From the NCBI GenBank assembly GCA_016195985.1, contig JACPYP010000007.1:62001-126000 (forward strand): a stretch of 64,000 nt of DNA, in the 5' to 3' direction. Source of the DNA: Acidobacteriota bacterium (GTDB taxonomy: Bacteria; Acidobacteriota; Holophagae; Holophagales; Holophagaceae). The notes beneath the pieces are model-generated. The model saw only the letters and a list, made by a program, of their open reading frames with translations, was not told where the DNA came from and did no database searches. Numbering within the stretch: position 1 is the stretch's first letter; each line of letters starts with the position of its first letter. Below, one piece after another: positions 1 to 64,000 of the stretch. A program made the translations under genes and the position numbers.

Positions 1-210
1 AGTGCCGTGGCGCTGCGGCTCGGAGACCCGGGCGTTCCAGAGGCTCACCAGCCGGTCCGGGCGCGGGGCCGAAAAGCTGCGCTCCATCACGCTGCGGTGC
101 AGGGCCAGCATCCAGGCGAACCCGCCCACGCCCAGGGCCAGAAGCGCGACGGCCGGCACCAGCGTGCGGGGCTCGCGGAACAGGGACTTCAGAAAGGTTC
201 GGACGTGCAC
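1..210 (-). CDS. ADOP/MacB-like ABC transporter permease, N-terminal fragment cut by window edge
   Basis: Seen: the first 70 codons of a gene that runs off the left edge. The GTG start at 210 is preceded by AGGAG (217-221) at six-base spacing. A short basic N-terminus is followed by a hydrophobic helix at about residues 16-37, then a segment ending in RLVSLWN. That is the layout of the N-terminus of the 793-aa permease upstream, which has QNLWW at the equivalent place. Inference: a second permease of the same macrolide-exporter-like family, in the same direction and probably the same operon as the adaptor and permease between 395 and 4006. Only the start is visible, so the family call rests on the helix, the short motif and context. 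Confidence 0.6.
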   Translation of the reverse strand, partial: MHVRTFLKSLFREPRTLVPAVALLALGVGGFAWMLALHRSVMERSFSAPRPDRLVSLWNARVSEPQRHGT

Positions 211-322
211 AGGCAACTCCTAGGCTCGAAGGAGGAACCCGGCGCGAGCCGTTTCTGCGGATTCAAGAATGTCGAGGGGATTCATGCCATCTCCATAGGG
301 GCAAAGGGGCTTCACAGACCTT

Positions 323-408
323 GGCGCCGTCAGCCTTGCGCGGGGCGCCGTCAGCCTTGGCGCGGGGCGCCGTCAGCGCTGGCGCAGAGCGCCGTCAGCC
401 TTGGCGCA
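323..408. repeat. Four imperfect 21-22 bp tandem repeats at the 3' end of the permease gene
   Basis: The core GCGCCGTCAGCCTT begins at 324, 345, 367 and 389, with one variant copy (CAGCGCT at 374-380). On the minus strand each unit reads GCGCC-AAGGCTGAC-GGCGC, so each can fold into a 5-bp-stem hairpin and each contains a TGA. The first copy in the direction of transcription supplies the last codons and stop of the 793-aa permease, and the other three lie just downstream. The array looks like a local duplication of the gene end. It may act as a weak stacked hairpin between the two permease genes. Confidence 0.75.
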
Positions 409-2776
409 GGGCTTCGGCGGGCGGGTGGGTGGCGGCCCGGAACGCGGGCAGCAGGCTCGCGATGCTGGCCCCCACGAGCAGCATCACGGCTCCTCCGGCC
501 AGACTGGCGGGTGCCGCCGGTTGGGAATCGGTCAGGAAGCTGGCCAGCAGGCGGCCGGCGGCCGCGGCGGTGATCAGGCCGACGCCCACACCCAGCGCCG
601 TGGTGCCCACGCCCTGGCGGAGCACCAACTGGAAGATCTGGCGCGCCGAGGCGCCCATGGCCACCCGGATGCCGAACTCCCGTGTTCGCTGGGCCACCAC
701 GTAGCTGAGCAGACCGTGGAGGCCCGCCAGGGCCAGCAGCAGCGCCAGTCCCCCCGCCAGACCCATGAGGCGCATCTGCACCGAAACGTTCTCCACGCTT
801 CCGTCGACCACCTCGCGCATGGGCCGCAGCCCCTTCAGGGGCCATTCCGGCGCCACTTCGCGGGCCACGCGGCGGATGGCCTTCAGGTCCATGACCCTGG
901 GCGATTCGAACTGCACCACGAAGGAGGTGGTGAGCATGCCGAGGTACGAAGGGAAGTAGGCCACCATTTTCGCCTTCTCGCTGGAGGGCCCGGCATTGCG
1001 GACATCGGACACCACACCCACCACTTCCACCCAGCGGCCCCCGTACTTGAAGGTCTGGCCCACGGCCGACTCGCCCGGATAGAAGGTGCGCGCCATGCTT
1101 TCGCTGATGACCGCCATGCGCGAACCCTCGCCTTCCCGCTCGGAAGGCAGGAACCCCCGGCCCTGGAGCACGCGGATGCCGAAGGCTTCGAACACCTCGG
1201 GGCTGGCCGTGCGGAGCTCCACCCATTCGCCATCCCGGTTGGGCCGCTTGGGGGTTTCGGTTCCGAAATTCCAGCCAAAGTCCTCCACGGGAAGGAGTCC
1301 GATGGTTCCGGCTTGCTTCACCCCGGGAACCGCCTTGAGGCGCGCCACGAGTTCCTCCACCTTCAAGGCCGCCTTCTGCTCCGAGGCCTCGTCCTTGGAG
1401 CTGGTGTCGCAGGTGAACACGGCCACGCCCTCGGTGCGCAGTCCCAGGTTCACCGCCAGCAGCCGGCGCAGCGTCCCCTGGGCCGAGGTAAACGAGGCCA
1501 GCAGCGTGAGGGCCAGGGCCACCTGGGCCACCACCAGGGTGATCCGGAGGCGGCGCGAGCCGCCCCCCGCCAGGCCGCGCCCGCTGGCATTGAGCACGCT
1601 GCTCAGGCGCAGCCGGGACAGGAGCAGGCCAGGCAGGCCCGCCATGAGCAGGGCCACCAGCACTGAAGCCCCGGCAAGGCCCCCCAGGAGGGCTTTATCC
1701 ATCGCCAGTGGATGCGCCGCTTGAAAAGCCGGGCTCACCACCGGCTTCAGGAGGCCCATGGTGGCATGGGCGACGAAGGTCCCCAGAAAGGCGCCACCCA
1801 GGCTCAGCAGCAGGGACTCGGCCAGCCTCGGCCGGAGCGCGGCCCAGGTGCCGGCTCCGAGGGCCATGCGGAGGGCGGTCTCCTCCCTGGCGGCCATGGC
1901 CCGCGCCAGCACCGCGTTGGCCAGGTTCACGAGGGTGATGGCCACCAGCAGGACCGCAGCCAGGGAGAGGATGGTTCCCACGGTTTTGTTCTGCTCCCGG
2001 AGCAGGCCCGTGTAGGGCTTCCCTCCCAAACGCATGACCGATTCCTGCTGGCCGGGATGGGCCTCGGCCATGGCCTGGCTGAGGGCCTCCATTTCCGCCT
2101 TCAGCTGGGCGGGCCCCATGCCGGGCGCCAACCGCGCGTAGATGGGGAGGAAGCGGTTGTAGCGCCCATTCCTCTGGCTTTCGGTGGGCACCAGCGGCGC
2201 GAACAGCTGCACCTTGTTCAGGGACACGGCCTCCGGCAGCACCCCGAGGACGGGATGGTCTTCGCCGTTGAGGCGGACGGTGCGGGAAAGCACCTGGGGA
2301 TCGCGCCCGAAATGGGAGGTCCAGAACCCCTCGGTGAGCACCACGCCCCGCTGGGCCTCCGGCGCCCAATGGACGGTGCCCAGGATCGGCTGTGCCTGGA
2401 ACACATCGAAGAAGCCCGGTGTCACCGTGCCCACCAGGGCCTGCTCCGGTTCGCCGTCGCCCGTGATGTTCATGCGGTAGGAGCCGAATCCCGCGACGGC
2501 GCTGGCGGTGTGGAGGCGCTCCTTCAATTCGAGGAACAAGGGCCAGGATGCCGGATAGTGGGAGTCGCGGCCTTCGCGGTCCTCCCACCAGAGGTTCTGG
2601 ATCTGCTGCGGCGCCGCGTAGGGCAGGTCCGTGAAGAGGGCCGTGCGCAGGGCCCCCACCATGGCGGCGGTGGCCCCCAGGCCCAGGGCCAGCACCAGCA
2701 GGACCGTGAGGCTGTACTGGGGCATGCGCAGGAGGTTGCGCAAAGCCACGCGGAAATCCTGGAAGAGTTGGCTCAC
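395..2776 (-). CDS. ADOP-family (MacB/FtsX-like) ABC transporter permease
   Basis: A 793-aa membrane protein. It has a first transmembrane helix at about residues 20-45, a large MacB_PCD-type extracytoplasmic domain (about 50-260), and an FtsX core of helices with the NLANAVLARAMAAREE-type segment and its ALRMALG coupling region (about 270-400). A second extracytoplasmic domain follows (about 430-640), then a second FtsX core ending in helices near the C-terminus (RTREFGIRVAMGA motif near 690). The duplicated architecture and length near 800 residues are typical of acidobacterial duplicated orphan permeases. The start lies 9 bases after the stop of the adaptor gene, so the two are co-transcribed. 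Substrate unknown; the related MacB exports macrolides, peptides or lipoproteins. No ATPase gene is seen in the part of the operon visible here. Confidence 0.85.
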   Translation of the reverse strand: MSQLFQDFRVALRNLLRMPQYSLTVLLVLALGLGATAAMVGALRTALFTDLPYAAPQQIQNLWWEDREGRDSHYPASWPLFLELKERLHTASAVAGFGSYRMNITGDGEPEQALVGTVTPGFFDVFQAQPILGTVHWAPEAQRGVVLTEGFWTSHFGRDPQVLSRTVRLNGEDHPVLGVLPEAVSLNKVQLFAPLVPTESQRNGRYNRFLPIYARLAPGMGPAQLKAEMEALSQAMAEAHPGQQESVMRLGGKPYTGLLREQNKTVGTILSLAAVLLVAITLVNLANAVLARAMAAREETALRMALGAGTWAALRPRLAESLLLSLGGAFLGTFVAHATMGLLKPVVSPAFQAAHPLAMDKALLGGLAGASVLVALLMAGLPGLLLSRLRLSSVLNASGRGLAGGGSRRLRITLVVAQVALALTLLASFTSAQGTLRRLLAVNLGLRTEGVAVFTCDTSSKDEASEQKAALKVEELVARLKAVPGVKQAGTIGLLPVEDFGWNFGTETPKRPNRDGEWVELRTASPEVFEAFGIRVLQGRGFLPSEREGEGSRMAVISESMARTFYPGESAVGQTFKYGGRWVEVVGVVSDVRNAGPSSEKAKMVAYFPSYLGMLTTSFVVQFESPRVMDLKAIRRVAREVAPEWPLKGLRPMREVVDGSVENVSVQMRLMGLAGGLALLLALAGLHGLLSYVVAQRTREFGIRVAMGASARQIFQLVLRQGVGTTALGVGVGLITAAAAGRLLASFLTDSQPAAPASLAGGAVMLLVGASIASLLPAFRAATHPPAEALRQG

Positions 2777-2785
2777 GGAATCCCC

Positions 2786-4006
2786 CTAGCGGATGCGGAT
2801 GCGATCGACGCCGTCCCAGGCGCTGGTGTCGCTGAGGATCACCTGGTCGCCGGGGCGCAGCCCTTCCAGCACTTCGATGGAACTGACGGAGGCCCGGCCC
2901 AGCTTCACCTTGACGCGGGTCGCCTCCTGGCCGTCGGCGCTGAGCTTGAAGAGCGAGATGGTGGCGAAGGACTGGGCCTGCACGGGACGCCCCACCCTCA
3001 GGGTGTGGTCGGCGCGGTCCAGTTCGATGATGCCCTCCACGCTGAGATCCGGGCGGGCCCCCTTGGGCAGGGCGCCGTCCAAACTCGCGTCCACGGTGAC
3101 GGTGCCGTTCTGCACGCTGGGATCCATGCGGATGACGCGGCCCTGCACGATGCCGTTGCGGGTGTCCACGGCCACGGATTGGCCCATCTGGATGTCCTTG
3201 GCCTGGGTCTCGCTCACCTTCAGCTCGGCCTTGAGGGGCAGCGGCTTGGCCACTTTCGCCAGGTTCGCGCCCGGCTGAAGCTGCTGGCCCACCTGCAGGG
3301 GCACCTGCTGCAGCATGCCGGCCATGCCTGCCCGCACGTGCAGCGAGGCGCTCTGGGCCTGCTTCAGCGCGTACTGGGCCCGGGCCTGCTCCAGGGCCGC
3401 GCGGGCCGGCGCCAGCTGGTCGCCCTTGCCCTCGAAGAGCGCCATGCGGGCCTCCTCGGTGGCCAGGCGCGCGGCGCAGTCCTCGTATTTGGCGTTGGCC
3501 CGCAGCACATCGCTTTCGGATTGCAGGCCCTCCTTGAACAACCGCTCATAGGCCTTCAGCGTGGCCGCGGCCTCCTTGGACGCCGCCCGGGCCGAGGCCA
3601 CGGTACCCTTCTGGTTCAGGGCGCTGACGCTGTAATCCGATTCGGCGCGTTTCAAATTCCAGAAGGCGTCCTGGGCCGACTGCTGCAGCTCGGGGCTGGA
3701 CAACTCCGCGATGATGCTGTCCTCACGCACTTCGGTGCCGGGGAAGAGGAGGATGCGCTCCACCTTGCAGGGCACCTGCGCGGTGATCATCCGCACGTCC
3801 ACGGGCACCAGGATGCCCGTGCCGCGCACCTGGAAGACCATGGCCCCTTCCTGCACCTTGTCCAGCAGCAGGCTTTGGCGGTCCGCCTCGGGGGCCGCGG
3901 GCTTCAGGCGGCCCAGGCCGAACAGCAGGGCCAGCACGCCCACTGCGACGCCGCCCATCCAGATGAATTTCCAGTGGCGCTTGGGCCGGGGAAGCGGAAT
4001 GTCCAT
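2786..4006 (-). CDS. HlyD/RND-type efflux periplasmic adaptor (membrane fusion protein)
   Basis: A 406-aa protein with a basic N-terminus, one membrane anchor (about residues 15-34, IWMGGVAVGVLALLFGLG) and a periplasmic body. A barrel-sandwich half near 60-95 leads into a long Ala/Glu/Gln-rich coiled-coil hairpin (about 100-215). The second lipoyl half (GMAGMLQQVPLQVGQQLQPG) and beta-barrel and membrane-proximal domains follow, ending in LRPGDQVILSD. This is the MacA/HlyD layout, linking an inner-membrane permease to an outer-membrane channel. It is the first gene of the efflux operon, 9 bases upstream of the permease. A palindromic region at 4096-4121 lies upstream and may control it. Confidence 0.9.
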   Translation of the reverse strand: MDIPLPRPKRHWKFIWMGGVAVGVLALLFGLGRLKPAAPEADRQSLLLDKVQEGAMVFQVRGTGILVPVDVRMITAQVPCKVERILLFPGTEVREDSIIAELSSPELQQSAQDAFWNLKRAESDYSVSALNQKGTVASARAASKEAAATLKAYERLFKEGLQSESDVLRANAKYEDCAARLATEEARMALFEGKGDQLAPARAALEQARAQYALKQAQSASLHVRAGMAGMLQQVPLQVGQQLQPGANLAKVAKPLPLKAELKVSETQAKDIQMGQSVAVDTRNGIVQGRVIRMDPSVQNGTVTVDASLDGALPKGARPDLSVEGIIELDRADHTLRVGRPVQAQSFATISLFKLSADGQEATRVKVKLGRASVSSIEVLEGLRPGDQVILSDTSAWDGVDRIRIR

Positions 4007-4095
4007 GAACGTCTCCGGCGGGGTAACAGCCAGAGGCGTGCCACATTACAACATTACCAATTGCTATCTTTACGCATGCCGACATTCAGCCGGTT

Positions 4096-4121
4096 GTCCC
4101 AAAAATGGGACGGCCGTCCCA
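4096..4121. promoter_or_regulatory. Nested palindromes GTCCCA/TGGGAC upstream of the efflux operon
   Basis: GTCCCA (4096-4101), AAAA, TGGGAC (4106-4111) form one inverted repeat. TGGGACGG/CCGTCCCA (4106-4121) is a perfect 16-bp palindrome that shares the middle arm. The site lies in the short gap between the secreted-protein gene (stop at 4135) and the adaptor start at 4006, both on the minus strand. It could be an operator for the efflux operon or a hairpin ending the upstream transcript. The sequence alone does not decide, and no T-run follows it. Confidence 0.45.
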
Positions 4122-4134
4122 AAGATGCGCCGAC

Positions 4135-4716
4135 CTAGCGGCGCACCCTGCCCCCAAAGCTCCGGAAGCCGCCGCGGCCGCCCCAGTGGCTCCAGCCTCC
4201 ACCGTGCCAGTAGCGGGGACCGCCCCAGCTCCGGTAGCCGTAGTGGGGCCTGAACCCGTACCAGTGGCCCAGGCCGACGCCGAACCAACCGTAGTAGCGG
4301 GGCCCGAACACGCCAAAGTAGGGCCTGGGTCCCCAACCCCAGAGCCAAGGTGCCGCCACCCAGCACCAGCCCACTTCCTGCTCGTAGACATACATCTGCG
4401 GGGCGGATCCGTCCGGCGGCGCGTGGGTGTAGCGGTCCCCATAGGGCATCCAGACCCAGCCGTACTGTTCTGTGTAGACCCATTGGCCGCTCCCCTTTTC
4501 CTGGGATGGCTGCGTCTGGGCCGAACCCGAGGGCGGCCCGGGCAGATCCGCGGGGGGCGGGGGCGGGGGAGTCTTGGGCTCGGGAACCTCGGGCTTGGCC
4601 GGGGCCTGCTCCTCCTGGTTTTCCGCGGGAGGCGCGGGATTCCCCGGTTCCTGCGCTCCGGCCTGAAGGCCAGAAAGGGCGGTGATCAAGGCCAGCGTAC
4701 CTGCCCAGGGTTTCAT
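4135..4716 (-). CDS. Secreted Pro-rich / Tyr-Trp-Gly-rich protein of unknown function
   Basis: A 193-aa protein with a signal peptide (cleavage near AGAQ, residues 19-22) and a Pro/Glu-rich low-complexity linker (about 25-65, including a run of six prolines). The C-terminal half is rich in aromatic residues and glycine (QWVYTEQYGWVWMPYG, WLWGWGPRPYFG, HWYGFRPHYGYRSWGG) and ends in Gly/Arg. Repeated W-W and YG motifs of this kind occur in poorly characterised exported proteins, including the YXWGXW/DUF6600-like group, but I cannot assign a specific family. It is probably periplasmic or surface-attached. The gene stands alone between the FKBP gene and the efflux operon on the same strand. Confidence 0.7.
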   Translation of the reverse strand: MKPWAGTLALITALSGLQAGAQEPGNPAPPAENQEEQAPAKPEVPEPKTPPPPPPADLPGPPSGSAQTQPSQEKGSGQWVYTEQYGWVWMPYGDRYTHAPPDGSAPQMYVYEQEVGWCWVAAPWLWGWGPRPYFGVFGPRYYGWFGVGLGHWYGFRPHYGYRSWGGPRYWHGGGWSHWGGRGGFRSFGGRVRR

Positions 4717-4870
4717 TGCAGCACCTCCATCCTGTTAGACGGCCCAGGAGCCCAAAGGGTTACATCCCAGGTGGAACCGATGTTGGGGGATGCCCGCCTC
4801 TTCTATTCCTGAGCACAAGACCACCTTCGTGGGGGGCTTTCCAAGCAGAACCAAGCCGGTAGGCGGGCTT

Positions 4871-5662
4871 CTACTTGTACATGCTCAGCAGCTCCACATC
4901 AAAGACGAGCATCCCCGCTGGTTTGCCCCTTTCCCCGCGGTAGGCCAGTTTTTCAGGAACCCAGAACCGCCGCCGCTCTCCCACCACCATCTGCTGCAGG
5001 CCTTCGATCCAGCCGGGGATGACGTCGGACACTTTGAACCCTGCGGATTCCCGCCGCATCAAGGAGCTGTCGAAAAGCTTCCCGTCCGTGGTCCAGCCAC
5101 TGTAGTGGACGTTCACCCGGTGCGCGCGGGTGGGATGTTCCTTGCCCGTGCCGGGACGGAGCACCTTGTAGGCCAGGCCGGATTTCAGCAGCTGGGCGTC
5201 GCCCGGGGCCCCCGCCACGTCCGCCGGAGCCTTGCTGGGATGGGGCTGCACTTCGATCAACTCCAGGTCCAGGGTGAGGGCACCCGCCGGCCTGCCCCTG
5301 GCTCCATTGAAAGCCAGCGCCTCCGGAAGCCAAAGCCGGCGCAGCTCCCCCTCCTGCATGTCCAGCAGGGCCTCCCTCATGCCCGGCATGAGGTGGGTCA
5401 GGAACAGGTGGGGCGGCGCCTCGTTCCGATCGGAGTGGAGCACCCGCTTGCCGTCCAGGCTCCAGCCCGAGAAATGCACCAGCGCCAGGCTGTCCTCCGC
5501 GGGACGGGTTCCCTGCCCCGGCCGCAGCACACGGCTGGCCATCCCCGAGGCCGTCCGCGCCGAACCGGCGGGCGCCGCCGCCAGATCCGGCGGCGGGGCT
5601 TCCGAAACGGCCTGGGCCAAAACGGCCGGAACGGCGGCTAGGACGAAGCAGGAACGTCTCAT
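4871..5662 (-). CDS. Tandem FKBP-type peptidyl-prolyl cis-trans isomerase, exported
   Basis: 263 aa from the ATG at 5662, chosen because it opens a clear signal peptide (MRRSCFVLAAVPAVLAQA). Two FKBP domains follow. The first covers about residues 45-140 (VLRPGQGTRPA ... VHFSGWSLDGK ... PGMREALLDMQEGE). The second covers about 165-260 (YKVLRPGTGKEH ... VHYSGWTTDGKLFDSS ... VIPGWIEGLQQMVVGERRRFWVP). The second keeps the canonical VHYxGW, DGxxFDSS and PGWxEGLQxM signatures. The first has HS in place of FDSS and is probably a weaker or structural domain. Role: periplasmic prolyl isomerase/chaperone. Longer upstream reading lacks a signal peptide and was not used. Confidence 0.87.
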   Translation of the reverse strand: MRRSCFVLAAVPAVLAQAVSEAPPPDLAAAPAGSARTASGMASRVLRPGQGTRPAEDSLALVHFSGWSLDGKRVLHSDRNEAPPHLFLTHLMPGMREALLDMQEGELRRLWLPEALAFNGARGRPAGALTLDLELIEVQPHPSKAPADVAGAPGDAQLLKSGLAYKVLRPGTGKEHPTRAHRVNVHYSGWTTDGKLFDSSLMRRESAGFKVSDVIPGWIEGLQQMVVGERRRFWVPEKLAYRGERGKPAGMLVFDVELLSMYK

Positions 5663-5802
5663 GCCTCGATGGTGGCAGATCCGGCGCGGCCACCGGACCT
5701 CCCCTGAGAATCTCGAGAATCCGCCAGCTGGATCAAGCCATCCAGGGGTAATATTCCGTTCAACATTCAGACCATCAACCACCCCCGGGGAGGCTCGATT
5801 CC

Positions 5803-6213
5803 GTGGCACGCATCGCAGTGGTGGACGACAGCAAACTCGCCCGCGTCTTCGCGGTGGCCGCCCTGCAGAAGCACGGGCACGAGGTTCTCGAGATCGAACC
5901 CGATTCCCTTGATGCAGCCCTGAAAGCCCTGATTGCGTGGAAGCCGGATCTCCTGATCCTGGACCACGCCATGCCGGGATTCCAGGGCCCCAGCCTGGTA
6001 AGGGCCTGCGTCGAGCGCCCGGAGCTCTCGGACATGAAGGTGATGATGCTGACCGCCTTCCACGACGAGGCCATGGCGGCGCGGATGCGGAAGCTGGGAG
6101 TCGGAACCATCCTCCACAAGCCCATCCGCCACGAGGATCTGGCCCGTTCCATCAACGGCATGCTCCAGGATCCGGCCAGCAGAGAAGGCCCGTTCAGCCC
6201 TGACCGCCCGTGA
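5803..6213 (+). CDS. Single-domain response regulator (CheY-like receiver)
   Basis: 136 aa with a GTG start at 5803, about 10 bases after GGGGAGG. It is a complete receiver: acidic pair VVDDSK near residue 8, phosphoacceptor Asp in LLILDHAMPG (about 52), Thr in MLTAF (about 82) and Lys in LHKPI (about 103). No output domain is present. It converges with, and overlaps by 20 bases, the REC/HD-GYP gene on the other strand. No histidine kinase adjoins it on its own strand, so the kinases at 9.7-13.6 kb are only possible partners. Confidence 0.85.
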   Translation: MARIAVVDDSKLARVFAVAALQKHGHEVLEIEPDSLDAALKALIAWKPDLLILDHAMPGFQGPSLVRACVERPELSDMKVMMLTAFHDEAMAARMRKLGVGTILHKPIRHEDLARSINGMLQDPASREGPFSPDRP

Positions 6214-7348
6214 CGATCAGGGGCTCCCGTATCCCGGACAGACGCGCGAAATTCCGGAGCTTCTGGAGGTGGGCCAAGCCGATGGCCGTGCCTTTGGGCA
6301 CCACGAGCAGGCCGCTCACGGTCTCGATGTCGGTGAGCAGCACGTGGCCGATGCGCAGCTCGTGCAGGCTGACCTCCTGGGTGGGAGGCGGCGGAGCCTC
6401 GGCCCCCTCGCCCTCCAGGCACCGGACGAACGCGCGCAGCACGGCTGGGTCGTACCAGGTCGAGCGCGTCTCCATGTCCCGGACCGTCGCAATCGGGTTG
6501 CCGAACCGGGACAAAAGCCGCTCGTAGTCCCACACCACGCGGAGGATGCGGCCCCCCAGCGGTATGTCCTCCCCCGTTCGGTCGTCGGGTGGATACCCCG
6601 TGCCGTTGAAGTTCTTGTTCATGTAGAACACGGCCTCTGCGACCTGCTCCAGGCGCGGGATGTTCTTGATCAGATCGGCCCCGAGTTCAGGAATCCGGTT
6701 GGCCAGGTCCCGCTCGCTGCTGTTGAGGAAGGTGCCGAGGTGGATCTTGGAGGCCAGGCCTTCGGGCACGGTAAGGATGCCGATCTGGGAAAGGATGGAG
6801 GCGATCCCCAGGACCCACGCATCCTTCATGCCCAGCTCCTTTGCGATGGCTTCGGCCCATGAAGCCATCGACTGGGCCCGTCCGAACGAGATGGGATCGA
6901 GGCAGGAGAGCAGCTCCACCAGCATCTTGATGGCGCCCTTGAGCGTGTCTTCCAGCAGGGATTTCTCCGCCGTGATGAGCTGGTGCTGCCGGATGGCCTG
7001 GTCGATGGTCTGCCCCAGCAGTTGCGATTCGCAGGGCTTGGTGAGGAACCGGAAAATGGCCCCCTTGTTCACGGCCTCCATGGCCGTCCCCTGATCCGCG
7101 TTGCCCGTGAGCATCACGCGGACGGTGTCGGGGTGTTCCTCCATGGCCCAGGCGAGGAAGGTCGCCCCATCCATGCCGGGCATCCGCATGTCGGAGACCA
7201 CCACCGCGTAGGGCCCCTGATTAGACATGCACGCCTGCGCCGCTTCGCCGCCGAGCGCCGTGTCCAGGGAGAACTTGGCGCGCAGTACCCGGCCGTAGGC
7301 GCTCAGCACGTTTTCCTCGTCGTCGACCAGGAGGATCTTGGGTTTCAT
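6194..7348 (-). CDS. Response regulator with degenerate HD-GYP-like output domain
   Basis: 384 aa. The N-terminal receiver is intact (LLVDDEE, VVSDMRMPGMDG, MLTGNAD, FLTKPC). The C-terminal part aligns by eye with RpfG-type HD-GYP domains but lacks the catalytic signatures. Where HDIGKIGIP is expected it reads SILSQIGILTVP, and HHExxDGxGYP is replaced by YMNKNFNGTGYP. The metal-binding His/Asp residues are therefore missing, and c-di-GMP hydrolysis is unlikely. A last module (about residues 310-384; HELRIGHVLLTDIETVSG...) resembles the small C-terminal domain common in such proteins. The start overlaps the stop of its paralogue by four bases (ATGA), indicating translational coupling. Confidence 0.82.
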   Translation of the reverse strand: MKPKILLVDDEENVLSAYGRVLRAKFSLDTALGGEAAQACMSNQGPYAVVVSDMRMPGMDGATFLAWAMEEHPDTVRVMLTGNADQGTAMEAVNKGAIFRFLTKPCESQLLGQTIDQAIRQHQLITAEKSLLEDTLKGAIKMLVELLSCLDPISFGRAQSMASWAEAIAKELGMKDAWVLGIASILSQIGILTVPEGLASKIHLGTFLNSSERDLANRIPELGADLIKNIPRLEQVAEAVFYMNKNFNGTGYPPDDRTGEDIPLGGRILRVVWDYERLLSRFGNPIATVRDMETRSTWYDPAVLRAFVRCLEGEGAEAPPPPTQEVSLHELRIGHVLLTDIETVSGLLVVPKGTAIGLAHLQKLRNFARLSGIREPLIVTGGQG

Positions 7349-8487
7349 GGCCGGGCCTCGTCGGCATCCAGGACGGAAACCGGCTCAAGCAGATCCATCA
7401 ACTGGGCCAGGCTCGAAAGCAGCTCCAAATGGCCCGGGCCCAGGCGGAGCCCGGCGGGAAGCACCAGCTTCCCATCCCCCGTGCGGATGTCCCGCGCCAG
7501 GGTCATCCCGGTCCGCAGCGAACGGATCCGCAAGTCCTTGGGGGCCGGGGCCGGGCGGCTGGAGGCCAGCAGAAGCCCCAGCGCCTCGATCACCTTTGGA
7601 TCGTAGGCCTTGGGGCGGAGTTTCATTTCCTCCAGGGCCACGCTGCGGCTCTTTCGAGCGTGCTCGAGTTCCGAAAAATCCCACGCGACTTTCAGAATCC
7701 GCGCTCCCAGCGGAATCGCCTCGCCGTGTGTGTCATCGGCCGGCGTTCCGGAGCCGTCGTAGCCTTTCGCCTGGTAACGGATCATGCCGGCGATTTCTTC
7801 CATTCTCGGAATGGGCTGGATCAGCCGGGCGCCGATTTCCGGAACGGCGGCGAGAAGGGATTCCAGGCGGGCGCGTCCCACGGCCGCCTCGATGGCCCCT
7901 GCGGGCAGGGTGATCCGGCCCACGGGACCCAGGAGGGCCGCGATTTCGACGGCCCAGACTTTCTCGTACCCGAGTTCGCGGGCCAGCCCGGCGCTCCGCT
8001 CCCGAACCACCTGGCAACGGCTGAACAGGACCGGATCCACGCCTGCGAGCAGTTCCGAAAACAACGTGATGGCGCCGGTCAGCGTCTGCTCGAGCAGCTC
8101 CTTTTCGGCCATCACCAGCTCGTGCTGGCGCAGGCCGGCATGCAGCGCCAGCGCCAGTTCATCAGGCGGGCAGGGCTTGGCCAGGAACCGGAACACCTGC
8201 CCGTGGTTCACGGCGTCCACGGCCGTTTTCTGATCGGGATCCCCCGTGAGCATGATCCGGATGGTGTCCGGGTGCCAGGATCTCACCATCGTGACCAGGT
8301 CGAGCCCGGTCAGGCCAGGCATCCGCATGTCCGACACGAGGACGGCGAAAGGGCCCCGGTCCTTCATGATCTGGAGCGCTTCCCTCCCGTTCAGCGCCAC
8401 TTCCAGATCGAACGACTTCCTCAGCGAACGGAGGTAGCCGCGGAGGACGTTGTCTTCATCATCCACCAGCAGGATTTTTTTCGTCAT
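7345..8487 (-). CDS. Response regulator with degenerate HD-GYP-like output domain (paralogue)
   Basis: 380 aa from the ATG at 8487, preceded by GAGGGGG; an in-frame upstream start lacks such a site. The receiver is intact (LLVDDED, LVSDMRMPGLTG, MLTGDPD, FLAKPCP). As in the downstream paralogue, the HD-GYP region has lost its ligands: AALLGPVGRITLP for HDIGKIxIP, and IRYQAKGYDGSGTPAD for HHExxDGxGYP. The two proteins share domain order and several motifs, so they are a tandem duplication. Their likely role is phosphorylation-dependent binding or scaffolding rather than phosphodiesterase activity. It follows the REC-HDOD gene by 18 bases in the kinase operon. Confidence 0.82.
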   Translation of the reverse strand: MTKKILLVDDEDNVLRGYLRSLRKSFDLEVALNGREALQIMKDRGPFAVLVSDMRMPGLTGLDLVTMVRSWHPDTIRIMLTGDPDQKTAVDAVNHGQVFRFLAKPCPPDELALALHAGLRQHELVMAEKELLEQTLTGAITLFSELLAGVDPVLFSRCQVVRERSAGLARELGYEKVWAVEIAALLGPVGRITLPAGAIEAAVGRARLESLLAAVPEIGARLIQPIPRMEEIAGMIRYQAKGYDGSGTPADDTHGEAIPLGARILKVAWDFSELEHARKSRSVALEEMKLRPKAYDPKVIEALGLLLASSRPAPAPKDLRIRSLRTGMTLARDIRTGDGKLVLPAGLRLGPGHLELLSSLAQLMDLLEPVSVLDADEARP

Positions 8488-8505
8488 CGCCAGCCCCCTC
8501 AATCC

Positions 8506-9711
8506 TCACGCGTGATCTTCGCCCTGCGCCACCAGTCCGGCCCAAACGTCCCGCCGCTCCCAAACACCCGCCCGTTCGAGCGCCATCTGGTCGAGGCGGC
8601 CCGTTCCGAATACCGAATCCTGCTCATGGCCGCCGCAGATTACATCCGCGGCGTGGACCGAGATGAGGGGGGTCATGCGGCCCTCATCCTGGACGCGGGC
8701 CCGGTGGTGGAGGCTGACGATGTTCAGGATGGGCGCGGGCAGCCCCCAAAGCCCCATGAGGTAGGCCCCCACTTCGGCGTGGGTCACGCCGAAGAGTTCC
8801 TTCTCCGCCGTCGAGAGGGAGATCCGTTCCGAAACCACGAGACCCGCCACCTGGTCATACAGGTCCGGGAAATTCGAAGCCAGGATCAGCACGCCGACAT
8901 CGTGGAGGACGCCTCCGACGAAGGCTTCCTCCATGTGGGCCAGGTCCAGGCCCTCCGCCTGGGCGATGGTCTTGGCCCCCGCAGCGACGGTCATGCTGTG
9001 GTGCCAGAGGTCGGGGAGGGTCAGCAGGCGGGTCTTGAACGGTTTCGACTGTTCGAAGATGCCGTTGGTCAGAACGAGCGTCTTGATGGTGTCGATGCCC
9101 AGGTAGGTCACGGCCTCATGGGGGCTGGACACGACGCGGCGGAGCCCGAAGAAGGAGCTGTTCACCAGCTTCAGGATCTTGGCCGTCATCCCGATGTCCT
9201 TCCCGATGATCGATCCGAGCTCATGGGCGTCCACATCCTCCATGCTCAGGGCGGCTTTCAGCTCCAGATAGAGCGAGGGGACGCTGGGCAGCCGGTCGAT
9301 GGCGCCGATCACTTTCCTCACTTCTTCATCCACCAGGGCCCCGGAGAGCACACAGGCGTTCTGGATGAGGGCCTTGAGCTGTTCCGGATCGCAGGGCTTG
9401 GAAATGTACTGATGCGCCACGCCCACGCACTGGGAGACGAGGCTCTCGTCCGCGTGCCCTGAAAGGACGATGCGCACCATGGCCGGGTGCCGCCGCATCA
9501 CCTCCTTGAGCAGGTCCGCGCCGTTCATGCCGGGCATCCGCATGTCCGTGACGATGACGTCGAAGGTGTGCTCGGCGAGCTTGGCAAGGGCCTGCTCTCC
9601 TCCGTCCACAAAGGCCATGTCCCACTCGGACCTGTAGGGCCGGAGCATCCGCTGCAGCCCCTGAAGCAGCATGGGCTCGTCGTCTACGAAGAGAATCTGC
9701 TGTCTCGGCAT
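8506..9711 (-). CDS. Response regulator with HDOD output domain
   Basis: 401 aa. The receiver (about residues 1-120) has FVDDEP, VIVTDMRMPGMNG, VLSGHAD and YISKPCDP, all key residues present. It is followed by an HDOD domain (about 135-340) with the typical RLPSVPSLYLELKAAL start, IIGKDIGMTAKILKLVNSSFFG, and a His/Asp-containing GGVLHDVGVLILA. HDOD domains are related to HD/HD-GYP but are regulatory rather than established hydrolases. The gene sits between the PAS kinase (18-base gap) and the two HD-GYP-like regulators and probably receives phosphate from the operon's kinases. Confidence 0.88.
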   Translation of the reverse strand: MPRQQILFVDDEPMLLQGLQRMLRPYRSEWDMAFVDGGEQALAKLAEHTFDVIVTDMRMPGMNGADLLKEVMRRHPAMVRIVLSGHADESLVSQCVGVAHQYISKPCDPEQLKALIQNACVLSGALVDEEVRKVIGAIDRLPSVPSLYLELKAALSMEDVDAHELGSIIGKDIGMTAKILKLVNSSFFGLRRVVSSPHEAVTYLGIDTIKTLVLTNGIFEQSKPFKTRLLTLPDLWHHSMTVAAGAKTIAQAEGLDLAHMEEAFVGGVLHDVGVLILASNFPDLYDQVAGLVVSERISLSTAEKELFGVTHAEVGAYLMGLWGLPAPILNIVSLHHRARVQDEGRMTPLISVHAADVICGGHEQDSVFGTGRLDQMALERAGVWERRDVWAGLVAQGEDHA

Positions 9712-9729
9712 GGACGCCTCATCGCTGTG

Positions 9730-11379
9730 TCACGCCAGTGGAAGGAAAATGCGGAACGTCGTCCCCACCCCGAGAGCGGATTCAAGTTCGATCCGCCCCT
9801 TGTGCTTTTCGGTGATGACGCCGTGGACGATGGACAGCCCCTGCCCCGATCCCATGCCGACGGGTTTCGTCGTGAAGAAAGGATCGAAGATGCGGCCTTG
9901 GATCTCCGGCGGAATCCCGGTGCCGTTGTCCGACACCGAGATTTCCACTTCTGGTCCCGCGATCCGGGTGCCGATCCTGATGCGCCCCGGCTGGGAAGCG
10001 CCGCCCTTCCCTTCGCGCCCCTTGATGGCGTGCGCGGCGTTCACGATGAGGTTGAGGATGACCTGGTTGATCTCCCCGGGGAAACAAGGCACGAGCGGAA
10101 GGTTGGGAGCGAACTCGGTTTCGACTTCGGCCACCGCCTTCCACTCTCCCCTCGAGACCGCGATGGTGCTTTCGATGGCCTTGTGGAGATCGTTGTGGGA
10201 AAGGGTCTCGCCGCTCGGCCGGGAGAAATCCTTCATGGCCCCCACGATGCTCGTGACCCTGCCCACGCCCTCAAGCGATTCCTGGATGGCCTTCGGAATC
10301 TCCTCCTCGAGGTAGCCGAGATCCCCCTCCTCCAAGGCGGAAAGGGCCTTCGTGGCTTCGGCCGCGGCGGCCCCTCCTCCGGCGCGGATGCTCTGAAGGT
10401 GGGATTCGAGGGTGCGGACCATCCCTACGGTCTGCTTGAAGGCGTCGCGGAGGAAAGCCGTGTTGTCGCCGATGTACTGCGTGGGGGTGTTGATCTCGTG
10501 GGCGATGCCTGCGGCCAATTGCCCGATGGCTTCCAGTTTCTGGGAGTGCCGCAGCTGGATCTCCACTTGGGCCCGCTCGCGCTCGCTCTGCTTCCGGGAG
10601 GAAATGTCCCTCGAGATGAGAAGGATCGATTCCCCATGTCCGCCGGGGTCGTCCACGGCGGACACCTGCCCCTCCAGATCGATCCACCCGCCATGGGGAT
10701 TGGTGATCCTGTAATCGAAAACCTGCGTCAACCCAGCCTTCACGCCTTTATGAAGGGCTTCTCCGAAGCGGCCGAGGTCGTCCTTGTGCACCAGGTCCTG
10801 CATGCTCTTCTCGGCGATCTGCTGGTCCGGCCACCCCAGCAGGCGTTGCAGCGCGGGGTTGTGGTAGATGATCCTGCCGCTGGAATCCAGCAGGCAGATC
10901 AAATCCATGGCGTTGTCCGTGGTCGCCTTGAAGAGGCGCTCGGACCTCCTGATGCGCCGTTCACGGGCGCTGCGCTCCGTGATGTCGCGGATGTGGATCA
11001 CCGCGGAAACGCCCGGCATCCCGGCGGGGTGGACGGCCGTGCAGGCGTACTCGTGGACCCCATCCGCCTCGGCCACGGGATAGTCCAGGGCGAGCCGGGG
11101 CACCGCCCCCTTCATGACGCCCGTGATGCCCATAGCCACGATGGATAGATCGCCGGCCGAGGATTCCGAAAGGCTCTTGCACAAATCCGCGTAGGAAGCG
11201 CCCACCGCCTGGCCCGCCAGGAAGGGGTTCTTCCCCTGGAAGGCCGCCCACGACTCCGTGACCCCGATCAAGATCCCGGAGGTGTCGGCCACGGCCGAGC
11301 AGACTTCGAGGCTCCTGGTGAGGGCCCGCAGCACGACGAGCTCAAGCCCCGGATCCGAGCGGAGGACGTGGAGATTCAT
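9730..11379 (-). CDS. Cytoplasmic PAS-sensor histidine kinase
   Basis: 549 aa from the ATG at 11379, which has GGAGGAG just upstream; a TTG further out lacks a site. There is no membrane segment. Two PAS-like domains occupy about residues 20-140 and 150-270 (FKATTDNAMDLICLLDSSG; ISRDISSRKQ). The dimerisation helix carries the phospho-acceptor His in GIAHEINTPTQYIGDN. The ATPase domain follows, with N-box VILNLIVNAAHAI, G1 DNGTGIPP, F-box FDPFFTTKP and G2 GSGQGLS. The Thr-Pro-Thr after the HisKA His is shared with the next kinase, so the two belong to one subfamily. Probably part of the YfiR-kinase-regulator operon. Confidence 0.88.
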   Translation of the reverse strand: MNLHVLRSDPGLELVVLRALTRSLEVCSAVADTSGILIGVTESWAAFQGKNPFLAGQAVGASYADLCKSLSESSAGDLSIVAMGITGVMKGAVPRLALDYPVAEADGVHEYACTAVHPAGMPGVSAVIHIRDITERSARERRIRRSERLFKATTDNAMDLICLLDSSGRIIYHNPALQRLLGWPDQQIAEKSMQDLVHKDDLGRFGEALHKGVKAGLTQVFDYRITNPHGGWIDLEGQVSAVDDPGGHGESILLISRDISSRKQSERERAQVEIQLRHSQKLEAIGQLAAGIAHEINTPTQYIGDNTAFLRDAFKQTVGMVRTLESHLQSIRAGGGAAAAEATKALSALEEGDLGYLEEEIPKAIQESLEGVGRVTSIVGAMKDFSRPSGETLSHNDLHKAIESTIAVSRGEWKAVAEVETEFAPNLPLVPCFPGEINQVILNLIVNAAHAIKGREGKGGASQPGRIRIGTRIAGPEVEISVSDNGTGIPPEIQGRIFDPFFTTKPVGMGSGQGLSIVHGVITEKHKGRIELESALGVGTTFRIFLPLA

Positions 11380-11574
11380 TCCGCTCCTCCATCGGAGCCG
11401 GTCAAGCAAGGATCCTGGAGAGAGCGATGCGCTTCCATGCTGCGTCCGTTAGGCAAGGGATGGTTGGAAGTGGCGCTGGGGGCCCGTCTGAAGGGTGGCG
11501 GGACGCCCCTCTAGGCTTATCGGACGGAATCCCGTTTCCCCCAGAATGGTGCTTCCGGGACCAGAAGGCGGAAC

Positions 11575-13575
11575 TTAGGCCTCGTGCACCCGGCCTTCCG
11601 GAGGAAAGGGCAGCCGGACGATGAACAGGGACCCTTTGCCGACCTCGCTTCTCACGGTGATCGTGCCCCCGTGCTGGTTCACCACGATGGCGTAGGCGAT
11701 GGCCAACCCTTGGCCTGTCCCCTTGCCGACCGGCTTGGTGGTGAAGAAGGGATCGAAGATCCTGGAACGGATCCCCTCGGGGATGCCGGTGCCCGAATCC
11801 TGCACCCTGATCTCCGCGAAATCCCCGCGGGACCGGGTGCTCACGCGGATCAGCCCCTTTTCTCCCTGGGCGTCCTTCAGGGCGCTTTCGATGGCGTGGG
11901 CGGCGTTGATCACCAGATTGAGAATGACCTGATTGATCTGGTCCGGGAGGCAGGGCACGAGCGGAAGGTCCGGGTCCAAATCCATCTCAAGCTCGGCCAT
12001 GTATTTCCATTCGCTCCGGCAAACCAGGGTGGTGGTTTCGATGGCCCGGTTGAGATCCACGGGCGTTTTGGTGGCGCTCCCGGGATGGCTGAAATCCTTC
12101 ATGGCGCGGACGATTTTCGTGACCCGCTGGACCCCTTCCTGGCACTGGTTGATGGCGACGGGCGTCTCTTCCTGGAGGAAGGCCAGATCCGCCTTTTCGA
12201 TCTTCTGCTGGATGGCCGGCACGAAGCTGGAAGCAGAGCCTTCCTCGACGTGCTTCAGCAGGGCCTGGAGCTGCTCCATCAAGGCCTGGTAGGTGTCGAA
12301 GGACTGGCGGAGGAACACCAGGTTGTCCCCGATGTACTGGGTGGGCGTATTGATCTCGTGCGCGATGCCGGCCGTGAGCTGTCCGATGGATTCCAGTTTC
12401 TGGGCCTGCCGCAACTGGATCTCCATGCGCTTCTGTTCGGTGACCTCCAGGTGCATCAGCACGATGTAGATGGCGTTCTCGGTGCTGAAGCGCGACACGA
12501 GCACCGTGAACCAGTGCCGGCCCTCCTCTTCGCCGAAGTCGTACTCCATGCCGCTCGATTCGACCGAGCCGTCCAGAACCTGGAGAAGGGCCGCGCCGAT
12601 GCTTCCGCCCTCCAGGCGCATGTCCGTCTGTCCGCTGCAAATCGCCTTGTAGTCGTCGCCCGGCTTCACCCCGTAGATGAACCGGTTGACGGGGCTGGAG
12701 AAGGCCTTCCACCGCTGGTTCGTCGCCTGGATGGTTCCTTCCCCATCCAGGATGGCGATGCAGGCTGGCAGGGCATCGAGGGTGGCCGACAGCAGATGCT
12801 CCGTTTGGCTCAACTGCTCCGAGCGCTGGATGACTTCTTCCTTCAGGTGGTCCTGGTAGGCCAGAAGCTTGGCATCGCGGGCCTGGATGTGATCCAGCAT
12901 GTCGTTGAAGGATTGGGAAAGCACGCCGATCTCGCCCCCTCCCTTCGACTGGAGCCGGATGCTGAAATCGCGCTGGTGGGAAATCCGCTGCGCCGTCTCG
13001 GCGAGGCTGAGGATCGGCGTGGAGACCTGCCGCTGAAGCACGGAAGAAGCGACAATGGCCAGAAGCAGCAGCCCAAGGCCGGCCGCGGACATGACTTTCA
13101 AAGCTGTCTGGAACTGGGCGCGCATCTCTTCCAGATCGGAGCGGATGAACAGAGTCCCCTTGAGCTGCCCTTCCTGGTATATCCGCACGAACATGTCCAG
13201 CACGCCCTCATGGAAGACGGCGTATTCATGGTCCGGCGCCACCTCGGGCAACGGCGCCGCGTTCTGCTTCGGCACGAGCGAGGTGAAGAGCTGGCCGTTC
13301 GCATCGAAGATCCGGGCGGCCAGGACGTGCTTGTTCGAGGAGAGGGCCTGAAGCGACTTGTTGCTGTCCAGCAGGTTCCCGAAATCCAGATCGGCGGACA
13401 CGACCTGCGACAGCACGAGGGCCTGCGTTTTGAGATCGCGGATCTGGCCTCTCCGCAGTTCGGCCCTCTCGAACAAGAAGAGGACCGTGAACGAGAACAG
13501 GAAGGTCAAGCCCGTGATGCAGGCCAGCAGCAGCGTCAAACGATGCTTCAGGGAGTGGATCTGCAGCTTCAGCAT
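11575..13575 (-). CDS. Membrane histidine kinase with periplasmic sensor, HAMP and PAS
   Basis: 666 aa from the ATG at 13575, seven bases after the stop of the YfiR-like gene. Transmembrane helix 1 is at about residues 13-37. A periplasmic sensor of about 130 residues follows (RGQIRDLKTQALVLSQVV... as in sCache/CHASE-like sensors). Helix 2 is near 170-190 and HAMP near 192-245. A coiled linker and a PAS-like domain follow (about 265-380), then HisKA with GIAHEINTPTQYIGDN and a full ATPase domain (NLVINAAHAI, DSGTGIPEG, FDPFFTTKP, GTGQGL). The periplasmic sensor next to a periplasmic YfiR-like protein suggests that protein gates the kinase. This is inferred from operon context only. Confidence 0.88.
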   Translation of the reverse strand: MLKLQIHSLKHRLTLLLACITGLTFLFSFTVLFLFERAELRRGQIRDLKTQALVLSQVVSADLDFGNLLDSNKSLQALSSNKHVLAARIFDANGQLFTSLVPKQNAAPLPEVAPDHEYAVFHEGVLDMFVRIYQEGQLKGTLFIRSDLEEMRAQFQTALKVMSAAGLGLLLLAIVASSVLQRQVSTPILSLAETAQRISHQRDFSIRLQSKGGGEIGVLSQSFNDMLDHIQARDAKLLAYQDHLKEEVIQRSEQLSQTEHLLSATLDALPACIAILDGEGTIQATNQRWKAFSSPVNRFIYGVKPGDDYKAICSGQTDMRLEGGSIGAALLQVLDGSVESSGMEYDFGEEEGRHWFTVLVSRFSTENAIYIVLMHLEVTEQKRMEIQLRQAQKLESIGQLTAGIAHEINTPTQYIGDNLVFLRQSFDTYQALMEQLQALLKHVEEGSASSFVPAIQQKIEKADLAFLQEETPVAINQCQEGVQRVTKIVRAMKDFSHPGSATKTPVDLNRAIETTTLVCRSEWKYMAELEMDLDPDLPLVPCLPDQINQVILNLVINAAHAIESALKDAQGEKGLIRVSTRSRGDFAEIRVQDSGTGIPEGIRSRIFDPFFTTKPVGKGTGQGLAIAYAIVVNQHGGTITVRSEVGKGSLFIVRLPFPPEGRVHEA

Positions 13576-13582
13576 GGCAGGC

Positions 13583-14155
13583 TCACGGGGTTTCGACGAT
13601 TTTGGTCTTATCCTTGGCAAGTGATAAAAAGCTGGAACTGATCTCGAACCCGGCCTCCTTGACCGCCTTCAGGTTGATTTCGAGGCTCAAGGCTTTCGAG
13701 ATGATGGATAGATTCAGCATGACCCCGTTCTGGGCGAATCCGGGCGAGTCGGCCACGGTGAAAATGGGCTTGCCTTTGCAGTAGGCCAGAATCTTGGGGA
13801 GCTGGTCCGCTTCAGACCCGCAAATGAAGAGGATGTCACAGCCGTCGATCGCGGATTCCCGGAATCGGCGGACATACACCACCCGGATGGGACGGTTCCG
13901 GATCGTTTTCGTCGGCACCAGGCCATCCAGGTGCGCGTCGAATGGCGAATTGCCCAGCACGCCCACCACGAAGGGGCGCTGGCCCGCGGCGCCTTCGGCC
14001 GGACGGGGCCACGTCACGTAGCTTCCGATCACGATGAGGGTCCGGGCCTTGATCTCGTACTCCGCCATGCTCCCCACCTGGAACACAGGAGCCACGGCGA
14101 ACCCTGCCGCCACAGCGGAGCAGGCCATGAAAAAAAACGGGATAGATGCAGCCAT
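13583..14155 (-). CDS. YfiR-family (DUF4154) periplasmic regulator
   Basis: 190 aa from the ATG at 14155, chosen because it opens a signal peptide (MAASIPFFFMACSAVAAG...). A TTG at 14212 would add 19 residues, and neither start has a strong ribosome site. The mature part shows DUF4154 hallmarks: AEYEIKARTLIVIGSYVTWP near the N-terminus, FVVGVLGNSPF, CDILFICGSEADQLP, FTVADSPGFAQNGVMLNL, and a tail ending in ISSSFLSLA. In Pseudomonas YfiR is a periplasmic repressor of the diguanylate cyclase YfiN. Here the next gene is a histidine kinase, so the family member may instead control a phosphorelay. First gene of the six-gene signalling operon. Confidence 0.85.
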   Translation of the reverse strand: MAASIPFFFMACSAVAAGFAVAPVFQVGSMAEYEIKARTLIVIGSYVTWPRPAEGAAGQRPFVVGVLGNSPFDAHLDGLVPTKTIRNRPIRVVYVRRFRESAIDGCDILFICGSEADQLPKILAYCKGKPIFTVADSPGFAQNGVMLNLSIISKALSLEINLKAVKEAGFEISSSFLSLAKDKTKIVETP

Positions 14156-14387
14156 TTGGAGCAAATGGTAGATCCATAAGTCCACCAGACCTAGGCCTTT
14201 CTTCGCTGACAATTGTGCCTAGTGTTTGACAGAAAACGCCTGCTGTTACCACTGGTGAGACGGAATCTCAGAATTGTGATCCTTCTGCCCCTTGAAACTG
14301 GGAAGATCTGTGGATTGGAGTTCTGTTTCCGCGAACGGCTTGGCATACCGATATTTCGGACAATTCAATCCTTAAAAGGAGAAGCTG

Positions 14388-15629
14388 ATGAGCGAACTCA
14401 TCAACAACCAAGCCCAGCGCATCCAGACCCTCAAGGAGGTGATCCTCCACCTTCACCACGGCGAGGCGCCTGAAGAGGTGCGGGGACAGTTGAAGGCCCT
14501 GATCGCTGAGGTCGATCCCAGCGAAATCGCCGCCATGGAGCAGCAGTTGATGGCGGAGGGCATGTCCTCCGAGGAGGTGCGCTCCATGTGCGACCTTCAC
14601 GCGGATGTGCTGAAGGAAGTCATGGCGGAGCCCAGCGCCCAACCCCCGCTGCCCGGAGGCCACCCCGTCGCCCACTTCCGAGCCGAGAACGCCGCGCTGC
14701 AGGAGGCCATCCACGCCGCGCGGAAGCGGGCGGCGGACCTCGCCCATCTGGCCGATGCCGCCACGCCAAGCGCAGAGCGCCTCGCGGCGCTGGAGGCCTT
14801 CCAGCCGCTCATGGACGTCGACAAGCACTACCGCCGCAAGGAGCAGCTCGTGTTCAGCGTGCTGGAGCGCCACGGGGCCAGCGGCCCCAGCAAGGTGATG
14901 TGGGGCAAGGACGACGAGGTGCGTGATCTCCTGAAGTCCGCCCTGACGGCCCTCCGGGAGGAAACCCTGACGGGAGCGGAGCTGAAGATCCTGCGCGAGA
15001 CCGTGCTGAATCCCGCCCTGGGCGCGCTGGAAGGCATGATCTACAAGGAGGAGAACATCCTCTTTCCCATGACGCTGGGATTGTTCACCGAAGAGGAATG
15101 GGGCGAGATCTTCCACCAGAGCGGCGAGTACGGCTGGTGCCTCGTGAGCCCCGCCAGCGGGTACCAGCCCCCGGAAGCCAAGGCGGTGGCCAATGCCGTC
15201 CAGCTGCCTGCCGCCCAGGCCGTGCAGTTTCCCAGCGGGACCCTCACTTTCGAGCAGCTCCTCGGGCTGTTCAACCACCTGCCCGTGGACATCACCTTCG
15301 TGGATGCGGAGGACCGCGTGGCTTTCTTCAGCGAAGGGCCCGACCGGGTCTTCGAGCGGAGCCGCGCCATCGTGGGCCGCGCCGTGCACAACTGCCACCC
15401 GCCCAAGAGCGTGCACATCGTGGAGCGCATCCTGCAGGACTTCAAGTCTGGCCGCCAGAGCGTGGCCGAGTTCTGGATCCAGATGGGAGGAAAATTCCTC
15501 CACATCCGCTATTTCGCCGTCCGCAGCGGAGAGGGCGCCTACCTCGGCACCCTGGAAGTGACCCAGGACATCACGCGGCTGCGCACCCTGGAAGGGGACC
15601 GGCGGCTGCTCCAGTACGACGAGGCCTGA
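14388..15629 (+). CDS. DUF438 / hemerythrin-like / PAS domain protein
   Basis: 413 aa, with AAAAGGAG six bases before the ATG. The N-terminus (about residues 1-75) is a DUF438 domain. A hemerythrin-like helical region follows (about 95-245; FQPLMDVDKHYRRKEQLVFSVLERHG, and EGMIYKEENILFPM with its E/H metal-ligand pattern). The PAS domain is at the C-terminus (about 285-400; NHLPVDITFVDAEDRVAFFSEG, HNCHPPKSVHIVERILQDF). This architecture is common in anaerobes and is thought to sense oxygen or nitric oxide through a di-iron site or a PAS cofactor. It is probably cytoplasmic. The DUF1858 gene begins one base after its stop. It is divergent from the YfiR operon. Confidence 0.87.
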   Translation: MSELINNQAQRIQTLKEVILHLHHGEAPEEVRGQLKALIAEVDPSEIAAMEQQLMAEGMSSEEVRSMCDLHADVLKEVMAEPSAQPPLPGGHPVAHFRAENAALQEAIHAARKRAADLAHLADAATPSAERLAALEAFQPLMDVDKHYRRKEQLVFSVLERHGASGPSKVMWGKDDEVRDLLKSALTALREETLTGAELKILRETVLNPALGALEGMIYKEENILFPMTLGLFTEEEWGEIFHQSGEYGWCLVSPASGYQPPEAKAVANAVQLPAAQAVQFPSGTLTFEQLLGLFNHLPVDITFVDAEDRVAFFSEGPDRVFERSRAIVGRAVHNCHPPKSVHIVERILQDFKSGRQSVAEFWIQMGGKFLHIRYFAVRSGEGAYLGTLEVTQDITRLRTLEGDRRLLQYDEA

Positions 15630-15630
15630 C

Positions 15631-16140
15631 GTGGACATCACCGCCCAGACCAAGGTGGGTGCCCTGCTGGACGCCCACCCCGAATTGGAAGACGCGCTCA
15701 TCGCTCTGGTGCCCGCCTTCGTCAAGCTGCGAAACCCCATTCTGCGAGCCACCGTGGCCAAGGTGGCCACCCTGGAGCAGGCCGCCCGCGTCGGGGGAAT
15801 CCCCCTTCCCACGCTCATCAATGGCTTGCGTCAAGCCCTGGGCCAGGCTCCCGAGGCGCCAGGCGCCGAGACATTGAGCCGCGCCCAGGAAGCCTTGCCG
15901 CCCTGGTTCTCGGCTGAAGCCGTGGCCAGGACGCTGGATGTGGGCGAAATCCTGGCCGCGGGCGGGCACCCGCTCGCACAGGCGAAGCAGGCCCTGAACG
16001 CGCATCCTCCGGGCGCCATCGTCGTGCTGATCAGCGATTTCGAGCCTGCCCCGCTGCTTTCGCTGGTGGAAAAGGAGGGACTGATGGCGGCCTGCGTCAA
16101 GGCAGGCTCGCGCTACAGAACCCTGCTGAAACGCCCCTGA
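15631..16140 (+). CDS. DUF1858 domain protein with C-terminal DUF2249-like segment
   Basis: 169 aa with a GTG start one base after the DUF438 gene stop. The N-terminal part (about residues 1-70; TKVGALLDAHPELEDALIALVPAF, then AARVGGIPLPTLINGLRQAL) is a DUF1858 domain, a small helical fold often paired with DUF438 and hemerythrin proteins. The C-terminal part (about 95-169; LDVGEILAAGGHPLAQAKQALNA...) resembles DUF2249. No catalytic residues are recognisable. Tight coupling to the DUF438 gene suggests the two act together, possibly in reactive nitrogen or oxygen responses, but direct evidence is absent. It converges with cheB. Confidence 0.8.
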   Translation: MDITAQTKVGALLDAHPELEDALIALVPAFVKLRNPILRATVAKVATLEQAARVGGIPLPTLINGLRQALGQAPEAPGAETLSRAQEALPPWFSAEAVARTLDVGEILAAGGHPLAQAKQALNAHPPGAIVVLISDFEPAPLLSLVEKEGLMAACVKAGSRYRTLLKRP

Positions 16141-16165
16141 GGTTGATCCCTCCTTCCCGTTCCGC

Positions 16166-17233
16166 CTAGCGCGCGATCTGGTTCGGTATGTCCCGGAGCG
16201 GAAGGACGCGCTCCACAGCGCCGAGCCGGATGGCCTCCTTGGGCATGCCGAACACGACGCAGGATTCCTCGTCCTGCGCGAAGGTCTTGGAGCCCGCGTC
16301 CCGCATCTCCAGCAGCCCCCGCGCCCCGTCGTCGCCCATCCCGGTCATGATGACGCCGACGGCATTGGCGCCGGCCGCGTTGGCCGCGGACCGGAACAGC
16401 ACGTCCACCGAAGGGCAATGCCGGTTCACGGGGGGCGCCCCCACCACCTCCACGTGGTACTGGGCGCCGCTGCGCTTCACCACGAGATGCTTGCCTCCCG
16501 GCGCGATCAGCGCCCGTCCAGGCAGGATGCGGTCCCCGCTCTTGGCCTCCTGGACCGAAATCTCGCAGATGGTGTCCAGACGCTGCGCGAAGGCAGCCGT
16601 GAAACGCTCGGGCATGTGCTGGACGACCACCAGGCCCGGGCAGGTGCGAGGCAGGGCCGACAGCACGAATTCCAAAGCCTGGGTGCCGCCGGTGCTCGTG
16701 CCGATGGCGGTGAAGCGGTCCGTCGTCACGGCCATGGCCTTGGAAGCGGCGGCGAGCACGGCGTCGGCGCTGAATTTCTCGGGGATGCGGCCCGGCAGCT
16801 CCAGGCGGGGGATTCTCGACATGCGGGCCGCGGCCGCGGCGCGAACCGCATCCACCAGATCGTGGGCCGCCTGATTGAGGAAGTCCTTCACGCCCAGGCT
16901 CGGCTTGGTGAAGATAGCGAAAGCCCCGGCCCCAAGGGCCTGCATGGTCGTCGCGGCGCCCTTTTCCGTCAGCGAGGAGCAGATGATCACCGGCGTCGGC
17001 CGTTCCGCCATGATCTTCTTCAGGAACGTGATGCCGTCCATCCGGGGCATCTCCACATCAAGAAGGATGACGTCCGGCCACTGCTTGGCCATGCGCTCCA
17101 TGGCGAACAGCGGATCCATGGCCTGGCCGATGACCTCGATGTCGGAGGCCTTGTTCATGAGACCAGTCATGACCTGGCGCACGACCGCCGAGTCATCCAC
17201 GATGAAGACCTTGATGGAGGCAGATGGGTTCAC
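16166..17233 (-). CDS. cheB: CheB chemotaxis response regulator / protein-glutamate methylesterase
   Basis: 355 aa with a GTG start at 17233, GGAGGAAAC just upstream, and a 4-base overlap with the cheD stop. The receiver domain (about residues 1-125) has FIVDDSAVV and phosphoacceptor [13 protein letters not shown]. The methylesterase domain (about 160-350) has the serine motif [12 protein letters not shown], the histidine in [12 protein letters not shown] and the aspartate in [11 protein letters not shown]. It demethylates (or deamidates) chemoreceptors to reset sensitivity and is activated by CheA phosphorylation. Last gene of the chemotaxis operon. Confidence 0.95.
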
Positions 17234-17745
17234 CGTTTCCTCCTTGGTTCGACAGGCAGCGAGGCCCCGTGCTCGACCATGACCGCTCCGGTGGAGACCT
17301 CGAAGGTCACCCTCCGGGAGACTTCGCCGGCGGTATCTTCCTGGCACAGCCGGAGCCCTTGGTCCCGCAGGAACTGGCGCCCCGCCTGAACGTTCCTGGG
17401 GCCGATGGAAATGGCGTCATCCATCTGCAAGGAAGGGTCGAACATGTTCCCTCCCCCGAACATCCTGGTTTCCAGCCTTGGCGTGGCGATGCCGCGGTTG
17501 CGGAACGTTTCCAGGATGTGCGCCATGACCTCCAAGCCGTAGCGCCCGAGATGGGTGTCTCCGCGCTTGGCGCTGGGCCGCTCCGGCAGCATGTAATGGC
17601 ACATGGCGCCGAGCCGGCGCCCCGCGTCCCAGAAGGTCACGCTGACGCAGGATCCCAGCAGCGTTTGAATCCGGCTCAGGCCTTCGGCGAAGGCGAATTC
17701 ACCCGGCTTGAGGGTGATGATGCGGGGGGCCTGCTCAGAGAGCAC
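17230..17745 (-). CDS. cheD: CheD chemoreceptor glutamine deamidase
   Basis: 171 aa with a GTG start that overlaps the end of cheR by 11 bases. The catalytic signature is present: Cys in [12 protein letters not shown] (near residue 33) and His in [10 protein letters not shown] (near 50), followed by [23 protein letters not shown] and IGPRNVQAG. Length is normal for the family. CheD deamidates glutamines in MCPs and in some bacteria is sequestered by CheC; no CheC gene is present here. It is translationally coupled to cheR and cheB. Confidence 0.95.
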
Positions 17746-18583
17746 GGTACACCGTGGGCTGGATCTGCTGGTAGTGGCCGCTGATTCCGGCCAGTGTCTC
17801 CGAATGGCCGATCATGAGCAGCCCGCCCGGCTTCAGTTTCTTTGAGATGGCATCCACCACCAGGCGCTTCTCTTCCTGCGCGAAATAGATGAGGATGTTG
17901 CGGAGGAAGACCACGTCGAAAGGGCCGAGGTCCGGGAGCGGCGCGCAGAGGTTGATTTGCCGGAATGAAACGCGGTTCCTCAGCGGACGGTCGATGAGGA
18001 ACATGCCTTCGTACCTCCCCTGGCCTTTCAGGCAGTACTTGCTGAGATAGTCCTTGGGGATGCTTTTGCTGCGCTCGATGGGGTACAGGGCCTTGGTGGC
18101 CCGCTCCAGCACCCGGCTGCTGATGTCCGTTCCGAGAATGCTCCATTCCGCGCCGCCAAGCGCCTCACTGAGAACCATGGCCAGGCTGTAGGCCTCTTCA
18201 CCCGACGAGGCCGCGGCGCTCCACACCCGGAAAGGCATCGGCACCGGCCGCATGCTTCGCAGGTAGGAGCGCAGCACTTCAAAGTGGGAAGCCTCCCGAA
18301 AGAAGGAGGTTTCGTTGGTCGTGATGAGATCGATGGCGGCCTGGAGTTCGTCCCCTTCCTGCGGATCTGTCACCAGCTTGTAGTACTCGTGGAAGCCTGA
18401 CACCTTGCGGTGCCTCAGGCGGGAAGCGAGACGCGAGACCAGCAGGGCCTTCTTCATGTCGGAAAGCGTGATGCCGGTGGTTTCCTTCACGAGGGCCCTG
18501 AACCGGCGGAATTCGACATCCCCGAGCTCAGGAGTTTCCGGCCCCATGCCATGGGGGTTCCGCGCGACCGGCGGGGCAGGCAC
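17735..18583 (-). CDS. cheR: CheR chemotaxis protein methyltransferase
   Basis: 282 aa, GTG start at 18583 three bases after the cheW stop, with GGAG upstream. The N-terminal helical domain (about residues 20-85) is followed by a SAM-dependent methyltransferase fold with LITTNETSFFREASHFEVLR, the SAM-binding loop RVWSAAASSGEEAYSLAM, ILGTDISSRVLERA and VVFLRNILIYF. It methylates glutamates of MCPs using S-adenosylmethionine. The SAM loop reads AASSGEE rather than the usual CSTGEEPYS, a conservative difference. It sits between cheW and cheD. Confidence 0.95.
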   Translation of the reverse strand: MPAPPVARNPHGMGPETPELGDVEFRRFRALVKETTGITLSDMKKALLVSRLASRLRHRKVSGFHEYYKLVTDPQEGDELQAAIDLITTNETSFFREASHFEVLRSYLRSMRPVPMPFRVWSAAASSGEEAYSLAMVLSEALGGAEWSILGTDISSRVLERATKALYPIERSKSIPKDYLSKYCLKGQGRYEGMFLIDRPLRNRVSFRQINLCAPLPDLGPFDVVFLRNILIYFAQEEKRLVVDAISKKLKPGGLLMIGHSETLAGISGHYQQIQPTVYRAL

Positions 18584-18586
18584 GGG

Positions 18587-19123
18587 CTAGCTCTCCGCCG
18601 CTTCACGCCCGCCGGCCAGGGCGGCCATTTCCTGCACGGACAGGACGTGCTGGACATTCAGAAGAATCACGAAACGGCCGGTGACTTTGCCGACGCCGCT
18701 GATGAACTCGGCCCTGACGTCATGGCCGAAGGCCGGCGCTGGATCGATGTCCTCGGGCCCGATCTCGAGCACTTCGTTGACCGTATCGACAACCACCCCC
18801 ACCACGGCCATGCCCTCGGCGGCCGGCACCTCCAGAATCACCACGCAGGTCCGGCGCGCCACTTCGGTGCCGGTCCTTCCAAGGCGCAATGAAAGGTCGA
18901 TGACCGGCACCACGGAGCCCCTCAAGTTGATGACGCCCCGGATGAAGGAGGGCATGAGCGGCACTTCGGTCAGGCCTCCGTACTGGATGACCTCGCGCAC
19001 GGACCGGATGTCGATGGCGAAGGTCTCTCCACCGCTGGAAAAGGCCAAATACTGGCTGCGTCCGGCCGCGGAGGTGCTGCGATTGGCCAGTTTCTGGCCC
19101 GGTAATTTGATCAGTTCAGCCAT
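18587..19123 (-). CDS. cheW: CheW chemotaxis coupling protein
   Basis: 178 aa with AAGGAGG seven bases before the ATG. A CheW-like SH3-type fold covers about residues 22-165: YLAFSSGGETFAIDIRSVREVIQYGGLTEVPLMPSFIRGVINLRGSVVPVIDL contains the conserved NLRGxVVPVIDL strand, and VVIL plus VGVVVDTVNEV follow. It bridges MCPs and the CheA kinase. It follows the large MCP gene at 19148 in the chemotaxis operon. Confidence 0.95.
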   Translation of the reverse strand: MAELIKLPGQKLANRSTSAAGRSQYLAFSSGGETFAIDIRSVREVIQYGGLTEVPLMPSFIRGVINLRGSVVPVIDLSLRLGRTGTEVARRTCVVILEVPAAEGMAVVGVVVDTVNEVLEIGPEDIDPAPAFGHDVRAEFISGVGKVTGRFVILLNVQHVLSVQEMAALAGGREAAES

Positions 19124-19147
19124 GGCGGGCCTCCTTATCTGTGGCCC

Positions 19148-20782
19148 TCAGAAGCGGGTGAACTCGCGTTCATCGACGTTTCCGGTTTGAGAGGGATTCG
19201 TCCGGGCCCTGCCGGCCTCCGGCGCGTTCCTCGGCTTGGCGCTGCGCCGCCGCGGGGAGGCCTCTTCGTTGGCGAGGGTGAAGAATTCCATCATGCTGCT
19301 GAGCTCTTCCGCCTGTGCGCTGACTTCTTCGGAAGAAGAGGCCAATTCCTCAGCGGCGGCGGCATTCTGCTGAACCGCCTGGCTGATCTGCGAGATGGCC
19401 CCGTTGATCTGGCCCACCCCGCTGGTCTGTTCGCTGGAGGCGGCCGAGATCTCCTGGACCAGGTCGGACGTCTTCTGGATGGAGGGAACCATGGTTTCCA
19501 GGAGCGCGCCGGCCCGCTCCGCCATGGCCACGCTGCCTCCGGCAAGCTGACTGATCTCCTCGGCCGCCACCTGGCTGCGCTCCGCCAGCTTGCGGACCTC
19601 CGCCGCCACGACCGCAAAGCCCTTGCCGTGTTCGCCCGCCCGCCCGGCCTCAATGGCGGCGTTCAGGGCCAACAGGTTGGTCTGATAGGCGATGTCATCG
19701 ATGATGGCGATTTTCTGGGCGATCTGGCGCATGGCAGCCACGGTTTCCCGGACGGCGCCCCCACCCGTGGCCGCATCCGTGGCCGACTTGCTGGCGATGT
19801 CGCCGGTGACTTTGGCGTTCTCGTTGTTCTGGGCGATGGAGGCGCTCATCTCTTCCATGGCGGCACTGGTCTCCTCGACGCTGGCGGCCTGTTCGGAGGC
19901 CCCCTGGCTGAGGGACTGGGCCGTGGCGCTGAGCTGCTCGGATGCGCCGACCAGTGAGCTGGAAGCCTCCCGCACCTGGCCCATGATCTCGGACAGTTTT
20001 TCGACCACGATCTTCATGGAGGCGATCATGCTCCGCTCATCGCCGTCGACCGTGCGGATGCTGAGGGAAAGATCCCCCTTCGCGACCCGGTTCAGCACCT
20101 CCACGGCGTACTTCGGCTCACCGCCGACCTGCTGCTTGACGATGCGGGTGACGAAAAGGCCTAGGCCCACGGAGATCAGCATTCCTGCGCCGATGGCGAT
20201 CAGCATCTGGTTGTCCGCGGAGTTCGCCACGGCCGTGTTCTTGTCCGAGGTCTCTTTCGCGGCCTTGATATTGTCCGCTGTGACCTTTTCGAGGAGCTCG
20301 TTCAGCATCTCCGAGACTTTCTGGACCTCGCCCTCCATGAGGGACACGGCTTCCTTATCCTTCCCGGCCATGGAAAGGTCGGCGGCCTTGACGGCCAGAC
20401 TGTCGAACTCGGTGAACAGCGCCACCATCCGCTTGTAGTTCTCCTCGTCCTCCTTGTCGATGAAGGTCTTGGAGTACCCGTCGAGGTTCGTCCTGATGAT
20501 CTGGATGTGCTCCTTGTCGCGGTTGAAGTGCTTTTCGCGGATGGCCTTGTCTTTGCTCACCACGCCGAGGTACAAATCCCGCCTGTACCTTTGGAACCGG
20601 GTCGAAATGTGGACCAGCTGGCCCAGCGGCACCGTCGTCTTCTGGTAAAGGAAGGTGTCCGCGTCATCGATCTTGTGGATGTTCCGGTAGGCGACCGCCC
20701 CGACGACGCCCGCGACGGCCGCGACGAGGAGGAAGGCGGAGATGAGTTGGGTACCCAACTTGAGGCTGCGGAACCAGTTCAT
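19148..20782 (-). CDS. Methyl-accepting chemotaxis protein, 4HB-type sensor with HAMP
   Basis: 544 aa. Helix 1 is at about residues 12-32, a four-helix-bundle periplasmic sensor at about 33-190, and helix 2 at about 192-212. HAMP follows (about 213-270), then a cytoplasmic signalling hairpin whose tip ([36 protein letters not shown]) is canonical. Flanking methylation-type helices contain [14 protein letters not shown] and [16 protein letters not shown]. The C-terminus is basic and ends EFTRF, loosely recalling the CheR/CheB tethering pentapeptide xWxxF but without the Trp. The ligand is unknown. Its place between cheA and cheW suggests it is the cognate receptor of this array. Confidence 0.92.
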
Positions 20783-20806
20783 GGGATCTCCTTGATCGGA
20801 TGGATA

Positions 20807-22975
20807 TCAGATGGAAGTCGATGGATTGGGCCGGTGCCCTGCGGACGACACGCGCTGGACGAGCTGGGGAATGTCAAGGATGAGGGCCACTTCTCCGGAG
20901 CCCAGAATGGTGGATCCGCCGACGCCCCGCGTCTGGCGGAAGAGCTCTCCCAGGGGTTTGATGACGGTCTGGAATTCCCCCTGGAGACGGTCCACGACAA
21001 TGCCTGCCCGGGTCTCGCCGTACTGGATCACCACGACCTGCTCTCGCGGGGGGAGAGCGCCTCCGATCCCGAAGACCTCGCGCAGCTTGAGGAACGGGAG
21101 CACCTCTCCGCGCAGGTTGACGAGATGGTTCTCGGCGGATTCCAGGAACGCATTGAGGTCGACGCACTCCTGGACGAGGTTGAGGGGAATCACATAGGAC
21201 GTGTTCCCAACACCCACCCGGAAGCCATCGATGATGGCGAGCGTGAGCGGAAGGCGGATGCGGAAGATCGTCCCGGAACCCTCGTAGGAGTCGATGTCGA
21301 TGGTGCCGCGGAGATCATCGATGTTGCGGCGGACCACATCCATGCCGACTCCGCGGCCCGAGATATCCGTGACCGCGTCCGCCGTGGAGAAGCCGGGAGC
21401 GAAGATCAGCTGCCAGACCTCCTGATCGCTCAGGACAGCGTTCTCGCGGATAAGCCCCCGCTCCAAAGCCTTGGCGAGGATGCGGTTCCGGTTCAACCCT
21501 CCGCCGTCATCGCTCACCTCGATCACGATGCTGCCCGTTTCGTGGGAAGCGCTGAGAGCCAGTGATCCCGAATCCGCCTTGCCCCGGGCCCGGCGCACGT
21601 CGAGCGGCTCGATGCCGTGATCGATGGCGTTCCGAACGATGTGCATGAGCGGATCGCTGAGCTTTTCCACCATGGACTTGTCCAGTTCCGTCTCCCCGCC
21701 GCGGATTTCCAGCTCGATGGACTTGCCCAACTCTTTCGACACGTCGCGGACGATCCGCCGGAACCGGCTGAAGGTCTCGCCGATCTGGACCATGCGGAGG
21801 CTGAGGGCATTGTCCCGGATCTCCTCCACGAGCTTGTTGATGATGGCCGTGGATTCGATGAGGCCCGCTTCCTTGCTGAGCCCTGCCCGGGCCTGGGCCG
21901 AGGCCCCCGCGATGACGAGCTCCCCCACCAGATCCACCAGGCGGTCGAGGCGGTCCGCCTGGACCCTCACGACTTTCGTCTCGGTTGATTGCGGGTCCTG
22001 GCCGCGCTTCTGCTTCTCGAGGGCCGCCACCACCAATGCGGGCGGAACGGCCTGCTCTTCCACAAGGATCTCTCCAATGCGCCTGGGTCCGGGAGGGACG
22101 TTCCCTTCCACGCGCTGCAGCCTCAGTGCTTCGTCCAGGCTCTCCCTGGAAATGCAGCCGCAGGCCACGAGGATGCCCCCCAGCAGCTCGCTGGCATCAC
22201 CGGCCTCCTGGATCAGGGCTATGTACTCCTGGATCTGGGAATGGGGTGGAATGATGCGGATGGCGGCGTCCTGCCTGACGAACTCGAAGACATCCTCCAA
22301 CGTCTTCCGGCTCGCCCGGGTGGCCAGTTCAATCTCGAAGCCGAGGTGGCAGATCTCGGGATCGAAGGTTTCGTCAGGCGGGAACGCGAAAAGGCTGTAC
22401 ACGTGAGTGATGGTTCCGAGCGTTCCCAGGTAGCGCAGGCAGGACAGCGGATCGAAACCATCCTGGAAGACCGTGGGGCCGAACCGTACCGACAGGTGCC
22501 AGCACTCGTCGCTTTCCGACCCGTGGCTCGTCTCCAGGCCAGGAGTGGCTTGTGCGCTCACGAGGGAGTGGCCCCCTCCTGGAGCGGTCTCAAGCAGCGG
22601 GGCGAGGCCGTCCAGGAGGGCCCTGCCGCGGATCTCCAGATCCGGCGCGTTCTCGAAATCCCGTGAAATCTCTTCGACGAGAACGGCCAAATGATCGTGG
22701 CAGGCGAGCAAGTGCGTGATCGAGGCATGGGACAGAGCGACCTGCCCGTTGCGGATCCGGTCGAGGGCCGTTTCCAGGGTATGGGCGAACCGGATGATGA
22801 TCTCAAACCCGAAGAGGCCCGCGCTGCCCTTGATCGTATGGACTGCCCTGAAAATGGCGTTGACCGCTTCGGTGCGGTTCTCTTCCTCTTCCACCACCAG
22901 GAGGGCGGATTCCATGCCGCCCAGCAGTTCCAGGGCTTCTTGGATGAAGGTTTGCTTGGCGAATTCGAGGTCCAC
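20807..22975 (-). CDS. cheA: CheA histidine kinase with MshEN-like tandem repeats
   Basis: 722 aa with a GTG start ten bases after the STAS gene stop. The HPt domain carries His46 (FRAVHTIKGSAGLFGF). A middle region of about residues 155-245 may be a P2-like domain. At about 263-287 and 299-323 lie two similar units, [L/I]G-x2-LV ... L-x2-AL-x2-Q, like MshEN motifs of c-di-GMP-binding proteins. Dimerisation (VRVQADRLDRLVDLVGELVIA), the ATPase (HIVRNAIDHGIE, DDGGGLN, GRGVGMDVV) and a C-terminal CheW-like domain follow. It phosphorylates CheY and CheB. The extra module between HPt and P3 is the unusual feature. Confidence 0.94.
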   Translation of the reverse strand: MDLEFAKQTFIQEALELLGGMESALLVVEEEENRTEAVNAIFRAVHTIKGSAGLFGFEIIIRFAHTLETALDRIRNGQVALSHASITHLLACHDHLAVLVEEISRDFENAPDLEIRGRALLDGLAPLLETAPGGGHSLVSAQATPGLETSHGSESDECWHLSVRFGPTVFQDGFDPLSCLRYLGTLGTITHVYSLFAFPPDETFDPEICHLGFEIELATRASRKTLEDVFEFVRQDAAIRIIPPHSQIQEYIALIQEAGDASELLGGILVACGCISRESLDEALRLQRVEGNVPPGPRRIGEILVEEQAVPPALVVAALEKQKRGQDPQSTETKVVRVQADRLDRLVDLVGELVIAGASAQARAGLSKEAGLIESTAIINKLVEEIRDNALSLRMVQIGETFSRFRRIVRDVSKELGKSIELEIRGGETELDKSMVEKLSDPLMHIVRNAIDHGIEPLDVRRARGKADSGSLALSASHETGSIVIEVSDDGGGLNRNRILAKALERGLIRENAVLSDQEVWQLIFAPGFSTADAVTDISGRGVGMDVVRRNIDDLRGTIDIDSYEGSGTIFRIRLPLTLAIIDGFRVGVGNTSYVIPLNLVQECVDLNAFLESAENHLVNLRGEVLPFLKLREVFGIGGALPPREQVVVIQYGETRAGIVVDRLQGEFQTVIKPLGELFRQTRGVGGSTILGSGEVALILDIPQLVQRVSSAGHRPNPSTSI

Positions 22976-22984
22976 TTCAGCACC

Positions 22985-23311
22985 TCAGCGGGTGTGGGAT
23001 GAAGGGAGGATGGGGTCGCCGAACCGTTCCACCAGGTTGAGGAGCCCGAAGGCTTCCACGACGGCGGCGCCGTGCCCGGTGATTGGAAGCGGCCGTCCGC
23101 GCTGGAGAACGAGTTGCTTGAACCAGTAGAGCAATTGGACGCCGGCCGAATCGATTTCTTCGATGCCGCCAAGATCCAGCTCCAGTTCCGCATGTCCTTC
23201 AAAGGCATTCATCAGGTCCTGCTTCGCCTGTCCGACGGTATATATCGTCAGCTCTCCCGTCGGCTGGATGAGAACCTTGCCCTCTTCCTGGAAGCACTGA
23301 ATGGTGAGCAT
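22985..23311 (-). CDS. STAS-domain protein (anti-sigma antagonist-like)
   Basis: 108 aa. A single STAS domain shows the LIQPTGELTIYTV strand and the conserved phosphorylatable serine in IEEIDSAGVQLLYWF. In this family the serine is phosphorylated by a partner kinase, but no RsbW-like kinase is in the window. STAS proteins in chemotaxis operons are thought to modulate array assembly or output. It sits between cheY and cheA with short gaps (14 and 9 bases), so it is an integral member of the operon. Confidence 0.9.
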   Translation of the reverse strand: MLTIQCFQEEGKVLIQPTGELTIYTVGQAKQDLMNAFEGHAELELDLGGIEEIDSAGVQLLYWFKQLVLQRGRPLPITGHGAAVVEAFGLLNLVERFGDPILPSSHTR

Positions 23312-23325
23312 GGCTGGCCCTCGGG

Positions 23326-23694
23326 TCAGGGAAGGATGAGCTTAGAAACAGCGCTGAGCATCTGGTCGGGCTTGAACGGCTTCACCACCCAGGCTTTGGC
23401 GCCGGAGAGCTGGCCCTCGCGCTTCTTCTCCTCTCCCGCTTCGGTGGTGAGCATGATGATGGGAGTGAATTTGTAACGGGGGTCAGCCTTGACCATCTTG
23501 AGGAAGGTCAGACCGTCCATGTTCGGCATGTTGACGTCGCAAACCATGAGGTGGATCTTCCGGCCGTCCAACTTCGTGAGAGCGTTTTGTCCGTCGAAGG
23601 CTTCGATGACCTCATAGCCCGCATTCGTCAGCGTGATGTTGACCACCTGCCTCAGGCTGGTGGAATCGTCAATGATGAGGATGGTCTTCGCCAT
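23326..23694 (-). CDS. cheY: CheY-like chemotaxis response regulator
   Basis: 122 aa, a single receiver: LIIDDSTSLRQ, phosphoacceptor Asp in LMVCDVNMPNMDG, Thr in MLTTEAG and Lys in WVVKPFKPD. The pattern (VNMPNMDG, KPFKP) matches CheY proteins of non-enteric chemotaxis operons. It is the first receiver downstream of the MCP at 23703 (8-base gap) and is presumably the CheA phosphate target acting on the flagellar or pilus motor. No flagellar genes are in view. Confidence 0.93.
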   Translation of the reverse strand: MAKTILIIDDSTSLRQVVNITLTNAGYEVIEAFDGQNALTKLDGRKIHLMVCDVNMPNMDGLTFLKMVKADPRYKFTPIIMLTTEAGEEKKREGQLSGAKAWVVKPFKPDQMLSAVSKLILP

Positions 23695-23702
23695 GGTTCG
23701 AC

Positions 23703-24848
23703 TCAGAAAAAGGTGATTTCGGATCCGGCTTGAGGGGTGGCCGGAGCGTGTCCTTGATGGGAGCGTTGCTGCTCGCTGGTGGTGTAGGTGCGCTCAAGCT
23801 CCGCGAGCCAATCGGCAATTTGAGGGCCGTTCAAAACCTGCCCATTGGCTTTCTCGAACTTATCCATGTCACGAATAAGGCTCATCATGATTTGGCCCAC
23901 GCGGTCCTGGAATTGGAGGCTGACGATGGCCTCCGAAATGTCGTGCTGAACCTGCCCGTTCACGGCTTCCAGGCTGGACATGGAAGCGGCCATGCGGCCC
24001 GAAGCGGCATCAAAGGAGGCGACGACCTCGCGGATGGTCCCCTCCGCCCGGGCCGTCAATTCCGTGTCCCTGGCATCAAAATCGTGGACAGCCTGCAGGA
24101 TGTGGCCGAGGGATTCGTCCATCCACTGGATTTTTTCCGTGATCTGCAGCCCGGCGGTACCGGAGCGGTCCGACAGTTTGCGCACCTCATCGGCCACCAC
24201 GGCGAAGCCCTTGCCGTGCTCTTGAGCATGGGCAGCCTCGATGGCCGCATTGAGGGCGAGCAGATTGGTCTGGTTGGCGATGGCCGTCACCTCTTCGGAC
24301 ATCTGCCGCAACTGCTCCGTGAACCCGGACAACTCTCCCATTTTGGCCAGGAGATCCGCCCGCTGGGCCTGGGCCTCCCGGAGGGCGGCGACGAGCGTGG
24401 AGAGATCGCTCCGCGTGGCGGCGATGACGCCCTGCAGGTGGATTTGCCCCTCATGGCTGGAGTGGCCGACTGCCTCGAGCAGATCCTTCTGCATGTTCGC
24501 GAACCGGTGCGTGAGATTCGTGATGGCTTCTTCAGTCTGCTCCTGCACCGATGAGGCATGCCTGCGCCAGAGCGGAACCACCGCATCCGCCAGAGAGGCT
24601 CCCTCCCTGGAAGGCTCGGCAGGGATGGGCGCATTTACGGCGGAGGCAGACGCTTGAATCCGCCGGAACAGCCGTGCAAGCAGCCAGAATGCGGCCCCCG
24701 CGAAGGCCGCCGCCCAGATCCAGGCCCACAGGGCCCCCCGGCCCGCCACGAGCGGGACCAAGGCCCCAAGCGCCACCAGGGAAGCGGCTTCAGGGAACCA
24801 TCCCGGGCGAAAAAGAGAATCGGGGGCACTGGACAAAAGGAGCCTCAT
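23703..24848 (-). CDS. Methyl-accepting chemotaxis-like protein without periplasmic sensor
   Basis: 381 aa. Two closely spaced N-terminal membrane helices (about residues 22-36 and 40-58) leave almost no periplasmic loop. A coiled-coil region and the signalling tip ([44 protein letters not shown]) follow. The C-terminal helix contains [23 protein letters not shown], a segment also seen in receptors of this operon type. There is no HAMP domain and no clear ligand domain, so it probably senses the cytoplasm or membrane state. It is the first gene of the chemotaxis operon; the AT-richer stretch upstream (about 24950-25020) is the likely promoter region. Confidence 0.87.
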
Positions 24849-25026
24849 GGGAGCGGGGACTCCCCCTGATTCGACACCACCGGCGGATCACATGATTTCC
24901 TGTCGCTTTCGCCCGGCGCACCACAGGAGCACCACCGAGAAGGGCGCTTGTCTTGCCGTCTTGTTTTATGCGTACGGCAACAGACTCGTTTCCTGGTGCT
25001 TTTTTCCCATCTTTGGGATCGGGACC

Positions 25027-25398
25027 CTATCCCATCTGCGTCTGTATTTGCTTGACCGCATGGATGAGGGCCTTCTCGTCGAGGGGTTTGTGGATGATTT
25101 TCCTCACGCCCATGGTGCGGAGTTTGGCGTCCCGCGCCTCGTCCCGATTGGCCGTCATGACGATAATGGGGGTTTTTGGATTGCTGAACCTAACCGCCCT
25201 GACAACCCCTTCTCCATTCAGGGTGGGCATATTGAAATCAGTAATGACGAGATCGGGCGGAGCCACGCTAAGGCGGTTTATCAGTGCCGATGACGTAGTT
25301 GGCGACAGATCGTCCACTTCGAAACCAGCCCCTTCAAGATGCTCGCGCGCGATCTTCCGCATCAGGGTGCTGTCATCGATCACCAGAATCTTGATCAT
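25027..25398 (-). CDS. CheY-like single-domain response regulator
   Basis: 123 aa from the ATG at 25398, which has CGGAGCG upstream; longer upstream reading is out of character. All receiver residues are present: LVIDDSTLMRK, Asp in LVITDFNMPTLNG, Thr in VMTANRD and Lys in IIHKPLDEK. It lies about 180 bases upstream of the chemotaxis operon on the same strand, so it may be transcribed from its own promoter and share CheA. It is a second CheY, and its role relative to the one at 23326 is not clear from sequence. Confidence 0.88.
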   Translation of the reverse strand: MIKILVIDDSTLMRKIAREHLEGAGFEVDDLSPTTSSALINRLSVAPPDLVITDFNMPTLNGEGVVRAVRFSNPKTPIIVMTANRDEARDAKLRTMGVRKIIHKPLDEKALIHAVKQIQTQMG

Positions 25399-25639
25399 GA
25401 ACGCTCCGTGCTGAAGGCCTGATATCTGACGAGTGTAGCCAAGGGAGCCCTGGGGAGGATCAAAAGGCCGCGTCCAGCTCCACTTTTCCAAGGGCCCCCA
25501 GAATGGGAGCCGGCATGTTTCGAGGCGGTGGCAGAAGGGGCTGCGCTCAAGCCCGGACCAGTCCAGGCTCAGCGAGGGATGCCCCAAAAGATGCAGCATC
25601 CCTGCGCGGAGGTCGACACCGAATGCTGCGCCATGGCGC

Positions 25640-26245
25640 CTAGGCGCGAAGGCCCTTGATGTAGGCCGCGATGCCATGCAGCAGCATCTCGATGGAGACC
25701 GCCGTAAGGACCAGCCCCATCAAGCGCTCCATCGCCTTGATGACCTGGTCCCCGAGCCGTTTCTGCAACCAGTTGGAGAGGCGGAATACCGTGAAGGTGA
25801 CAAAGATGGACAGCGCCAGGGCCGCGATCCACTCCGGCATGCGCCGCGGGTTGCTGCCGGCGATCAGCATGGCCGTCGCCATGGCCGAGGGGCCCGAAAT
25901 CAGGGGAATGGCGATGGGCACGATGAAGGGCTCGACCAGGTCCTCGCCTTCCCTTGCCTGACCCGTCCCGTCCGGAAACACCATCTTCAACGCGATCAGA
26001 AAGAGGATGACGCCGCCCGCGACGCGCAGGATGTCGTCGGTCAGGTTCATGGCCGCCAGGATGGGCCGGCCGAACACCATGAACGCGAGCATCACGCCAA
26101 AGGAAATCAGACATTCGCGGAGGATCACCCTTGAATGGCGTTCCGGACGGACATTCCTGAGGGCCGCGATGAACAGCGGAATGTTGCCGAGCGGATCGGT
26201 GATGAGAATCAGCAGAATGGTGGCGGAAAGGAAGGTGGGTTCCAT
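25640..26245 (-). CDS. MarC-family integral membrane protein (UPF0056)
   Basis: 201 aa from the ATG at 26245; the start matches family N-termini (MEPTFLSATILLILITDPLGNIPLF). Six hydrophobic segments are visible, and the DPLGNIP motif in the first helix and VPIAIPLISGPSAMATAM in the middle are diagnostic. The family was once linked to multiple antibiotic resistance, but its transport substrate is undefined. It lies 17 bases downstream of the nrdB stop on the same strand, so it may be co-transcribed with the nrd operon. Confidence 0.9.
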   Translation of the reverse strand: MEPTFLSATILLILITDPLGNIPLFIAALRNVRPERHSRVILRECLISFGVMLAFMVFGRPILAAMNLTDDILRVAGGVILFLIALKMVFPDGTGQAREGEDLVEPFIVPIAIPLISGPSAMATAMLIAGSNPRRMPEWIAALALSIFVTFTVFRLSNWLQKRLGDQVIKAMERLMGLVLTAVSIEMLLHGIAAYIKGLRA

Positions 26246-26262
26246 GCGAGGCTTCGGCGGAA

Positions 26263-27270
26263 TCAAAAGACCGCGTCCAGCTCCACCTCCCCGGCCACGC
26301 CGGTCTGGTAGGCCGACACGCGGCGCTCGAAGAAGTTCGCCAGCTCCTGCACATCCTGAAGATCCATGAACGGGAACGGGTTGCGGCTGCCGAAATGGAC
26401 GGGAATGCCCAGTTGGGCGAGGCGCCGGTCCGCCACGAATTGAAGGTACTGCCGCATGTCGCCGAGGGAGAGGCCCGCCACGCCGTGCTGGAGAAGGTCC
26501 TCCGCGAAGCTGGCTTCGGCTTCCACGGCTTCCATGACCATGGCTGCGACGCGCTGCTTCAGTCCCTCGTCGAAGAGTTCAGGCTCCTCGGCTCGGATCT
26601 GTTCCACCGCCCTGAAGGCGAAGGCCATGTGCAGGCTCTCATCCCGGAACACCCAGTTGGTCCCGGCGGCCAGACCATTCAACAGCCCGCGGGAGCGGAG
26701 GAAAAACACGTACGCGAAGGCGCCGAAGAAGAAGATGCCTTCGATGCAGGCAGCGAACCCGATCAGGTTCAGGAGGAACTGCCGCCGGTGCTCGGCGGTC
26801 TCCAGGCGGTCGAGGGCCTGCACGCTGTCGATCCAACGCTGGCAGAACGCCGCCTTGGCGCGGATGCTGGGGATCTCTTCCACGGCGCGGAAGGCCTGCT
26901 CCCGTTCCTGGATATCGGGCATGTAGGTGTCCAGCAGGGTGAGGTAGAACTGGACGTGCAGGGCTTCCTCGTAGAGCTGGCGGCTCAGGAAGAGCCTCGC
27001 CTCAGGCGCGTTCAGGTGCCTGTAGAGGTTGAGAACGAGGTTGTTCGCCACGATGCTGTCGCCGGTGGCGAAGAAGGCGACCAAACGGCGGATGAGGTGG
27101 CGCTCGGCGGGCCCCATGCGGGTGTCAAGGTCCCGGAGATCCGTCGAGAAATCCACTTCCTCCACCGTCCAGGTGTTCTTGATGGCGGAACGGTACATGT
27201 CGTAGAAATCCGGGTAGCGCATGGGGCGCAACGTGAGGTTGAAACCGGGATCAAGCAGGGAGGAAGTCAC
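26263..27270 (-). CDS. nrdB: Class I ribonucleotide reductase beta subunit (NrdB)
   Basis: 335 aa. Di-iron ligands are recognisable: Asp71 (ATGDSIVANNLV), Glu102 and His105 (YEEALHVQFY), Glu in AACIEGIFFF, and Glu/His in FRDESLHMAF. Tyr109 lies four residues after His105, the position of the radical-bearing tyrosine (E. coli Tyr122). This is thus a tyrosyl-radical class I beta subunit rather than a tyrosine-less subclass. It reduces ribonucleoside diphosphates together with NrdA. Unusually, nrdB is separated from nrdA by the class III genes, but all are on one strand behind one cobalamin riboswitch. Confidence 0.93.
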   Translation of the reverse strand: MTSSLLDPGFNLTLRPMRYPDFYDMYRSAIKNTWTVEEVDFSTDLRDLDTRMGPAERHLIRRLVAFFATGDSIVANNLVLNLYRHLNAPEARLFLSRQLYEEALHVQFYLTLLDTYMPDIQEREQAFRAVEEIPSIRAKAAFCQRWIDSVQALDRLETAEHRRQFLLNLIGFAACIEGIFFFGAFAYVFFLRSRGLLNGLAAGTNWVFRDESLHMAFAFRAVEQIRAEEPELFDEGLKQRVAAMVMEAVEAEASFAEDLLQHGVAGLSLGDMRQYLQFVADRRLAQLGIPVHFGSRNPFPFMDLQDVQELANFFERRVSAYQTGVAGEVELDAVF

Positions 27271-27300
27271 GGGGCGCGCTCCAAAAAAGGAAGGACCTGC

Positions 27301-27978
27301 TCAGGCAAGGCGCCGTTCGAGGCCAGGGAAAAAGGACAGGGCTGGAGCCATGAGGGAATCCGGAATGGCGCAGGAACGTCCGTTCCGGCGGCAGGGCTGC
27401 AGGACGAGCCTGGCCACCCCGGCCTCCTGCAGCCACAGAGCCATGTGGACAAGATCCTCCGCATCCAGCAACTCGGGATCGAAGGTGCAGCGGACCTCGT
27501 AGGCTTTGCCCGAGGCCGCCACCAGTGCGAGGGACTCCCTGGCCACCTCATCTCCAGGCGCGCCGGTCACCCGGGCGTACTTTCCATAGGGGGCCTTCAG
27601 GTCGAACCCGATCCAATCAACCTCCGGCAGCACGGCGCGAAGCCGGTCGGGATAAATTCCCGCCGTATGAAGCCCGACCGCGAACCCGGACAGCCGGACT
27701 TCGCGCATGGCGGCGGGCAGTTCCCGCTGCATCAAGGGTTCGCCGCCGCTGAACACCACCCCGTCGAGCAGTCCGCGCCGGGATCCCAGCCAGTCCATCA
27801 CAGGCTTCCATCGCCAGGCCCCTTCCGGCGGGTGGAGGCCCTGAATGTGGGGATTGTGGCAATAGCCGCACCGCCAGGGGCACCCCTGGCAGAACAGGAC
27901 CGCCGCGAGATGGCCCGGGAAATCCAGCGTCGTGAAAGGGACCATCCCTCCGATCCGGAGCGCCTCTCCTTCAGGCAT
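27301..27978 (-). CDS. nrdG: Anaerobic ribonucleotide reductase activating enzyme (NrdG, radical SAM)
   Basis: 225 aa radical-SAM protein. The cluster motif is FCQGCPWRCGYCHNPH, with four closely spaced cysteines, the last three providing the CxxxCxxC of the [4Fe-4S] site. FSGGEPLMQ follows (SAM-binding GGE motif), and KAPYGKYA later. NrdG abstracts a hydrogen from a glycine of NrdD to form the glycyl radical. The gene overlaps by eight bases the 57-aa ORF that carries this glycine, giving direct coupling of activase and radical domain. Confidence 0.92.
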   Translation of the reverse strand: MPEGEALRIGGMVPFTTLDFPGHLAAVLFCQGCPWRCGYCHNPHIQGLHPPEGAWRWKPVMDWLGSRRGLLDGVVFSGGEPLMQRELPAAMREVRLSGFAVGLHTAGIYPDRLRAVLPEVDWIGFDLKAPYGKYARVTGAPGDEVARESLALVAASGKAYEVRCTFDPELLDAEDLVHMALWLQEAGVARLVLQPCRRNGRSCAIPDSLMAPALSFFPGLERRLA

Positions 27979-28144
27979 GATCCAGCTTCCCGGGCGAGGG
28001 CTCGATGAAGGCCCGGCGTTCCTGGTGTTCGCCTTGCTTGCCGGGGTTGAATTCCGACACGGGCCGGTGGTAGCCCATGACGCGGGTCCAGACTTCGCAG
28101 CGCTGGCGTTCGTGGTCCTGAAGGGCGGTGGAGGGGGCGCTCAT
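27971..28144 (-). CDS. Stand-alone glycyl-radical domain of class III ribonucleotide reductase
   Basis: 57 aa. ATG at 28144 is preceded by AGGAG at six-base spacing, so it is a designed start. The sequence RCEVWTRVMGYHRPVSEFN followed by PGK, then E and R residues, matches the extreme C-terminus of NrdD proteins, RVxGYxRPVxxxNxGKxxE. Gly24 would be the radical-bearing glycine. The 679-aa NrdD upstream ends at its zinc-site region (CPNHGYLAGEHEFCPRC) and has no such segment. The glycyl-radical domain is thus a separate polypeptide, encoded 23 bases after the nrdD stop and overlapping nrdG. This resembles YfiD/GrcA, a free glycyl-radical domain that rescues pyruvate formate-lyase. Function is inferred from motif and position. 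Confidence 0.83.
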   Translation of the reverse strand: MSAPSTALQDHERQRCEVWTRVMGYHRPVSEFNPGKQGEHQERRAFIEPSPGKLDHA

Positions 28145-28167
28145 GGAGAACTCCTGCAGGAAGGTGG

Positions 28168-30207
28168 TCAGATCGCCTTCTGGGCGAGGCGTTCCTCGTC
28201 GCAGCGGGGGCAGAACTCGTGTTCACCTGCGAGGTACCCGTGGTTTGGGCAGATCGAGAAGGTGGGCGTGAGCGTGAGGTAGGGCAGGCGAAAGCGGGTC
28301 AGGGCTGTCTTCACCAACTTCCGGCAGGCCTCGGTCGAGGAAACCCGTTCGCGCAAGTACAGATGCAGCACCGTTCCGCCCGTGTAGCGCGTCTGGAGTT
28401 CATCTTGCAGGGCCAGCGCCTCGAAGGGATCCTCGGTGTGGCCCACGGGGAGCTGCGAGGAGTTGGTGTAGTAGGGCTTGTCGGGAGTGCCTGCCTGCAG
28501 GATGTCCTTGAAGCGTTTCCGGTCCTCCTTGGCGAACCGGTAGGTCGTACCCTCGGCGGGCGTCGCCTCCAGGTTGTAGAGGTTGCCGGTCTCCTCCTGG
28601 CACTCCCGGATCCGAGTCCGGAGCCGGTCGAGCAGGCGGAGGGCCAAGGCGTGGCCTTCGGGCGACGTGATGTCGCGGGCGCCCTCCGTGAAGTTCCGGA
28701 TCATCTCGTTGATGCCGTTCACGCCGATGGTGGAGAAATGGTTCCTCAGGGTGCCGAGGTAGCGGCGGGTGTAGGGGAACAGGCCGTCGTCCATCAGCCG
28801 CTGGATGACCTTGCGCTTGATCTCCAGGCTGTCCTTGGCAAGCGCGCAGAGGGCATCCATCCGGGCCATGAGCCCGGCCTCGTCCCCCCGGAAGAGGTAG
28901 CCCTGGCGGGCACAGTTGAGGGTCACCACCCCGAGCGATCCGGTCTGCTCCGCCGATCCGAACAGGCCGTTGCCGCGCTTGAGCAGTTCGCGCAAATCGA
29001 GCTGGAGACGGCAGCACATGGAGCGGACATGGTTGGGCCGCATGTCCGAATTGACGAAGTTCTGGAAGTAGGGGAGGCCGTACTTGGCGGTCATCTCGAA
29101 CAGGCATTCGGCGTTCGCGGATTCCCACGGAAAGTCCGGCGTGATGTTGTAGGTGGGGATGGGGAACGTGAACACCCGGCCGCGGCGGTCGCCGGCGCAC
29201 ATGACCTCGATGTAGGCCCTGTTGATGAGATCCATCTCCGCCTGGAGGTCCCCGTAGGCGAAGGGCATGGCCACGCCGCCGATGACGGGGACCTGTTCCC
29301 TGAGATCCTCGGGGCACACCCAGTCGAAGGTGAGGTTGGTGAAGGGCGTCTGGGTGCCCCAGCGGGAGGGCACGTTCAGGTTGTAGATGAATTCCTGCAT
29401 GCCCTGCCGGACCTGGGCGTAATCCAGCCCATCCTTCCGGACATAGGCCGCGAGGTAGGTGTCGAAGGAGCTGAAGGCCTGGGCCCCGGCCCATTCGTTC
29501 TGCAGCGTGCCGAGGAAGTTCACCATCTGTCCCAGGGCGCTGGAAAAATGGCGGGGCGGATCCGCCTCCGGCTTTCCGGGAACGCCGTTGAACCCCTCAT
29601 GGAGCATCTGCCTCAGGGACCAGCCGGCGCAGTATCCGGACAGCATGTCCAGGTCATGGATGTGGAGGTCCGCCTCGCGGTGGGCCTGGGCGATCTCCGT
29701 CGAGTAGACATGGGACAGCCAGTAGTTCGCCACCACCTTGCCGGAGACGTTGAGCACCAGGCCGCCCAGGGAGTAGCCCTGGTTGGCGTTGGCCTTCACC
29801 CGCCAGTCGGAACGATGCACGTACTCGTCGATGGTGGCCCCCACATCCAGAAGGGCCCTCCGGTCCTCCCGGAGCCGCCGGTGCTGGTCGCGGTAGGCCA
29901 CGAAGGCCCGGAAGGCGCGCAGGTGGTTCGCGTCCACCAGTACCTGCTCCAAGGTGTCCTGGATCTGCTCGACCGCCGGGGAAAGGCTGGCGTGGCGGTG
30001 CCGGATCACCTTCGCGGCGCGCGCCGTCAGAAGGTCCGCCTCCTCCTTTCCGAAATCCCCGGAGGAGGCTCCGGCCCTGGCCAGGGCCGAGGTGATCCTG
30101 CGGAGCTCGAAGGTTTCGCTCCGGCCGTCCCGCTTGACGACATGGGAGGGGAGGGGCCGGTCCGGAGCCCCGGCCCCGGCTGGCGTGAAAAGGGTGGCGG
30201 CGCTCAT
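28168..30207 (-). CDS. nrdD: Anaerobic ribonucleoside-triphosphate reductase main subunit (NrdD) lacking its C-terminal glycyl-radical segment
   Basis: 679 aa from the ATG at 30207, which overlaps the nrdA stop as ATGA. It has an N-terminal ATP-cone (VVKRDGRSETFELRRITSAL, about residues 20-105) and a catalytic barrel with GYSLGGLVLNVSGKV, PTYNITPDFPWE, SMCCRLQLD (candidate thiyl cysteine) and STIGVNGINEMI. The C-terminal metal site is TPTFSICPNHGYLAGEHEFCPRC. The chain then stops (DEERLAQKAI) without the RVxGY glycyl-radical motif found in ordinary NrdD. That motif is in the next ORF (27971-28144). The enzyme reduces NTPs anaerobically using a glycyl radical. Confidence 0.92.
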   Translation of the reverse strand: MSAATLFTPAGAGAPDRPLPSHVVKRDGRSETFELRRITSALARAGASSGDFGKEEADLLTARAAKVIRHRHASLSPAVEQIQDTLEQVLVDANHLRAFRAFVAYRDQHRRLREDRRALLDVGATIDEYVHRSDWRVKANANQGYSLGGLVLNVSGKVVANYWLSHVYSTEIAQAHREADLHIHDLDMLSGYCAGWSLRQMLHEGFNGVPGKPEADPPRHFSSALGQMVNFLGTLQNEWAGAQAFSSFDTYLAAYVRKDGLDYAQVRQGMQEFIYNLNVPSRWGTQTPFTNLTFDWVCPEDLREQVPVIGGVAMPFAYGDLQAEMDLINRAYIEVMCAGDRRGRVFTFPIPTYNITPDFPWESANAECLFEMTAKYGLPYFQNFVNSDMRPNHVRSMCCRLQLDLRELLKRGNGLFGSAEQTGSLGVVTLNCARQGYLFRGDEAGLMARMDALCALAKDSLEIKRKVIQRLMDDGLFPYTRRYLGTLRNHFSTIGVNGINEMIRNFTEGARDITSPEGHALALRLLDRLRTRIRECQEETGNLYNLEATPAEGTTYRFAKEDRKRFKDILQAGTPDKPYYTNSSQLPVGHTEDPFEALALQDELQTRYTGGTVLHLYLRERVSSTEACRKLVKTALTRFRLPYLTLTPTFSICPNHGYLAGEHEFCPRCDEERLAQKAI

Positions 30208-32570
30208 TGGCAGGCCTCGCAAGATCCGGGGTTTTCCAGCGAGCAGGCGATCCCTTCGGCTTCGCTGAAGGCCGCGACGGTGGTCTTCGCGATGCGGGTG
30301 GCAGGGCGGCTCCGCAGGTAGTAGGTGGTCTTGAGCCCCTGGTTCCAGGCATGGAAATACATGCTGCTGAGTTTGGGGATGCTGGGGTTCTCCACGAATA
30401 GATTCAGACTCTGGCTCTGGTCGATGAAGGGCATGCGCGCCGCGGCCAGATCGATGAGGGCCCGCATGGGGAGTTCCCAGGCCGTGCGGTAGAGAACCTG
30501 TAAATCGGCGGGAATGCCTTCGATGCCCTGCACGCTGCCTTCGTTCTGCTTCAGCCGGTTCCGGAAGGCTTCCGTCCAAAGCCCTCGCGCCTGGAGCGCC
30601 TTCACCAGGTGGCGGTTCACCTGGATGAAGTCGCCGCTGAGGGTTTCCCGCTTGAAGAGGTTGCTGACCTGGGGCTCGATGCATTCGCCGCAGCCGGCGA
30701 TGGACGCGATGGTGGCCGTCGGCGCGATGGCGATGAGCAAGCTGTTCCGAACCCCATGCTGGAGGATCCTGGCGCGCAGGGCCTCCCAGCGCTCCGGTTC
30801 AGAAACAGGGGTACCGAAGGCCTCGTGGTGAAACCGGCCCTGCGCGAGCCGGGTCGCGGCGAAAGCTGGGTGGGCCCCATGCTGCTCCGCCAATCCACAA
30901 CTCGCCTCCAGGGCTGCCAGCTGGATCGTCTCGGAAATCCGGGTCGAGAGTTCCTTGGCTTCCGGTGCATCGAAGGGCAGCCCCAGGGTGAAGAGCACGT
31001 CCTGCAGCCCCATGAACCCCAAGCCCACGGGCCTCCAGCGGTGATTCGAGGAAGCCGTTCCGGGGATGGGGTAGAGGTTCAGGTCGATCACCCGGTCCAG
31101 GCTTGGAACCACCTGCGCCACGGTGGCGGCCAGGCGCTCGAAATCGAAGCCCGCGGGCGCGACATGGCGGGCCAGGTTGATGGAGCCGAGGTTGCAGACG
31201 GCGGTCTCTGTCCCATCGGTTACCTCCAGGATCTCCGTGCAGAGGTTGGAGAGGTGCACCGTGCCGCCGCCCGCCGTCTGGTTGCAGTGCCGGTTGCTGG
31301 CATCCTTGAAGCACATCCAGCCATTCCCCGTCTGGGCCAGCGTGCGCATCATGCGGGCGTAGAGGTCCCGGGCCTTCACCTGCCGCTGGAATCGCCCTTC
31401 TCTTTCGGCGGTCTCATAGGCCTGGTTGAAGGCCTCGCCCCAAAGGTCGCAAAGATGCGGCACGGCCTTGGGGTCGAAAAGAGACCAATCTCCGTCCGCC
31501 TCCACGCGGCGCATGAAGAGATCGGGAATCCAGTGGGCCAGGTTCAGGTTGTGGGTGCGCTGGGCCTCGTCTCCCGTGTTGTCCCGCAGTTCCAGAAAGG
31601 CTTCCACGTCCGCATGCCAAGGCTCCAGGTAGATGCAGGCGGCGCCCTTGCGCTTGCCCCCCTGGTTGACGGCGGCGACGGAGGCATCCAGCGTCTTCAA
31701 CCAGGGCACGATGCCGTTGCTGTGGCCGTTGGTGCCCTGGATGAGCGAACCCCTGGAACGCACCCGGTGGAAGGCGAGACCGATGCCGCCGCTCCACTTG
31801 GACAGGAGCGCCACATCCTTGTAGCGGTCGTAGATGGCGGCCAGATCATCCGCCGGGGAATCCAGCAGGAAGCAGGAACTGAGCTGCTCCCGGCGAGTCC
31901 CTGCGTTGAAGAGGGTCGGCGAGCTTGGGAGGTACTCCAGACGGGAAAGGAGGCCGTAGAGGGTGAGCGCCTCCTGGATGCTTCCGGCCAGGGCGCAGGC
32001 GATGCGCAGGAAGAAATACTGGGGTGTTTCGATCACCGCACGGGCTTCGGGGTGGCGCAGGAGGTAGCGGTCATACAGCGTGCGAAGGCCGAAGTATTCG
32101 AAGGCCTCGGTGCGCTCGGTCTCCACGGCATCGTCCAGCTTGCGTCGGTGGGCCCCCGTGAACGTCAGCAGGCGATCGCCCACGAGCCCCAGCTCAAAGC
32201 CAAAGCGGATGCTCTGACTGAAGCTGTGGATGCCCTGGTTCTCCACCTCCTTGTCGATGCAGGTGGCGAGCAGCCGGGCGGCCAGTTGCGAATACTGCGG
32301 CTCTTCCGTCGTGAGGCTGGAGGCCGTCTGGATGCTGAGGGCATCCAGTTCCTTCGTGGTGGCGCCGTCGAACAGGCCGCTGATGGTCCGGGTGGCCACA
32401 CGGATGGCGTCCACATGGGCCAGGTCATGGCAGCACCGGCCAATGGCCCGGACGATCTTGTTCAGGTCCACCGGCTCCAGGTCGCCGTTGCGCTTGCGGA
32501 CCTTCATCGTGGTGGGCGCAGACGTTTCCCTGGAGGCCGTCGGGGCCTCCCGTTCCAGGAGCCTGTCCAT
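30204..32570 (-). CDS. nrdA: Class I ribonucleotide reductase alpha subunit (NrdA)
   Basis: 788 aa from the ATG at 32570, with GGAGGAA seven bases upstream; reading further upstream crosses the riboswitch. It has an ATP-cone (KVRKRNGDLEPVDLNKIVRAI, about residues 23-110) and a ten-stranded barrel with first active-site Cys in QLSSCFLLD, the catalytic triad in SNLCTEI, and the partner Cys in AVCNLGSINLA. PTATIASIAGCGECIEP and the mobile C-terminal cysteines (GSCEACQ) follow. It reduces NDPs with NrdB. It is the first gene of a mixed class I/III operon controlled by a cobalamin riboswitch. Confidence 0.93.
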   Translation of the reverse strand: MDRLLEREAPTASRETSAPTTMKVRKRNGDLEPVDLNKIVRAIGRCCHDLAHVDAIRVATRTISGLFDGATTKELDALSIQTASSLTTEEPQYSQLAARLLATCIDKEVENQGIHSFSQSIRFGFELGLVGDRLLTFTGAHRRKLDDAVETERTEAFEYFGLRTLYDRYLLRHPEARAVIETPQYFFLRIACALAGSIQEALTLYGLLSRLEYLPSSPTLFNAGTRREQLSSCFLLDSPADDLAAIYDRYKDVALLSKWSGGIGLAFHRVRSRGSLIQGTNGHSNGIVPWLKTLDASVAAVNQGGKRKGAACIYLEPWHADVEAFLELRDNTGDEAQRTHNLNLAHWIPDLFMRRVEADGDWSLFDPKAVPHLCDLWGEAFNQAYETAEREGRFQRQVKARDLYARMMRTLAQTGNGWMCFKDASNRHCNQTAGGGTVHLSNLCTEILEVTDGTETAVCNLGSINLARHVAPAGFDFERLAATVAQVVPSLDRVIDLNLYPIPGTASSNHRWRPVGLGFMGLQDVLFTLGLPFDAPEAKELSTRISETIQLAALEASCGLAEQHGAHPAFAATRLAQGRFHHEAFGTPVSEPERWEALRARILQHGVRNSLLIAIAPTATIASIAGCGECIEPQVSNLFKRETLSGDFIQVNRHLVKALQARGLWTEAFRNRLKQNEGSVQGIEGIPADLQVLYRTAWELPMRALIDLAAARMPFIDQSQSLNLFVENPSIPKLSSMYFHAWNQGLKTTYYLRSRPATRIAKTTVAAFSEAEGIACSLENPGSCEACQ

Positions 32571-32717
32571 GGATTCCTCCGAGGGCCCCAGACACGGAGC
32601 CGGCATGGTTGGGTTGGTCGCGGAACGGGCTTGCACCCCAAGGGCGGGGATACGGGCTCGGATTCCACAGCGGGCAGCTTTCCCTCGAAGCAACGCGCAC
32701 CGCCTTGCGGCGGGTCC

Positions 32718-32890
32718 ATGGCAGGTCTTCGGACTTGGGGGCGCTCTGGAAATCCAGGTTCCTTGGATCCAGCTTCCCAGCCTTCGCGAGGCCAGTGCTG
32801 TTGAATCCTTGTTCCCACTTACCGCTGCGGGGCAGTGCCGGAGTCGCACCGGCTTCCCTTTTCAAGCCCGGGTCGCCCCGGACTTACCAA
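32718..32890 (-). ncRNA. Cobalamin riboswitch upstream of the nrd operon
   Basis: Reading the minus strand, the leader of nrdA contains the conserved cobalamin aptamer core. GGGAAGCCGGTGCGACTCCGG leads into CACTGCCCCGCAGCGGTAAG, with a second GGGAAG later. The B12-box-like AGTCCGAAGACCTGCC is at about 32720-32735. Order and spacing fit the family. The element lies about 150 bases before the nrdA start, in a leader of about 330 bases from the putative promoter. Known riboswitches of this class repress B12-independent reductases when cobalamin is available. No class II (NrdJ) gene is in the window. The 5' boundary is approximate. Confidence 0.9.
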
Positions 32891-32902
32891 TGGATGAACC
32901 CC

Positions 32903-32946
32903 AAGATGTGGCATCCATGGGCAAAGGTCAACACTGAATGTTGTGG
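32903..32946 (-). promoter_or_regulatory. Candidate promoter and NrdR-box-like site for the nrd operon
   Basis: On the minus strand, CCACAACATTCAGTGT (32931-32946) agrees at most positions with the NrdR box consensus ACACwATATATwGTGT and contains a CAACA-N5-TGTTG inverted repeat. It overlaps TTGACC (32926-32931), a good -35 hexamer. With 17-base spacing a weak -10 CATCTT is at 32903-32908. Only one box is seen, while NrdR normally binds two, so the assignment is tentative. The position just before the riboswitch is sensible. Confidence 0.4.
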
Positions 32947-32984
32947 TCGGACGCAGCCCTCTGCCGTTCCCGGGGATAGGTGGA

Positions 32985-33428
32985 TCAGACCTTCGCGGTT
33001 CTTCGCCGGTGCCACATGAGCCAGCCCACCAGGATGATGCCCACCCCCGAATGCATAAGCCCCACGGCGGGCCGGGCCTCGGGAGACAGAAGGTAGGCCA
33101 TGCAGAAACCCAGGATGGCGCAGAGGACCGCCAGGACCGCCAATCCGAGGCCGCTGACGCGGCGGGTACCCACGACCCAGCCTTTACCTACGTGGGCCGC
33201 CGCCAGGGCGCCGAAGGCGAACAGCGACCCCCAGGCCGCGAGGCCGTGCAGCCGCATCCACCGGGCCTCCCAGGGGCTCGGCAAACCCAGCTCACCCACG
33301 GGCCCGGCGAGGTAGTGCTGGCCCAGCCACGCCAAACCCGTGGCCAATGCGACACCCACGGCCGTGAACAAGGTGGCCCGCAGCCAGAAAGGCAGCGGGT
33401 TGGCGCTTGGTGTCACTCGTGGATCCAT
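32985..33428 (-). CDS. Small four-helix membrane protein of unknown function
   Basis: 147 aa with four hydrophobic helices (about residues 15-38, 62-82, 92-112, 120-140). Histidines occur inside helices 2 and 4 (RLHGLAAWGSLF, AAAHVGKG, LMHSGVGIILVGWLMWH). This pattern could coordinate heme as in small cytochrome b-like redox proteins, but I do not recognise a named family. The gene starts inside the last codons of apbE (16-base overlap). It is the last gene of the peroxidase-porin-FMN protein-ApbE operon, so an electron-transfer role is plausible. Confidence 0.75.
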   Translation of the reverse strand: MDPRVTPSANPLPFWLRATLFTAVGVALATGLAWLGQHYLAGPVGELGLPSPWEARWMRLHGLAAWGSLFAFGALAAAHVGKGWVVGTRRVSGLGLAVLAVLCAILGFCMAYLLSPEARPAVGLMHSGVGIILVGWLMWHRRRTAKV

Positions 33429-34141
33429 GCCTGGGCCTCGAACCGATCCAGCAGCGTACCAGCCGTCATCCCCGTGAGCGCGACAACCTTGGTGAGCGCA
33501 TCTGCCACCGCGCAGTGGGGCGCGGCGACGGTGACGTGACGGGCTGCGGGCCTGCCGCAGAGGCGAGGCGGGCCATCGAGCGGAAAGTGGCTGGTGGCCA
33601 TGGCGCCATCCTGGAGGGTGGCCCAGGGACGGACGCCGCCGGTGCGTTCATCCCGCAGGCCCACCGGCAGGTCCATTCCGGCCACCCGGAGATCACCGCC
33701 GGCATTGACCCAGCCTGAAGGCGCGCCCGCCGCCAGAAGCGCCGCCAAAGCGCGATCCACCGCCTCGCCCTTGGCGATGCCGCCGAGATCCAGGCGCGCG
33801 CCCGCGTCCCGTTTTTCGATCCGGCCGTCCAGCAGTTCCCAGCGCCCCGTGCCCTGCGCCACATCAAACAGGCCCTCCGTGGCCTCTTCCAGTTCCCGGG
33901 CCACAGACAGCACCCGGGCGGTCCAAGGGTGGATGGCCAGCACGGCCCCCGCAGGGGCCGAGTTGAAGTGCCCGATGTCGCTGTCCGGTAGATGGAAGGA
34001 CATGAGCCGCTCCACCTGGGCCACGGCCTCGAAGGCCGCCGCCACGGCCGCTTCTGTCCCTTCCGGCGCGCCCACCTCCACAAGGGTGCCCACCTCCACA
34101 AGGGTCCCTAGCATCGGACGCGCCCGGCGCCACCCGCTCAC
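33413..34141 (-). CDS. apbE: ApbE-type FAD:protein FMN transferase
   Basis: 242 aa with a GTG start overlapping the FMN-binding protein stop (GTGA). Family hallmarks: MSFHLPDSDIGHFNSAP, LDLGGIAKGEAVDRAL, WVNAGGDLRVAG and the C-terminal ADALTKVVALTG. ApbE covalently transfers FMN from FAD to Thr/Ser of target proteins, here presumably the FMN-binding protein encoded just upstream. It has no clear signal peptide or lipobox from this start. The N-terminus carries a perfect duplication of GTLVEV caused by an 18-bp tandem repeat (34071-34106). This adds six residues in the first beta strand. Confidence 0.92.
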   Translation of the reverse strand: MSGWRRARPMLGTLVEVGTLVEVGAPEGTEAAVAAAFEAVAQVERLMSFHLPDSDIGHFNSAPAGAVLAIHPWTARVLSVARELEEATEGLFDVAQGTGRWELLDGRIEKRDAGARLDLGGIAKGEAVDRALAALLAAGAPSGWVNAGGDLRVAGMDLPVGLRDERTGGVRPWATLQDGAMATSHFPLDGPPRLCGRPAARHVTVAAPHCAVADALTKVVALTGMTAGTLLDRFEAQAWIHE

Positions 34142-34668
34142 GGAAGAAGGCCCGTCCGCCGAGCGCCGTCCACGAGCAGCACCGCGCGCTTCACGCCCTC
34201 GGTGACATGGGCGCAGGAGAGAGTCGCCCCGCTGATGTTGGCGATGTCCTGGCCCACCTTCAGCGCCGAGCTGGCATTGCGCCCCTTGAACTGGCGGCGC
34301 CAGGCGGGCAGGCGCACCTCGTGGCCATGGCTCTCTCGGTAGGCGAGGATCTCCACCTGGGTGACGGCCCCCTTGGCGTCCATCCCCACGGCGAAGGTGA
34401 TGCGCTCGAACTTGCCGATCACCTCATCCACCACCAGAAAGCCCTGGCATGCGGTTCCCGAGTAGGCCACCTCCAGGCTGCCGCGGAAGGGTCCGGCCTT
34501 CTGCTGGAGCGCCTCCAGCCAGGGGGCGTGGGGGTCCAGCGTTTTCAGTTCGGTCCGCGCCCCGGGGAACATCAGGGCGCGGACCTGATCGTGGCTGAGG
34601 TAATCCGCGGCGAAGAGCGCGGCCGGCGCCAGCGCGCTCGCCACCGCGGAGACAAGGGCCACCCTCAT
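34138..34668 (-). CDS. FMN-binding domain protein (ApbE substrate)
   Basis: 176 aa with a signal peptide (MRVALVSAVASALAPAALFA) and an FMN_bind domain. The covalent attachment motif is in IANISGATLSCAHVTEGVK, where the Thr of SGATxS is the usual flavinylation site. GKFERITFAVGMDAKGAVTQVEILAYRESHG matches the family core. It would act as a periplasmic flavin electron carrier. It is coupled to the porin gene upstream (TGATG overlap) and to apbE downstream (GTGA overlap). Confidence 0.9.
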   Translation of the reverse strand: MRVALVSAVASALAPAALFAADYLSHDQVRALMFPGARTELKTLDPHAPWLEALQQKAGPFRGSLEVAYSGTACQGFLVVDEVIGKFERITFAVGMDAKGAVTQVEILAYRESHGHEVRLPAWRRQFKGRNASSALKVGQDIANISGATLSCAHVTEGVKRAVLLVDGARRTGLLP

Positions 34669-35900
34669 CAGAAGGACCAGCCCAGGCCGAGGCTCACCCG
34701 GTTCTGCTGCGTGTCCTCCGCGTAGCGGCGGAGGTCGGCCTTCACCACCACGTGCTCGTTGAGGTTGAAGCTGAGGCCCGCGGTCCAGACCTTGTCTGTC
34801 TTCTGCGATTCGGGCGTCAGGCCCGGCCCCAGGTCTTCGAAGGCCTTGGCCGTATTCACGGATTCAAAGCGCGCGAAGGGCGCAAGGCTGTAGGTGCCCC
34901 CCAGGGGGATGCGATAGGCGGCCTGGACGTAGCCGCCTTCGAACTGCTTGGGCACCAGGTAGGGGTTCCCCACCAGGGGCGTGTTGAAGGCCCTGGTGTC
35001 CTGGATGCGGCCCTGGGCGAAGAGGGCCGTGATGTCGAGGGCGCCGGGATTCCAGCGCACATGGACATCCCAAAGGTTCACCCCCAGATCCGGAACCCCG
35101 GCCTGGCCCTGCCCGCCCTTGCCCGTGAAGAAGGCCCCTCCCACCAGCAGGCCGGGGAGGCCCCGCCAGTTCAGGGCCCCGAACACCGCCAGGTCATGGG
35201 ATTTGGCCTGCGACATTTCCTGGTGCACCGATCCCAGCGGCGATTCCACGGATTCGACGGAGGTGGCATCCCACTTGGTGACGTTGAAGCCCGTGCTCAG
35301 GCCCCCTTGCAGGGTGATGCCGTTCTCGAAGGTGGCGTAGAGCTGCACGCCGCCCTCCCGCCAGGTGGTGGGGATGATGGCGGTTTCCACCACGTTCCGC
35401 TCCACGCCGTAATAGGCCGTGGGCTCGTGGCTTTCATTCAGGAAGCCCATGGGCATGAGAAACAGCCCTGCGCGGAACCCCCAGACGTCGCTGACCTGGT
35501 GTTCGATGAAGGCCTGCTCGATGGCGACCTCGCCCGCATCGTCGGCAGAGGTTACGGAGTGCTCCACTTCCAGCTCCGTCACGAGCTTGGTGCGCGCGTC
35601 GAAGCGGTGGGTCACCCCCAGCACCAGGCGCCGGACATCCGCCGTGTCCCGGGAAGCGTCCTTGGAGAAGTGGTTGAACACGATTTCGCCGTAGCCGCCC
35701 ACGGTGGTGCTGGATGCTTCCTGGGGCGCGGCCTTGACCGTGGCCAGTTCGCTCTTCACCTGGGCCATCTCGCGGCTGAGGGCGTCCAGGCGCTTCGCCA
35801 GTTCTTCGGCGCTGGGCTGGGCGCTGGGCTGGGATTGTGCGGAGAGGGATCCCCCCGTCAAGACGAGGGCGGCGCAGAGGGAGGTTCGAAAATGGGTCAT
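34668..35900 (-). CDS. Outer-membrane porin-like beta-barrel protein
   Basis: 410 aa. A signal peptide (residues 1-21, SLSAQ) and a short coiled-coil (AEELAKRLDALSREMAQVKSELATVK, about 30-56) are followed by a beta-barrel. Alternating aromatic strands such as VVGGYGEIVFNHF-type, FDARTKLVTELEVEH and VWGFRAGLFLMPMGFLNE are seen, and the C-terminus is VSLGLGWSF with terminal Phe. The coiled-coil plus barrel layout is like phosphate-selective porin O/P and related DUF3138-type barrels. The solute is unknown. It lies 20 bases downstream of the di-heme peroxidase gene in the Fur-box-preceded operon. Confidence 0.83.
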   Translation of the reverse strand: MTHFRTSLCAALVLTGGSLSAQSQPSAQPSAEELAKRLDALSREMAQVKSELATVKAAPQEASSTTVGGYGEIVFNHFSKDASRDTADVRRLVLGVTHRFDARTKLVTELEVEHSVTSADDAGEVAIEQAFIEHQVSDVWGFRAGLFLMPMGFLNESHEPTAYYGVERNVVETAIIPTTWREGGVQLYATFENGITLQGGLSTGFNVTKWDATSVESVESPLGSVHQEMSQAKSHDLAVFGALNWRGLPGLLVGGAFFTGKGGQGQAGVPDLGVNLWDVHVRWNPGALDITALFAQGRIQDTRAFNTPLVGNPYLVPKQFEGGYVQAAYRIPLGGTYSLAPFARFESVNTAKAFEDLGPGLTPESQKTDKVWTAGLSFNLNEHVVVKADLRRYAEDTQQNRVSLGLGWSF

Positions 35901-35920
35901 GGGATCTCTTTGCGGAAGGG

Positions 35921-37111
35921 TCAGGGACGGTATCCGTCCGTGAGCGTGTTCAGGAAGGCGATGAGGTCGTCGATCTCCTCGTCCGTCAAGGCGGGCGCCT
36001 CCCCCGGCTTGCGGTTGTAGGGAGCCTCCGTGACGTTGACGTTGGCGTGGTAGGCCGCAGGCAGGTCGTTGAACTTGTTCACGCTGCCATCGGGATTCAG
36101 GGGATAGAACTTCTCCGGGTTCGTGTCCCGCTGAACGTAGAACGTCACCGCCTCCTTCAGCGTCTTGAAGTACCCGTTATGGAAGAACACCTTCCGGAGC
36201 GCCACGTTGCGCAAGGTGGGCACCTTGAAGGCGCCGTACAGATCCTTCCGGTCCGCCAGGTCCCCCGCTGCGCGCGCGGCCAGACCGAGGTCGAAGGAGG
36301 CGGGATCCGCGTTGTCCTTGAGCTCGGGATTGCGGGGCACGCCCAGCACGTCGTAGGTGAAGTCCGTGAACATCGGCGGCGCGCCGTCAGCCCCTCGCGC
36401 CGAGGGGTGGCAGGCCGCGCAGTTGCCCTTGGCGGGGCTGTTGAAGAGCGCCAGACCCCGCTTTTCCTGGGGGCTGAGCACGGCCTTCCCCGCGAGGAAG
36501 GCATCGTATTTGCTGTCGAAGGGATGGAACTCCGCATCCTCCAGTTCGTAGCGCTGGATGGCCAGCGTCATGCAGAGGTAGGCCCGTTCCACATCGCCGA
36601 AGATGCCGGCTCCGAACACCTGCTTGAAATCCGCCGCATAGGGAGCCTCGGCCAGCTTCGCCACCACCGAAGCCTTGCCCGGCATGGCCATTTCCCTCGG
36701 GTTGAGGAAGGGGCCCGCGGCCTGCTCCGCCAGGGAGGCGGCCCGACCGTCCCAGAAGAATCCCCCGGTCGGGGTGCCCTCTTTGTCGAAGGTGAAGGCT
36801 TTGTTGGTGGCGAGGTAACGGATGGTGGGAGATTGCCGGTTTCCCTGGATATCCATGTTCGCCCCGCCGAGCTGGGCGGGGAAAGCATTGGGCGCCCCGT
36901 GAGCCGCGCCCTTGTCGTGGCAGGTGGCGCAGGACTGCACGCCCGAGGCCGACAGGGAGGCGTCCTTGAAGATCAGCTCCCCCAATCGGGCCTGGGCCGA
37001 AAGCCCTTCCGGAGCCGCCACCACCTCGCTTCGCCCGCCGCAGCCCAGGAGCGCGGCCGCGAGAACGACGAGAAGGCCTCCGAGGGCGCCGCGTCTCTTG
37101 TCTTTAAGCAT
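35921..37111 (-). CDS. Di-heme cytochrome c peroxidase / MauG-family lipoprotein
   Basis: 396 aa from the ATG at 37111 (GGAGAGC upstream), which opens a lipoprotein signal with lipobox LLGC (Cys24). There are two c-heme motifs, CATCH at residues 61-65 and CAACH in the second half (KGNCAACHPSARG). Other family segments are RQSPTIRY, FFWDGRAASLAEQA, LNPREMAM, FKVPTLRNV and FFHNGYFKTLKEAV. Family members reduce hydrogen peroxide or oxidise protein-bound or small substrates in the periplasm. A Fur-like operator lies about 140 bases upstream, so expression is probably linked to iron. Confidence 0.9.
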   Translation of the reverse strand: MLKDKRRGALGGLLVVLAAALLGCGGRSEVVAAPEGLSAQARLGELIFKDASLSASGVQSCATCHDKGAAHGAPNAFPAQLGGANMDIQGNRQSPTIRYLATNKAFTFDKEGTPTGGFFWDGRAASLAEQAAGPFLNPREMAMPGKASVVAKLAEAPYAADFKQVFGAGIFGDVERAYLCMTLAIQRYELEDAEFHPFDSKYDAFLAGKAVLSPQEKRGLALFNSPAKGNCAACHPSARGADGAPPMFTDFTYDVLGVPRNPELKDNADPASFDLGLAARAAGDLADRKDLYGAFKVPTLRNVALRKVFFHNGYFKTLKEAVTFYVQRDTNPEKFYPLNPDGSVNKFNDLPAAYHANVNVTEAPYNRKPGEAPALTDEEIDDLIAFLNTLTDGYRP

Positions 37112-37438
37112 GTGCTCTCCACGTTTCTGCACGACCCGCCGCGAATCGATCAACGCTGTCCCCGAGGGGCGAGATGAGGGCGAAGGAACGAGCAGGAACA
37201 TTGGCCGTCACAGCATCCCCAGGGCCCACTCATAAATACGCTATTGTGTATTAATGAGACTCATTCTCATTATTGATGCCAGCGGTTCCTCTGTCAATGC
37301 CTTCCCGTCGCCACGCTGCAGATGCGGGATGGACCGGCCCAGCGGGTGGTATCCTCGGCCAAACCCGAAAAATTCCGGAGATAGAGACGCGACTTCCTTC
37401 GATGTCGCAGTCAGCGTTCCAGCCCAGAGGAGGAGTCG
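37112..37438. other. Divergent intergenic region between the peroxidase operon and the HEAT-repeat genes
   Basis: This 327-base stretch has no gene I can support. It contains an AT-rich island (about 37233-37277) with the Fur-like palindrome at 37252-37272, and otherwise GC-rich sequence leading to a strong GAGGAGG site for the gene at 37439. Short open frames here lack ribosome sites and protein-like composition. It probably holds promoters for both flanking transcripts. Confidence 0.6.
37252..37272. promoter_or_regulatory. Fur-like operator TAATGAGA-N5-TCTCATTA
   Basis: A perfect inverted repeat with eight-base arms (TAATGAGA at 37252-37259, TCTCATTA at 37265-37272) and a five-base spacer CTCAT. 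The core TGAGA-N5-TCTCA matches the inverted heptamer organisation of iron boxes bound by Fur-family repressors. The same core and spacing recur at 39143-39157. It lies between divergent genes for the di-heme peroxidase and the HEAT-repeat proteins and could control both. Confidence 0.7.
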
Positions 37439-38281
37439 ATGCCGCGCGTGCCGAATCTGGGCGATCCCCTGATTTACAAACGGCTCGGGGTCGAACGCGC
37501 GAGTTCCGATGAGGCTGGGCTGCTTCTTGAGGCGGGCTGGGGACCGGCCTTCGACGCAGCCGCCCGCGAAGCATACGAGGTCTTGTTTGCGGGAAGTCCG
37601 GCTTTCGAAACGAAATGGGGGCCGATCCACGCAGATCTCACGTCGCCCCATGCGGCGGACAGGCTCCGAGGCCTTGAACTGATTCTGAAGGCCGCCTGCG
37701 AGCCACAGCAATGGCTTTGGAATCCCCGTGTCACCGAGGCGCTTCTGGAACTGCTCCGGACCGCCGAGGGCGTGGCGCTCGAAAAGGCCGGGCTGGCCCT
37801 GGTGCGCATTCTCGGCCCCTTCCCGGACCGGCGGGCTCACGGCGCATGCCTGCCACTGCTCACTCATCCGCTGCCCAGGATCCGTGCCTCCGCCGTCTGG
37901 AGCGTTGGACTCTCCGGCGGCGCCGGGGCATGGTCGGATGTGCTCCCTCTGATATCCGACGGCATCGCGGAAGTGCGTCAGGCAGCGCTTTCATCGCTTT
38001 CGAACGGCTATTCGGACTTGCCGGAAGAAGGGCGGGCGCAGCTCCAATCGGCCGCCATCGCGGCATTGAAGGATCGCGTCGATGGCGTCAGGCTCGCCGC
38101 GGTCGCCATGTTGGGCTCCATCGGCGACACCGCCTCTCTGCAAGCCTTGGCCGATATCAAGCCGCGCCGGATGGTCTGGCGGGAGGCGGTCAATACGGCC
38201 ATCGCGGAGATCCTGAAGCGGGCCGCGTCAACGCCCGGATCCGGCAGGGAGCGAAGCGCGTCCCGGAAAGGGCTGAAGTGA
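37439..38281 (+). CDS. HEAT-like repeat protein, first of a tandem pair
   Basis: 280 aa with GAGGAGG before the ATG. There is no signal peptide or membrane helix. The middle and C-terminal parts are alpha-alpha repeats of HEAT/PBS-lyase type (ACLPLLTHPLPRIRASAVWSVGLSGG; VLPLISDGIAEVRQAALSSLSNG; AAIAALKDRVDGVRLAAVAMLGSIGDTASLQALADI). The N-terminus contains LLLEAGWGPAFDAAAREAYEVLF, which recurs in the next gene. HEAT proteins usually act as protein-binding scaffolds, and no enzymatic motif is visible. The gene is flanked by two Fur-like operators and followed by its paralogue. Confidence 0.82.
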   Translation: MPRVPNLGDPLIYKRLGVERASSDEAGLLLEAGWGPAFDAAAREAYEVLFAGSPAFETKWGPIHADLTSPHAADRLRGLELILKAACEPQQWLWNPRVTEALLELLRTAEGVALEKAGLALVRILGPFPDRRAHGACLPLLTHPLPRIRASAVWSVGLSGGAGAWSDVLPLISDGIAEVRQAALSSLSNGYSDLPEEGRAQLQSAAIAALKDRVDGVRLAAVAMLGSIGDTASLQALADIKPRRMVWREAVNTAIAEILKRAASTPGSGRERSASRKGLK

Positions 38282-39081
38282 CGAAGGTGGTCGAACAGGC
38301 GCGGAGGCTGCGGGCGGAAGGAAAAACGGCCACGGCGGAGACCCTTCTGCTTGAAGCGGGATGGGGCCTGCCGAACCGCGAGGCCGCGCGCCAAGCCTAC
38401 GACGAGATGTTCCCGCCGAACGCCATTCTGAAACAGTGGCTCGATGGCGCCCTGGCCGACGCGCAATCGCAGGACCGCGACGTGAAGCGGAAGGCCCTGG
38501 CGGCCGTGGTCCACGAGGCCTTGAGCGAGGCGACACCGTCCAGCGGCGTCTGGCTCAGGAGCCCCCGCACCACCGGGATCCTGATCGCCCTGCTCCGCGA
38601 TCCGGATCCCGTTGCGGCCGATGGCGCCTGCCTCACCTTGTGCCGTGTCTTTTCGCTCTACTTCCGCGATCAGCGCGCCTACAAGGACCTGGTCACTCTG
38701 CTCGGGAGCGTACGCTGGTTGACGCGGATGTGGGCCGTCCGCGCCGTCTGCGCCCTGCGGCGGCCCGACAGCTTTCAGCACATCGAGACCCTGCTCGCGG
38801 ATCCCGAACCCATGGTGCGCAGCCAAACCTTCGACTGGCTCGACCGGTCGGCTCAGATGGACGTTCTTTCAGAAAAAGAACTGCTACGGCTGGAGCGGGC
38901 TGCCCGTGCCGCGCTGCAGGACGGGAACGCGACCGTCCGCGCGCGCGCCACCACCGTGCTGGCGCGCATCGGCGACCGGACGACGCTCGAACAGCTCTCC
39001 GGAAGGTACGACCCGTCCCGGCTCGTTCAAAACACGATCGCGTGGGCCATCAAGGAAATCAGCGCCCGCAGCGGGGATTGA
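38278..39081 (+). CDS. HEAT-like repeat protein, second of a tandem pair
   Basis: 267 aa with a GTG start that overlaps the preceding stop (GTGA), with GGAAAGGG upstream. It repeats the N-terminal signature of its neighbour (LLLEAGWGLPNREAARQAYDEMF), then HEAT-like helices (LVTLLGSVRWLTRMWAVRAVCALRRPDSFQHIETLLADPEPMVRSQTFDWLD; AARAALQDGNATVRARATTVLARIGDRTTLEQL). It is cytoplasmic, with no catalytic motif. Translational coupling of the two paralogues suggests a heteromeric scaffold. It ends 60 bases before the second Fur-like box, which probably serves the TonB receptor operon. Confidence 0.82.
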   Translation: MTKVVEQARRLRAEGKTATAETLLLEAGWGLPNREAARQAYDEMFPPNAILKQWLDGALADAQSQDRDVKRKALAAVVHEALSEATPSSGVWLRSPRTTGILIALLRDPDPVAADGACLTLCRVFSLYFRDQRAYKDLVTLLGSVRWLTRMWAVRAVCALRRPDSFQHIETLLADPEPMVRSQTFDWLDRSAQMDVLSEKELLRLERAARAALQDGNATVRARATTVLARIGDRTTLEQLSGRYDPSRLVQNTIAWAIKEISARSGD

Positions 39082-39142
39082 CAAGGTTCTCCCTGATATG
39101 AACTGGCTTGCGCAAGCAACGAAGGTCAGTGTGAATTATTAT

Positions 39143-39157
39143 TGAGATTGCGTCTCA
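39143..39157. promoter_or_regulatory. Fur-like operator TGAGA-N5-TCTCA upstream of the TonB receptor
   Basis: TGAGA (39143-39147), spacer TTGCG, TCTCA (39153-39157), within an AT-rich island following TTATTAT. It has the same arms and spacer length as the site at 37252-37272. It lies about 150 bases before the TonB-dependent receptor start, the classic target of Fur repression. Confidence 0.65.
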
Positions 39158-39243
39158 GTACTGTAAACTTCGACTCACGCCGTTAAGCGCCGTTTTTCCC
39201 TGCCCCCATCCTCTCAACCAAATCAAGAAGCCAGACACCTTGG

Positions 39244-39287
39244 CTAGCCGCAGGCCTGCTGAAACCTAGCCGCAGGCCTGCTGAAAC
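39244..39287. repeat. Perfect 22-bp tandem duplication before the TonB receptor start
   Basis: CTAGCCGCAGGCCTGCTGAAAC occurs twice back to back (39244-39265 and 39266-39287), ending 21 bases before the receptor ATG at 39309. Each unit contains the palindrome GCAGGCCTGC. It lies in the 5' untranslated region and may form two hairpins affecting translation, or may be a recent slippage duplication. Confidence 0.9.
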
Positions 39288-39308
39288 TTGAATTTTCACG
39301 AGAAACAA

Positions 39309-41564
39309 ATGCACATGCACCCCCGTCATCCAATCCTGCATGCCGGACTGGCCCTGGCGCTGACCGGGTCTCCCCTGGCGGCCGAAAACACCCCGCCGCC
39401 CTCGACCGTACCCGCCAAGAAACCGAAGAAAGAGGACATCCCCTCCGCCGTGGTGGTGGTTTCCGCCACCCGCACGGAAAGGGCCGAAAAGGAGACCACC
39501 GCCACCGTGACCGTCACGACGGACCGGGAGATCGAGCGGCGTCTGGTCACCAACATCATCGATCTCACCCGCACGGAACCCGGGGTGGAAGTGGCCGGGC
39601 AGCCTGATCGCAAAGGCCCGTCCAGCTTCAACATCCGCGGCATCGGGGGAAACCGCGTGCTCATCCTGGTGGACGGCGTCAACCTGCCGGACGGGGCCGA
39701 AGCCTCCCGGGGACTGAGCCGCGACTATGTCGACCTGGACTCCCTCAAGCGGATGGAGATCCTCCGCGGATCCGGCTCGGCCCTCTATGGAAGTGATGCC
39801 CTGGCCGGCGTGGTGACCTACACCACGCTCGACGCCTCGGATCTCTTGAGCAAGACGGGCAGCTTCGCCGGCCGCATCAAGACCGGATATGCCAGCGCCA
39901 GCAATCAAAAGGCCGCCACCACGACGCTCGCCGGCAGGCAGGGATCATGGGATGGGATTCTGGTGGTCACGCGCCGGGAAGGCAACGAGACCACTCCCGC
40001 CTTCGGCGTGCCCAATGCCATGACCGCCCAGTCCTCCAGCCTCCTGGCCAAACTGGGCTGGCAGCCCAGTGCCCGCCACAGGATGCAGCTCGCCTTCCAG
40101 GGCTTCGAGCGCGAAAACAAGATCTTCCTGAACAGCCTCCTCGGACCGGCCCTCGGCGCCCCGGGAACCTTCATCGCAGACGATCGCGCCAAGGACCGGA
40201 ACCGCCGCGCCCAGTTCAACTTCGAGCATGTCTTCGAGGACGACGCGGCCTTCCTGCAGCGGATCGAGTGGCGCGTGTTCTACCAGTCCGCCAGCAGCCT
40301 GGAGCACACGGACGAGTTCCGGGAGACGCGGACGACCACGCCATACACCGAGCGCGTCCGCCTGACGGACTACACCTTCGACCAGAACATCTGGGGCCTC
40401 CGCTCCCAGGCGGAACGCCGCTTCACGCAGGGCGGATGGGCCCACCGCCTGCTGTTCGGCCTGGACCTGAACCGCACCGAGACCTCCGAGCCCTACGACC
40501 GGACCCAGATCACCTTCAACACCGGCGCCGTCACCAAAAATGTGGCGGGCCAGCTCTACCCCATCAAGCTGATCCCGGATTCCCGGACGACCACCACTGG
40601 CATCTTCGTGCAGAACGAGATGCTCAGCCCCAGTGGCGTCTGGTCCATCGTGCCCGGCCTGCGCTTCGACCGCTACGAACTCAACCCCCGTCCAGACGCC
40701 GTTTTCACGAACGGCAACACCCTGAACGCCCCCGTGGCCTCCATCCAGAATTCGGCGGTGAGCCCGAAGCTGGGAGTCATCGGCAAGCTCGACGGCACAT
40801 GGACGGTCTACACGCAGTACGCCCAGGGCTTCCGGAATCCGCCCTACGACTACACCAACATGACCCTGACCTCCTTCGCCCAGGACTACCGGATCATCCC
40901 GAACCCTTCCCTGAAGCCCGAGCACAGCCACAGCTACGAATTGGGCCTCCGGGGCGACGCGGACACCTGGAACCTGAGCTTCGCGCTGTTCCAGAACCGC
41001 TACACGGATTTCATCACCGACGTGAACCTCGGCCCGGATCCCGTCTCCGGAGTCAGCATGACGTTTCAGTACCAGAACATCCAGGACGTGCGCATCCAAG
41101 GCGCGGAGCTCCGCGCCGGCTGCATCTTCCTGGACGGTTGGCGGTCGGGCCTCAACGTGGGCTTCGCCAAGGGCGAGAACGGCCGGAACCACGCGCCCAT
41201 CAACTCCGTGGCCCCCATGCGATCGAGCCTGGAGCTTGGGTACCGCCGGGGCGACCGCTGGGGCACCGACGCCACCCTGACCGCCGTCTCCTCCAAAAAG
41301 CAGGGGGACGTGGCTCTGGATCCCGCCAACGGGTACGTCAATCCCTACCTCACCCCCGGCTACGCCAAGCTCGACCTCATGGGCTTTGTCGCCTTTAAGC
41401 GGAAGGGAGAGCTGCGCCTCCAGGGCGGCCTTTTCAACGCCTTGAACAAAGGCTATTGGCGCTGGGAGGACGTGCGCGGCTTCCAGAACGGCGACGCCTC
41501 CCTTCAGCGCTACTCGCAGCCTGGGCGCCACTTCGGAGTGAGCCTCACCTACAGCTGGCAGTAG
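39309..41564 (+). CDS. TonB-dependent outer-membrane receptor, heme/hemoglobin type
   Basis: About 751 aa from the ATG at 39309 (an ATG two codons on is possible); signal peptide ends near SPLAAENT. The N-terminus has a TonB-box-like segment (SAVVVVSATRTER) and a plug domain with IIDLTRTEPGVEV, FNIRGIGGNRVLILVDGVNLPD and RGSGSALYGSDALAGVV. A 22-strand-type barrel follows, ending VSLTYSWQ. It carries FRNPPYDYTN followed by NPSLKPEHSHSYELG, resembling the FRAP and NPNL boxes of heme receptors; no His is seen between the boxes. It imports an iron- or heme-type ligand with TonB energy. First gene of an operon with an exported chelatase. Confidence 0.9.
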   Translation: MHMHPRHPILHAGLALALTGSPLAAENTPPPSTVPAKKPKKEDIPSAVVVVSATRTERAEKETTATVTVTTDREIERRLVTNIIDLTRTEPGVEVAGQPDRKGPSSFNIRGIGGNRVLILVDGVNLPDGAEASRGLSRDYVDLDSLKRMEILRGSGSALYGSDALAGVVTYTTLDASDLLSKTGSFAGRIKTGYASASNQKAATTTLAGRQGSWDGILVVTRREGNETTPAFGVPNAMTAQSSSLLAKLGWQPSARHRMQLAFQGFERENKIFLNSLLGPALGAPGTFIADDRAKDRNRRAQFNFEHVFEDDAAFLQRIEWRVFYQSASSLEHTDEFRETRTTTPYTERVRLTDYTFDQNIWGLRSQAERRFTQGGWAHRLLFGLDLNRTETSEPYDRTQITFNTGAVTKNVAGQLYPIKLIPDSRTTTTGIFVQNEMLSPSGVWSIVPGLRFDRYELNPRPDAVFTNGNTLNAPVASIQNSAVSPKLGVIGKLDGTWTVYTQYAQGFRNPPYDYTNMTLTSFAQDYRIIPNPSLKPEHSHSYELGLRGDADTWNLSFALFQNRYTDFITDVNLGPDPVSGVSMTFQYQNIQDVRIQGAELRAGCIFLDGWRSGLNVGFAKGENGRNHAPINSVAPMRSSLELGYRRGDRWGTDATLTAVSSKKQGDVALDPANGYVNPYLTPGYAKLDLMGFVAFKRKGELRLQGGLFNALNKGYWRWEDVRGFQNGDASLQRYSQPGRHFGVSLTYSWQ

Positions 41565-41612
41565 CCTTTGAACCGCGTTCAATCGGCCGACCCCATCCGT
41601 CCGGAGCCCATC

Positions 41613-42554
41613 ATGCGCAGCCAGAAAGCGTTCCTCTTCTTGATCCGGTCCCTTGCTTGCCTCCTCGCCATGGCCACGCTTGCCTTCAATCCCGCCAGGG
41701 CCCAGGCCCCTGCGGCCAAGGTGGGCGTGCTGCTGGTGAATCACGGATCGCGCTCCGCCACCTGGCGGGCCGCGCTGCTCCAGACCGAGCGCAATACCCG
41801 CGAGGCGATGCTCCGGACGAACCTGATCCAAGGGGTGAAGACGGCCTTCATGGAATACACCGAACCCTCCATCGCCACCCGGATGAAGGAGTTCGACGCC
41901 GAGGGCTTTTCAGACGTGGTGATCGTGCCCGTGTTCCTCACGGTCAGCAGCCATACCTTCGACGACATCCCCACCATCCTCGGCCGGAAGGCCGATCCCC
42001 ACTCCATGCAGACCCTCAAGATCGAAAACATCGAGCGCTACACGCCCAAGGCCCGGACCCACCTTGCGCCGAATCTGGATTTTTCCGCCTTGCTGCGGGA
42101 GAACATCCTCCGGCGCGCCAAGGCCCTCTCGAAGGATCCCGCTAAGGAGGGTCTGGTGCTGATCGCCTACGGAGACGCCACCTACCACAAGCAGTGGTCC
42201 GACCTGATGGAACGAACCGCCGCGCACGTCCTCAGCCGCACCGGCATGAGCACCTTCTCCTACGGCTGGGCGGGCCACGTGGCGCACTACGACCCGGACC
42301 ACACCACCCGCGCCGTCGAGCAGGTCCTGCGGACGCGCGAACGGGCAGTGGTGGTGCCCGTGCTCGTGGCCCACGACGAGATGTTCCAAGTGAAAATCAT
42401 CGGCGGCGGAATCGCCCAGGTGCCGGACCACCAGAAGCGCGTGGCCTATGTTCCCGACGCCATCCTGCCGGATCCGTCCGTCGAGGCCTGGGTGGTGGCC
42501 ACCGCCAGGGAGTACGCCGAGCGGGCCCGCGGCGGAAAGGCCCCGGGGCGATGA
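41613..42554 (+). CDS. Exported CbiX/CbiK-like chelatase
   Basis: 313 aa from the ATG at 41613 (GGAGCCC upstream). It starts with a clear signal peptide (RSLACLLAMATLAFNPARAQA), so it is predicted to be periplasmic. The chelatase fold shows the family start VGVLLVNHGSRSATW (candidate metal-binding His in NHGSR), EGFSDVVIVPVFLTVSSHTF (second His of the CbiX-type site) and a repeated half with VLIAYGDATYHKQW and VVVPVLVAHDEMF. Cytosolic relatives insert cobalt or iron into sirohydrochlorin. A periplasmic CbiK is known in Desulfovibrio. Next to a heme-type receptor it may remove or insert metal in imported tetrapyrroles. Confidence 0.83.
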   Translation: MRSQKAFLFLIRSLACLLAMATLAFNPARAQAPAAKVGVLLVNHGSRSATWRAALLQTERNTREAMLRTNLIQGVKTAFMEYTEPSIATRMKEFDAEGFSDVVIVPVFLTVSSHTFDDIPTILGRKADPHSMQTLKIENIERYTPKARTHLAPNLDFSALLRENILRRAKALSKDPAKEGLVLIAYGDATYHKQWSDLMERTAAHVLSRTGMSTFSYGWAGHVAHYDPDHTTRAVEQVLRTRERAVVVPVLVAHDEMFQVKIIGGGIAQVPDHQKRVAYVPDAILPDPSVEAWVVATAREYAERARGGKAPGR

Positions 42555-43123
42555 GCGCCACGTTTTCGGCGGGCCTCCAGCGCTGGAACCGCATCCTGCA
42601 CCGCGACGCCGGCTACTTCCTGACCGCCTTCGTGATCGTGTACTGCCTCTCCGGCATTGCCTTGAACCACATCCACGAGTGGAATCCGGACTTCATCATT
42701 CAGAAGCGGACCATTCCCCTGGAGCGGGTCTACACCGAGTCCGAGGTGGGACCGGAGCTGGCCAATGCGTTGGCGGGGCGGGTCGGCGAAGGGGCTTTCC
42801 GGATCATCGACGTGCCCACGCCCGGCCAAGTGAAAATCTACTTCGACAATGCCTTCCTTCAATTGCATCTGGCCGAACAGCAGGCCGTGTACGAGCGGGT
42901 GGTGCGGCGTCCCCTGATCTACGATGCCAACATCATGCACCGCAACAGCCTCAGGTCCTGGCGCTGGTTCTCGGATGCGTTTTCGGTCCTGCTCATTCTG
43001 GTCAACGTGACGGGCCTGTTCCTCCTCAAGGGGAGGCATGGCCTCGGCGCGCGGGGGAAATGGCTGATTCTCGCCGGGGCGGTACCTCCTCTGGCCGCCG
43101 TGGTAGCTTTCCGGCTGCTATAG
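42551..43123 (+). CDS. PepSY-associated transmembrane protein
   Basis: 190 aa; the ATG overlaps the chelatase stop (ATGA). Helix 1 (AGYFLTAFVIVYCLSGIALNHIHEW) is preceded by the RWNRILHRDAG motif. A PepSY-like extracytoplasmic segment follows (about residues 50-125). Helix 2 comes after NSLRSWRWFSDAFSVLLILVNVTGLFLL, and helix 3 is at the C-terminus (ILAGAVPPLAAVVAF). His residues in LHRDAG, LNHIHEW and IMHRNS recall b-type heme ligands of PepSY ferric-reductase-like proteins. Likely an inner-membrane redox partner of the receptor-chelatase system. Confidence 0.82.
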   Translation: MSATFSAGLQRWNRILHRDAGYFLTAFVIVYCLSGIALNHIHEWNPDFIIQKRTIPLERVYTESEVGPELANALAGRVGEGAFRIIDVPTPGQVKIYFDNAFLQLHLAEQQAVYERVVRRPLIYDANIMHRNSLRSWRWFSDAFSVLLILVNVTGLFLLKGRHGLGARGKWLILAGAVPPLAAVVAFRLL

Positions 43124-43156
43124 GGGACGCGCCCCCCCGGGGCGGGGAAGAGTATT

Positions 43157-43180
43157 GCGGCCCCTAGGTTTCAGGGCCGC
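43157..43180. terminator. Candidate hairpin between convergent operons
   Basis: GCGGCCC (43157-43163) and GGGCCGC (43174-43180) form a perfect seven-base stem with a ten-base loop that includes the stop codon of the sigma54 regulator. It sits between the converging PepSY and regulator genes, where a bidirectional terminator is expected. No T-tract follows, so intrinsic termination is uncertain. Confidence 0.35.
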
Positions 43181-45173
43181 CCTTCTGCAGCTTGCGGTAA
43201 AGGGTGTTCCTGGTCATTCCCAGCTCCTGCGCGGCCTTGCTGATGTTTCCATTCCAATCGCGCAGGCAGGCCTGAATTCTCTCCAGCTCCTCGGCCTGCA
43301 GCTGCTGCCGGAGGCCGGCGAGCCCGGGGGTACCAGCGCGGCCCCGGGATGGCCCCTCCGCCCGGGACGCCTGCGGCGCGGGGGCGTTCAGGATCTCCTC
43401 GGGGATGTCCTTCACCCAGATGGTTCCTTCCTGAAGGGAGTGGACCATGCGCTCGACGACGTTCTGGAATTCGCGGATGTTGCCGGGCCAGGCATAGCCC
43501 TGGAGGGCGCGGACCACGGCGGGATCGGCCCGCAGCTTCGAGCCCCACCGGCGAGCGCCGAACTTGAGGATGAATGCCTCCAGGAGTCCCGGAATGTCCT
43601 CCGGATGCTCCCGCAGGGGCGGCAGCTTGATCGTGGACACGTTGAGGCGATAGAAGAGGTCCTGCCGGAACGTGCCTTTCCGGATCTCTTCCTTCAGGTC
43701 TTTGTGGGTGGCGCAGATGATCCGCACGTCCACCACGAAGGGCCGGTCGCCCCCGAGCCGGGTGATGGTCCGGTCCTGGAGCACCCGGAGCAGCGCGATC
43801 TGCTGTTCCAGAGGCATGTCCCCGATCTCGTCCAGGAAGAGGGTGCCTCCGCTGGCCAGCTCGAATTTCCCCGGGCGCCCTCCCCGCGCCGCCCCGGTGA
43901 AGGCTCCGTCCCGGTATCCGAACAGTTCGCTGGCGATGAGCTCCCGGGGGATGGCCCCGCAGTTCACGGCCACGAAGGGGCCCTTCCGGCGGCCCGACTG
44001 GTTGTGGATGGCATGGGCGAACATTTCCTTGCCTGTGCCGCTTTCCCCGGTCAGCAGCACATTGCTTTCGTTGGCCGAGGCCAGCTGGCCCAGCTGGACG
44101 GCCCGCCGCAGCGCCTCGCCCTGGCCCAGGATGTCCTCGAAGCGAAAGGTCGCCTGGGCTCCGTTGAAGCGGTTGATGAGCCGCTTGAGCTTGTGGATGG
44201 GATTCACGAAAAGCACGGCCCCTTTCAGAAGGGCCCCTTCATCCTGGATCGGCTTGCCGCTGGCGATGCACTGGATGACGCCCTGGCCGGAGTTCAGCTC
44301 CAGCTCCCGGTCCAGGAACTCCTTTCCCCATTCCAGCAGATCGCGGACAGGCGCCGGATCCCGGATCAGGTCCTCGATGCGCTTTCCGGCCATCTGGAGG
44401 CTGGAGGCCCCCAGGAGGCGCTCCGCCACGGGATTGATCTGACTGATGGCGCCGTCCACATCCAGCACCAGCACGCCGTCGGTGACCGTGAGGAGGATGC
44501 TGGAAAGCCGGCTGTTCAGGAGGGTGAGTTCCTGGTTCTTCCGCACCAGCCTCAGTTCGTGCTGGATGGCCTGAACCGCGGCCATCACCAGCCCCAGGGT
44601 GTGGATGTGGGTCTCGTCCACGGGCCCGCTCATGTCCAGCAGGCCGATGGTCTTCCCGCCGGGATCAAGGATCGGCGCCCCCGAACAGGTCCACCGGTGG
44701 TGCTTCTGGCAGAAGTGCTCCGCGCCGGAAACCTGGAACGGACGGCCCAGGACCAAGGCCGTGCCGGCCCCATTGGTCCCCACCTCCCCTTCGGTCCACA
44801 GCGCGCCCTTGTTCAGATTCAGATCCTGGGTGGAAAGGATGCGGTCCCGATCCCCCACGGCTTCCAGCAGGTACCCCTGCTCGTCGAAGAGCAGCACCAC
44901 GAAGCTGGAGCCCTCCACGAGGCTGTGCAGGTTCTCCATGAAGGGCTTGGCGGCCCGGATCAGCTCCTGCTTCCGTTCCGCCAGGGCCGCAAACAGATCG
45001 GAGTCCAGCACCAGCGTGGAGCGCCCAGCCCGCGGGTCCACCCCCGCGGCCTTGCAGCGGCGCCACGAAGCCTCCAATTCGGGACGCAGGGTGTCCGGCT
45101 CGATCCTCCCCTCGCGGATGAAGCGGTCCCAGATTCCCCAGATCTCCGTGGTGTGGCCTGCCGCGTACGCCAT
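43164..45173 (-). CDS. Sigma54-dependent transcriptional activator, AcoR-like
   Basis: 669 aa from the ATG at 45173 (GAGGGG close upstream; earlier in-frame starts are possible). The GAF-type sensor (about residues 55-205; LALWTEGEVGTNGAGTALVLGRP and HFCQKHHRWTCSGAPI) is like AcoR. A PAS domain follows (about 235-345), then the AAA+ core: Walker A GESGTGKEMFA, the sigma54-contacting GAFTGA loop, Walker B GTLFLDEIGDM, and sensor II. The C-terminus is a Fis-type helix-turn-helix (GNISKAAQELGMTRNTLYRKL). It is transcribed away from the aldehyde oxidoreductase gene, its likely target. The Cys/His-rich GAF segment may sense redox state or metal. Confidence 0.9.
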   Translation of the reverse strand: MAYAAGHTTEIWGIWDRFIREGRIEPDTLRPELEASWRRCKAAGVDPRAGRSTLVLDSDLFAALAERKQELIRAAKPFMENLHSLVEGSSFVVLLFDEQGYLLEAVGDRDRILSTQDLNLNKGALWTEGEVGTNGAGTALVLGRPFQVSGAEHFCQKHHRWTCSGAPILDPGGKTIGLLDMSGPVDETHIHTLGLVMAAVQAIQHELRLVRKNQELTLLNSRLSSILLTVTDGVLVLDVDGAISQINPVAERLLGASSLQMAGKRIEDLIRDPAPVRDLLEWGKEFLDRELELNSGQGVIQCIASGKPIQDEGALLKGAVLFVNPIHKLKRLINRFNGAQATFRFEDILGQGEALRRAVQLGQLASANESNVLLTGESGTGKEMFAHAIHNQSGRRKGPFVAVNCGAIPRELIASELFGYRDGAFTGAARGGRPGKFELASGGTLFLDEIGDMPLEQQIALLRVLQDRTITRLGGDRPFVVDVRIICATHKDLKEEIRKGTFRQDLFYRLNVSTIKLPPLREHPEDIPGLLEAFILKFGARRWGSKLRADPAVVRALQGYAWPGNIREFQNVVERMVHSLQEGTIWVKDIPEEILNAPAPQASRAEGPSRGRAGTPGLAGLRQQLQAEELERIQACLRDWNGNISKAAQELGMTRNTLYRKLQKGGPET

Positions 45174-45275
45174 GGCCCCTCTATCGGTGCTCCCGAGCCT
45201 TGAGCCCTCCATTCTGAGGCAGACCGGGTCAAACAATAACAATATTGAGCAAAAAGATACAATTTAGAACAAAAC

Positions 45276-45291
45276 TGGCCATCATCTTGAT
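45276..45291 (+). promoter_or_regulatory. Candidate sigma54 (-24/-12) promoter for the aldehyde oxidoreductase operon
   Basis: TGGCCATCATCTTGAT has GG and TTG at the spacing of the -24/-12 consensus TGGCAC-N5-TTGCW, with deviations at the CAC and GC positions. An AT-rich stretch (45229-45274, including AACAATAACAATATTG) precedes it and could hold enhancer sites. The divergently encoded sigma54 activator supports the call. The leader to the start codon at 45460 would be about 160 bases. Confidence 0.45.
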
Positions 45292-45459
45292 CCTGCCCAT
45301 AAACCTCGGTTTCTGTTTTTTCATTCATTTTTCCCTACCTCCTTGTCGCTTGGGACGAGGTCTCCGGACCCTTCCGGGAAGGGCCGCCGGGGTGGCCCCG
45401 CATCGCGGCACAGCTCCTGCGAAAGCGAGAGCGGCCTGGGCCTTCGGAAGGAGACAACC

Positions 45460-47190
45460 GTGAACAAGATCCTGCGCGTGAACATGCACGACCTGACCAC
45501 CTCGATCGAGGCCCTGCCTCCGGAATGGGCCGGCCTCGGCGGACGGGCGCTCACCTCGGCCATCGTGGCGAAGGAAGTCCCGCCCACCTGCCATGCCCTG
45601 GGGCCCGACAACAAGCTGGTCTTCGCGCCGGGGCTGCTCTCGGGCACGGCGGCATCCAACTCGGGCCGCCTTTCCGCAGGCGCGAAGAGCCCGCTGACCG
45701 GGGGCATCAAGGAATGCAATGTCGGCGGCACCGCGGCCCAGATGCTCGCGCGCCTTCGCATCAATGCCCTGATCGTGGAAGGCACGCCCAAGGGCGATGG
45801 GTGGTATTCCCTCCGCGTGAGCAAGGATGGCGTCGCCATCCAGGAGGAGGCCGGGCTCCTGGGCCTGGGCAACTTCGCGGTGATCGACGCCCTCCAGTCG
45901 CTCCTCGGCAAGAAGACCGGCGTCATCGCCATCGGCCCCGCGGGCGAGATGAAGCTCACCTCGGCGAACATCTCCGTGAAGGATCCCTCGGGGAAGATCC
46001 GCAGCCTTGGGCGCGGCGGCCTCGGCGCCGTCATGGGCTCCAAGCGCATCAAGTTCCTCAGCATCGACGACGAGGGCGCCCCCGGGATCCAGATCGCCGA
46101 TCCGGAGAAGTTCAAGAGCGCCTCCCGCATCTTCACGAAGGCGCTGATGGACCACCCCGTGAGCGGCCAGGGGCTTCCCACCTACGGCACCAACGTGCTG
46201 GTGAACATCCTGCACGAAGCCGGCGGCCTGCCCACGCGGAACTTCACCTACGGGCAGTTCGACGGCCACGAACAGATCTGCGGCGAAACCATGCACGACA
46301 CCATCGTGGCCCGCGGCGGCAAGCCCAGGCATGGCTGCCATGCCGGGTGCGTCATCCAATGTTCCCAGGTCTACAACGACAAAGACGGCCAGTACCTGAC
46401 CTCAGGATTCGAGTACGAAACCATCTGGGGACTGGGGGCCAACTGCTGCATCTCCACCCTGGACGACATCGCCCTGGCCGACAACATCATGGATGACCTC
46501 GGCCTCGATTCCATCGAGACCGCCGTGGCCTTCGGCGTGGCCATGGAGGCCGGGATTCTTCCCTGGGGCGACGGCAAGGAAGTGGTGCGGATCCTCCGGG
46601 AGGAGATCGGCAGGGGCACGGCCCTGGGCCGCGTGATCGGTTCGGGAGCGGGTGCCGTCGGGCGCACCTACGGCGTGACCCGCGTGCCCACCGTGAAGAA
46701 CCAGGCCATCCCCGCCTACGATCCGCGTTCGGTCAAAGGCATCGGGATCACCTACTGCACCAGCCCCATGGGCGCGGATCACACGGCGGGCTATACCATC
46801 GCCACCAACATCCTCAACGTGGGCGGGCAGGTGGATCCCCTGAAGAAGGACGGCCAGGTGGAGCTGTCCCGGAATCTCCAGATCGCCACCGCCGCCATCG
46901 ATTCCACGGGCATGTGCATCTTCATCGCCTTCCCGGCCCTGGACATCCCCGAATGCCTGCCGGCCCTGATCGACATGCTGAACGCCCGCTTCGGCGCGCA
47001 GCTGACGGGCGATGACGTGGTGGGCCTGGGCAAGCGCATCCTCAAGACCGAACGGGCCTTCAACCTGGCCGCCGGCATGACGGCCGCCGACGATCGCCTG
47101 CCCGAATTCTTCCGCACGGACCCGGTCGCGCCCCATCAGGCTGTCTGGGATTTCACCAACGAGGAAATCGACGCCTTCTGGAATTTCTGA
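45460..47190 (+). CDS. Aldehyde ferredoxin oxidoreductase family protein (tungsten/molybdenum pterin)
   Basis: 576 aa from a GTG at 45460 with GGAAGGAG upstream. Domain 1 (about residues 1-205) contains the pterin-binding GLGGRALTSAIVAKE, NSGRLSAGAKSPLTGGIKECNVGG and LGRGGLGAVMGSKRIK. Domains 2-3 carry a cysteine group HGCHAGCVIQCSQ (CxxxCxxxC rather than CxxCxxxC) and SGFEYETIWGLGANC. Further on are YCTSPMGADHTAGY and DSTGMCIF, the latter a likely fourth cluster ligand. It oxidises aldehydes to acids with ferredoxin or another acceptor. It is followed two bases later by a MoaD-like gene and is probably activated by the divergent sigma54 regulator. Confidence 0.9.
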   Translation: MNKILRVNMHDLTTSIEALPPEWAGLGGRALTSAIVAKEVPPTCHALGPDNKLVFAPGLLSGTAASNSGRLSAGAKSPLTGGIKECNVGGTAAQMLARLRINALIVEGTPKGDGWYSLRVSKDGVAIQEEAGLLGLGNFAVIDALQSLLGKKTGVIAIGPAGEMKLTSANISVKDPSGKIRSLGRGGLGAVMGSKRIKFLSIDDEGAPGIQIADPEKFKSASRIFTKALMDHPVSGQGLPTYGTNVLVNILHEAGGLPTRNFTYGQFDGHEQICGETMHDTIVARGGKPRHGCHAGCVIQCSQVYNDKDGQYLTSGFEYETIWGLGANCCISTLDDIALADNIMDDLGLDSIETAVAFGVAMEAGILPWGDGKEVVRILREEIGRGTALGRVIGSGAGAVGRTYGVTRVPTVKNQAIPAYDPRSVKGIGITYCTSPMGADHTAGYTIATNILNVGGQVDPLKKDGQVELSRNLQIATAAIDSTGMCIFIAFPALDIPECLPALIDMLNARFGAQLTGDDVVGLGKRILKTERAFNLAAGMTAADDRLPEFFRTDPVAPHQAVWDFTNEEIDAFWNF

Positions 47191-47191
47191 G

Positions 47192-47425
47192 GTGGCCACG
47201 ATCACCATCACCATCAAGCTGTTCGCGCATTTCCGGAACGGGCGGTTCAAGGAAGCCGCCCAGCGGCTCGACCCAGGCGCAGACTGCCGCCAGGTCATTC
47301 TGGGCCTGGGGTTCCGGTTGAGCGAGATGGGCATCGTCATGGTGAATGGGCAGCATGCCCCTCTGGACCAGCCGTTGAACGAGGGCGACACGCTCGCGCT
47401 GTTTCCCCTTGTGGGCGGCGGATAA
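47192..47425 (+). CDS. MoaD/ThiS-family sulfur carrier
   Basis: 77 aa with a GTG start one base after the oxidoreductase stop. The ubiquitin-like fold shows ITIKLFAHFRNG, ILGLGFRLSEMGIVMVNGQHAPLDQPLNEGDTLALFPLVGGG and ends in Gly-Gly-Gly, the C-terminus that is adenylated and thiocarboxylated. MoaD supplies the dithiolene sulfur of molybdopterin; this dedicated copy probably serves tungstopterin assembly for the adjacent enzyme. Confidence 0.88.
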   Translation: MATITITIKLFAHFRNGRFKEAAQRLDPGADCRQVILGLGFRLSEMGIVMVNGQHAPLDQPLNEGDTLALFPLVGGG

Positions 47426-47458
47426 CCTCGGCCGGATCGCCTGACAACGAATGTCGAT

Positions 47459-48001
47459 TCAGTGCCCATGCCCCTCGGGAGCCCGTGATGTGACGATGTG
47501 CGTGACCGTGTCCCAGGCGTTGTGAATGCCGACCAGCAGCAACGCCAGGGTCGCCCCGCCAAGACCGTACAAGGCCTGGCGCGGGGCCGCAGGGAGAAGC
47601 CATGCGCTCCCGAATTAGACCAGGTAGGCGGCGAGCGGAAGGAGGGCGTACCAGATCCAATCCACCCGCTCGGGCATGTAGTAGGTCTGGCGGCGGGCCC
47701 GGCGGATCACGCCGAGGCAATAGACCGTTCCAAGCGCTCCGCAGAGGGACAGCGCCGCTGTAACCGCCCATACCGCCTCCCATGGAATGCTCATGAGGGC
47801 CGATAGAACCAGGGCGCTCGCCAGTTGGACAACGGTGGGCGTGGCGAAGGCGCTGATGGATTCCGCAGAAGCGGGGCGCCTCCTGTTGGCGATCAGGGTG
47901 ATGACGACGAACTGGATGCCGATCAAGGCAGAGGCCGATGAGGCGAGGATCAGGTAGAAGTTCTGCCACGGGGCAAGCCACGGGTTGGGGTTCTGGATCA
48001 T
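47459..48001 (-). pseudogene. Membrane protein gene interrupted by an in-frame TAA
   Basis: From the ATG at 48001 (AAGGAGGAATC upstream) the frame encodes a four-helix membrane protein of 128 aa, up to TAA at 47615-47617 just after PLAAYLV. Beyond it the same frame continues without interruption for 51 codons to TGA at 47459. That extension is protein-like, with a fifth helix (ATLALLLVGIHNAWDTVTHIV) and a His-rich end. The complete gene would be about 180 aa. A single base change could explain the stop. Family not recognised. Alternatives are sequencing error, or a genuinely shorter protein. Its degraded neighbour supports decay. Confidence 0.65.
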
Positions 48002-48236
48002 GATTCCTCCTTGCGGCCCTATCACCCGGGATCGGCCCGGGAAGCGGAAATCCAGGCCCGCGTGCGAGCAGCTTCGGGCCTGGCCCCGCCCGATCCGTTT
48101 TCGCCCCTTCCGCCGGAAGCCGGTATCACGATCCAGCGGATTTTTTGCCTAATCCTCCACCTCCGCACCCCCGTGGAGCGACAGCGCCGATCCAAATGGA
48201 CTGAGGAGCCTTCAGTTCTTCGCCAATAGAGAACGT

Positions 48237-48963
48237 TCAAAGTGAGTGAAGCGAGCGATTCATGGCAACGATCTCTTCATGTCTGGGATTAGGTCCGAGC
48301 TTAGCGAATAGCTCAGGCATTCGATCGCGTTTTTTCGGTGCACCATTCTTGATAGCTTCCGCGAGCCCCTTGCGCATCATCAAGACGTCGTAGTCGCAGC
48401 AGTAGGCTGGTGTCGACGGCTGTTGTCGCCAGGACTCATCCAACGAACCCGCATCAACTGGGTCGAAACCAGTTTCATTAACAAGTGCCATGACAATCCG
48501 CTTCGCATTGGCGTCATCACCTGCCACGGCAACGGCTAGACGATCGGGTGCCCCTTCTGGCTGACCTCGCTCTGCGAGCGAATACGCCAGAATGTTGTTG
48601 AAAGCTTTGATCACGGGACGGCCGAGTTCCTTCGACACCCATACGCTTTCTGGCATCCCCCCATCGATCTCCTGGATCTGCGGATCGCGCAAACCAGGAT
48701 AGTAATTGCTCGTATCGATGATCGGTACATCACGGGGAACCCCTTTAAACAGCTCCGCAGGAAGCTTCGCCATGGCAGGCAGTGGTATCGCCAAGATGAT
48801 GACCTCGGTCTCCTTGACCGCCTCATGCACATCAGCAGCCGTTACGCCGATCTCCTCTGCCAACCTCTGGACGCCCTCCCGTCCTCTGGTATTGGCAACA
48901 CGTATCGCATGTCCCGCAGCCTTCAGTTTGCGAGCGAGGGTACGGTTATCGCGATGATGCCTA
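48237..48963 (-). pseudogene. NADP-binding F420-dependent oxidoreductase-like gene with broken N-terminus
   Basis: The frame from about 48947 down to 48237 encodes the body of an NADPH:F420 oxidoreductase-like dinucleotide-binding protein (VIILAIPLPAMAKLPAEL, DTSNYYPGLRD, SKELGRPVIKAFNN, VAVAGDDANAKRIV). The Rossmann N-terminus is damaged. EVGIIAI is in one frame, while RTLARKLKAAGHAIRVANTRG is in another, and the expected GxGxxG loop is missing between them. No good start opens the main frame (TTG at 48863 would cut the Rossmann fold). A small deletion and frameshift near 48945 explains this. Codon use is more AT-rich than in neighbours. Confidence 0.65.
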
Positions 48964-49277
48964 CTTCTTCCTTAAGGTCCGATCAGCCTTCCCCGGTATT
49001 CCGCGATGAACCATATATATTGGATTGGGAGCCTGCCCACCCATTCCGGGAGATCAGACGGACGGCTCGGACGGAAATGCTTCAAGGGGACATGTAGGAT
49101 GTCATCCTGAACGGCCGCACCACACGAGGAAGATTTTGACTCGCCTCAGGGCCCTATTGCGCCTTCTTTTGGGCCAGTCGAAGAATGCCCTGATCGACTT
49201 CCTCAAATCCGGATCGGGCCCTCATCAGGCCCCCAGAGCAGCTTAAATCATTGGGTGGGGTTATTCGGGCCCAACAA
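48964..49277. other. Geneless, degraded-looking stretch
   Basis: No supported gene, RNA or repeat was found in this 314-base interval. Short open frames lack ribosome sites and recognisable motifs. Base composition is more AT-rich than the surrounding chromosome. Together with the two damaged genes before it, it looks like the remains of acquired DNA. Confidence 0.5.
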
Positions 49278-49847
49278 TTAGAGACGCCTGATGACTGTGG
49301 AAGTCAGATTGTGGAAGAACTGCTCGACCTCCTCTACGGAGCGAAGTGTTCGAGAATCGACCCACCACCCCAACAACTCCACCAGGGCACCGGAAATATA
49401 GTTAGAGGCTGCATCCCGTTCCCAACCCTGATCCACGTGAAGAGAGAGTTCTTCATTCACCAGTTGCAGAACCATCTGGCGAAAACGCATTTGGACAACA
49501 TGCCCACTTCCACGACCAATCAGAGATCGGAATAGGGATCGTTGCTCATAGACGTGCTCCATCAGCCCCCGCACGAAGGGAAGAGTCTTTGGTGAGGTTC
49601 TGCGGCGTTCGGAGGCCTCGACCATCAATACCTTTCTCAGATCCCCAAGCCCATCGGCAAGCAACTGTTCCTTGCTTTGATAGTGCATGTAGAAGGTGGA
49701 CCGACCTACGTTGGCCCGCTCACAAATTTCATGAACACTCAAGTCATCCCATCCACGCTTAGGTAGAAGGGAGATCAGGGCAGCTCGCAGTGCCATCCGG
49801 GTGCGGCGGACTCGCCGATCATTCGGCTCTGACAGCTTTTCCGACAT
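49278..49847 (-). CDS. TetR/AcrR-family transcriptional regulator
   Basis: 189 aa from the ATG at 49847, with GGGAGG five bases upstream. The DNA-binding domain (about residues 12-60) has RTRMALRAALISLLPKRGWDDLSVHEICERANVGRSTFYMHYQSKEQLLADGL, the standard TetR helix-turn-helix. The C-terminal domain (about 75-189), with WWVDSRTLRSVEEVEQFFHNL near the end, resembles TetR_C_33-type domains. It probably represses the divergent ABC transporter operon; two identical palindromes lie in the promoter region. Effector unknown. Confidence 0.9.
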   Translation of the reverse strand: MSEKLSEPNDRRVRRTRMALRAALISLLPKRGWDDLSVHEICERANVGRSTFYMHYQSKEQLLADGLGDLRKVLMVEASERRRTSPKTLPFVRGLMEHVYEQRSLFRSLIGRGSGHVVQMRFRQMVLQLVNEELSLHVDQGWERDAASNYISGALVELLGWWVDSRTLRSVEEVEQFFHNLTSTVIRRL

Positions 49848-49940
49848 GTGGCCTCCCGTGAATACGAAATAGCTAATCAGGCCAAAATGGACCAGTTGGT
49901 GACGAGCTATCCGAATCCGCACCGTGGTCGATTGAATATG

Positions 49941-49950
49941 GACACGTGTC
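49941..49950. promoter_or_regulatory. Palindrome GACACGTGTC, putative TetR operator 1
   Basis: A perfect 10-bp palindrome inside the longer shared word TGGACACGTGTCTG. It lies 94 bases upstream of the regulator start and 154 bases upstream of the ABC gene. An identical 14-base word occurs at 50072-50085. Short symmetric sites of this type are usual for TetR-family proteins. Confidence 0.6.
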
Positions 49951-50073
49951 TGGAACGGGTCAAGGTGCGTGAGAGCCTTCTCGACCGATTCCGGACACAT
50001 CCCAAGAAATTGTCCGGAACTGAACGTATTGAGCCGAGGCGTTCTGCGGCGGCCAAGACGAGTGCCAACACTG

Positions 50074-50083
50074 GACACGTGTC
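50074..50083. promoter_or_regulatory. Palindrome GACACGTGTC, putative TetR operator 2
   Basis: The second copy of the palindrome, 133 bases from the first and 21 bases before the ABC ATPase start codon at 50104, where binding could block transcription of the exporter genes. Confidence 0.6.
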
Positions 50084-50103
50084 TGATACAGATGAGGTGT
50101 CCA

Positions 50104-50823
50104 ATGATCGAACTGCAACACGTCACCAAGATCTATCCAGGTGGAAGCAGCGGCTTCAAGGCCCTGGACTCCATCCAGTTGGAGCTGCCACCAGGCGAAT
50201 TCGTGGCCATCGTGGGGAAGTCGGGAAGTGGCAAATCGACCCTGATCAACCTGATCGCCGGGCTCGACCGACCCACTTCCGGCAACATCTGGGTGGGAGG
50301 GAAGCCCATCCATGCCATGGACGAAACCGCTCTGGCCACATGGCGCGGTCTCAACGTTGGCGTGGTCTTCCAGTTCTTCCAACTTCTGCCCACCTTGACC
50401 ATCGCTGAGAACGTCATCCTGCCCATGGATTTCTGTCAGGACTTTTCGAAAAGGCAGGCCCGGGAGCGTGCATTGGCACTGTTGGATCAAGTAGGAATTG
50501 CAGACCAGGCAGACAAACTTCCGACCAGCCTTTCCGGTGGTCAACAACAACGAGCAGCCATAGCCCGGGCCCTGGCCAATGATCCCCCCTTCATCGTGGC
50601 TGACGAACCCACGGGGAACCTTGACTCCCATACCGCGGAGGCGGTCATCACCCAACTCGCTGGGTTGGCAGAGGCTGGCAAGACAGTCCTCATGGTTACC
50701 CATGAGCGGGATTGGGCGGAATTCGCTCACAGGGTGGTGACCATGGCTGATGGTCGAGTGGTGGGCCGGAAGCTCCGCGTGGACAGGGTGAACAACCTTC
50801 TCTTGGAGGCGGATCATGTCTGA
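50104..50823 (+). CDS. ABC transporter ATP-binding protein, LolD/MacB type
   Basis: 239 aa from the ATG at 50104, with GAGGTG six bases upstream. Walker A is GKSGSGKST, Q-loop FQFFQLLPTLTIAEN, signature LSGGQQQRAAIARAL, Walker B FIVADEPTG and the switch His in MVTHERDW. The LPTLTIAEN and NLDS motifs put it in the MacB/LolD/FtsE group that energises FtsX-type permeases without itself moving substrate through a channel. It is coupled to the DUF2141 and permease genes in a three-gene operon. Confidence 0.94.
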   Translation: MIELQHVTKIYPGGSSGFKALDSIQLELPPGEFVAIVGKSGSGKSTLINLIAGLDRPTSGNIWVGGKPIHAMDETALATWRGLNVGVVFQFFQLLPTLTIAENVILPMDFCQDFSKRQARERALALLDQVGIADQADKLPTSLSGGQQQRAAIARALANDPPFIVADEPTGNLDSHTAEAVITQLAGLAEAGKTVLMVTHERDWAEFAHRVVTMADGRVVGRKLRVDRVNNLLLEADHV

Positions 50824-51250
50824 ATTTCGGCGCCTCCTCCTTGCCATGGCGCTCGGAAGCCTTCCGGCTCTCTCTGCTCCCCTTGATGAGAACGCCCTCG
50901 TCATCCGCGCTTCGGGATTCAAACACGAACGCGGTCATGCCATCGCGAAAGTGTTCCAGGTCGGCGACGATGTGCTTCGACACGGACGCTGGCAGGTAAG
51001 GGCAACGATTCAGAATGGCCGAGCCGCTTTCCAGGTTCCGGGGCTGGCTGCCGGGGCCTATGCGGTTGTGGTCTTCCACGATGAAAACGACAACGGGGAG
51101 ATCGACCACTACGTTATCGGGCTTCCCAAAGAGCCTCTCGGTTTTTCGAATGGGTTTTCGATGAGCCTGACGTCCGGGAAGCCCACCTTCGAAAAGCTGC
51201 GCTTTGACCACGCCCTGGGCAGTCAGGGCATTGATGTGGTCGTGAAATGA
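50816..51250 (+). CDS. Exported DUF2141 domain protein
   Basis: 144 aa; its start overlaps the ATPase gene by eight bases, with GGAGGC upstream. A signal peptide (MSEFRRLLLAMALGSLPALS) is followed by a DUF2141 beta-sandwich (about residues 27-142) with the hallmark AVVVFHDENDNGEIDHYVIGLPKEPLGFSNGF. The DxNxNGExD segment looks like a calcium-binding loop. Function of the domain is unknown. Position between an ATPase and its permease suggests a periplasmic accessory of the transporter. Confidence 0.9.
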   Translation: MSEFRRLLLAMALGSLPALSAPLDENALVIRASGFKHERGHAIAKVFQVGDDVLRHGRWQVRATIQNGRAAFQVPGLAAGAYAVVVFHDENDNGEIDHYVIGLPKEPLGFSNGFSMSLTSGKPTFEKLRFDHALGSQGIDVVVK

Positions 51251-51258
51251 GGTCAACC

Positions 51259-53640
51259 ATGACGGCTCTCAACTTAAGCCCCCGCTGGACCAAATTGTTG
51301 CGCGACTTGAAGGCGGAGAAAGAACGCGTCCTGCTGATGCTGGTGGCCATTGCCGTGAGCCTTGCGGCGGTTGGTGCGGTTCTTGGGGGATATGCCGTGC
51401 TGTCCCGGGAGATGGCCGCGAACTACCTCGGTACCCATCCAGCCTCCGCCACACTGGAACTACCGGGTGGCGTGGATGGTGAGGCCTTGTCCCTGGCACG
51501 GCTTCAGCCAGGTGTTCGCGAGGCCGAAGCGCGAGATGTTTTGCTGGCCCGAACTCAGATCGGCGAGGACTGGCGTCCCCTACTGCTCTTTGTGGTGGAT
51601 GATGTCTCGACCATGAAAGTGAACACCTTTAAGCCACTGAAGGGGGCATGGCCGCCCCCCCTTGGCACCATGCTGATTGAACGCACGGCCCCCAGCATGT
51701 TCGGGGCGGATGTTGGTGGTCATGTGAAGGTGAAGACCGCTCACGGAACCCTCAAGACCATGCCTATAAGTGGCTCGGTCCATGACCCGGGACTCGCCCC
51801 AGCCTGGCAGGAGCGAACCGGCTACGGCTACATCACCCGGGACACGCTCCAAACGCTGGGCGAAGAACCTGTCCTCCATGAGTTGCGAATCTCCCTGGAT
51901 CCCGCTGCCGACATCAAGAGCATCGAAGCGACGGCTTCGGAATTGGCCCGATCCCTTACAACCCGTGGCAAGGCTGTGCATGAAATCCGGGTGCCGCCAC
52001 CGCGCCAACATCCACATCAAAAGCAGATGACCACCATCCTGTTTCTGATGCTGGCCTTCAGCATGATGACCCTGGTCCTGAGCGCCATCCTCGTTGCCTC
52101 ATTACTGGCCGCCATGCTGGCCCGGCAGGTTCGCGAGATCGGCGTGATGAAGACCATTGGTGCGCGGCAAGGGCAGATCGCGCTGTTGTATGCGGCCCTG
52201 GTCGTTGCCATTGGCGTTTCAGCAATCATCTTGGCGATTCCATCCGGACTCGCTGGGGCCGGTGTTCTGGCCCGAGCGGTGGCGAATCTGTTGAACTTCA
52301 CTATTACAAACGCCACCGTGCCTGCTTGGGTCTTCAGCATTCAGGCGATGGCGGGGATTCTTGTCCCCCTCTCAGCGGCTTATGTGCCCATCCGGCGGGC
52401 GAGCCGTTTGACCGTCCGGGAAGCCATGGATCAATACGGGGTCAGCCCAGAATCCCTCCGGGTACGAACGGCTCGATTCCCATGGGCCCTGCGCAACGCG
52501 CTCCGGCGGCCCACCCGGTTGGCTCTGACCTTGGGCCTCCTGGCAGCGGGCGGCGCCATGTTCATGACCGCCTTGAATGTGTCCCAAAGTTGGGAGCGCA
52601 ACATCGCCAAGGTCTATGAGACTCGGTTCTACGATGTGGAGGTTCGATTCCACGAACCTCAGACGGATCGCATCATCAACCGGGTTAAGGAGGTCCCCTG
52701 GGTTCGGAGTGTGGAGGCCTGGGGTTACAGCCCCTCAGCCTTCTCCAGGCCAGGGGAGGTAGATGTGGTGCGCACCTATCCTGATCGCGGCCACGCCAGT
52801 TTCGCCATGATGGCTCCCCCCGCCAACACGAAGCTGGTGGCCTTTCCCCTTCGAAGCGGGAGATGGCTCCAACCAGGGGACACGGATGCCATGGTGTTCA
52901 ATCACGCCGCCGCTGCCATGAGGCCAAATCTGCGAGTAGGCGATCGTGTGGATCTCTCTCTGGAGGGGAAACAAACCTCCTGGCGTCTCGTGGGCATCGT
53001 GGAAGAGATCGGTGCTGCGGGTGTGGCGTATGTCACAGACCAAGCCTTCATGCGGGTGGCGGGCACCGAAGGGAAAGCCAGGATGCTGAGGGTCGCGACC
53101 ACCGCCGGAACTCCGGAATTTCGCACCTCTGTGATCCGTTCAATCGAGCGGCGGCTCGCTGAGGATGGTGCAGGTGTCGAAACCACCTGGCCTCTAGCGG
53201 AACTCCGAACGGCCATGGGTGATCACATCGTGATCCTGATTCGCTCGCTGATTGCCATGGCTGCAGTGATGGCCATCGTCGGCGCCCTCGGCTTGAGTGC
53301 CACCATGGGGGTGAGTGTTCTGGAGCGCACTCGGGAATTCGGCATTATGAAAACCCTTGGTGCCACCCCCAACCGCATTAAGCATCTGGTGATCGCGGAG
53401 GCTGCCTTCATCGGTGCCTTGAGTTGGATCGCCGCCCTGGCTCTTTCCATTCCCCTCACGGCCTGGCTGGACAGACTTATCGGGAACCTGGGGTTCGTGG
53501 CCCCACTGCCCTTTATCGTGGCCCCGGCGGCGATCCTGACCTGGCTTGTCCTGATAGGGCTTGTCTCACTCGTGGCCACCTTGGTCCCATCCAGTCGTGC
53601 GTCCCGCACCTCAGTGATCCAGGCCCTGGCCCAGGTATGA
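51259..53640 (+). CDS. FtsX/MacB-family ABC transporter permease
   Basis: 793 aa from the ATG at 51259, which has GAGG six bases upstream; an ATG at 51247 overlapping the previous stop is an alternative. Helix 1 is near residues 20-45, then an extracytoplasmic domain (about 50-250), and an FtsX core (MLAFSMMTLVLSAILVASLLAAMLARQVREIGVMKTIGA). A second domain (about 430-640) follows, and a second FtsX core with MGVSVLERTREFGIMKTLGATPNRIKHLVIAEA near the end. The REIGVMKTIGA and REFGIMKTLGA coupling helices are diagnostic. It probably exports a lipid or lipoprotein-like substrate with the upstream ATPase. Confidence 0.92.
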   Translation: MTALNLSPRWTKLLRDLKAEKERVLLMLVAIAVSLAAVGAVLGGYAVLSREMAANYLGTHPASATLELPGGVDGEALSLARLQPGVREAEARDVLLARTQIGEDWRPLLLFVVDDVSTMKVNTFKPLKGAWPPPLGTMLIERTAPSMFGADVGGHVKVKTAHGTLKTMPISGSVHDPGLAPAWQERTGYGYITRDTLQTLGEEPVLHELRISLDPAADIKSIEATASELARSLTTRGKAVHEIRVPPPRQHPHQKQMTTILFLMLAFSMMTLVLSAILVASLLAAMLARQVREIGVMKTIGARQGQIALLYAALVVAIGVSAIILAIPSGLAGAGVLARAVANLLNFTITNATVPAWVFSIQAMAGILVPLSAAYVPIRRASRLTVREAMDQYGVSPESLRVRTARFPWALRNALRRPTRLALTLGLLAAGGAMFMTALNVSQSWERNIAKVYETRFYDVEVRFHEPQTDRIINRVKEVPWVRSVEAWGYSPSAFSRPGEVDVVRTYPDRGHASFAMMAPPANTKLVAFPLRSGRWLQPGDTDAMVFNHAAAAMRPNLRVGDRVDLSLEGKQTSWRLVGIVEEIGAAGVAYVTDQAFMRVAGTEGKARMLRVATTAGTPEFRTSVIRSIERRLAEDGAGVETTWPLAELRTAMGDHIVILIRSLIAMAAVMAIVGALGLSATMGVSVLERTREFGIMKTLGATPNRIKHLVIAEAAFIGALSWIAALALSIPLTAWLDRLIGNLGFVAPLPFIVAPAAILTWLVLIGLVSLVATLVPSSRASRTSVIQALAQV

Positions 53641-53654
53641 CCGCGACGACCGGA

Positions 53655-54578
53655 TCAGGAGCTACCAGACACCTGGATCTCCACAGTCAGATGCGCGATC
53701 TCCTCGTGGATCCCCAGGCACTGCCTCGCGGAATCGATGGTCAATCCGGGGTGTTTGGTGGATAGGGCCAGGATGCAGGCGTAGCTGCCCTTTCCGACAC
53801 GCCAGACGTGAAGGTCCGTGATCTGCGTTGCGCTGCCCCACTCAGGCTGGGTTGCGATGGCCTCTCGGATTTCCTTCACAACCGGGTGGTCCATCTCTGC
53901 ATCCAGGAGGATGCGAGATGAGTCGCGCAACAAGCCCTTGGCCCAGACAGCCACCAGGATGGCTCCGGCAAACCCCATGACGGGGTCTAGCCAGGCCCAC
54001 CCGAACACCATGCCACCAGCCAGGGCTGCGATGGCGAGGACAGAGGTGGCCGCGTCGGCGATCACATGGAGGTAGGCAGACCGAAGGTTCAAGTCATGGT
54101 GGTGTCCACCTTCGCCGTGGTCATGGTGGTGATCGTGTCCGTGGTCGTGGGCTTGGCCAAGGATGAAGGCGCAGGCCACATTCACAGCCAGCCCCACGAT
54201 GGCCACGACGATGGCCTCACGGTAGTGGATCGGTTTGGGATCGAAGAGCCGCTCCACAGACCCGATCACCATCCAGGCGGCCACGCCGAGCAGGAACATG
54301 GCACTGGCGAAGCCTCCGAGGATTTCGATCTTCCAGGTGCCGAAGGCGAAACGATGGTCGTGGGCGTGTCGTCTCGCCATGGCGTAGGCGAAGGCGCTCA
54401 AGCCGATGGCCACCGCGTGGGAACTCATGTGCCAACCATCAGCCAGCAAGGCCATGGAGTTGAACCACCACCCGGCGACAATCTCCACCACCATCATCAA
54501 GGCGGTGATGACCATGACGAGTCGGGTTCCCCGCTCCCCAGCCTGGTTGCCGGAGTCAAAGACATGGGTGTGGGTCAT
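53655..54578 (-). CDS. Cation diffusion facilitator (CzcD-like) metal exporter
   Basis: 307 aa from the ATG at 54578. Six helices are seen, with the CDF metal site HMSSHA preceded by LLADGWH in helix 2 (ADGWH-type HxxxD). A His-rich cytoplasmic loop (HDHGHDHHHDHGEGGHHHDLN) is followed by AYLHVIADAATSVLA with the second HxxxD site. The C-terminal cytoplasmic domain has ITDLHVWRVGKGSYACILAL. It exports Zn, Co or Cd by proton antiport. It is divergent from the BlaI-M56-CzcCBA operon across a shared operator. Confidence 0.93.
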   Translation of the reverse strand: MTHTHVFDSGNQAGERGTRLVMVITALMMVVEIVAGWWFNSMALLADGWHMSSHAVAIGLSAFAYAMARRHAHDHRFAFGTWKIEILGGFASAMFLLGVAAWMVIGSVERLFDPKPIHYREAIVVAIVGLAVNVACAFILGQAHDHGHDHHHDHGEGGHHHDLNLRSAYLHVIADAATSVLAIAALAGGMVFGWAWLDPVMGFAGAILVAVWAKGLLRDSSRILLDAEMDHPVVKEIREAIATQPEWGSATQITDLHVWRVGKGSYACILALSTKHPGLTIDSARQCLGIHEEIAHLTVEIQVSGSS

Positions 54579-54640
54579 CGGGGCCGATTCTGAAGGGCTC
54601 AAGGTAGGCTCACAGGCAAACAAAATTTAGAGGGAAAGAC

Positions 54641-54663
54641 AAAACCGATAGCCGGTCGGTTTT
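54641..54663. promoter_or_regulatory. Perfect inverted repeat AAAACCGA-N7-TCGGTTTT between the CDF and BlaI genes
   Basis: AAAACCGA (54641-54648), spacer TAGCCGG and TCGGTTTT (54656-54663) form an 8-7-8 palindrome midway between the divergent starts at 54578 and 54698. It is the likely binding site for the locus regulator. Known BlaI/MecI sites centre on TACA/TGTA, which this lacks, so either this BlaI homologue has a different specificity or another regulator binds. Confidence 0.65.
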
Positions 54664-54697
54664 CAGGCTACACTCCTTTTTTCGAACGAGCCTTCTT

Positions 54698-55099
54698 GTG
54701 ACACGCCCCCTCCCTCCCCTCACTCTCGGTGATCTCGAAATGGAGGTCCTGGAGCAGCTCTGGCGGCTGGGCTCTGGCGATGTCCGGGCGGTGCATGCGG
54801 CCCAGAGCAAGGGCCGGGATAACCACCCCAATACGGTCCAGTCGGCCCTGGAGCGCCTGTTCCGGAAGGGCCTGCTTGATCGTGAAAAGCAGAGCCACGC
54901 CTACATCTACACGCCCAGGCTGAACCGTGAGGAACTGGCCGCCCGGCTGATTGATGAAACCCTTCAGCGCGTGAAGGGGTCTGAACCCATGCCCATGCTG
55001 GCCGCCTTCGTGGATCTGGCCATGGGCCAGGACCCGGCCGTGCTGGACGAACTGGAGCAGCTCTTGAAAGCTCGTCGTGCTGAACAGAGGATGCCCTGA
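54698..55099 (+). CDS. BlaI/MecI/CopY-family transcriptional repressor
   Basis: 133 aa with a GTG start at 54698. The winged helix has LTLGDLEMEVLEQLWRLGSGDVRAVHAA, HPNTVQSALERLFRKGLLDREKQSHAYIYTPRL, the family pattern TVxTxLxRLxxKGxLxREKxGRAxxYxP. The C-terminal dimerisation helix holds the site normally cleaved by the partner protease. It is coupled to the M56 peptidase gene (TGATG overlap) as in blaI-blaR, but the operon encodes a metal efflux pump rather than a beta-lactamase. Confidence 0.9.
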   Translation: MTRPLPPLTLGDLEMEVLEQLWRLGSGDVRAVHAAQSKGRDNHPNTVQSALERLFRKGLLDREKQSHAYIYTPRLNREELAARLIDETLQRVKGSEPMPMLAAFVDLAMGQDPAVLDELEQLLKARRAEQRMP

Positions 55100-56058
55100 T
55101 GCACGCGCCCGGCCTTCTTGTCGTCACCACCCTCCTGGCAGGGGGTCTGGTGACTGTGGGGAGTCAAGCGCTCGGGCTCTCCTACCCGAGGTTTCGTGAG
55201 GTTCTCGGACGAAAAGCCCCAGAGGGTCGTGCCCACCTGCTCAGCCTTGTAGCCGGGCTGCCCTTGCTCCTGGCCATCGGAACCTTGGTCCTCACGTTCC
55301 TCCCTTCGTTCATCACCATCCCCGGATTGATTCAGGATCACTGCCTTCCCCACGATCACCACCCTCACCTTTGTCTACGGCATGGGCTCTGGGCTCCGTC
55401 GGGGCAAGCGTGGGTGATCCTCGTCGTTCTCGGGCTCGCGGGCGGCGCCTTTTGGGTCCGCTTCCTGCGACGGCTGATCGAGGGACAGCGTCAGGTCCGG
55501 ACCCTGCTCCGGCTGGCGAAGGAGGCTGGTGAATTCCACTTGCTGCCAAGCCGGAAGGCCCTGGCTTTTTCCGCTGGCCTGCTGCGCCCGCGTACCTTGC
55601 TTTCCTCGATGGTAATGACCTCCCTGGATCATGCAGATCTGAAAGTCCTGCTCGCCCATGAAACGGCCCATGCCAAGCGTCGGGATGCCCTTCGCCTCGT
55701 GATTGCTGAAGCCATGCTGATGGCCGTGCCCCGCCGAATCCGGAGAATGCTACTGGATGATTTGTCCCTTGCCTGCGAGGAAGCCTGTGATCGTGCGGCG
55801 CTACCCCAAGCCGGATGCCCCGAACGGATGGCCGAGGTGCTGCTCCGCGTCCAACGGCTCGGCATGATGGCCACCCCCGCCGGACAGCCTGGGGCCACCG
55901 GATCTCAGCTTCCCCTTCGGGTTCGTGCCCTGCTCGGAGACCCCTATCCTCCGACGCCCTCTTGGACGCGCCTGCTTTGGTTCTCCCCCCTGCTACTCCT
56001 GCTAGCGGATCCCGTCCATCATGCGGCGGAGACACTGCTCGGACTCCTCAACCCCTGA
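55099..56058 (+). CDS. BlaR1-like M56 membrane metallopeptidase with His-rich loop
   Basis: 319 aa, membrane-spanning. The zinc protease motif is LLAHETAHAKRRD (HExxH) with LSLACEEACDRAAL providing the downstream Glu, as in BlaR1/MecR1 (M56). The extracytoplasmic loop between helices 2 and 3 reads QDHCLPHDHHPHLCLRHG, with six His and two Cys. There is no penicillin-binding sensor domain: the protein ends after a final helix. The His/Cys loop may sense metal directly and trigger cleavage of the BlaI-type repressor. Followed by czcCBA-like genes. Confidence 0.88.
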   Translation: MHAPGLLVVTTLLAGGLVTVGSQALGLSYPRFREVLGRKAPEGRAHLLSLVAGLPLLLAIGTLVLTFLPSFITIPGLIQDHCLPHDHHPHLCLRHGLWAPSGQAWVILVVLGLAGGAFWVRFLRRLIEGQRQVRTLLRLAKEAGEFHLLPSRKALAFSAGLLRPRTLLSSMVMTSLDHADLKVLLAHETAHAKRRDALRLVIAEAMLMAVPRRIRRMLLDDLSLACEEACDRAALPQAGCPERMAEVLLRVQRLGMMATPAGQPGATGSQLPLRVRALLGDPYPPTPSWTRLLWFSPLLLLLADPVHHAAETLLGLLNP

Positions 56059-56094
56059 CGCTTCCTCTTCCGTTGATCTGACCCGGTGGTGCCC

Positions 56095-57342
56095 ATGCTT
56101 TCTTTGTCTCGAAGTTCGCTCAAAAATCCGATCCTTGCTCGGTTTTTAGCCCTCCCTGCGCTGGTCTGTCCCCTGATTGCCCAGGAGGCCAGTCAGGGGT
56201 TATCCGAAGCCCAAGCAGTGACCCGCGCCCTGGCCCGACCTGAGTGGCAGGCGCTTACCCAGCTTCCTGCCAAGCAGACCGAGGGTGCAGCCCTGGAGGC
56301 CCGAAACTGGCTGTCCCCAGGCGTGGAATGGACCCGCGAGCAGTTCAACGGAATCCAGCCGGGCAAACGGGAGGACACCTTCCTTGTCAGCCAGGGATTC
56401 GATGTTTCGGGGCGATGGTTGGCCCGGCGCGAAGCTGCCCTTAAGCGGGAAGAGGGCGGCAAGGCCGAGAGCGAGCAGCGTGTGGCAGGCGTGGTCGCCC
56501 AGGTGCGCGAAGCGTTCTACGAGGTGCTGGTGGCTCGCGAACGCCTGGCCCGCATGGAAGGGTCCCTGGCTCGCGTGGGCCGGTTCCAGGAGCGCGTGGA
56601 CCGCCTTAACCAGGCCGGTGAGATGTCCGGGCTGGATCGGGGGCGCGTCAGGCGCGAAGTGGAGCTGCTTCGTGGGCGCGAAGTCGTGGAACGCTCCAGG
56701 CGCCTCCAGGCTGAGGCCCGACTGGCCTCCATGCTTGGAGGTGCTCCCGGCATTCCACAGGGCAGCCTGCTCCCAGAACCGCTGACTTCCCTGGATTCCT
56801 TCGTCGCCGAGCAGCCCGGCGCGCCGAGTAGTCGCCTGGCCATGGCCCAGGAGTCGGCAGCCCAGGCAGACGCCAAGGCCGCAGGCCGTTGGTTTCCCGA
56901 ACTCCAACTCGGCTTGGGGGTAAAGCGGTGGCAGGAAGCAGGATTGACCGGAAACGGGAACGTCTTCTCCCTGGGGCTGACCTTCCCCGCACCCGGACGG
57001 GTGAAGGCGGCCCGTGTGAAAGGTGAGGCCGAAGCACGTGCCGCCTCGGCTCAAGCCAGGTTGCAGCGGGAACAGGACAGCGCCGAACTTCGCGCCCTGT
57101 GGCAGGCATCGGTGGATCTCCGGGCTTCAGCCGAGCGCATGGCCAAAGAAGCCCTCGCGGACGCTGATCGCGTGGAGGCGGCGCTAGACGCGGCCTTTGC
57201 GGCAGGTGAAGTGGACCTGCTGGGCCGCCTGGATGGTGCCCGGAACCTTCTTGAATCTGAACTGGCGGCTCTGGATCAGGCGCATTCCGCCCGAAGGACC
57301 CGCATTGCCCTTGATCGCATGCTCGGAAAGGTGAACCCATGA
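56095..57342 (+). CDS. TolC-family outer-membrane efflux protein (CzcC-like)
   Basis: 415 aa from the ATG at 56095, with a signal peptide (FLALPALVCPLIAQ) and two long alpha-helical hairpin repeats of the OEP family (LSEAQAVTRALARPEWQAL; later AAQADAKAAGRWFPELQLGLGVKRWQEAGLTGNGNVFSLGLTFP). The second-half motif ELQLGLG ... SLGLTFPAPGR is typical of CzcC. It forms the outer-membrane channel of the tripartite pump. Its end overlaps the start of the adaptor gene by four bases. Confidence 0.88.
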   Translation: MLSLSRSSLKNPILARFLALPALVCPLIAQEASQGLSEAQAVTRALARPEWQALTQLPAKQTEGAALEARNWLSPGVEWTREQFNGIQPGKREDTFLVSQGFDVSGRWLARREAALKREEGGKAESEQRVAGVVAQVREAFYEVLVARERLARMEGSLARVGRFQERVDRLNQAGEMSGLDRGRVRREVELLRGREVVERSRRLQAEARLASMLGGAPGIPQGSLLPEPLTSLDSFVAEQPGAPSSRLAMAQESAAQADAKAAGRWFPELQLGLGVKRWQEAGLTGNGNVFSLGLTFPAPGRVKAARVKGEAEARAASAQARLQREQDSAELRALWQASVDLRASAERMAKEALADADRVEAALDAAFAAGEVDLLGRLDGARNLLESELAALDQAHSARRTRIALDRMLGKVNP

Positions 57343-58910
57343 TCCCTGCCTCGCCTCGCCCCTCCATCGCCTGGGGCCTCGTCCTGGGACTGTCCCTGAC
57401 CGGGAGCCTCGCCTGCAACCAAAAGGAGGGTGCAGAAGCCCACAACCACGGTGCGGCAGGCGCAGCTCACGGGGCGCCAGAACGGCCTTCCCTTGCGCCC
57501 ACCATCTGGGCCGACGGCCTGGAGCTTTACGTGGAATACGCCGTGCTCGTGGCCGGTGAAGCCTCCAGCTTCGGGACCCACCTCACGTACCTGGATGGAT
57601 TCCAGGCCGTGAAAGAAGGACAGGTCGAGGTGATCCTCACGGGCGCAGGTGGCGAGCAGCGCTTCGGCGGGGAACTCTCCCCGACCCCCGGCATCTTCCG
57701 GGTCGCGCCCAAACCCAAAGCCGCAGGAGAGGTTCAGGTCCGGTTGGTATGGAAGGGCCCGAAGGGCAAGGCCACCTTCAACCTTGGGAAGCACATGGTG
57801 TATCCCGACCTGGCCGCCGCCATGAAGGCCCAGGTGCCTGAAGCCGAAGGTGGGATTCCCTTCCTGAAAGAACAACAGTGGAACGTGCCCTTCGGAACGA
57901 CAGAAGCCCAACCTCGCGACCTTTACCAGGGCTTTGAAGCCTACGGGGCGATCCAGGCCGTTCCTGGTGGTGAGGGCCGCGTGCTGGCGCCTGTCGCTGG
58001 TCGGTTGGAGGGGAGCACCTTCCCGAATGTGGGGCAGACGGTCAAGCAGGGACAGCGCCTCGCGGGGCTCGTGCCCAAGGCTGGTTCGGATCTCTCCCAG
58101 GGCACGGTGCAACTCGACTTCGAGCGGGCCCGGATGCGCCATGACCAGACCACGGCCAATCTGACCCGACTAAAGGGACTGCTGGAGCAGGATGCCGTCC
58201 CCAAGCGGCGAGTGGAGGAAGCCACACGGGAAGCGGCCTTGGCCGAGGCCGAGTTGAAGGTGGCCCAATCCCGTCGGGACGAAGCCGTCCTTGGAAAGGG
58301 TGGGATGGCCGTGGCCCTCATCGCCCCCGTTTCCGGGGTCGTCAGCACTGCGAATGGGGGCCCAGGCATCCAGGTTGCCGAAGGCCAGGAACTCTTCCAC
58401 ATCGTGGATATTCGTCGCCTTCGCTTGGAGGTCCAGGTTCCTGAGGCCCAGGCCGGGCGTCTATCCAAGGTTGCCAGCGTGTGGTTCCAGGCCCCTGGTG
58501 TGCCCTCCCTCCTGCTTGAACCGAACCATGGAGCCCGCATGCTGGGCCAGGGTGGAGCCATCCACCCCGAACGGAGGACGGTGCCCTTCCTGGTGGAGTT
58601 CGCCAATCCCACCGGTGCCCTGAAAGTGGGCCATACCGGAAAGGTCTTCGTCCGCGTGGGCAACCCCAGCCAGGGACTCGCCATTCCGGCATCGGCCCTT
58701 CAGGACGAGGATGGTCTCTCCGTGGTGTATGTCCAGGCTGGCGGCGAACGCTTCCTCCGCCGCATCGTGCAGATCGGGGCGCGGGACGGTGACTGGGTGC
58801 AGGTCATCGGTGGCGTCAAGTCCGGGGAACGGGTCGTGACTTTGGGCGCCCATCTGGTGCGTCTGGCTGCCAGCTCGGGGAAGGTCCCCGAGCATGGTCA
58901 TGCTCATTAG
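57339..58910 (+). CDS. Heavy-metal RND efflux periplasmic adaptor lipoprotein (CzcB-like)
   Basis: 523 aa. A lipoprotein signal (GLSLTGSLACNQKEG) is followed by a His-rich segment (AHNHGAAGAAHG) and an N-terminal domain of about 150 residues typical of CzcB-like adaptors. The barrel-sandwich, helical hairpin (about 250-310) and beta-barrel domains follow (VLAPVAGRLEGSTFPNVGQTVKQGQRL; ALIAPVSGVVSTANGG). It ends EHGHAH, a second metal-binding stretch. It collects metal and links the RND pump to the outer channel. It overlaps the upstream gene and is close to the pump gene. Confidence 0.91.
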   Translation: MIPASPRPSIAWGLVLGLSLTGSLACNQKEGAEAHNHGAAGAAHGAPERPSLAPTIWADGLELYVEYAVLVAGEASSFGTHLTYLDGFQAVKEGQVEVILTGAGGEQRFGGELSPTPGIFRVAPKPKAAGEVQVRLVWKGPKGKATFNLGKHMVYPDLAAAMKAQVPEAEGGIPFLKEQQWNVPFGTTEAQPRDLYQGFEAYGAIQAVPGGEGRVLAPVAGRLEGSTFPNVGQTVKQGQRLAGLVPKAGSDLSQGTVQLDFERARMRHDQTTANLTRLKGLLEQDAVPKRRVEEATREAALAEAELKVAQSRRDEAVLGKGGMAVALIAPVSGVVSTANGGPGIQVAEGQELFHIVDIRRLRLEVQVPEAQAGRLSKVASVWFQAPGVPSLLLEPNHGARMLGQGGAIHPERRTVPFLVEFANPTGALKVGHTGKVFVRVGNPSQGLAIPASALQDEDGLSVVYVQAGGERFLRRIVQIGARDGDWVQVIGGVKSGERVVTLGAHLVRLAASSGKVPEHGHAH

Positions 58911-58919
58911 GGGATCGTG

Positions 58920-61900
58920 ATGCTTGATCGGATCATCCGAACCTCATTGAATCAGCGCCACGTGGTGCTGTTGGTGGCCGCCCTGATGCTCATGTGGGGT
59001 GGGTGGACTGCCAGCCGCATGCCCGTGGACGTTCTACCGGACCTCACCGCCCCCACCGTCACAGTGGGCACCGAGGCCCACGGCATGGCCCCTCAGGAAG
59101 TGGAGCGCCTCATCACCCAACCGGTGGAAAGCGCCATGCAGGGTGCGGCGGGAGTCCGCCGCGTTCGCTCGACTAGCCACGTGGGACTGTCCCTGGTGCA
59201 TGTGGAGTTCGACTGGGATGTGCCGATCCTCCAGGCCCGGCAGGTGGTCTCTGAGCGCCTTCAGGCAGCAGTGGGAGGCCTTCCTCCCGGAACACCCACA
59301 CCCGTCTTGCTGCCCATCAGTTCCGTCATGGGCGAGATCATGTTTGTGGCCCTGGAAAGCGATCAGCACTCCCCCATGGATATTCGCGCTCAGGCCGACT
59401 GGGAAGTCCGGCGGCGCCTGCTCGCCGTGCCTGGCGTGAGCCAGGTCGTTCCCATCGGTGGCGAAGTCCGACAATACCAAGTGCTCCTCAAGCAGGACCG
59501 CCTGCTGGCCTATCGCCTCACTGCCGAAGAAGTGGCCGAAGCCGTCAAGAAATCCGGCGAGAGTTCGTCGGCGGGCTTCCTGGTCCACCAGGGTCAGGAA
59601 TACCTGATTCACGGGATCGGGCGGCTTCAGGATGTCTCGGACCTGGAATCGGCGCTGATCATCCGGCGGGACGGCCAGCCGGTGAAGGTCAAGGACCTCG
59701 CTGAAGTGAAGATCGGACCCGCCCTCAAGCGAGGCGAGGGAAGCCACAACGGACGTCCCGCCGTCCTCCTCGCTATCCAGAAACAGCCCGCCGCCAACAC
59801 GCTGGAACTCACCAAGCGCCTGGATCAGGTGATGGACGAGATCCAGACGACCCTGCCTCAGGGCATGAAGCTGGAGAAGCACATCTTCCGGCAAGCGAAC
59901 TTCATTCAGGTGGCCATCCGCAACGTGGTGGATGCGCTTCGGGATGGCACCCTCCTGGTGATCCTGGTGGTGGGACTCTTCCTCATGCACACCCGGGCCA
60001 CCCTCATCACCGCCGTGGCCGTGCCTCTCAGCCTGGTGGCAGCTGTGCTGGCCCTGAAGGCCTTCGGCGCCACGCTGAACACCATGACCCTGGGCGGCAT
60101 GGCCTTGGCCATCGGCGATCTGGTGGATGACGCCATCATCGATGTTGAAAACGTGCTCCGGCGGCTTCGCGAAAACGCTTCCAAGGCCCACGAACACCGC
60201 AAGCCCTTCCTCCAGGTGGTCTACAAGGCCAGCATGGAGATCCGCTCTTCCATCGTCTACGCCACCGCCATCATCATGGTGGTCTTCACGCCCATCTTCT
60301 TCTTGGGAGGCGTGGAGGGGCGCATGCTCCAACCCCTGGGCATCGCCTTCACGGTGGCCCTGGGCGCCTCCCTGCTGGTCGCCCTCACGGTGACCCCGGC
60401 GCTCTGCGCCTGGCTGCTGCCCCATGACCTGGAGGGCAAGCACGCCCACGAGGGGCGCTTCGTCACTTGGATCAAGGACCACTACACGCCAATCCTCACT
60501 TGGGCCATGCCCAAGTGGCGACTGCTCATTGCACTCGGAGCCGTGGGCCTCCTGGCAGCCACCCTCAGCCTGTTCTTTGCCGGGCGGAGCTTCATGCCCG
60601 AGTTCAACGAGGGCAGCCTGAACGTCACCGTGGTCTGCCTCCCAGGCACTCCGCTCTCTGTCTCAGATGCGTTGGGCCGCCAGGCCGAGGAAATCATGCT
60701 CAAGCATCCAGAGGTGGTGGCCACCGCCCGCCGCACAGGGCGGGCCGAACTCGACGAACACGGTCAGGATGTCTTCGGCGCCGAGATCGAAGTGGGCCTG
60801 AAGATGAAGGACCGCAGCAAGGAAGAACTGCTCGCGGCGCTCCGGAAATCGCTGTCGCAGATTCCAGGCGTTTTCATCAGCCTGGGCCAGCCCATCAGCC
60901 ACCGCGTGGATCACATCCTCAGCGGGAGCCGAGCCGCCATCGCCGTGAAGGTCTTCGGCCCGGATCGCCTGGAACTTCGGCGCATCGCCCAGGAGGTTAA
61001 GTCCGAGATGGGCCAGGTTCGGGGCGTGGTTGATCTGGCCATGGAGGCCGAGGCCGCCCAGCCCCAACTCGCCATCAAACCAGATCGTGCGGCGTTGGCC
61101 AGCGCCGGGCTCACCACCCAGGACTTCGCCCATGCCCTGGAGTTGTCCTTTGCAGGCGAAGCTGTGGCGCAGGTTCGCGAGGGCAACCGGGCCTTCGATG
61201 TCCTGGTCAAGATGGAACCCACCGCCAACCTGGACGCCGAGCGTATTGGCTCGGTGCTGGTATCGACCCCAACAGGCCCCGTGCCCATCAGCCAACTGGC
61301 CAAGGTGGACTATGAACGCGCCCCGGCCTACATCCCCCGAGAAGACAATCAGCGAAAGCTGGCCGTCACCTGCAACGTGGGCGGACGGGATCTCTTCGGT
61401 GTGGTGTCGGACATCCAGGCCCGCATCAAGGAGAAGGTCAAACTGCCCCAGGGCTATCAGGTCACCTACGGTGGCCAGTTCGAGAGCGGCGAAGGGGCCG
61501 CTCGCACCCTGACCCTCCTGGGCTTCGGGGCCGTGATCATCGTCTTCGGCCTGCTCTTCCTGGCTCTCCGCAGCTTCCGCGACGCCACCTTGGTCATGGT
61601 CAACCTGCCCCTGGCTTGGATGGGCGGCGTGCTCGGCCTCTGGGCCAGCGGCGGTGTGCTGAGCGTCGCCACCCTCATCGGCTTCATCACCCTCTTTGGC
61701 ATCGCCACCCGCAACGGCATCATGCTGGTCACTCACATCCACCACCTGCACGACGAAGGGCTCCACGGCGTCGAGGCCATCCGACAGGCCGCCCTGGAAC
61801 GCCTCAGCCCCATCCTCATGACGGCCCTGACGGCGGGTCTCGCACTGGTGCCCATCATCCTCCGCCGTCACGCCCCCGGCAGCGAGATCCAGGCCCCCAT

Positions 61901-62063
61901 GGCCTTCGTCATCCTCTTCGGCCTGCTGTCCAGCACCGCCTTGAACATGCTCGTGGTGCCTAGCCTCTACCTCCGCTTCGGATCAAAGGCAGGGCACCGC
62001 AAAGAGGAAGGCCTTCATCATGTGGCCGACCCATCCCATGGCGAGGTCGGCCACACCGTCTAA
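58920..62063 (+). CDS. CzcA/CusA-family heavy-metal RND transporter
   Basis: 1047 aa from the ATG at 58920 (AGGGG upstream; GTG one codon earlier possible). Twelve helices and two large periplasmic loops. The N-terminus MLDRIIRTSLNQRH and PDLTAPTVTVGTEAHGMAPQEVE are typical of the HME subfamily. Helix 4 carries MALAIGDLVDDAIIDVENVLRRLREN, with the acidic proton-relay residues. RNGIMLVTHIHHLHDEG lies in the second half. It pumps divalent or monovalent heavy metal from the periplasm by proton motive force. Substrate is not fixed by sequence; His-rich partners and the CDF neighbour favour Zn/Co/Cd or Ni. Confidence 0.93.
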   Translation: MLDRIIRTSLNQRHVVLLVAALMLMWGGWTASRMPVDVLPDLTAPTVTVGTEAHGMAPQEVERLITQPVESAMQGAAGVRRVRSTSHVGLSLVHVEFDWDVPILQARQVVSERLQAAVGGLPPGTPTPVLLPISSVMGEIMFVALESDQHSPMDIRAQADWEVRRRLLAVPGVSQVVPIGGEVRQYQVLLKQDRLLAYRLTAEEVAEAVKKSGESSSAGFLVHQGQEYLIHGIGRLQDVSDLESALIIRRDGQPVKVKDLAEVKIGPALKRGEGSHNGRPAVLLAIQKQPAANTLELTKRLDQVMDEIQTTLPQGMKLEKHIFRQANFIQVAIRNVVDALRDGTLLVILVVGLFLMHTRATLITAVAVPLSLVAAVLALKAFGATLNTMTLGGMALAIGDLVDDAIIDVENVLRRLRENASKAHEHRKPFLQVVYKASMEIRSSIVYATAIIMVVFTPIFFLGGVEGRMLQPLGIAFTVALGASLLVALTVTPALCAWLLPHDLEGKHAHEGRFVTWIKDHYTPILTWAMPKWRLLIALGAVGLLAATLSLFFAGRSFMPEFNEGSLNVTVVCLPGTPLSVSDALGRQAEEIMLKHPEVVATARRTGRAELDEHGQDVFGAEIEVGLKMKDRSKEELLAALRKSLSQIPGVFISLGQPISHRVDHILSGSRAAIAVKVFGPDRLELRRIAQEVKSEMGQVRGVVDLAMEAEAAQPQLAIKPDRAALASAGLTTQDFAHALELSFAGEAVAQVREGNRAFDVLVKMEPTANLDAERIGSVLVSTPTGPVPISQLAKVDYERAPAYIPREDNQRKLAVTCNVGGRDLFGVVSDIQARIKEKVKLPQGYQVTYGGQFESGEGAARTLTLLGFGAVIIVFGLLFLALRSFRDATLVMVNLPLAWMGGVLGLWASGGVLSVATLIGFITLFGIATRNGIMLVTHIHHLHDEGLHGVEAIRQAALERLSPILMTALTAGLALVPIILRRHAPGSEIQAPMAFVILFGLLSSTALNMLVVPSLYLRFGSKAGHRKEEGLHHVADPSHGEVGHTV

Positions 62064-62350
62064 GGTGCGAAGGATCTGAACCGAATCCAGTGCGAACCGA
62101 AGGAATCGCGCATGGCACACCAACCTGGAGGCAGATCGGCGACTTCAAGGACGCTGGAGTCACGGCTGACGACTGCCTCCATCGGGATCACACGACGGTC
62201 CTCCAGGTCAGACGTGGTTCCACAGGTGAACCCCCAATCTCCACGTGTGTAGTGGATCACCTGAACGATGGGTAGTCCCAGATCGAGCACCTGACGCGTG
62301 GTCGTCGCGGTTTCATTCGGTGCTTGTTCGAATGGCCAATCCTGGATCAC
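62060..62350 (-). CDS. Small protein of unknown function
   Basis: 96 aa with a GTG start preceded by AAGGGG; its stop overlaps the pump gene end by four bases on the opposite strand. Composition is protein-like with ordered motifs (GLPIVQVIHYTRGDWGFTCG; DLPPGWCAMRDSFGSHWIRF) and no low-complexity bias. I do not recognise the family with confidence; the PGWxAxRxxxGxxW pattern occurs in small DUF2185-like or immunity-like proteins. It could be a lone conserved protein. Confidence 0.55.
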   Translation of the reverse strand: MIQDWPFEQAPNETATTTRQVLDLGLPIVQVIHYTRGDWGFTCGTTSDLEDRRVIPMEAVVSRDSSVLEVADLPPGWCAMRDSFGSHWIRFRSFAP

Positions 62351-62418
62351 AAAGCCCCTTCATTGCCCTCTGTGTGCATGCCTATGTCACATGCGAATAC
62401 TGCTGAAGTGAGGTGAGT

Positions 62419-63123
62419 CTATCGTGTTCCAGCAACTGTGAATCCATCGAACAAGCAGACACTATCCGCCTTGGTCCAGATGCCCACGCGTCCGCTGACG
62501 GGCTGATCCAGGGTGTGTTCCATGACCCGCTTGCCGTTCAGGTAACCCTCCAGATTCCGACCCCGGACAATGAGTTTCACCTCGTGCCACTGACCACTGG
62601 GTGTGGGGGTGTTGCGAATCCACTTCACGGAACTGCGCTTCCCCTTTACCACTCGCCAGAGCACGAGATTGTTCTCCAGAGCATTGGCCCGCATGGCGAG
62701 GTAATCCCCGTTGGCCTTCAGGTCGAAGAGGATGCCCCCAGCCTGATCCACCCGGCCCGCCAGGGCCTTGAAACGCATGGTGATCTCACCCTCTCTGAAG
62801 TCGCCGACCTCCTTGGCCACCACGTAGGGGAAGTAGGCGAAGGCTTTCACGCTATCCAGGAACTCGGCGTAGCGTTCGCCGTAGATGGCCCTGGCCTTGT
62901 CGGCCAGATTGGCGCCGCTCTGGCCTTCCTGCCACTTGGTCCCATCGACCTTCAGCACCTTTCGGCCATTGTCCTGGGTGATGGTCCAGTTACCCACCAT
63001 GGGGATCATGGCCTTGGGCTCGGCACCGACCGTTTCGGAGCTGAAATCCACGGTCTTCGAAACCACTTGGGCGACGGCGGGCAGAGCGACGAGGGCAGCG
63101 CAGGCAAACAGGGAGCGAAGCAT
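62419..63123 (-). CDS. Exported LamG/DUF1080-like beta-sandwich protein
   Basis: 234 aa with a signal peptide (MLRSLFACAALVALPAVAQ). The body looks like a concanavalin-type jelly roll related to DUF1080 or 3-keto-disaccharide hydrolase domains: GNWTITQDNGRKVLKVDG, FREGEITMRFKALAGRVDQAGGILFDLKANGDYLAMRANALENNLVLWRV, GQWHEVKLIVRGRNLEGYLNGKRVMEHTLDQPVSGRVGIWTKAD. Ligand or activity is unknown; carbohydrate or lipid binding is the usual role. It follows the membrane protein gene by nine bases on the same strand. Confidence 0.83.
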   Translation of the reverse strand: MLRSLFACAALVALPAVAQVVSKTVDFSSETVGAEPKAMIPMVGNWTITQDNGRKVLKVDGTKWQEGQSGANLADKARAIYGERYAEFLDSVKAFAYFPYVVAKEVGDFREGEITMRFKALAGRVDQAGGILFDLKANGDYLAMRANALENNLVLWRVVKGKRSSVKWIRNTPTPSGQWHEVKLIVRGRNLEGYLNGKRVMEHTLDQPVSGRVGIWTKADSVCLFDGFTVAGTR

Positions 63124-63132
63124 GGCTTCTCC

Positions 63133-64000
63133 TTAGGTGTGATTGGGGCGGGCCAGGTGCTGACGCAGCCAGAGGGCGGCAACAAGAAGCGGCAAGATCA
63201 AACGGAACCAGAGCATCCCTGGCGGCACGTTCAGCGTGTTTGGGTAACCGGGATACATGACATCGGATTCCTCGACCACGGGATGGATGGCGGTCAGCTT
63301 CCAGATGAGGGGCAAGACTTCACCGGCACTGGTGGAACGACTGGTGTCTTCCCTGTCTTGATACCGATAGGTCACTTCACCGTAGCGGTCATCACCACCC
63401 TGATTGAAGCGTCCAAACGCGCCCGTATCACCCGAGCGCAACACGTGCATATTGGGCACCACCCGCTGCAGCTTGCGAAGGAGGCTCCGATCCAGGTCCA
63501 TCCATCGGGGGTCCTCGGCGCTGAGGCGAACCTCGATATCCAAGCGTTCTGGAATGCGCACAAGGGCCTGCTCTATGCCGATAGGGAATGAATGGCGGCG
63601 GTCTTCGGTGAGGTCCCAAGATTTTGGCAAATGAGGGAATGCTAAGAGGATCAAGACCATCGCCACCACCCCACTGATCGAGGGGAGAACCTTCGACAGC
63701 AACGAATGTCCTGGGTGCAGCCACAGGGCGGCATACCCAAGGGCCATCAGGATGAGGGCGACCCAAGCCAAGCCGTGCCCCTGAGACAGCAACCCACGCT
63801 CCAGCGGGCGGAGAGCCTGCGTGAGTGACAGGGCTGCGACTTGGGATAGCCATCCCCCACTTGCGGTCCCCTCGAAATCGATAACCCACGACCCCAAAGT
63901 TGCCGCCAGAACCAAGAGTGAGGCTGTCGCCGAACTACGGGCAATGCAGCCCGCCAATAGGGAGACCGCAATCACCACAGCCCCATAGAGCAAGTGGCCG
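63133..64000 (-). CDS. ABC-2 type permease-like membrane protein, 5' end beyond window
   Basis: At least 286 aa; the frame is open to the right edge, so the start is outside. Helices near the visible N-terminus (AVVIAVSLLAGCIARSSATASLLVLAATLGSWVIDF) match ABC-2 permease subunits. A helix follows (GLAWVALILMALGYAALWL), then another (VLPSISGVVAMVLILLAFP). A GldG-like extracytoplasmic part comes next (about residues 125-255; EVRLSAEDPRWMDLDRSLLRKLQRVVPNMHVLRSG) and a C-terminal helix. This permease plus GldG-like combination occurs in uncharacterised exporter operons. Confidence 0.72.
   Translation of the reverse strand, partial: GHLLYGAVVIAVSLLAGCIARSSATASLLVLAATLGSWVIDFEGTASGGWLSQVAALSLTQALRPLERGLLSQGHGLAWVALILMALGYAALWLHPGHSLLSKVLPSISGVVAMVLILLAFPHLPKSWDLTEDRRHSFPIGIEQALVRIPERLDIEVRLSAEDPRWMDLDRSLLRKLQRVVPNMHVLRSGDTGAFGRFNQGGDDRYGEVTYRYQDREDTSRSTSAGEVLPLIWKLTAIHPVVEESDVMYPGYPNTLNVPPGMLWFRLILPLLVAALWLRQHLARPNHT

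Follow-up and report, generated by a model that had tools for sequence, protein, structure and literature searches.

A probable Fur-type operon with a predicted exported CbiX-lineage chelatase and a PepSY membrane protein as a candidate route to heme iron

We asked what a chelatase of the CbiX family that carries a signal-like N-terminus does between a heme receptor and a PepSY membrane protein. The three genes lie in the window, the whole 64,000-nucleotide stretch of Acidobacteriota DNA that was analysed (contig JACPYP010000007.1). The features of the region are as follows.

39142..39157, + strand: Fur-like operator TTGAGATTGCGTCTCA, an exact match to TTGAGANNNNGTCTCA
39142..39169, + strand: sigma-70-like promoter (TTGAGA, 16 nt, TAAACT), 9/12 consensus matches, weak evidence when taken alone
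39309..41564, + strand: TonB-dependent heme/hemoglobin receptor, PhuR-type, 751 aa (TIGR01786, TIGR01785, PhuR homology)
41613..42554, + strand: predicted exported CbiX/SirB-type class II chelatase, 313 aa (PF01903; model; SirB structural match)
41613..41705, + strand: N-terminal signal-like sequence of the chelatase, residues 1-31, with a hydrophobic core and an ARA/QA site placed by eye
41742..41744, + strand: His44 codon, aligned to CfbA His9, invariant in 37 sequences
41952..41954, + strand: His114 codon, aligned to CfbA His75, invariant in 37 sequences
42551..42554, + strand: ATGA start/stop overlap of the PepSY and chelatase genes, seen in the sequence
42551..43123, + strand: three-TM PepSY membrane protein (PF16357; three hydrophobic segments), 190 aa, proposed electron donor

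The open reading frames and their family matches confirm the three-gene operon (heme-type TonB receptor, chelatase, and PepSY protein) that a sequence-only reading of this DNA had proposed, and the ATGA overlap on one strand agrees with the translational coupling it described for the last two genes.

The Fur-like site overlaps the promoter-like pair, which is one of two such pairs found in the region, compared with a mean of 0.6 in shuffles. The second pair is on the minus strand at the same place. Across the genome, TTGAGANNNNGTCTCA has three exact matches: the site in front of this operon, one upstream of a siderophore-type receptor, and one upstream of a TonB gene. FeoB has a one-mismatch copy some 240 bp upstream. 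A relaxed pattern found 12 hits at 9 distinct sites, compared with 7 hits for the reversed control; we therefore rely on the three exact sites and the FeoB copy alone. The C18 site and the second C26 site look chance-like, and the C13 site is upstream of a sensor-like ORF. The receptor ORF of C11 is truncated where the locus ends, and its best siderophore model is below the cut-off. Two Fur-family proteins are present in the genome. These sites suggest that the operon is under Fur-type iron-starvation control and that Fur may bind the operator. The Fur-like operator noted in the earlier reading is thus one that this operon appears to share with other iron genes, which points to regulation related to iron.

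The receptor scored 412.6 bits against TIGR01786 (curated cut-off, 323.75) and 362.3 bits against TIGR01785 (curated cut-off, 316.85). Its likeness to PhuR is one of receptor homology across residues 44-748 (E 1.9e-108), and the next-best match (E 3.1e-23) covers the plug region only. Its translation contains 'FRNPP' and 'NPSLKPE', which we take to be the FRAP/NPNL-like boxes that had been reported for it. We know of no chelatase operon for PhuR.

The N-terminus of the chelatase, MRSQKAFLFLIRSLACLLAMATLAFNPARA/QA, resembles a type I signal peptide, with a hydrophobic core and a cleavage site assigned by eye. We surveyed 50 proteins, that of the window and those of 49 related loci (the start is uncertain in L031 and cut in L034). 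A hydrophobic N-terminus was present in 49, and 36 of those 49 were lipobox-like. L036, a CbiX protein, lacks both a signal-like N-terminus and a redox neighbour. The chelatase matched CbiX (PF01903) with 58.7 bits against a Pfam cut-off of 22, and the NCBIfam sirohydrochlorin nickelochelatase models stayed below their cut-offs (CfbA, 64.8 versus 120; PRK00923, 66.1 versus 120). The proposal of an exported CbiX-like chelatase is therefore borne out as far as sequence can predict it, and the signal-like N-terminus argues against a cytoplasmic location.

The predicted model of the chelatase (pLDDT 89.1) matched SirB VIA with Z 18.3 over 243 residues at 3.6 A, which suggests a bilobal class II fold. 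It also matched FetB (9b86; Z 15.1, 228 residues, 3.7 A), which we take to be one protein with IhtB, and Desulfovibrio vulgaris CbiK (2xvz; Z 15.3). In an alignment of 37 sequences, from the window and 36 of the 54 related loci, the chelatase histidines that the earlier reading had relied on were retained throughout: His44 and His114 were invariant, as was Glu81. His254 was replaced in 6 of the 37, namely, five flavobacterial rows and Turneriella. The His44/His114 pair belongs to the N-terminal lobe, which is the CbiX-L arrangement; in Salmonella CbiK, the pair is described in the C-terminal lobe (PMC7689651). The chelatase had no CbiK Pfam match up to E 1, and when the profile of the 37 sequences was run against solved sequences, neither a CbiK nor a FetB chain appeared at E values up to 1. 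Thus, with its pair in the N-terminal lobe and no CbiK family match, we rejected the CbiK or IhtB/FetB type for this protein. There was also no hit to the CobN-Mg_chel domain of HmuS.

The PepSY protein, to which no role had previously been assigned, scored 43.4 against PF16357 (cut-off, 27) and 18.8 against PF03929, below the cut-off of 28.8. In an alignment of 33 sequences (the window and 32 loci), His40 and His130 were invariant, and His17 was present in 32. These are its only three conserved histidines, whereas FoxB has two His pairs, one on each side of the membrane, for two hemes; a PepSY dimer could complete a FoxB-like set. The structural model was modest (pLDDT 76.6, pTM 0.50). A Foldseek search with it gave no credible match, and a profile search found no solved relative; that FoxB is missing from the Foldseek list does not establish a difference in fold. 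PepSY-like proteins of PF16357 and NapH-like proteins are described as membrane electron-transfer systems, with the PF16357 type linked to iron reduction (PMC8238504).

The 54 related loci are mostly from Bacteroidota, with others from Nitrospira, Verrucomicrobiota, Acidobacteriota, and Turneriella. In 46 of them, the PepSY start is at most 37 nt from the chelatase stop, and 11 of these 46 have the same 4-nt overlap, judged from projected starts. Pairing at this frequency in several phyla appears to be far beyond a chance neighbourhood. Six flavobacterial loci have a membrane protein with FMN_bind and Fer4_5 domains (FMN-binding, 4Fe-4S) in the place of the PepSY protein; its 'NapH-like' label rests on these two domains, and in L045 two ORFs together make up the replacing gene. 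L026, titled Flavobacteriales, carries PepSY. Thus, the partner swap belongs to a clade of six loci and not to the whole order. Both partners look like membrane electron carriers. This conserved chelatase-PepSY pairing and its flavobacterial replacement are what is new here. The available text of the HmuY-system literature on F. psychrophilum, B. thetaiotaomicron, and Porphyromonas describes no chelatase-PepSY operon.

HmuY-family proteins occur in 29 or 30 of the 54 loci. In a BLAST-clustered set of 46 neighbour proteins, 43 matched HmuY, partly by construction, and 10 were confirmed individually over the cut-off. The count follows from 11 one-member loci confirmed over the cut-off, with L038 confirmed and the L052 member matching weakly, below the cut-off; the bound holds because, among 17 two-member loci, the proteins without a match could leave no more than a single locus without HmuY. 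A receptor of the two receptor clusters was absent from 15 of the 54 stretches, some of them on short contigs, and the receptor alignment comprised the window and 36 loci; of the 39 that have a clustered receptor, L003, L040, and L053 were omitted as partial. Distances between chelatases and between PepSY proteins correlated (r 0.80, 43 rows). A correlation was also found for the receptor (r 0.67 versus 0.83 on the same 30 rows), so the distance correlation partly reflects common descent.

Together, these observations led us to a mechanism that we consider probable: a Fur-type operon that takes iron from heme, in which a CbiX-lineage chelatase demetalates heme reductively in the periplasm and the neighbouring protein supplies the electrons. 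Heme would pass the outer membrane through the PhuR-type receptor and be bound in the periplasm between the two lobes of the exported chelatase, whose reaction would run backwards, from heme to Fe(II) and protoporphyrin. Iron release requires that the ferric heme be reduced, and this would be the task of the co-translated PepSY protein, which may carry electrons outward via a heme held by His17, His40, and His130. In the one flavobacterial clade, the flavin/4Fe-4S membrane protein would fill this role. Gene order, predicted fold, conserved histidines, signal-like N-termini, the shared operator sequence, the pairing, and the partner swap come directly from the data; from them we infer the catalytic direction, the heme in the PepSY protein, the electron transfer, and the fate of iron and porphyrin. 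The sequence-only reading had suggested a periplasmic metal exchange on imported porphyrins, as either iron removal from heme or cobalt loading. We favour the former over the latter, since HmuY, FeoB, and the Fur-like context point to heme iron. More tentatively, with the chances a little against it, we propose a general two-protein reductive heme demetalase: a periplasmic CbiX-lineage chelatase running in reverse with an obligate but interchangeable donor (PepSY or flavin/4Fe-4S), spread horizontally among phyla of environmental bacteria, Nitrospira included, and rarely found with HmuS in the same genome.

That exported chelatases may take iron from heme has already been put forward for IhtB (PMC6460266) and HmuS (PMC12583661). 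IhtB of P. gingivalis is a CbiK-like outer-membrane chelatase with a suggested role in heme iron removal (Dashper 2000, cited in PMC6460266). The present chelatase resembles it in that proposed use and in its match to FetB. It differs in the CbiX-L placement of its His pair, within the N-terminal lobe, and the available descriptions of IhtB/FetB mention no redox partner gene. D. vulgaris CbiK shares the class II fold and is periplasmic by its entry title, but its pair would be in the C-terminal lobe by the rule from Salmonella CbiK (PMC7689651). If our reading is true, it suggests that the CbiX lineage, besides the CbiK lineage, moved to the periplasm. HmuS of Bacteroidota likewise demetalates heme within HmuY/TonB systems and is described as requiring reduced heme (PMC12583661, PMC13227078). 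However, HmuS is CobN-like, whereas the present protein belongs to the class II chelatases. The nearest parallels for the PepSY protein are FoxB and HiuB: FoxB is termed a ferri-siderophore reductase of the periplasm, and HiuB is proposed to work in the same way, at a step before FeoAB (PMC13001220). The FoxB, HiuB, and XusC operons are described as pairing a TonB receptor with an inner-membrane PepSY protein to release iron by reduction, and HiuABC is Fur-regulated; their substrates, however, are ferric siderophores, and the available accounts mention no chelatase.

We weighed three other explanations against demetalation. The PepSY protein could make periplasmic Fe(II) and the chelatase insert Fe (or Co/Mn) into imported free porphyrin. 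Class II chelatases do normally insert divalent metals (PMC7689651), a Mn-porphyrin made by P. gingivalis FetB is described in a review (PMC13402209), and the structural match to FetB 9b86 leans the same way. Yet iron-starvation-type control is easier to reconcile with the release of iron than with its use, and the HmuY and FeoB neighbours and the genome's own HemH also count against such a forward reaction, which we consider unlikely. We are similarly doubtful that the chelatase fold is a non-catalytic periplasmic carrier that hands heme on, with the PepSY protein as heme reductase or inner-membrane permease. It has been suggested that PepSY proteins serve as permeases in place of ABC systems (PMC7190382), but the carrier explanation is at odds with the invariant His pair and Glu81, and an FMN/Fe-S protein would be unexpected in the place of a permease. 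The genome also has one FecCD-type permease (nearest BtuC, below cut-off), so heme may be imported intact, which counts against demetalation.

The remaining explanation, that the protein is a siroheme/cobalamin synthesis enzyme, not truly exported and an accidental neighbour of the receptor, seems to us very improbable. It belongs to the CbiX family and is the only CbiX match in its genome. However, 49 of the 50 proteins surveyed have signal-like or lipobox N-termini, on which ground cytoplasmic tetrapyrrole synthesis was rejected, and the linkage to heme receptor, HmuY, and redox partner recurs across phyla. The chelatase was carried by 1 of 60 genomes at E 1e-20, its own, and 36 further genomes of the genus (71 to 100% completeness) yielded no match, so we also rejected a genus-wide housekeeping role. 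HemH is present in its genome; therefore, the exported chelatase is not needed for heme synthesis.

Returning to reductive demetalation, we compared the iron and heme genes of its carriers. No CobN-type protein was found in the window's own genome, nor was a heme oxygenase of PF01126, the one heme-degrading family that the search covered. Among the genomes of 49 of the 54 loci (all except L034, L052, and L053, on short or cut contigs; L040, a second contig of the L013 assembly; and the exception L036), a CobN/HmuS-type gene exceeded the cut-off in 3. These counts fit the earlier suggestion of an alternative to HmuS- or heme-oxygenase-based systems. According to published accounts, the way in which Bacteroidota obtain iron from heme is only partly understood (PMC6460266), and where the electrons for reducing heme in the periplasm come from has yet to be settled (PMC13227078). 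Because the chelatase and candidate donor genes overlap and the donor is swapped in one clade, the question of electron supply can be put to a direct test with just two small proteins.

Finally, released Fe(II) would be imported, here by FeoB, which is present in this genome behind a like operator. Periplasmic iron release followed by FeoAB uptake has been shown or argued for B. fragilis (PMC6460266). A FeoB_C match was present in 39 of the 49 carrier genomes, whose completeness is not stated, and missing from 10; none of the 7 Nitrospira genomes with the chelatase-PepSY pair had one. These gaps count against the mechanism. If the mechanism is true, it offers a candidate heme-iron route for environmental bacteria, Nitrospira among them. 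In L031, fur-feoA-feoA-feoB stands beside the chelatase and PepSY genes. Some loci also have a cytochrome b561-like neighbour (below cut-off) or a DUF6686 neighbour.

The sequence-only reading had placed an operon of a heme-type TonB receptor, a CbiX-like chelatase and a PepSY membrane protein in the window, and we recovered its three ORFs at that placement:

39309-41564, + strand, ORF, heme receptor
41613-42554, + strand, ORF with a CbiX match, chelatase
42551-43123, + strand, ORF with a PF16357 match, PepSY protein

The chelatase and PepSY ORFs share an ATGA overlap. The receptor passed the curated cut-offs for both families of heme receptors, and its residues 44-748 are homologous to PhuR (E 1.9e-108); the second-best match (E 3.1e-23) covers the plug region only. 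Directly 5' of the operon, and likewise on the + strand, are two HEAT-repeat ORFs (37439-38281 and 37711-39081). The operon is adjoined by a divergent pair, a sigma-54 activator carrying both a GAF and a PAS domain (43164-45242, -) and an aldehyde ferredoxin oxidoreductase (45343-47190, +).

Relatives are encoded in 54 loci, which by record titles are mostly from Bacteroidota; the others are from Nitrospira, Verrucomicrobia, Acidobacteria (L054), Turneriella (L038), an Anaerolineales MAG (L036) and an unnamed bacterium (L034). By projected starts, the PepSY gene begins no more than 12 nt ahead of the chelatase stop or 37 nt past it in 46/54 loci, 11 of which have the same 4-nt overlap as the window. 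In six flavobacterial loci (L042-L047) the gene next to the chelatase encodes an FMN_bind and Fer4_5 protein, so that an FMN_bind/4Fe-4S membrane protein stands in place of PepSY. L036 has neither partner, and L052, whose sequence stops within the chelatase, could not be judged. A membrane redox-type protein thus adjoins the chelatase in 52/53 judgeable loci.

PF16357 PepSY-like proteins and NapH-like proteins are described as membrane electron-transfer systems by Meheust et al. (PMC8238504), a paper that gives the PepSY-like proteins three transmembrane helices and ties them to iron reduction. We found that His40 and His130 of the PepSY protein are invariant and that His17 is present in 32/33 sequences. 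By hydropathy, His17 lies just ahead of TM1, His40 at the far end of TM1 and His130 just ahead of TM2; if the N terminus is cytoplasmic, His40 and His130 would be on the periplasmic side. The HmuS papers state that demetalation requires reduced heme and leave the in vivo electron source unresolved. Since the slot next to the chelatase can be occupied by either of two unrelated electron carriers, we infer that it most probably provides the missing source of electrons.

The best solved relatives of the chelatase in sequence comparison are CfbA/CbiX-S and SirB. The AlphaFold model of the chelatase (pLDDT 89.1, pTM 0.81) aligned best with SirB (Z 18.3, 243 residues, 3.6 A). Below SirB came ferrochelatases (Z at most 16.3), Salmonella CbiK (15.4), Desulfovibrio vulgaris periplasmic CbiK (15.3) and Porphyromonas gingivalis FetB (15.1), with many ties in this comparison. 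His44 and His114 of the chelatase align to His9 and His75 of CfbA, which we take to be its catalytic pair. In our alignment of the window and 36 loci, His44, His114, Glu81 and His222 are invariant (37/37), and His254 is retained in 31/37; it is absent from the five L042-L047 chelatases aligned. PMC7689651 describes the conserved His pair of the family and places it, in bilobal enzymes, in the N-terminal lobe (Bacillus megaterium CbiX-L) or the C-terminal lobe (Salmonella CbiK). The window chelatase is of the N-terminal type, as is B. megaterium CbiX-L, whereas the C-terminal type is expected for exported CbiK-like enzymes. Therefore, relocation from the cytoplasm appears to have happened in a second lineage of chelatases.

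We examined export signals in 50 chelatases (the window and 49 loci) by a simple hydropathy and motif test. A lipobox-like Cys follows a hydrophobic stretch in 36/50, and 13/50, including the window, have a hydrophobic signal-like N terminus without a lipobox. Only L036 has neither. This signal-less CbiX protein (L036:5974-6822) belongs to the same family and has no PepSY neighbor; it may be a relative located in the cytoplasm, or reflect an error in binning.

The window's own genome (98.3% complete) encodes FeoB and HemH, and neither CobN nor a PF01126 heme oxygenase was found in it. The operon chelatase is its sole CbiX match, and its one FecCD permease is nearest to BtuC, below cut-off. Among 60 genomes searched, 37 of them from the genus (own genome included in both counts), only the own genome had the chelatase at E 1e-20. 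In a 51-protein tree, the window chelatase groups with that of L054, an Acidobacteria MAG (100/98), and the two then join one Bacteroidota and two Verrucomicrobia proteins (100/99). The operon fits an accessory, horizontally moved cassette, and the grouping with L054 suggests an acidobacterial host. Across 49 carrier genomes, CobN exceeded the cut-off in three, all flavobacterial, and FeoB_C was present in 39 and not found in any of the seven Nitrospira carriers. Three of the six partner-swap loci (L042, L043 and L045) are in genomes with a CobN-type gene.

The operon is real, conserved and iron-linked. Periplasmic removal of heme iron with a membrane electron supply is its best reading and a reasonably probable one, with the direction of catalysis as its weakest point. 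That exported chelatases may act on the iron of heme is, as a general idea, already published (PMC6460266, citing Dashper 2000; PMC12583661; PMC13227078; PMC13402209). A literature search, with most subscription papers outside its reach, did not bring up this operon among the matches listed.

Receptors from the two main clusters are present in 39/54 loci. At E 1e-30, a threshold used here in place of the curated cut-offs, 30 of 37 receptors (window and 36) matched TIGR01785, 27 matched TIGR01786 and 18 also matched the B12 receptor model. HmuY was matched by 43/46 neighbor proteins from two BLAST clusters, and 29 or 30 of the 54 loci have such a match, L038 counted. The L031 stretch also carries fur, two feoA genes and feoB.

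The putative Fur-like site of the operon overlaps a promoter-like pair, and the own genome encodes two Fur-family proteins. TTGAGANNNNGTCTCA has three exact matches across the 4.26-Mb genome, at the present operon, a siderophore-type receptor and a TonB gene, and a one-mismatch copy lies ~240 bp 5' of FeoB. With one mismatch allowed, there were 12 matches at 9 sites versus 7 for the reversed control, and thus the relaxed set includes chance matches. One such site (37255-37270) is just 5' of a gene for a MauG/CCP-type di-heme cytochrome (PF03150; 35921-37201, -), which suggests that this gene may be under iron-linked control. Another (14256-14271) lies ahead of a YfiR-like gene (PF13689; 13583-14212, -), which is followed by a histidine kinase gene (11575-13620, -) whose product hits the model of the YfiR-associated kinase domain, scoring under its cut-off.
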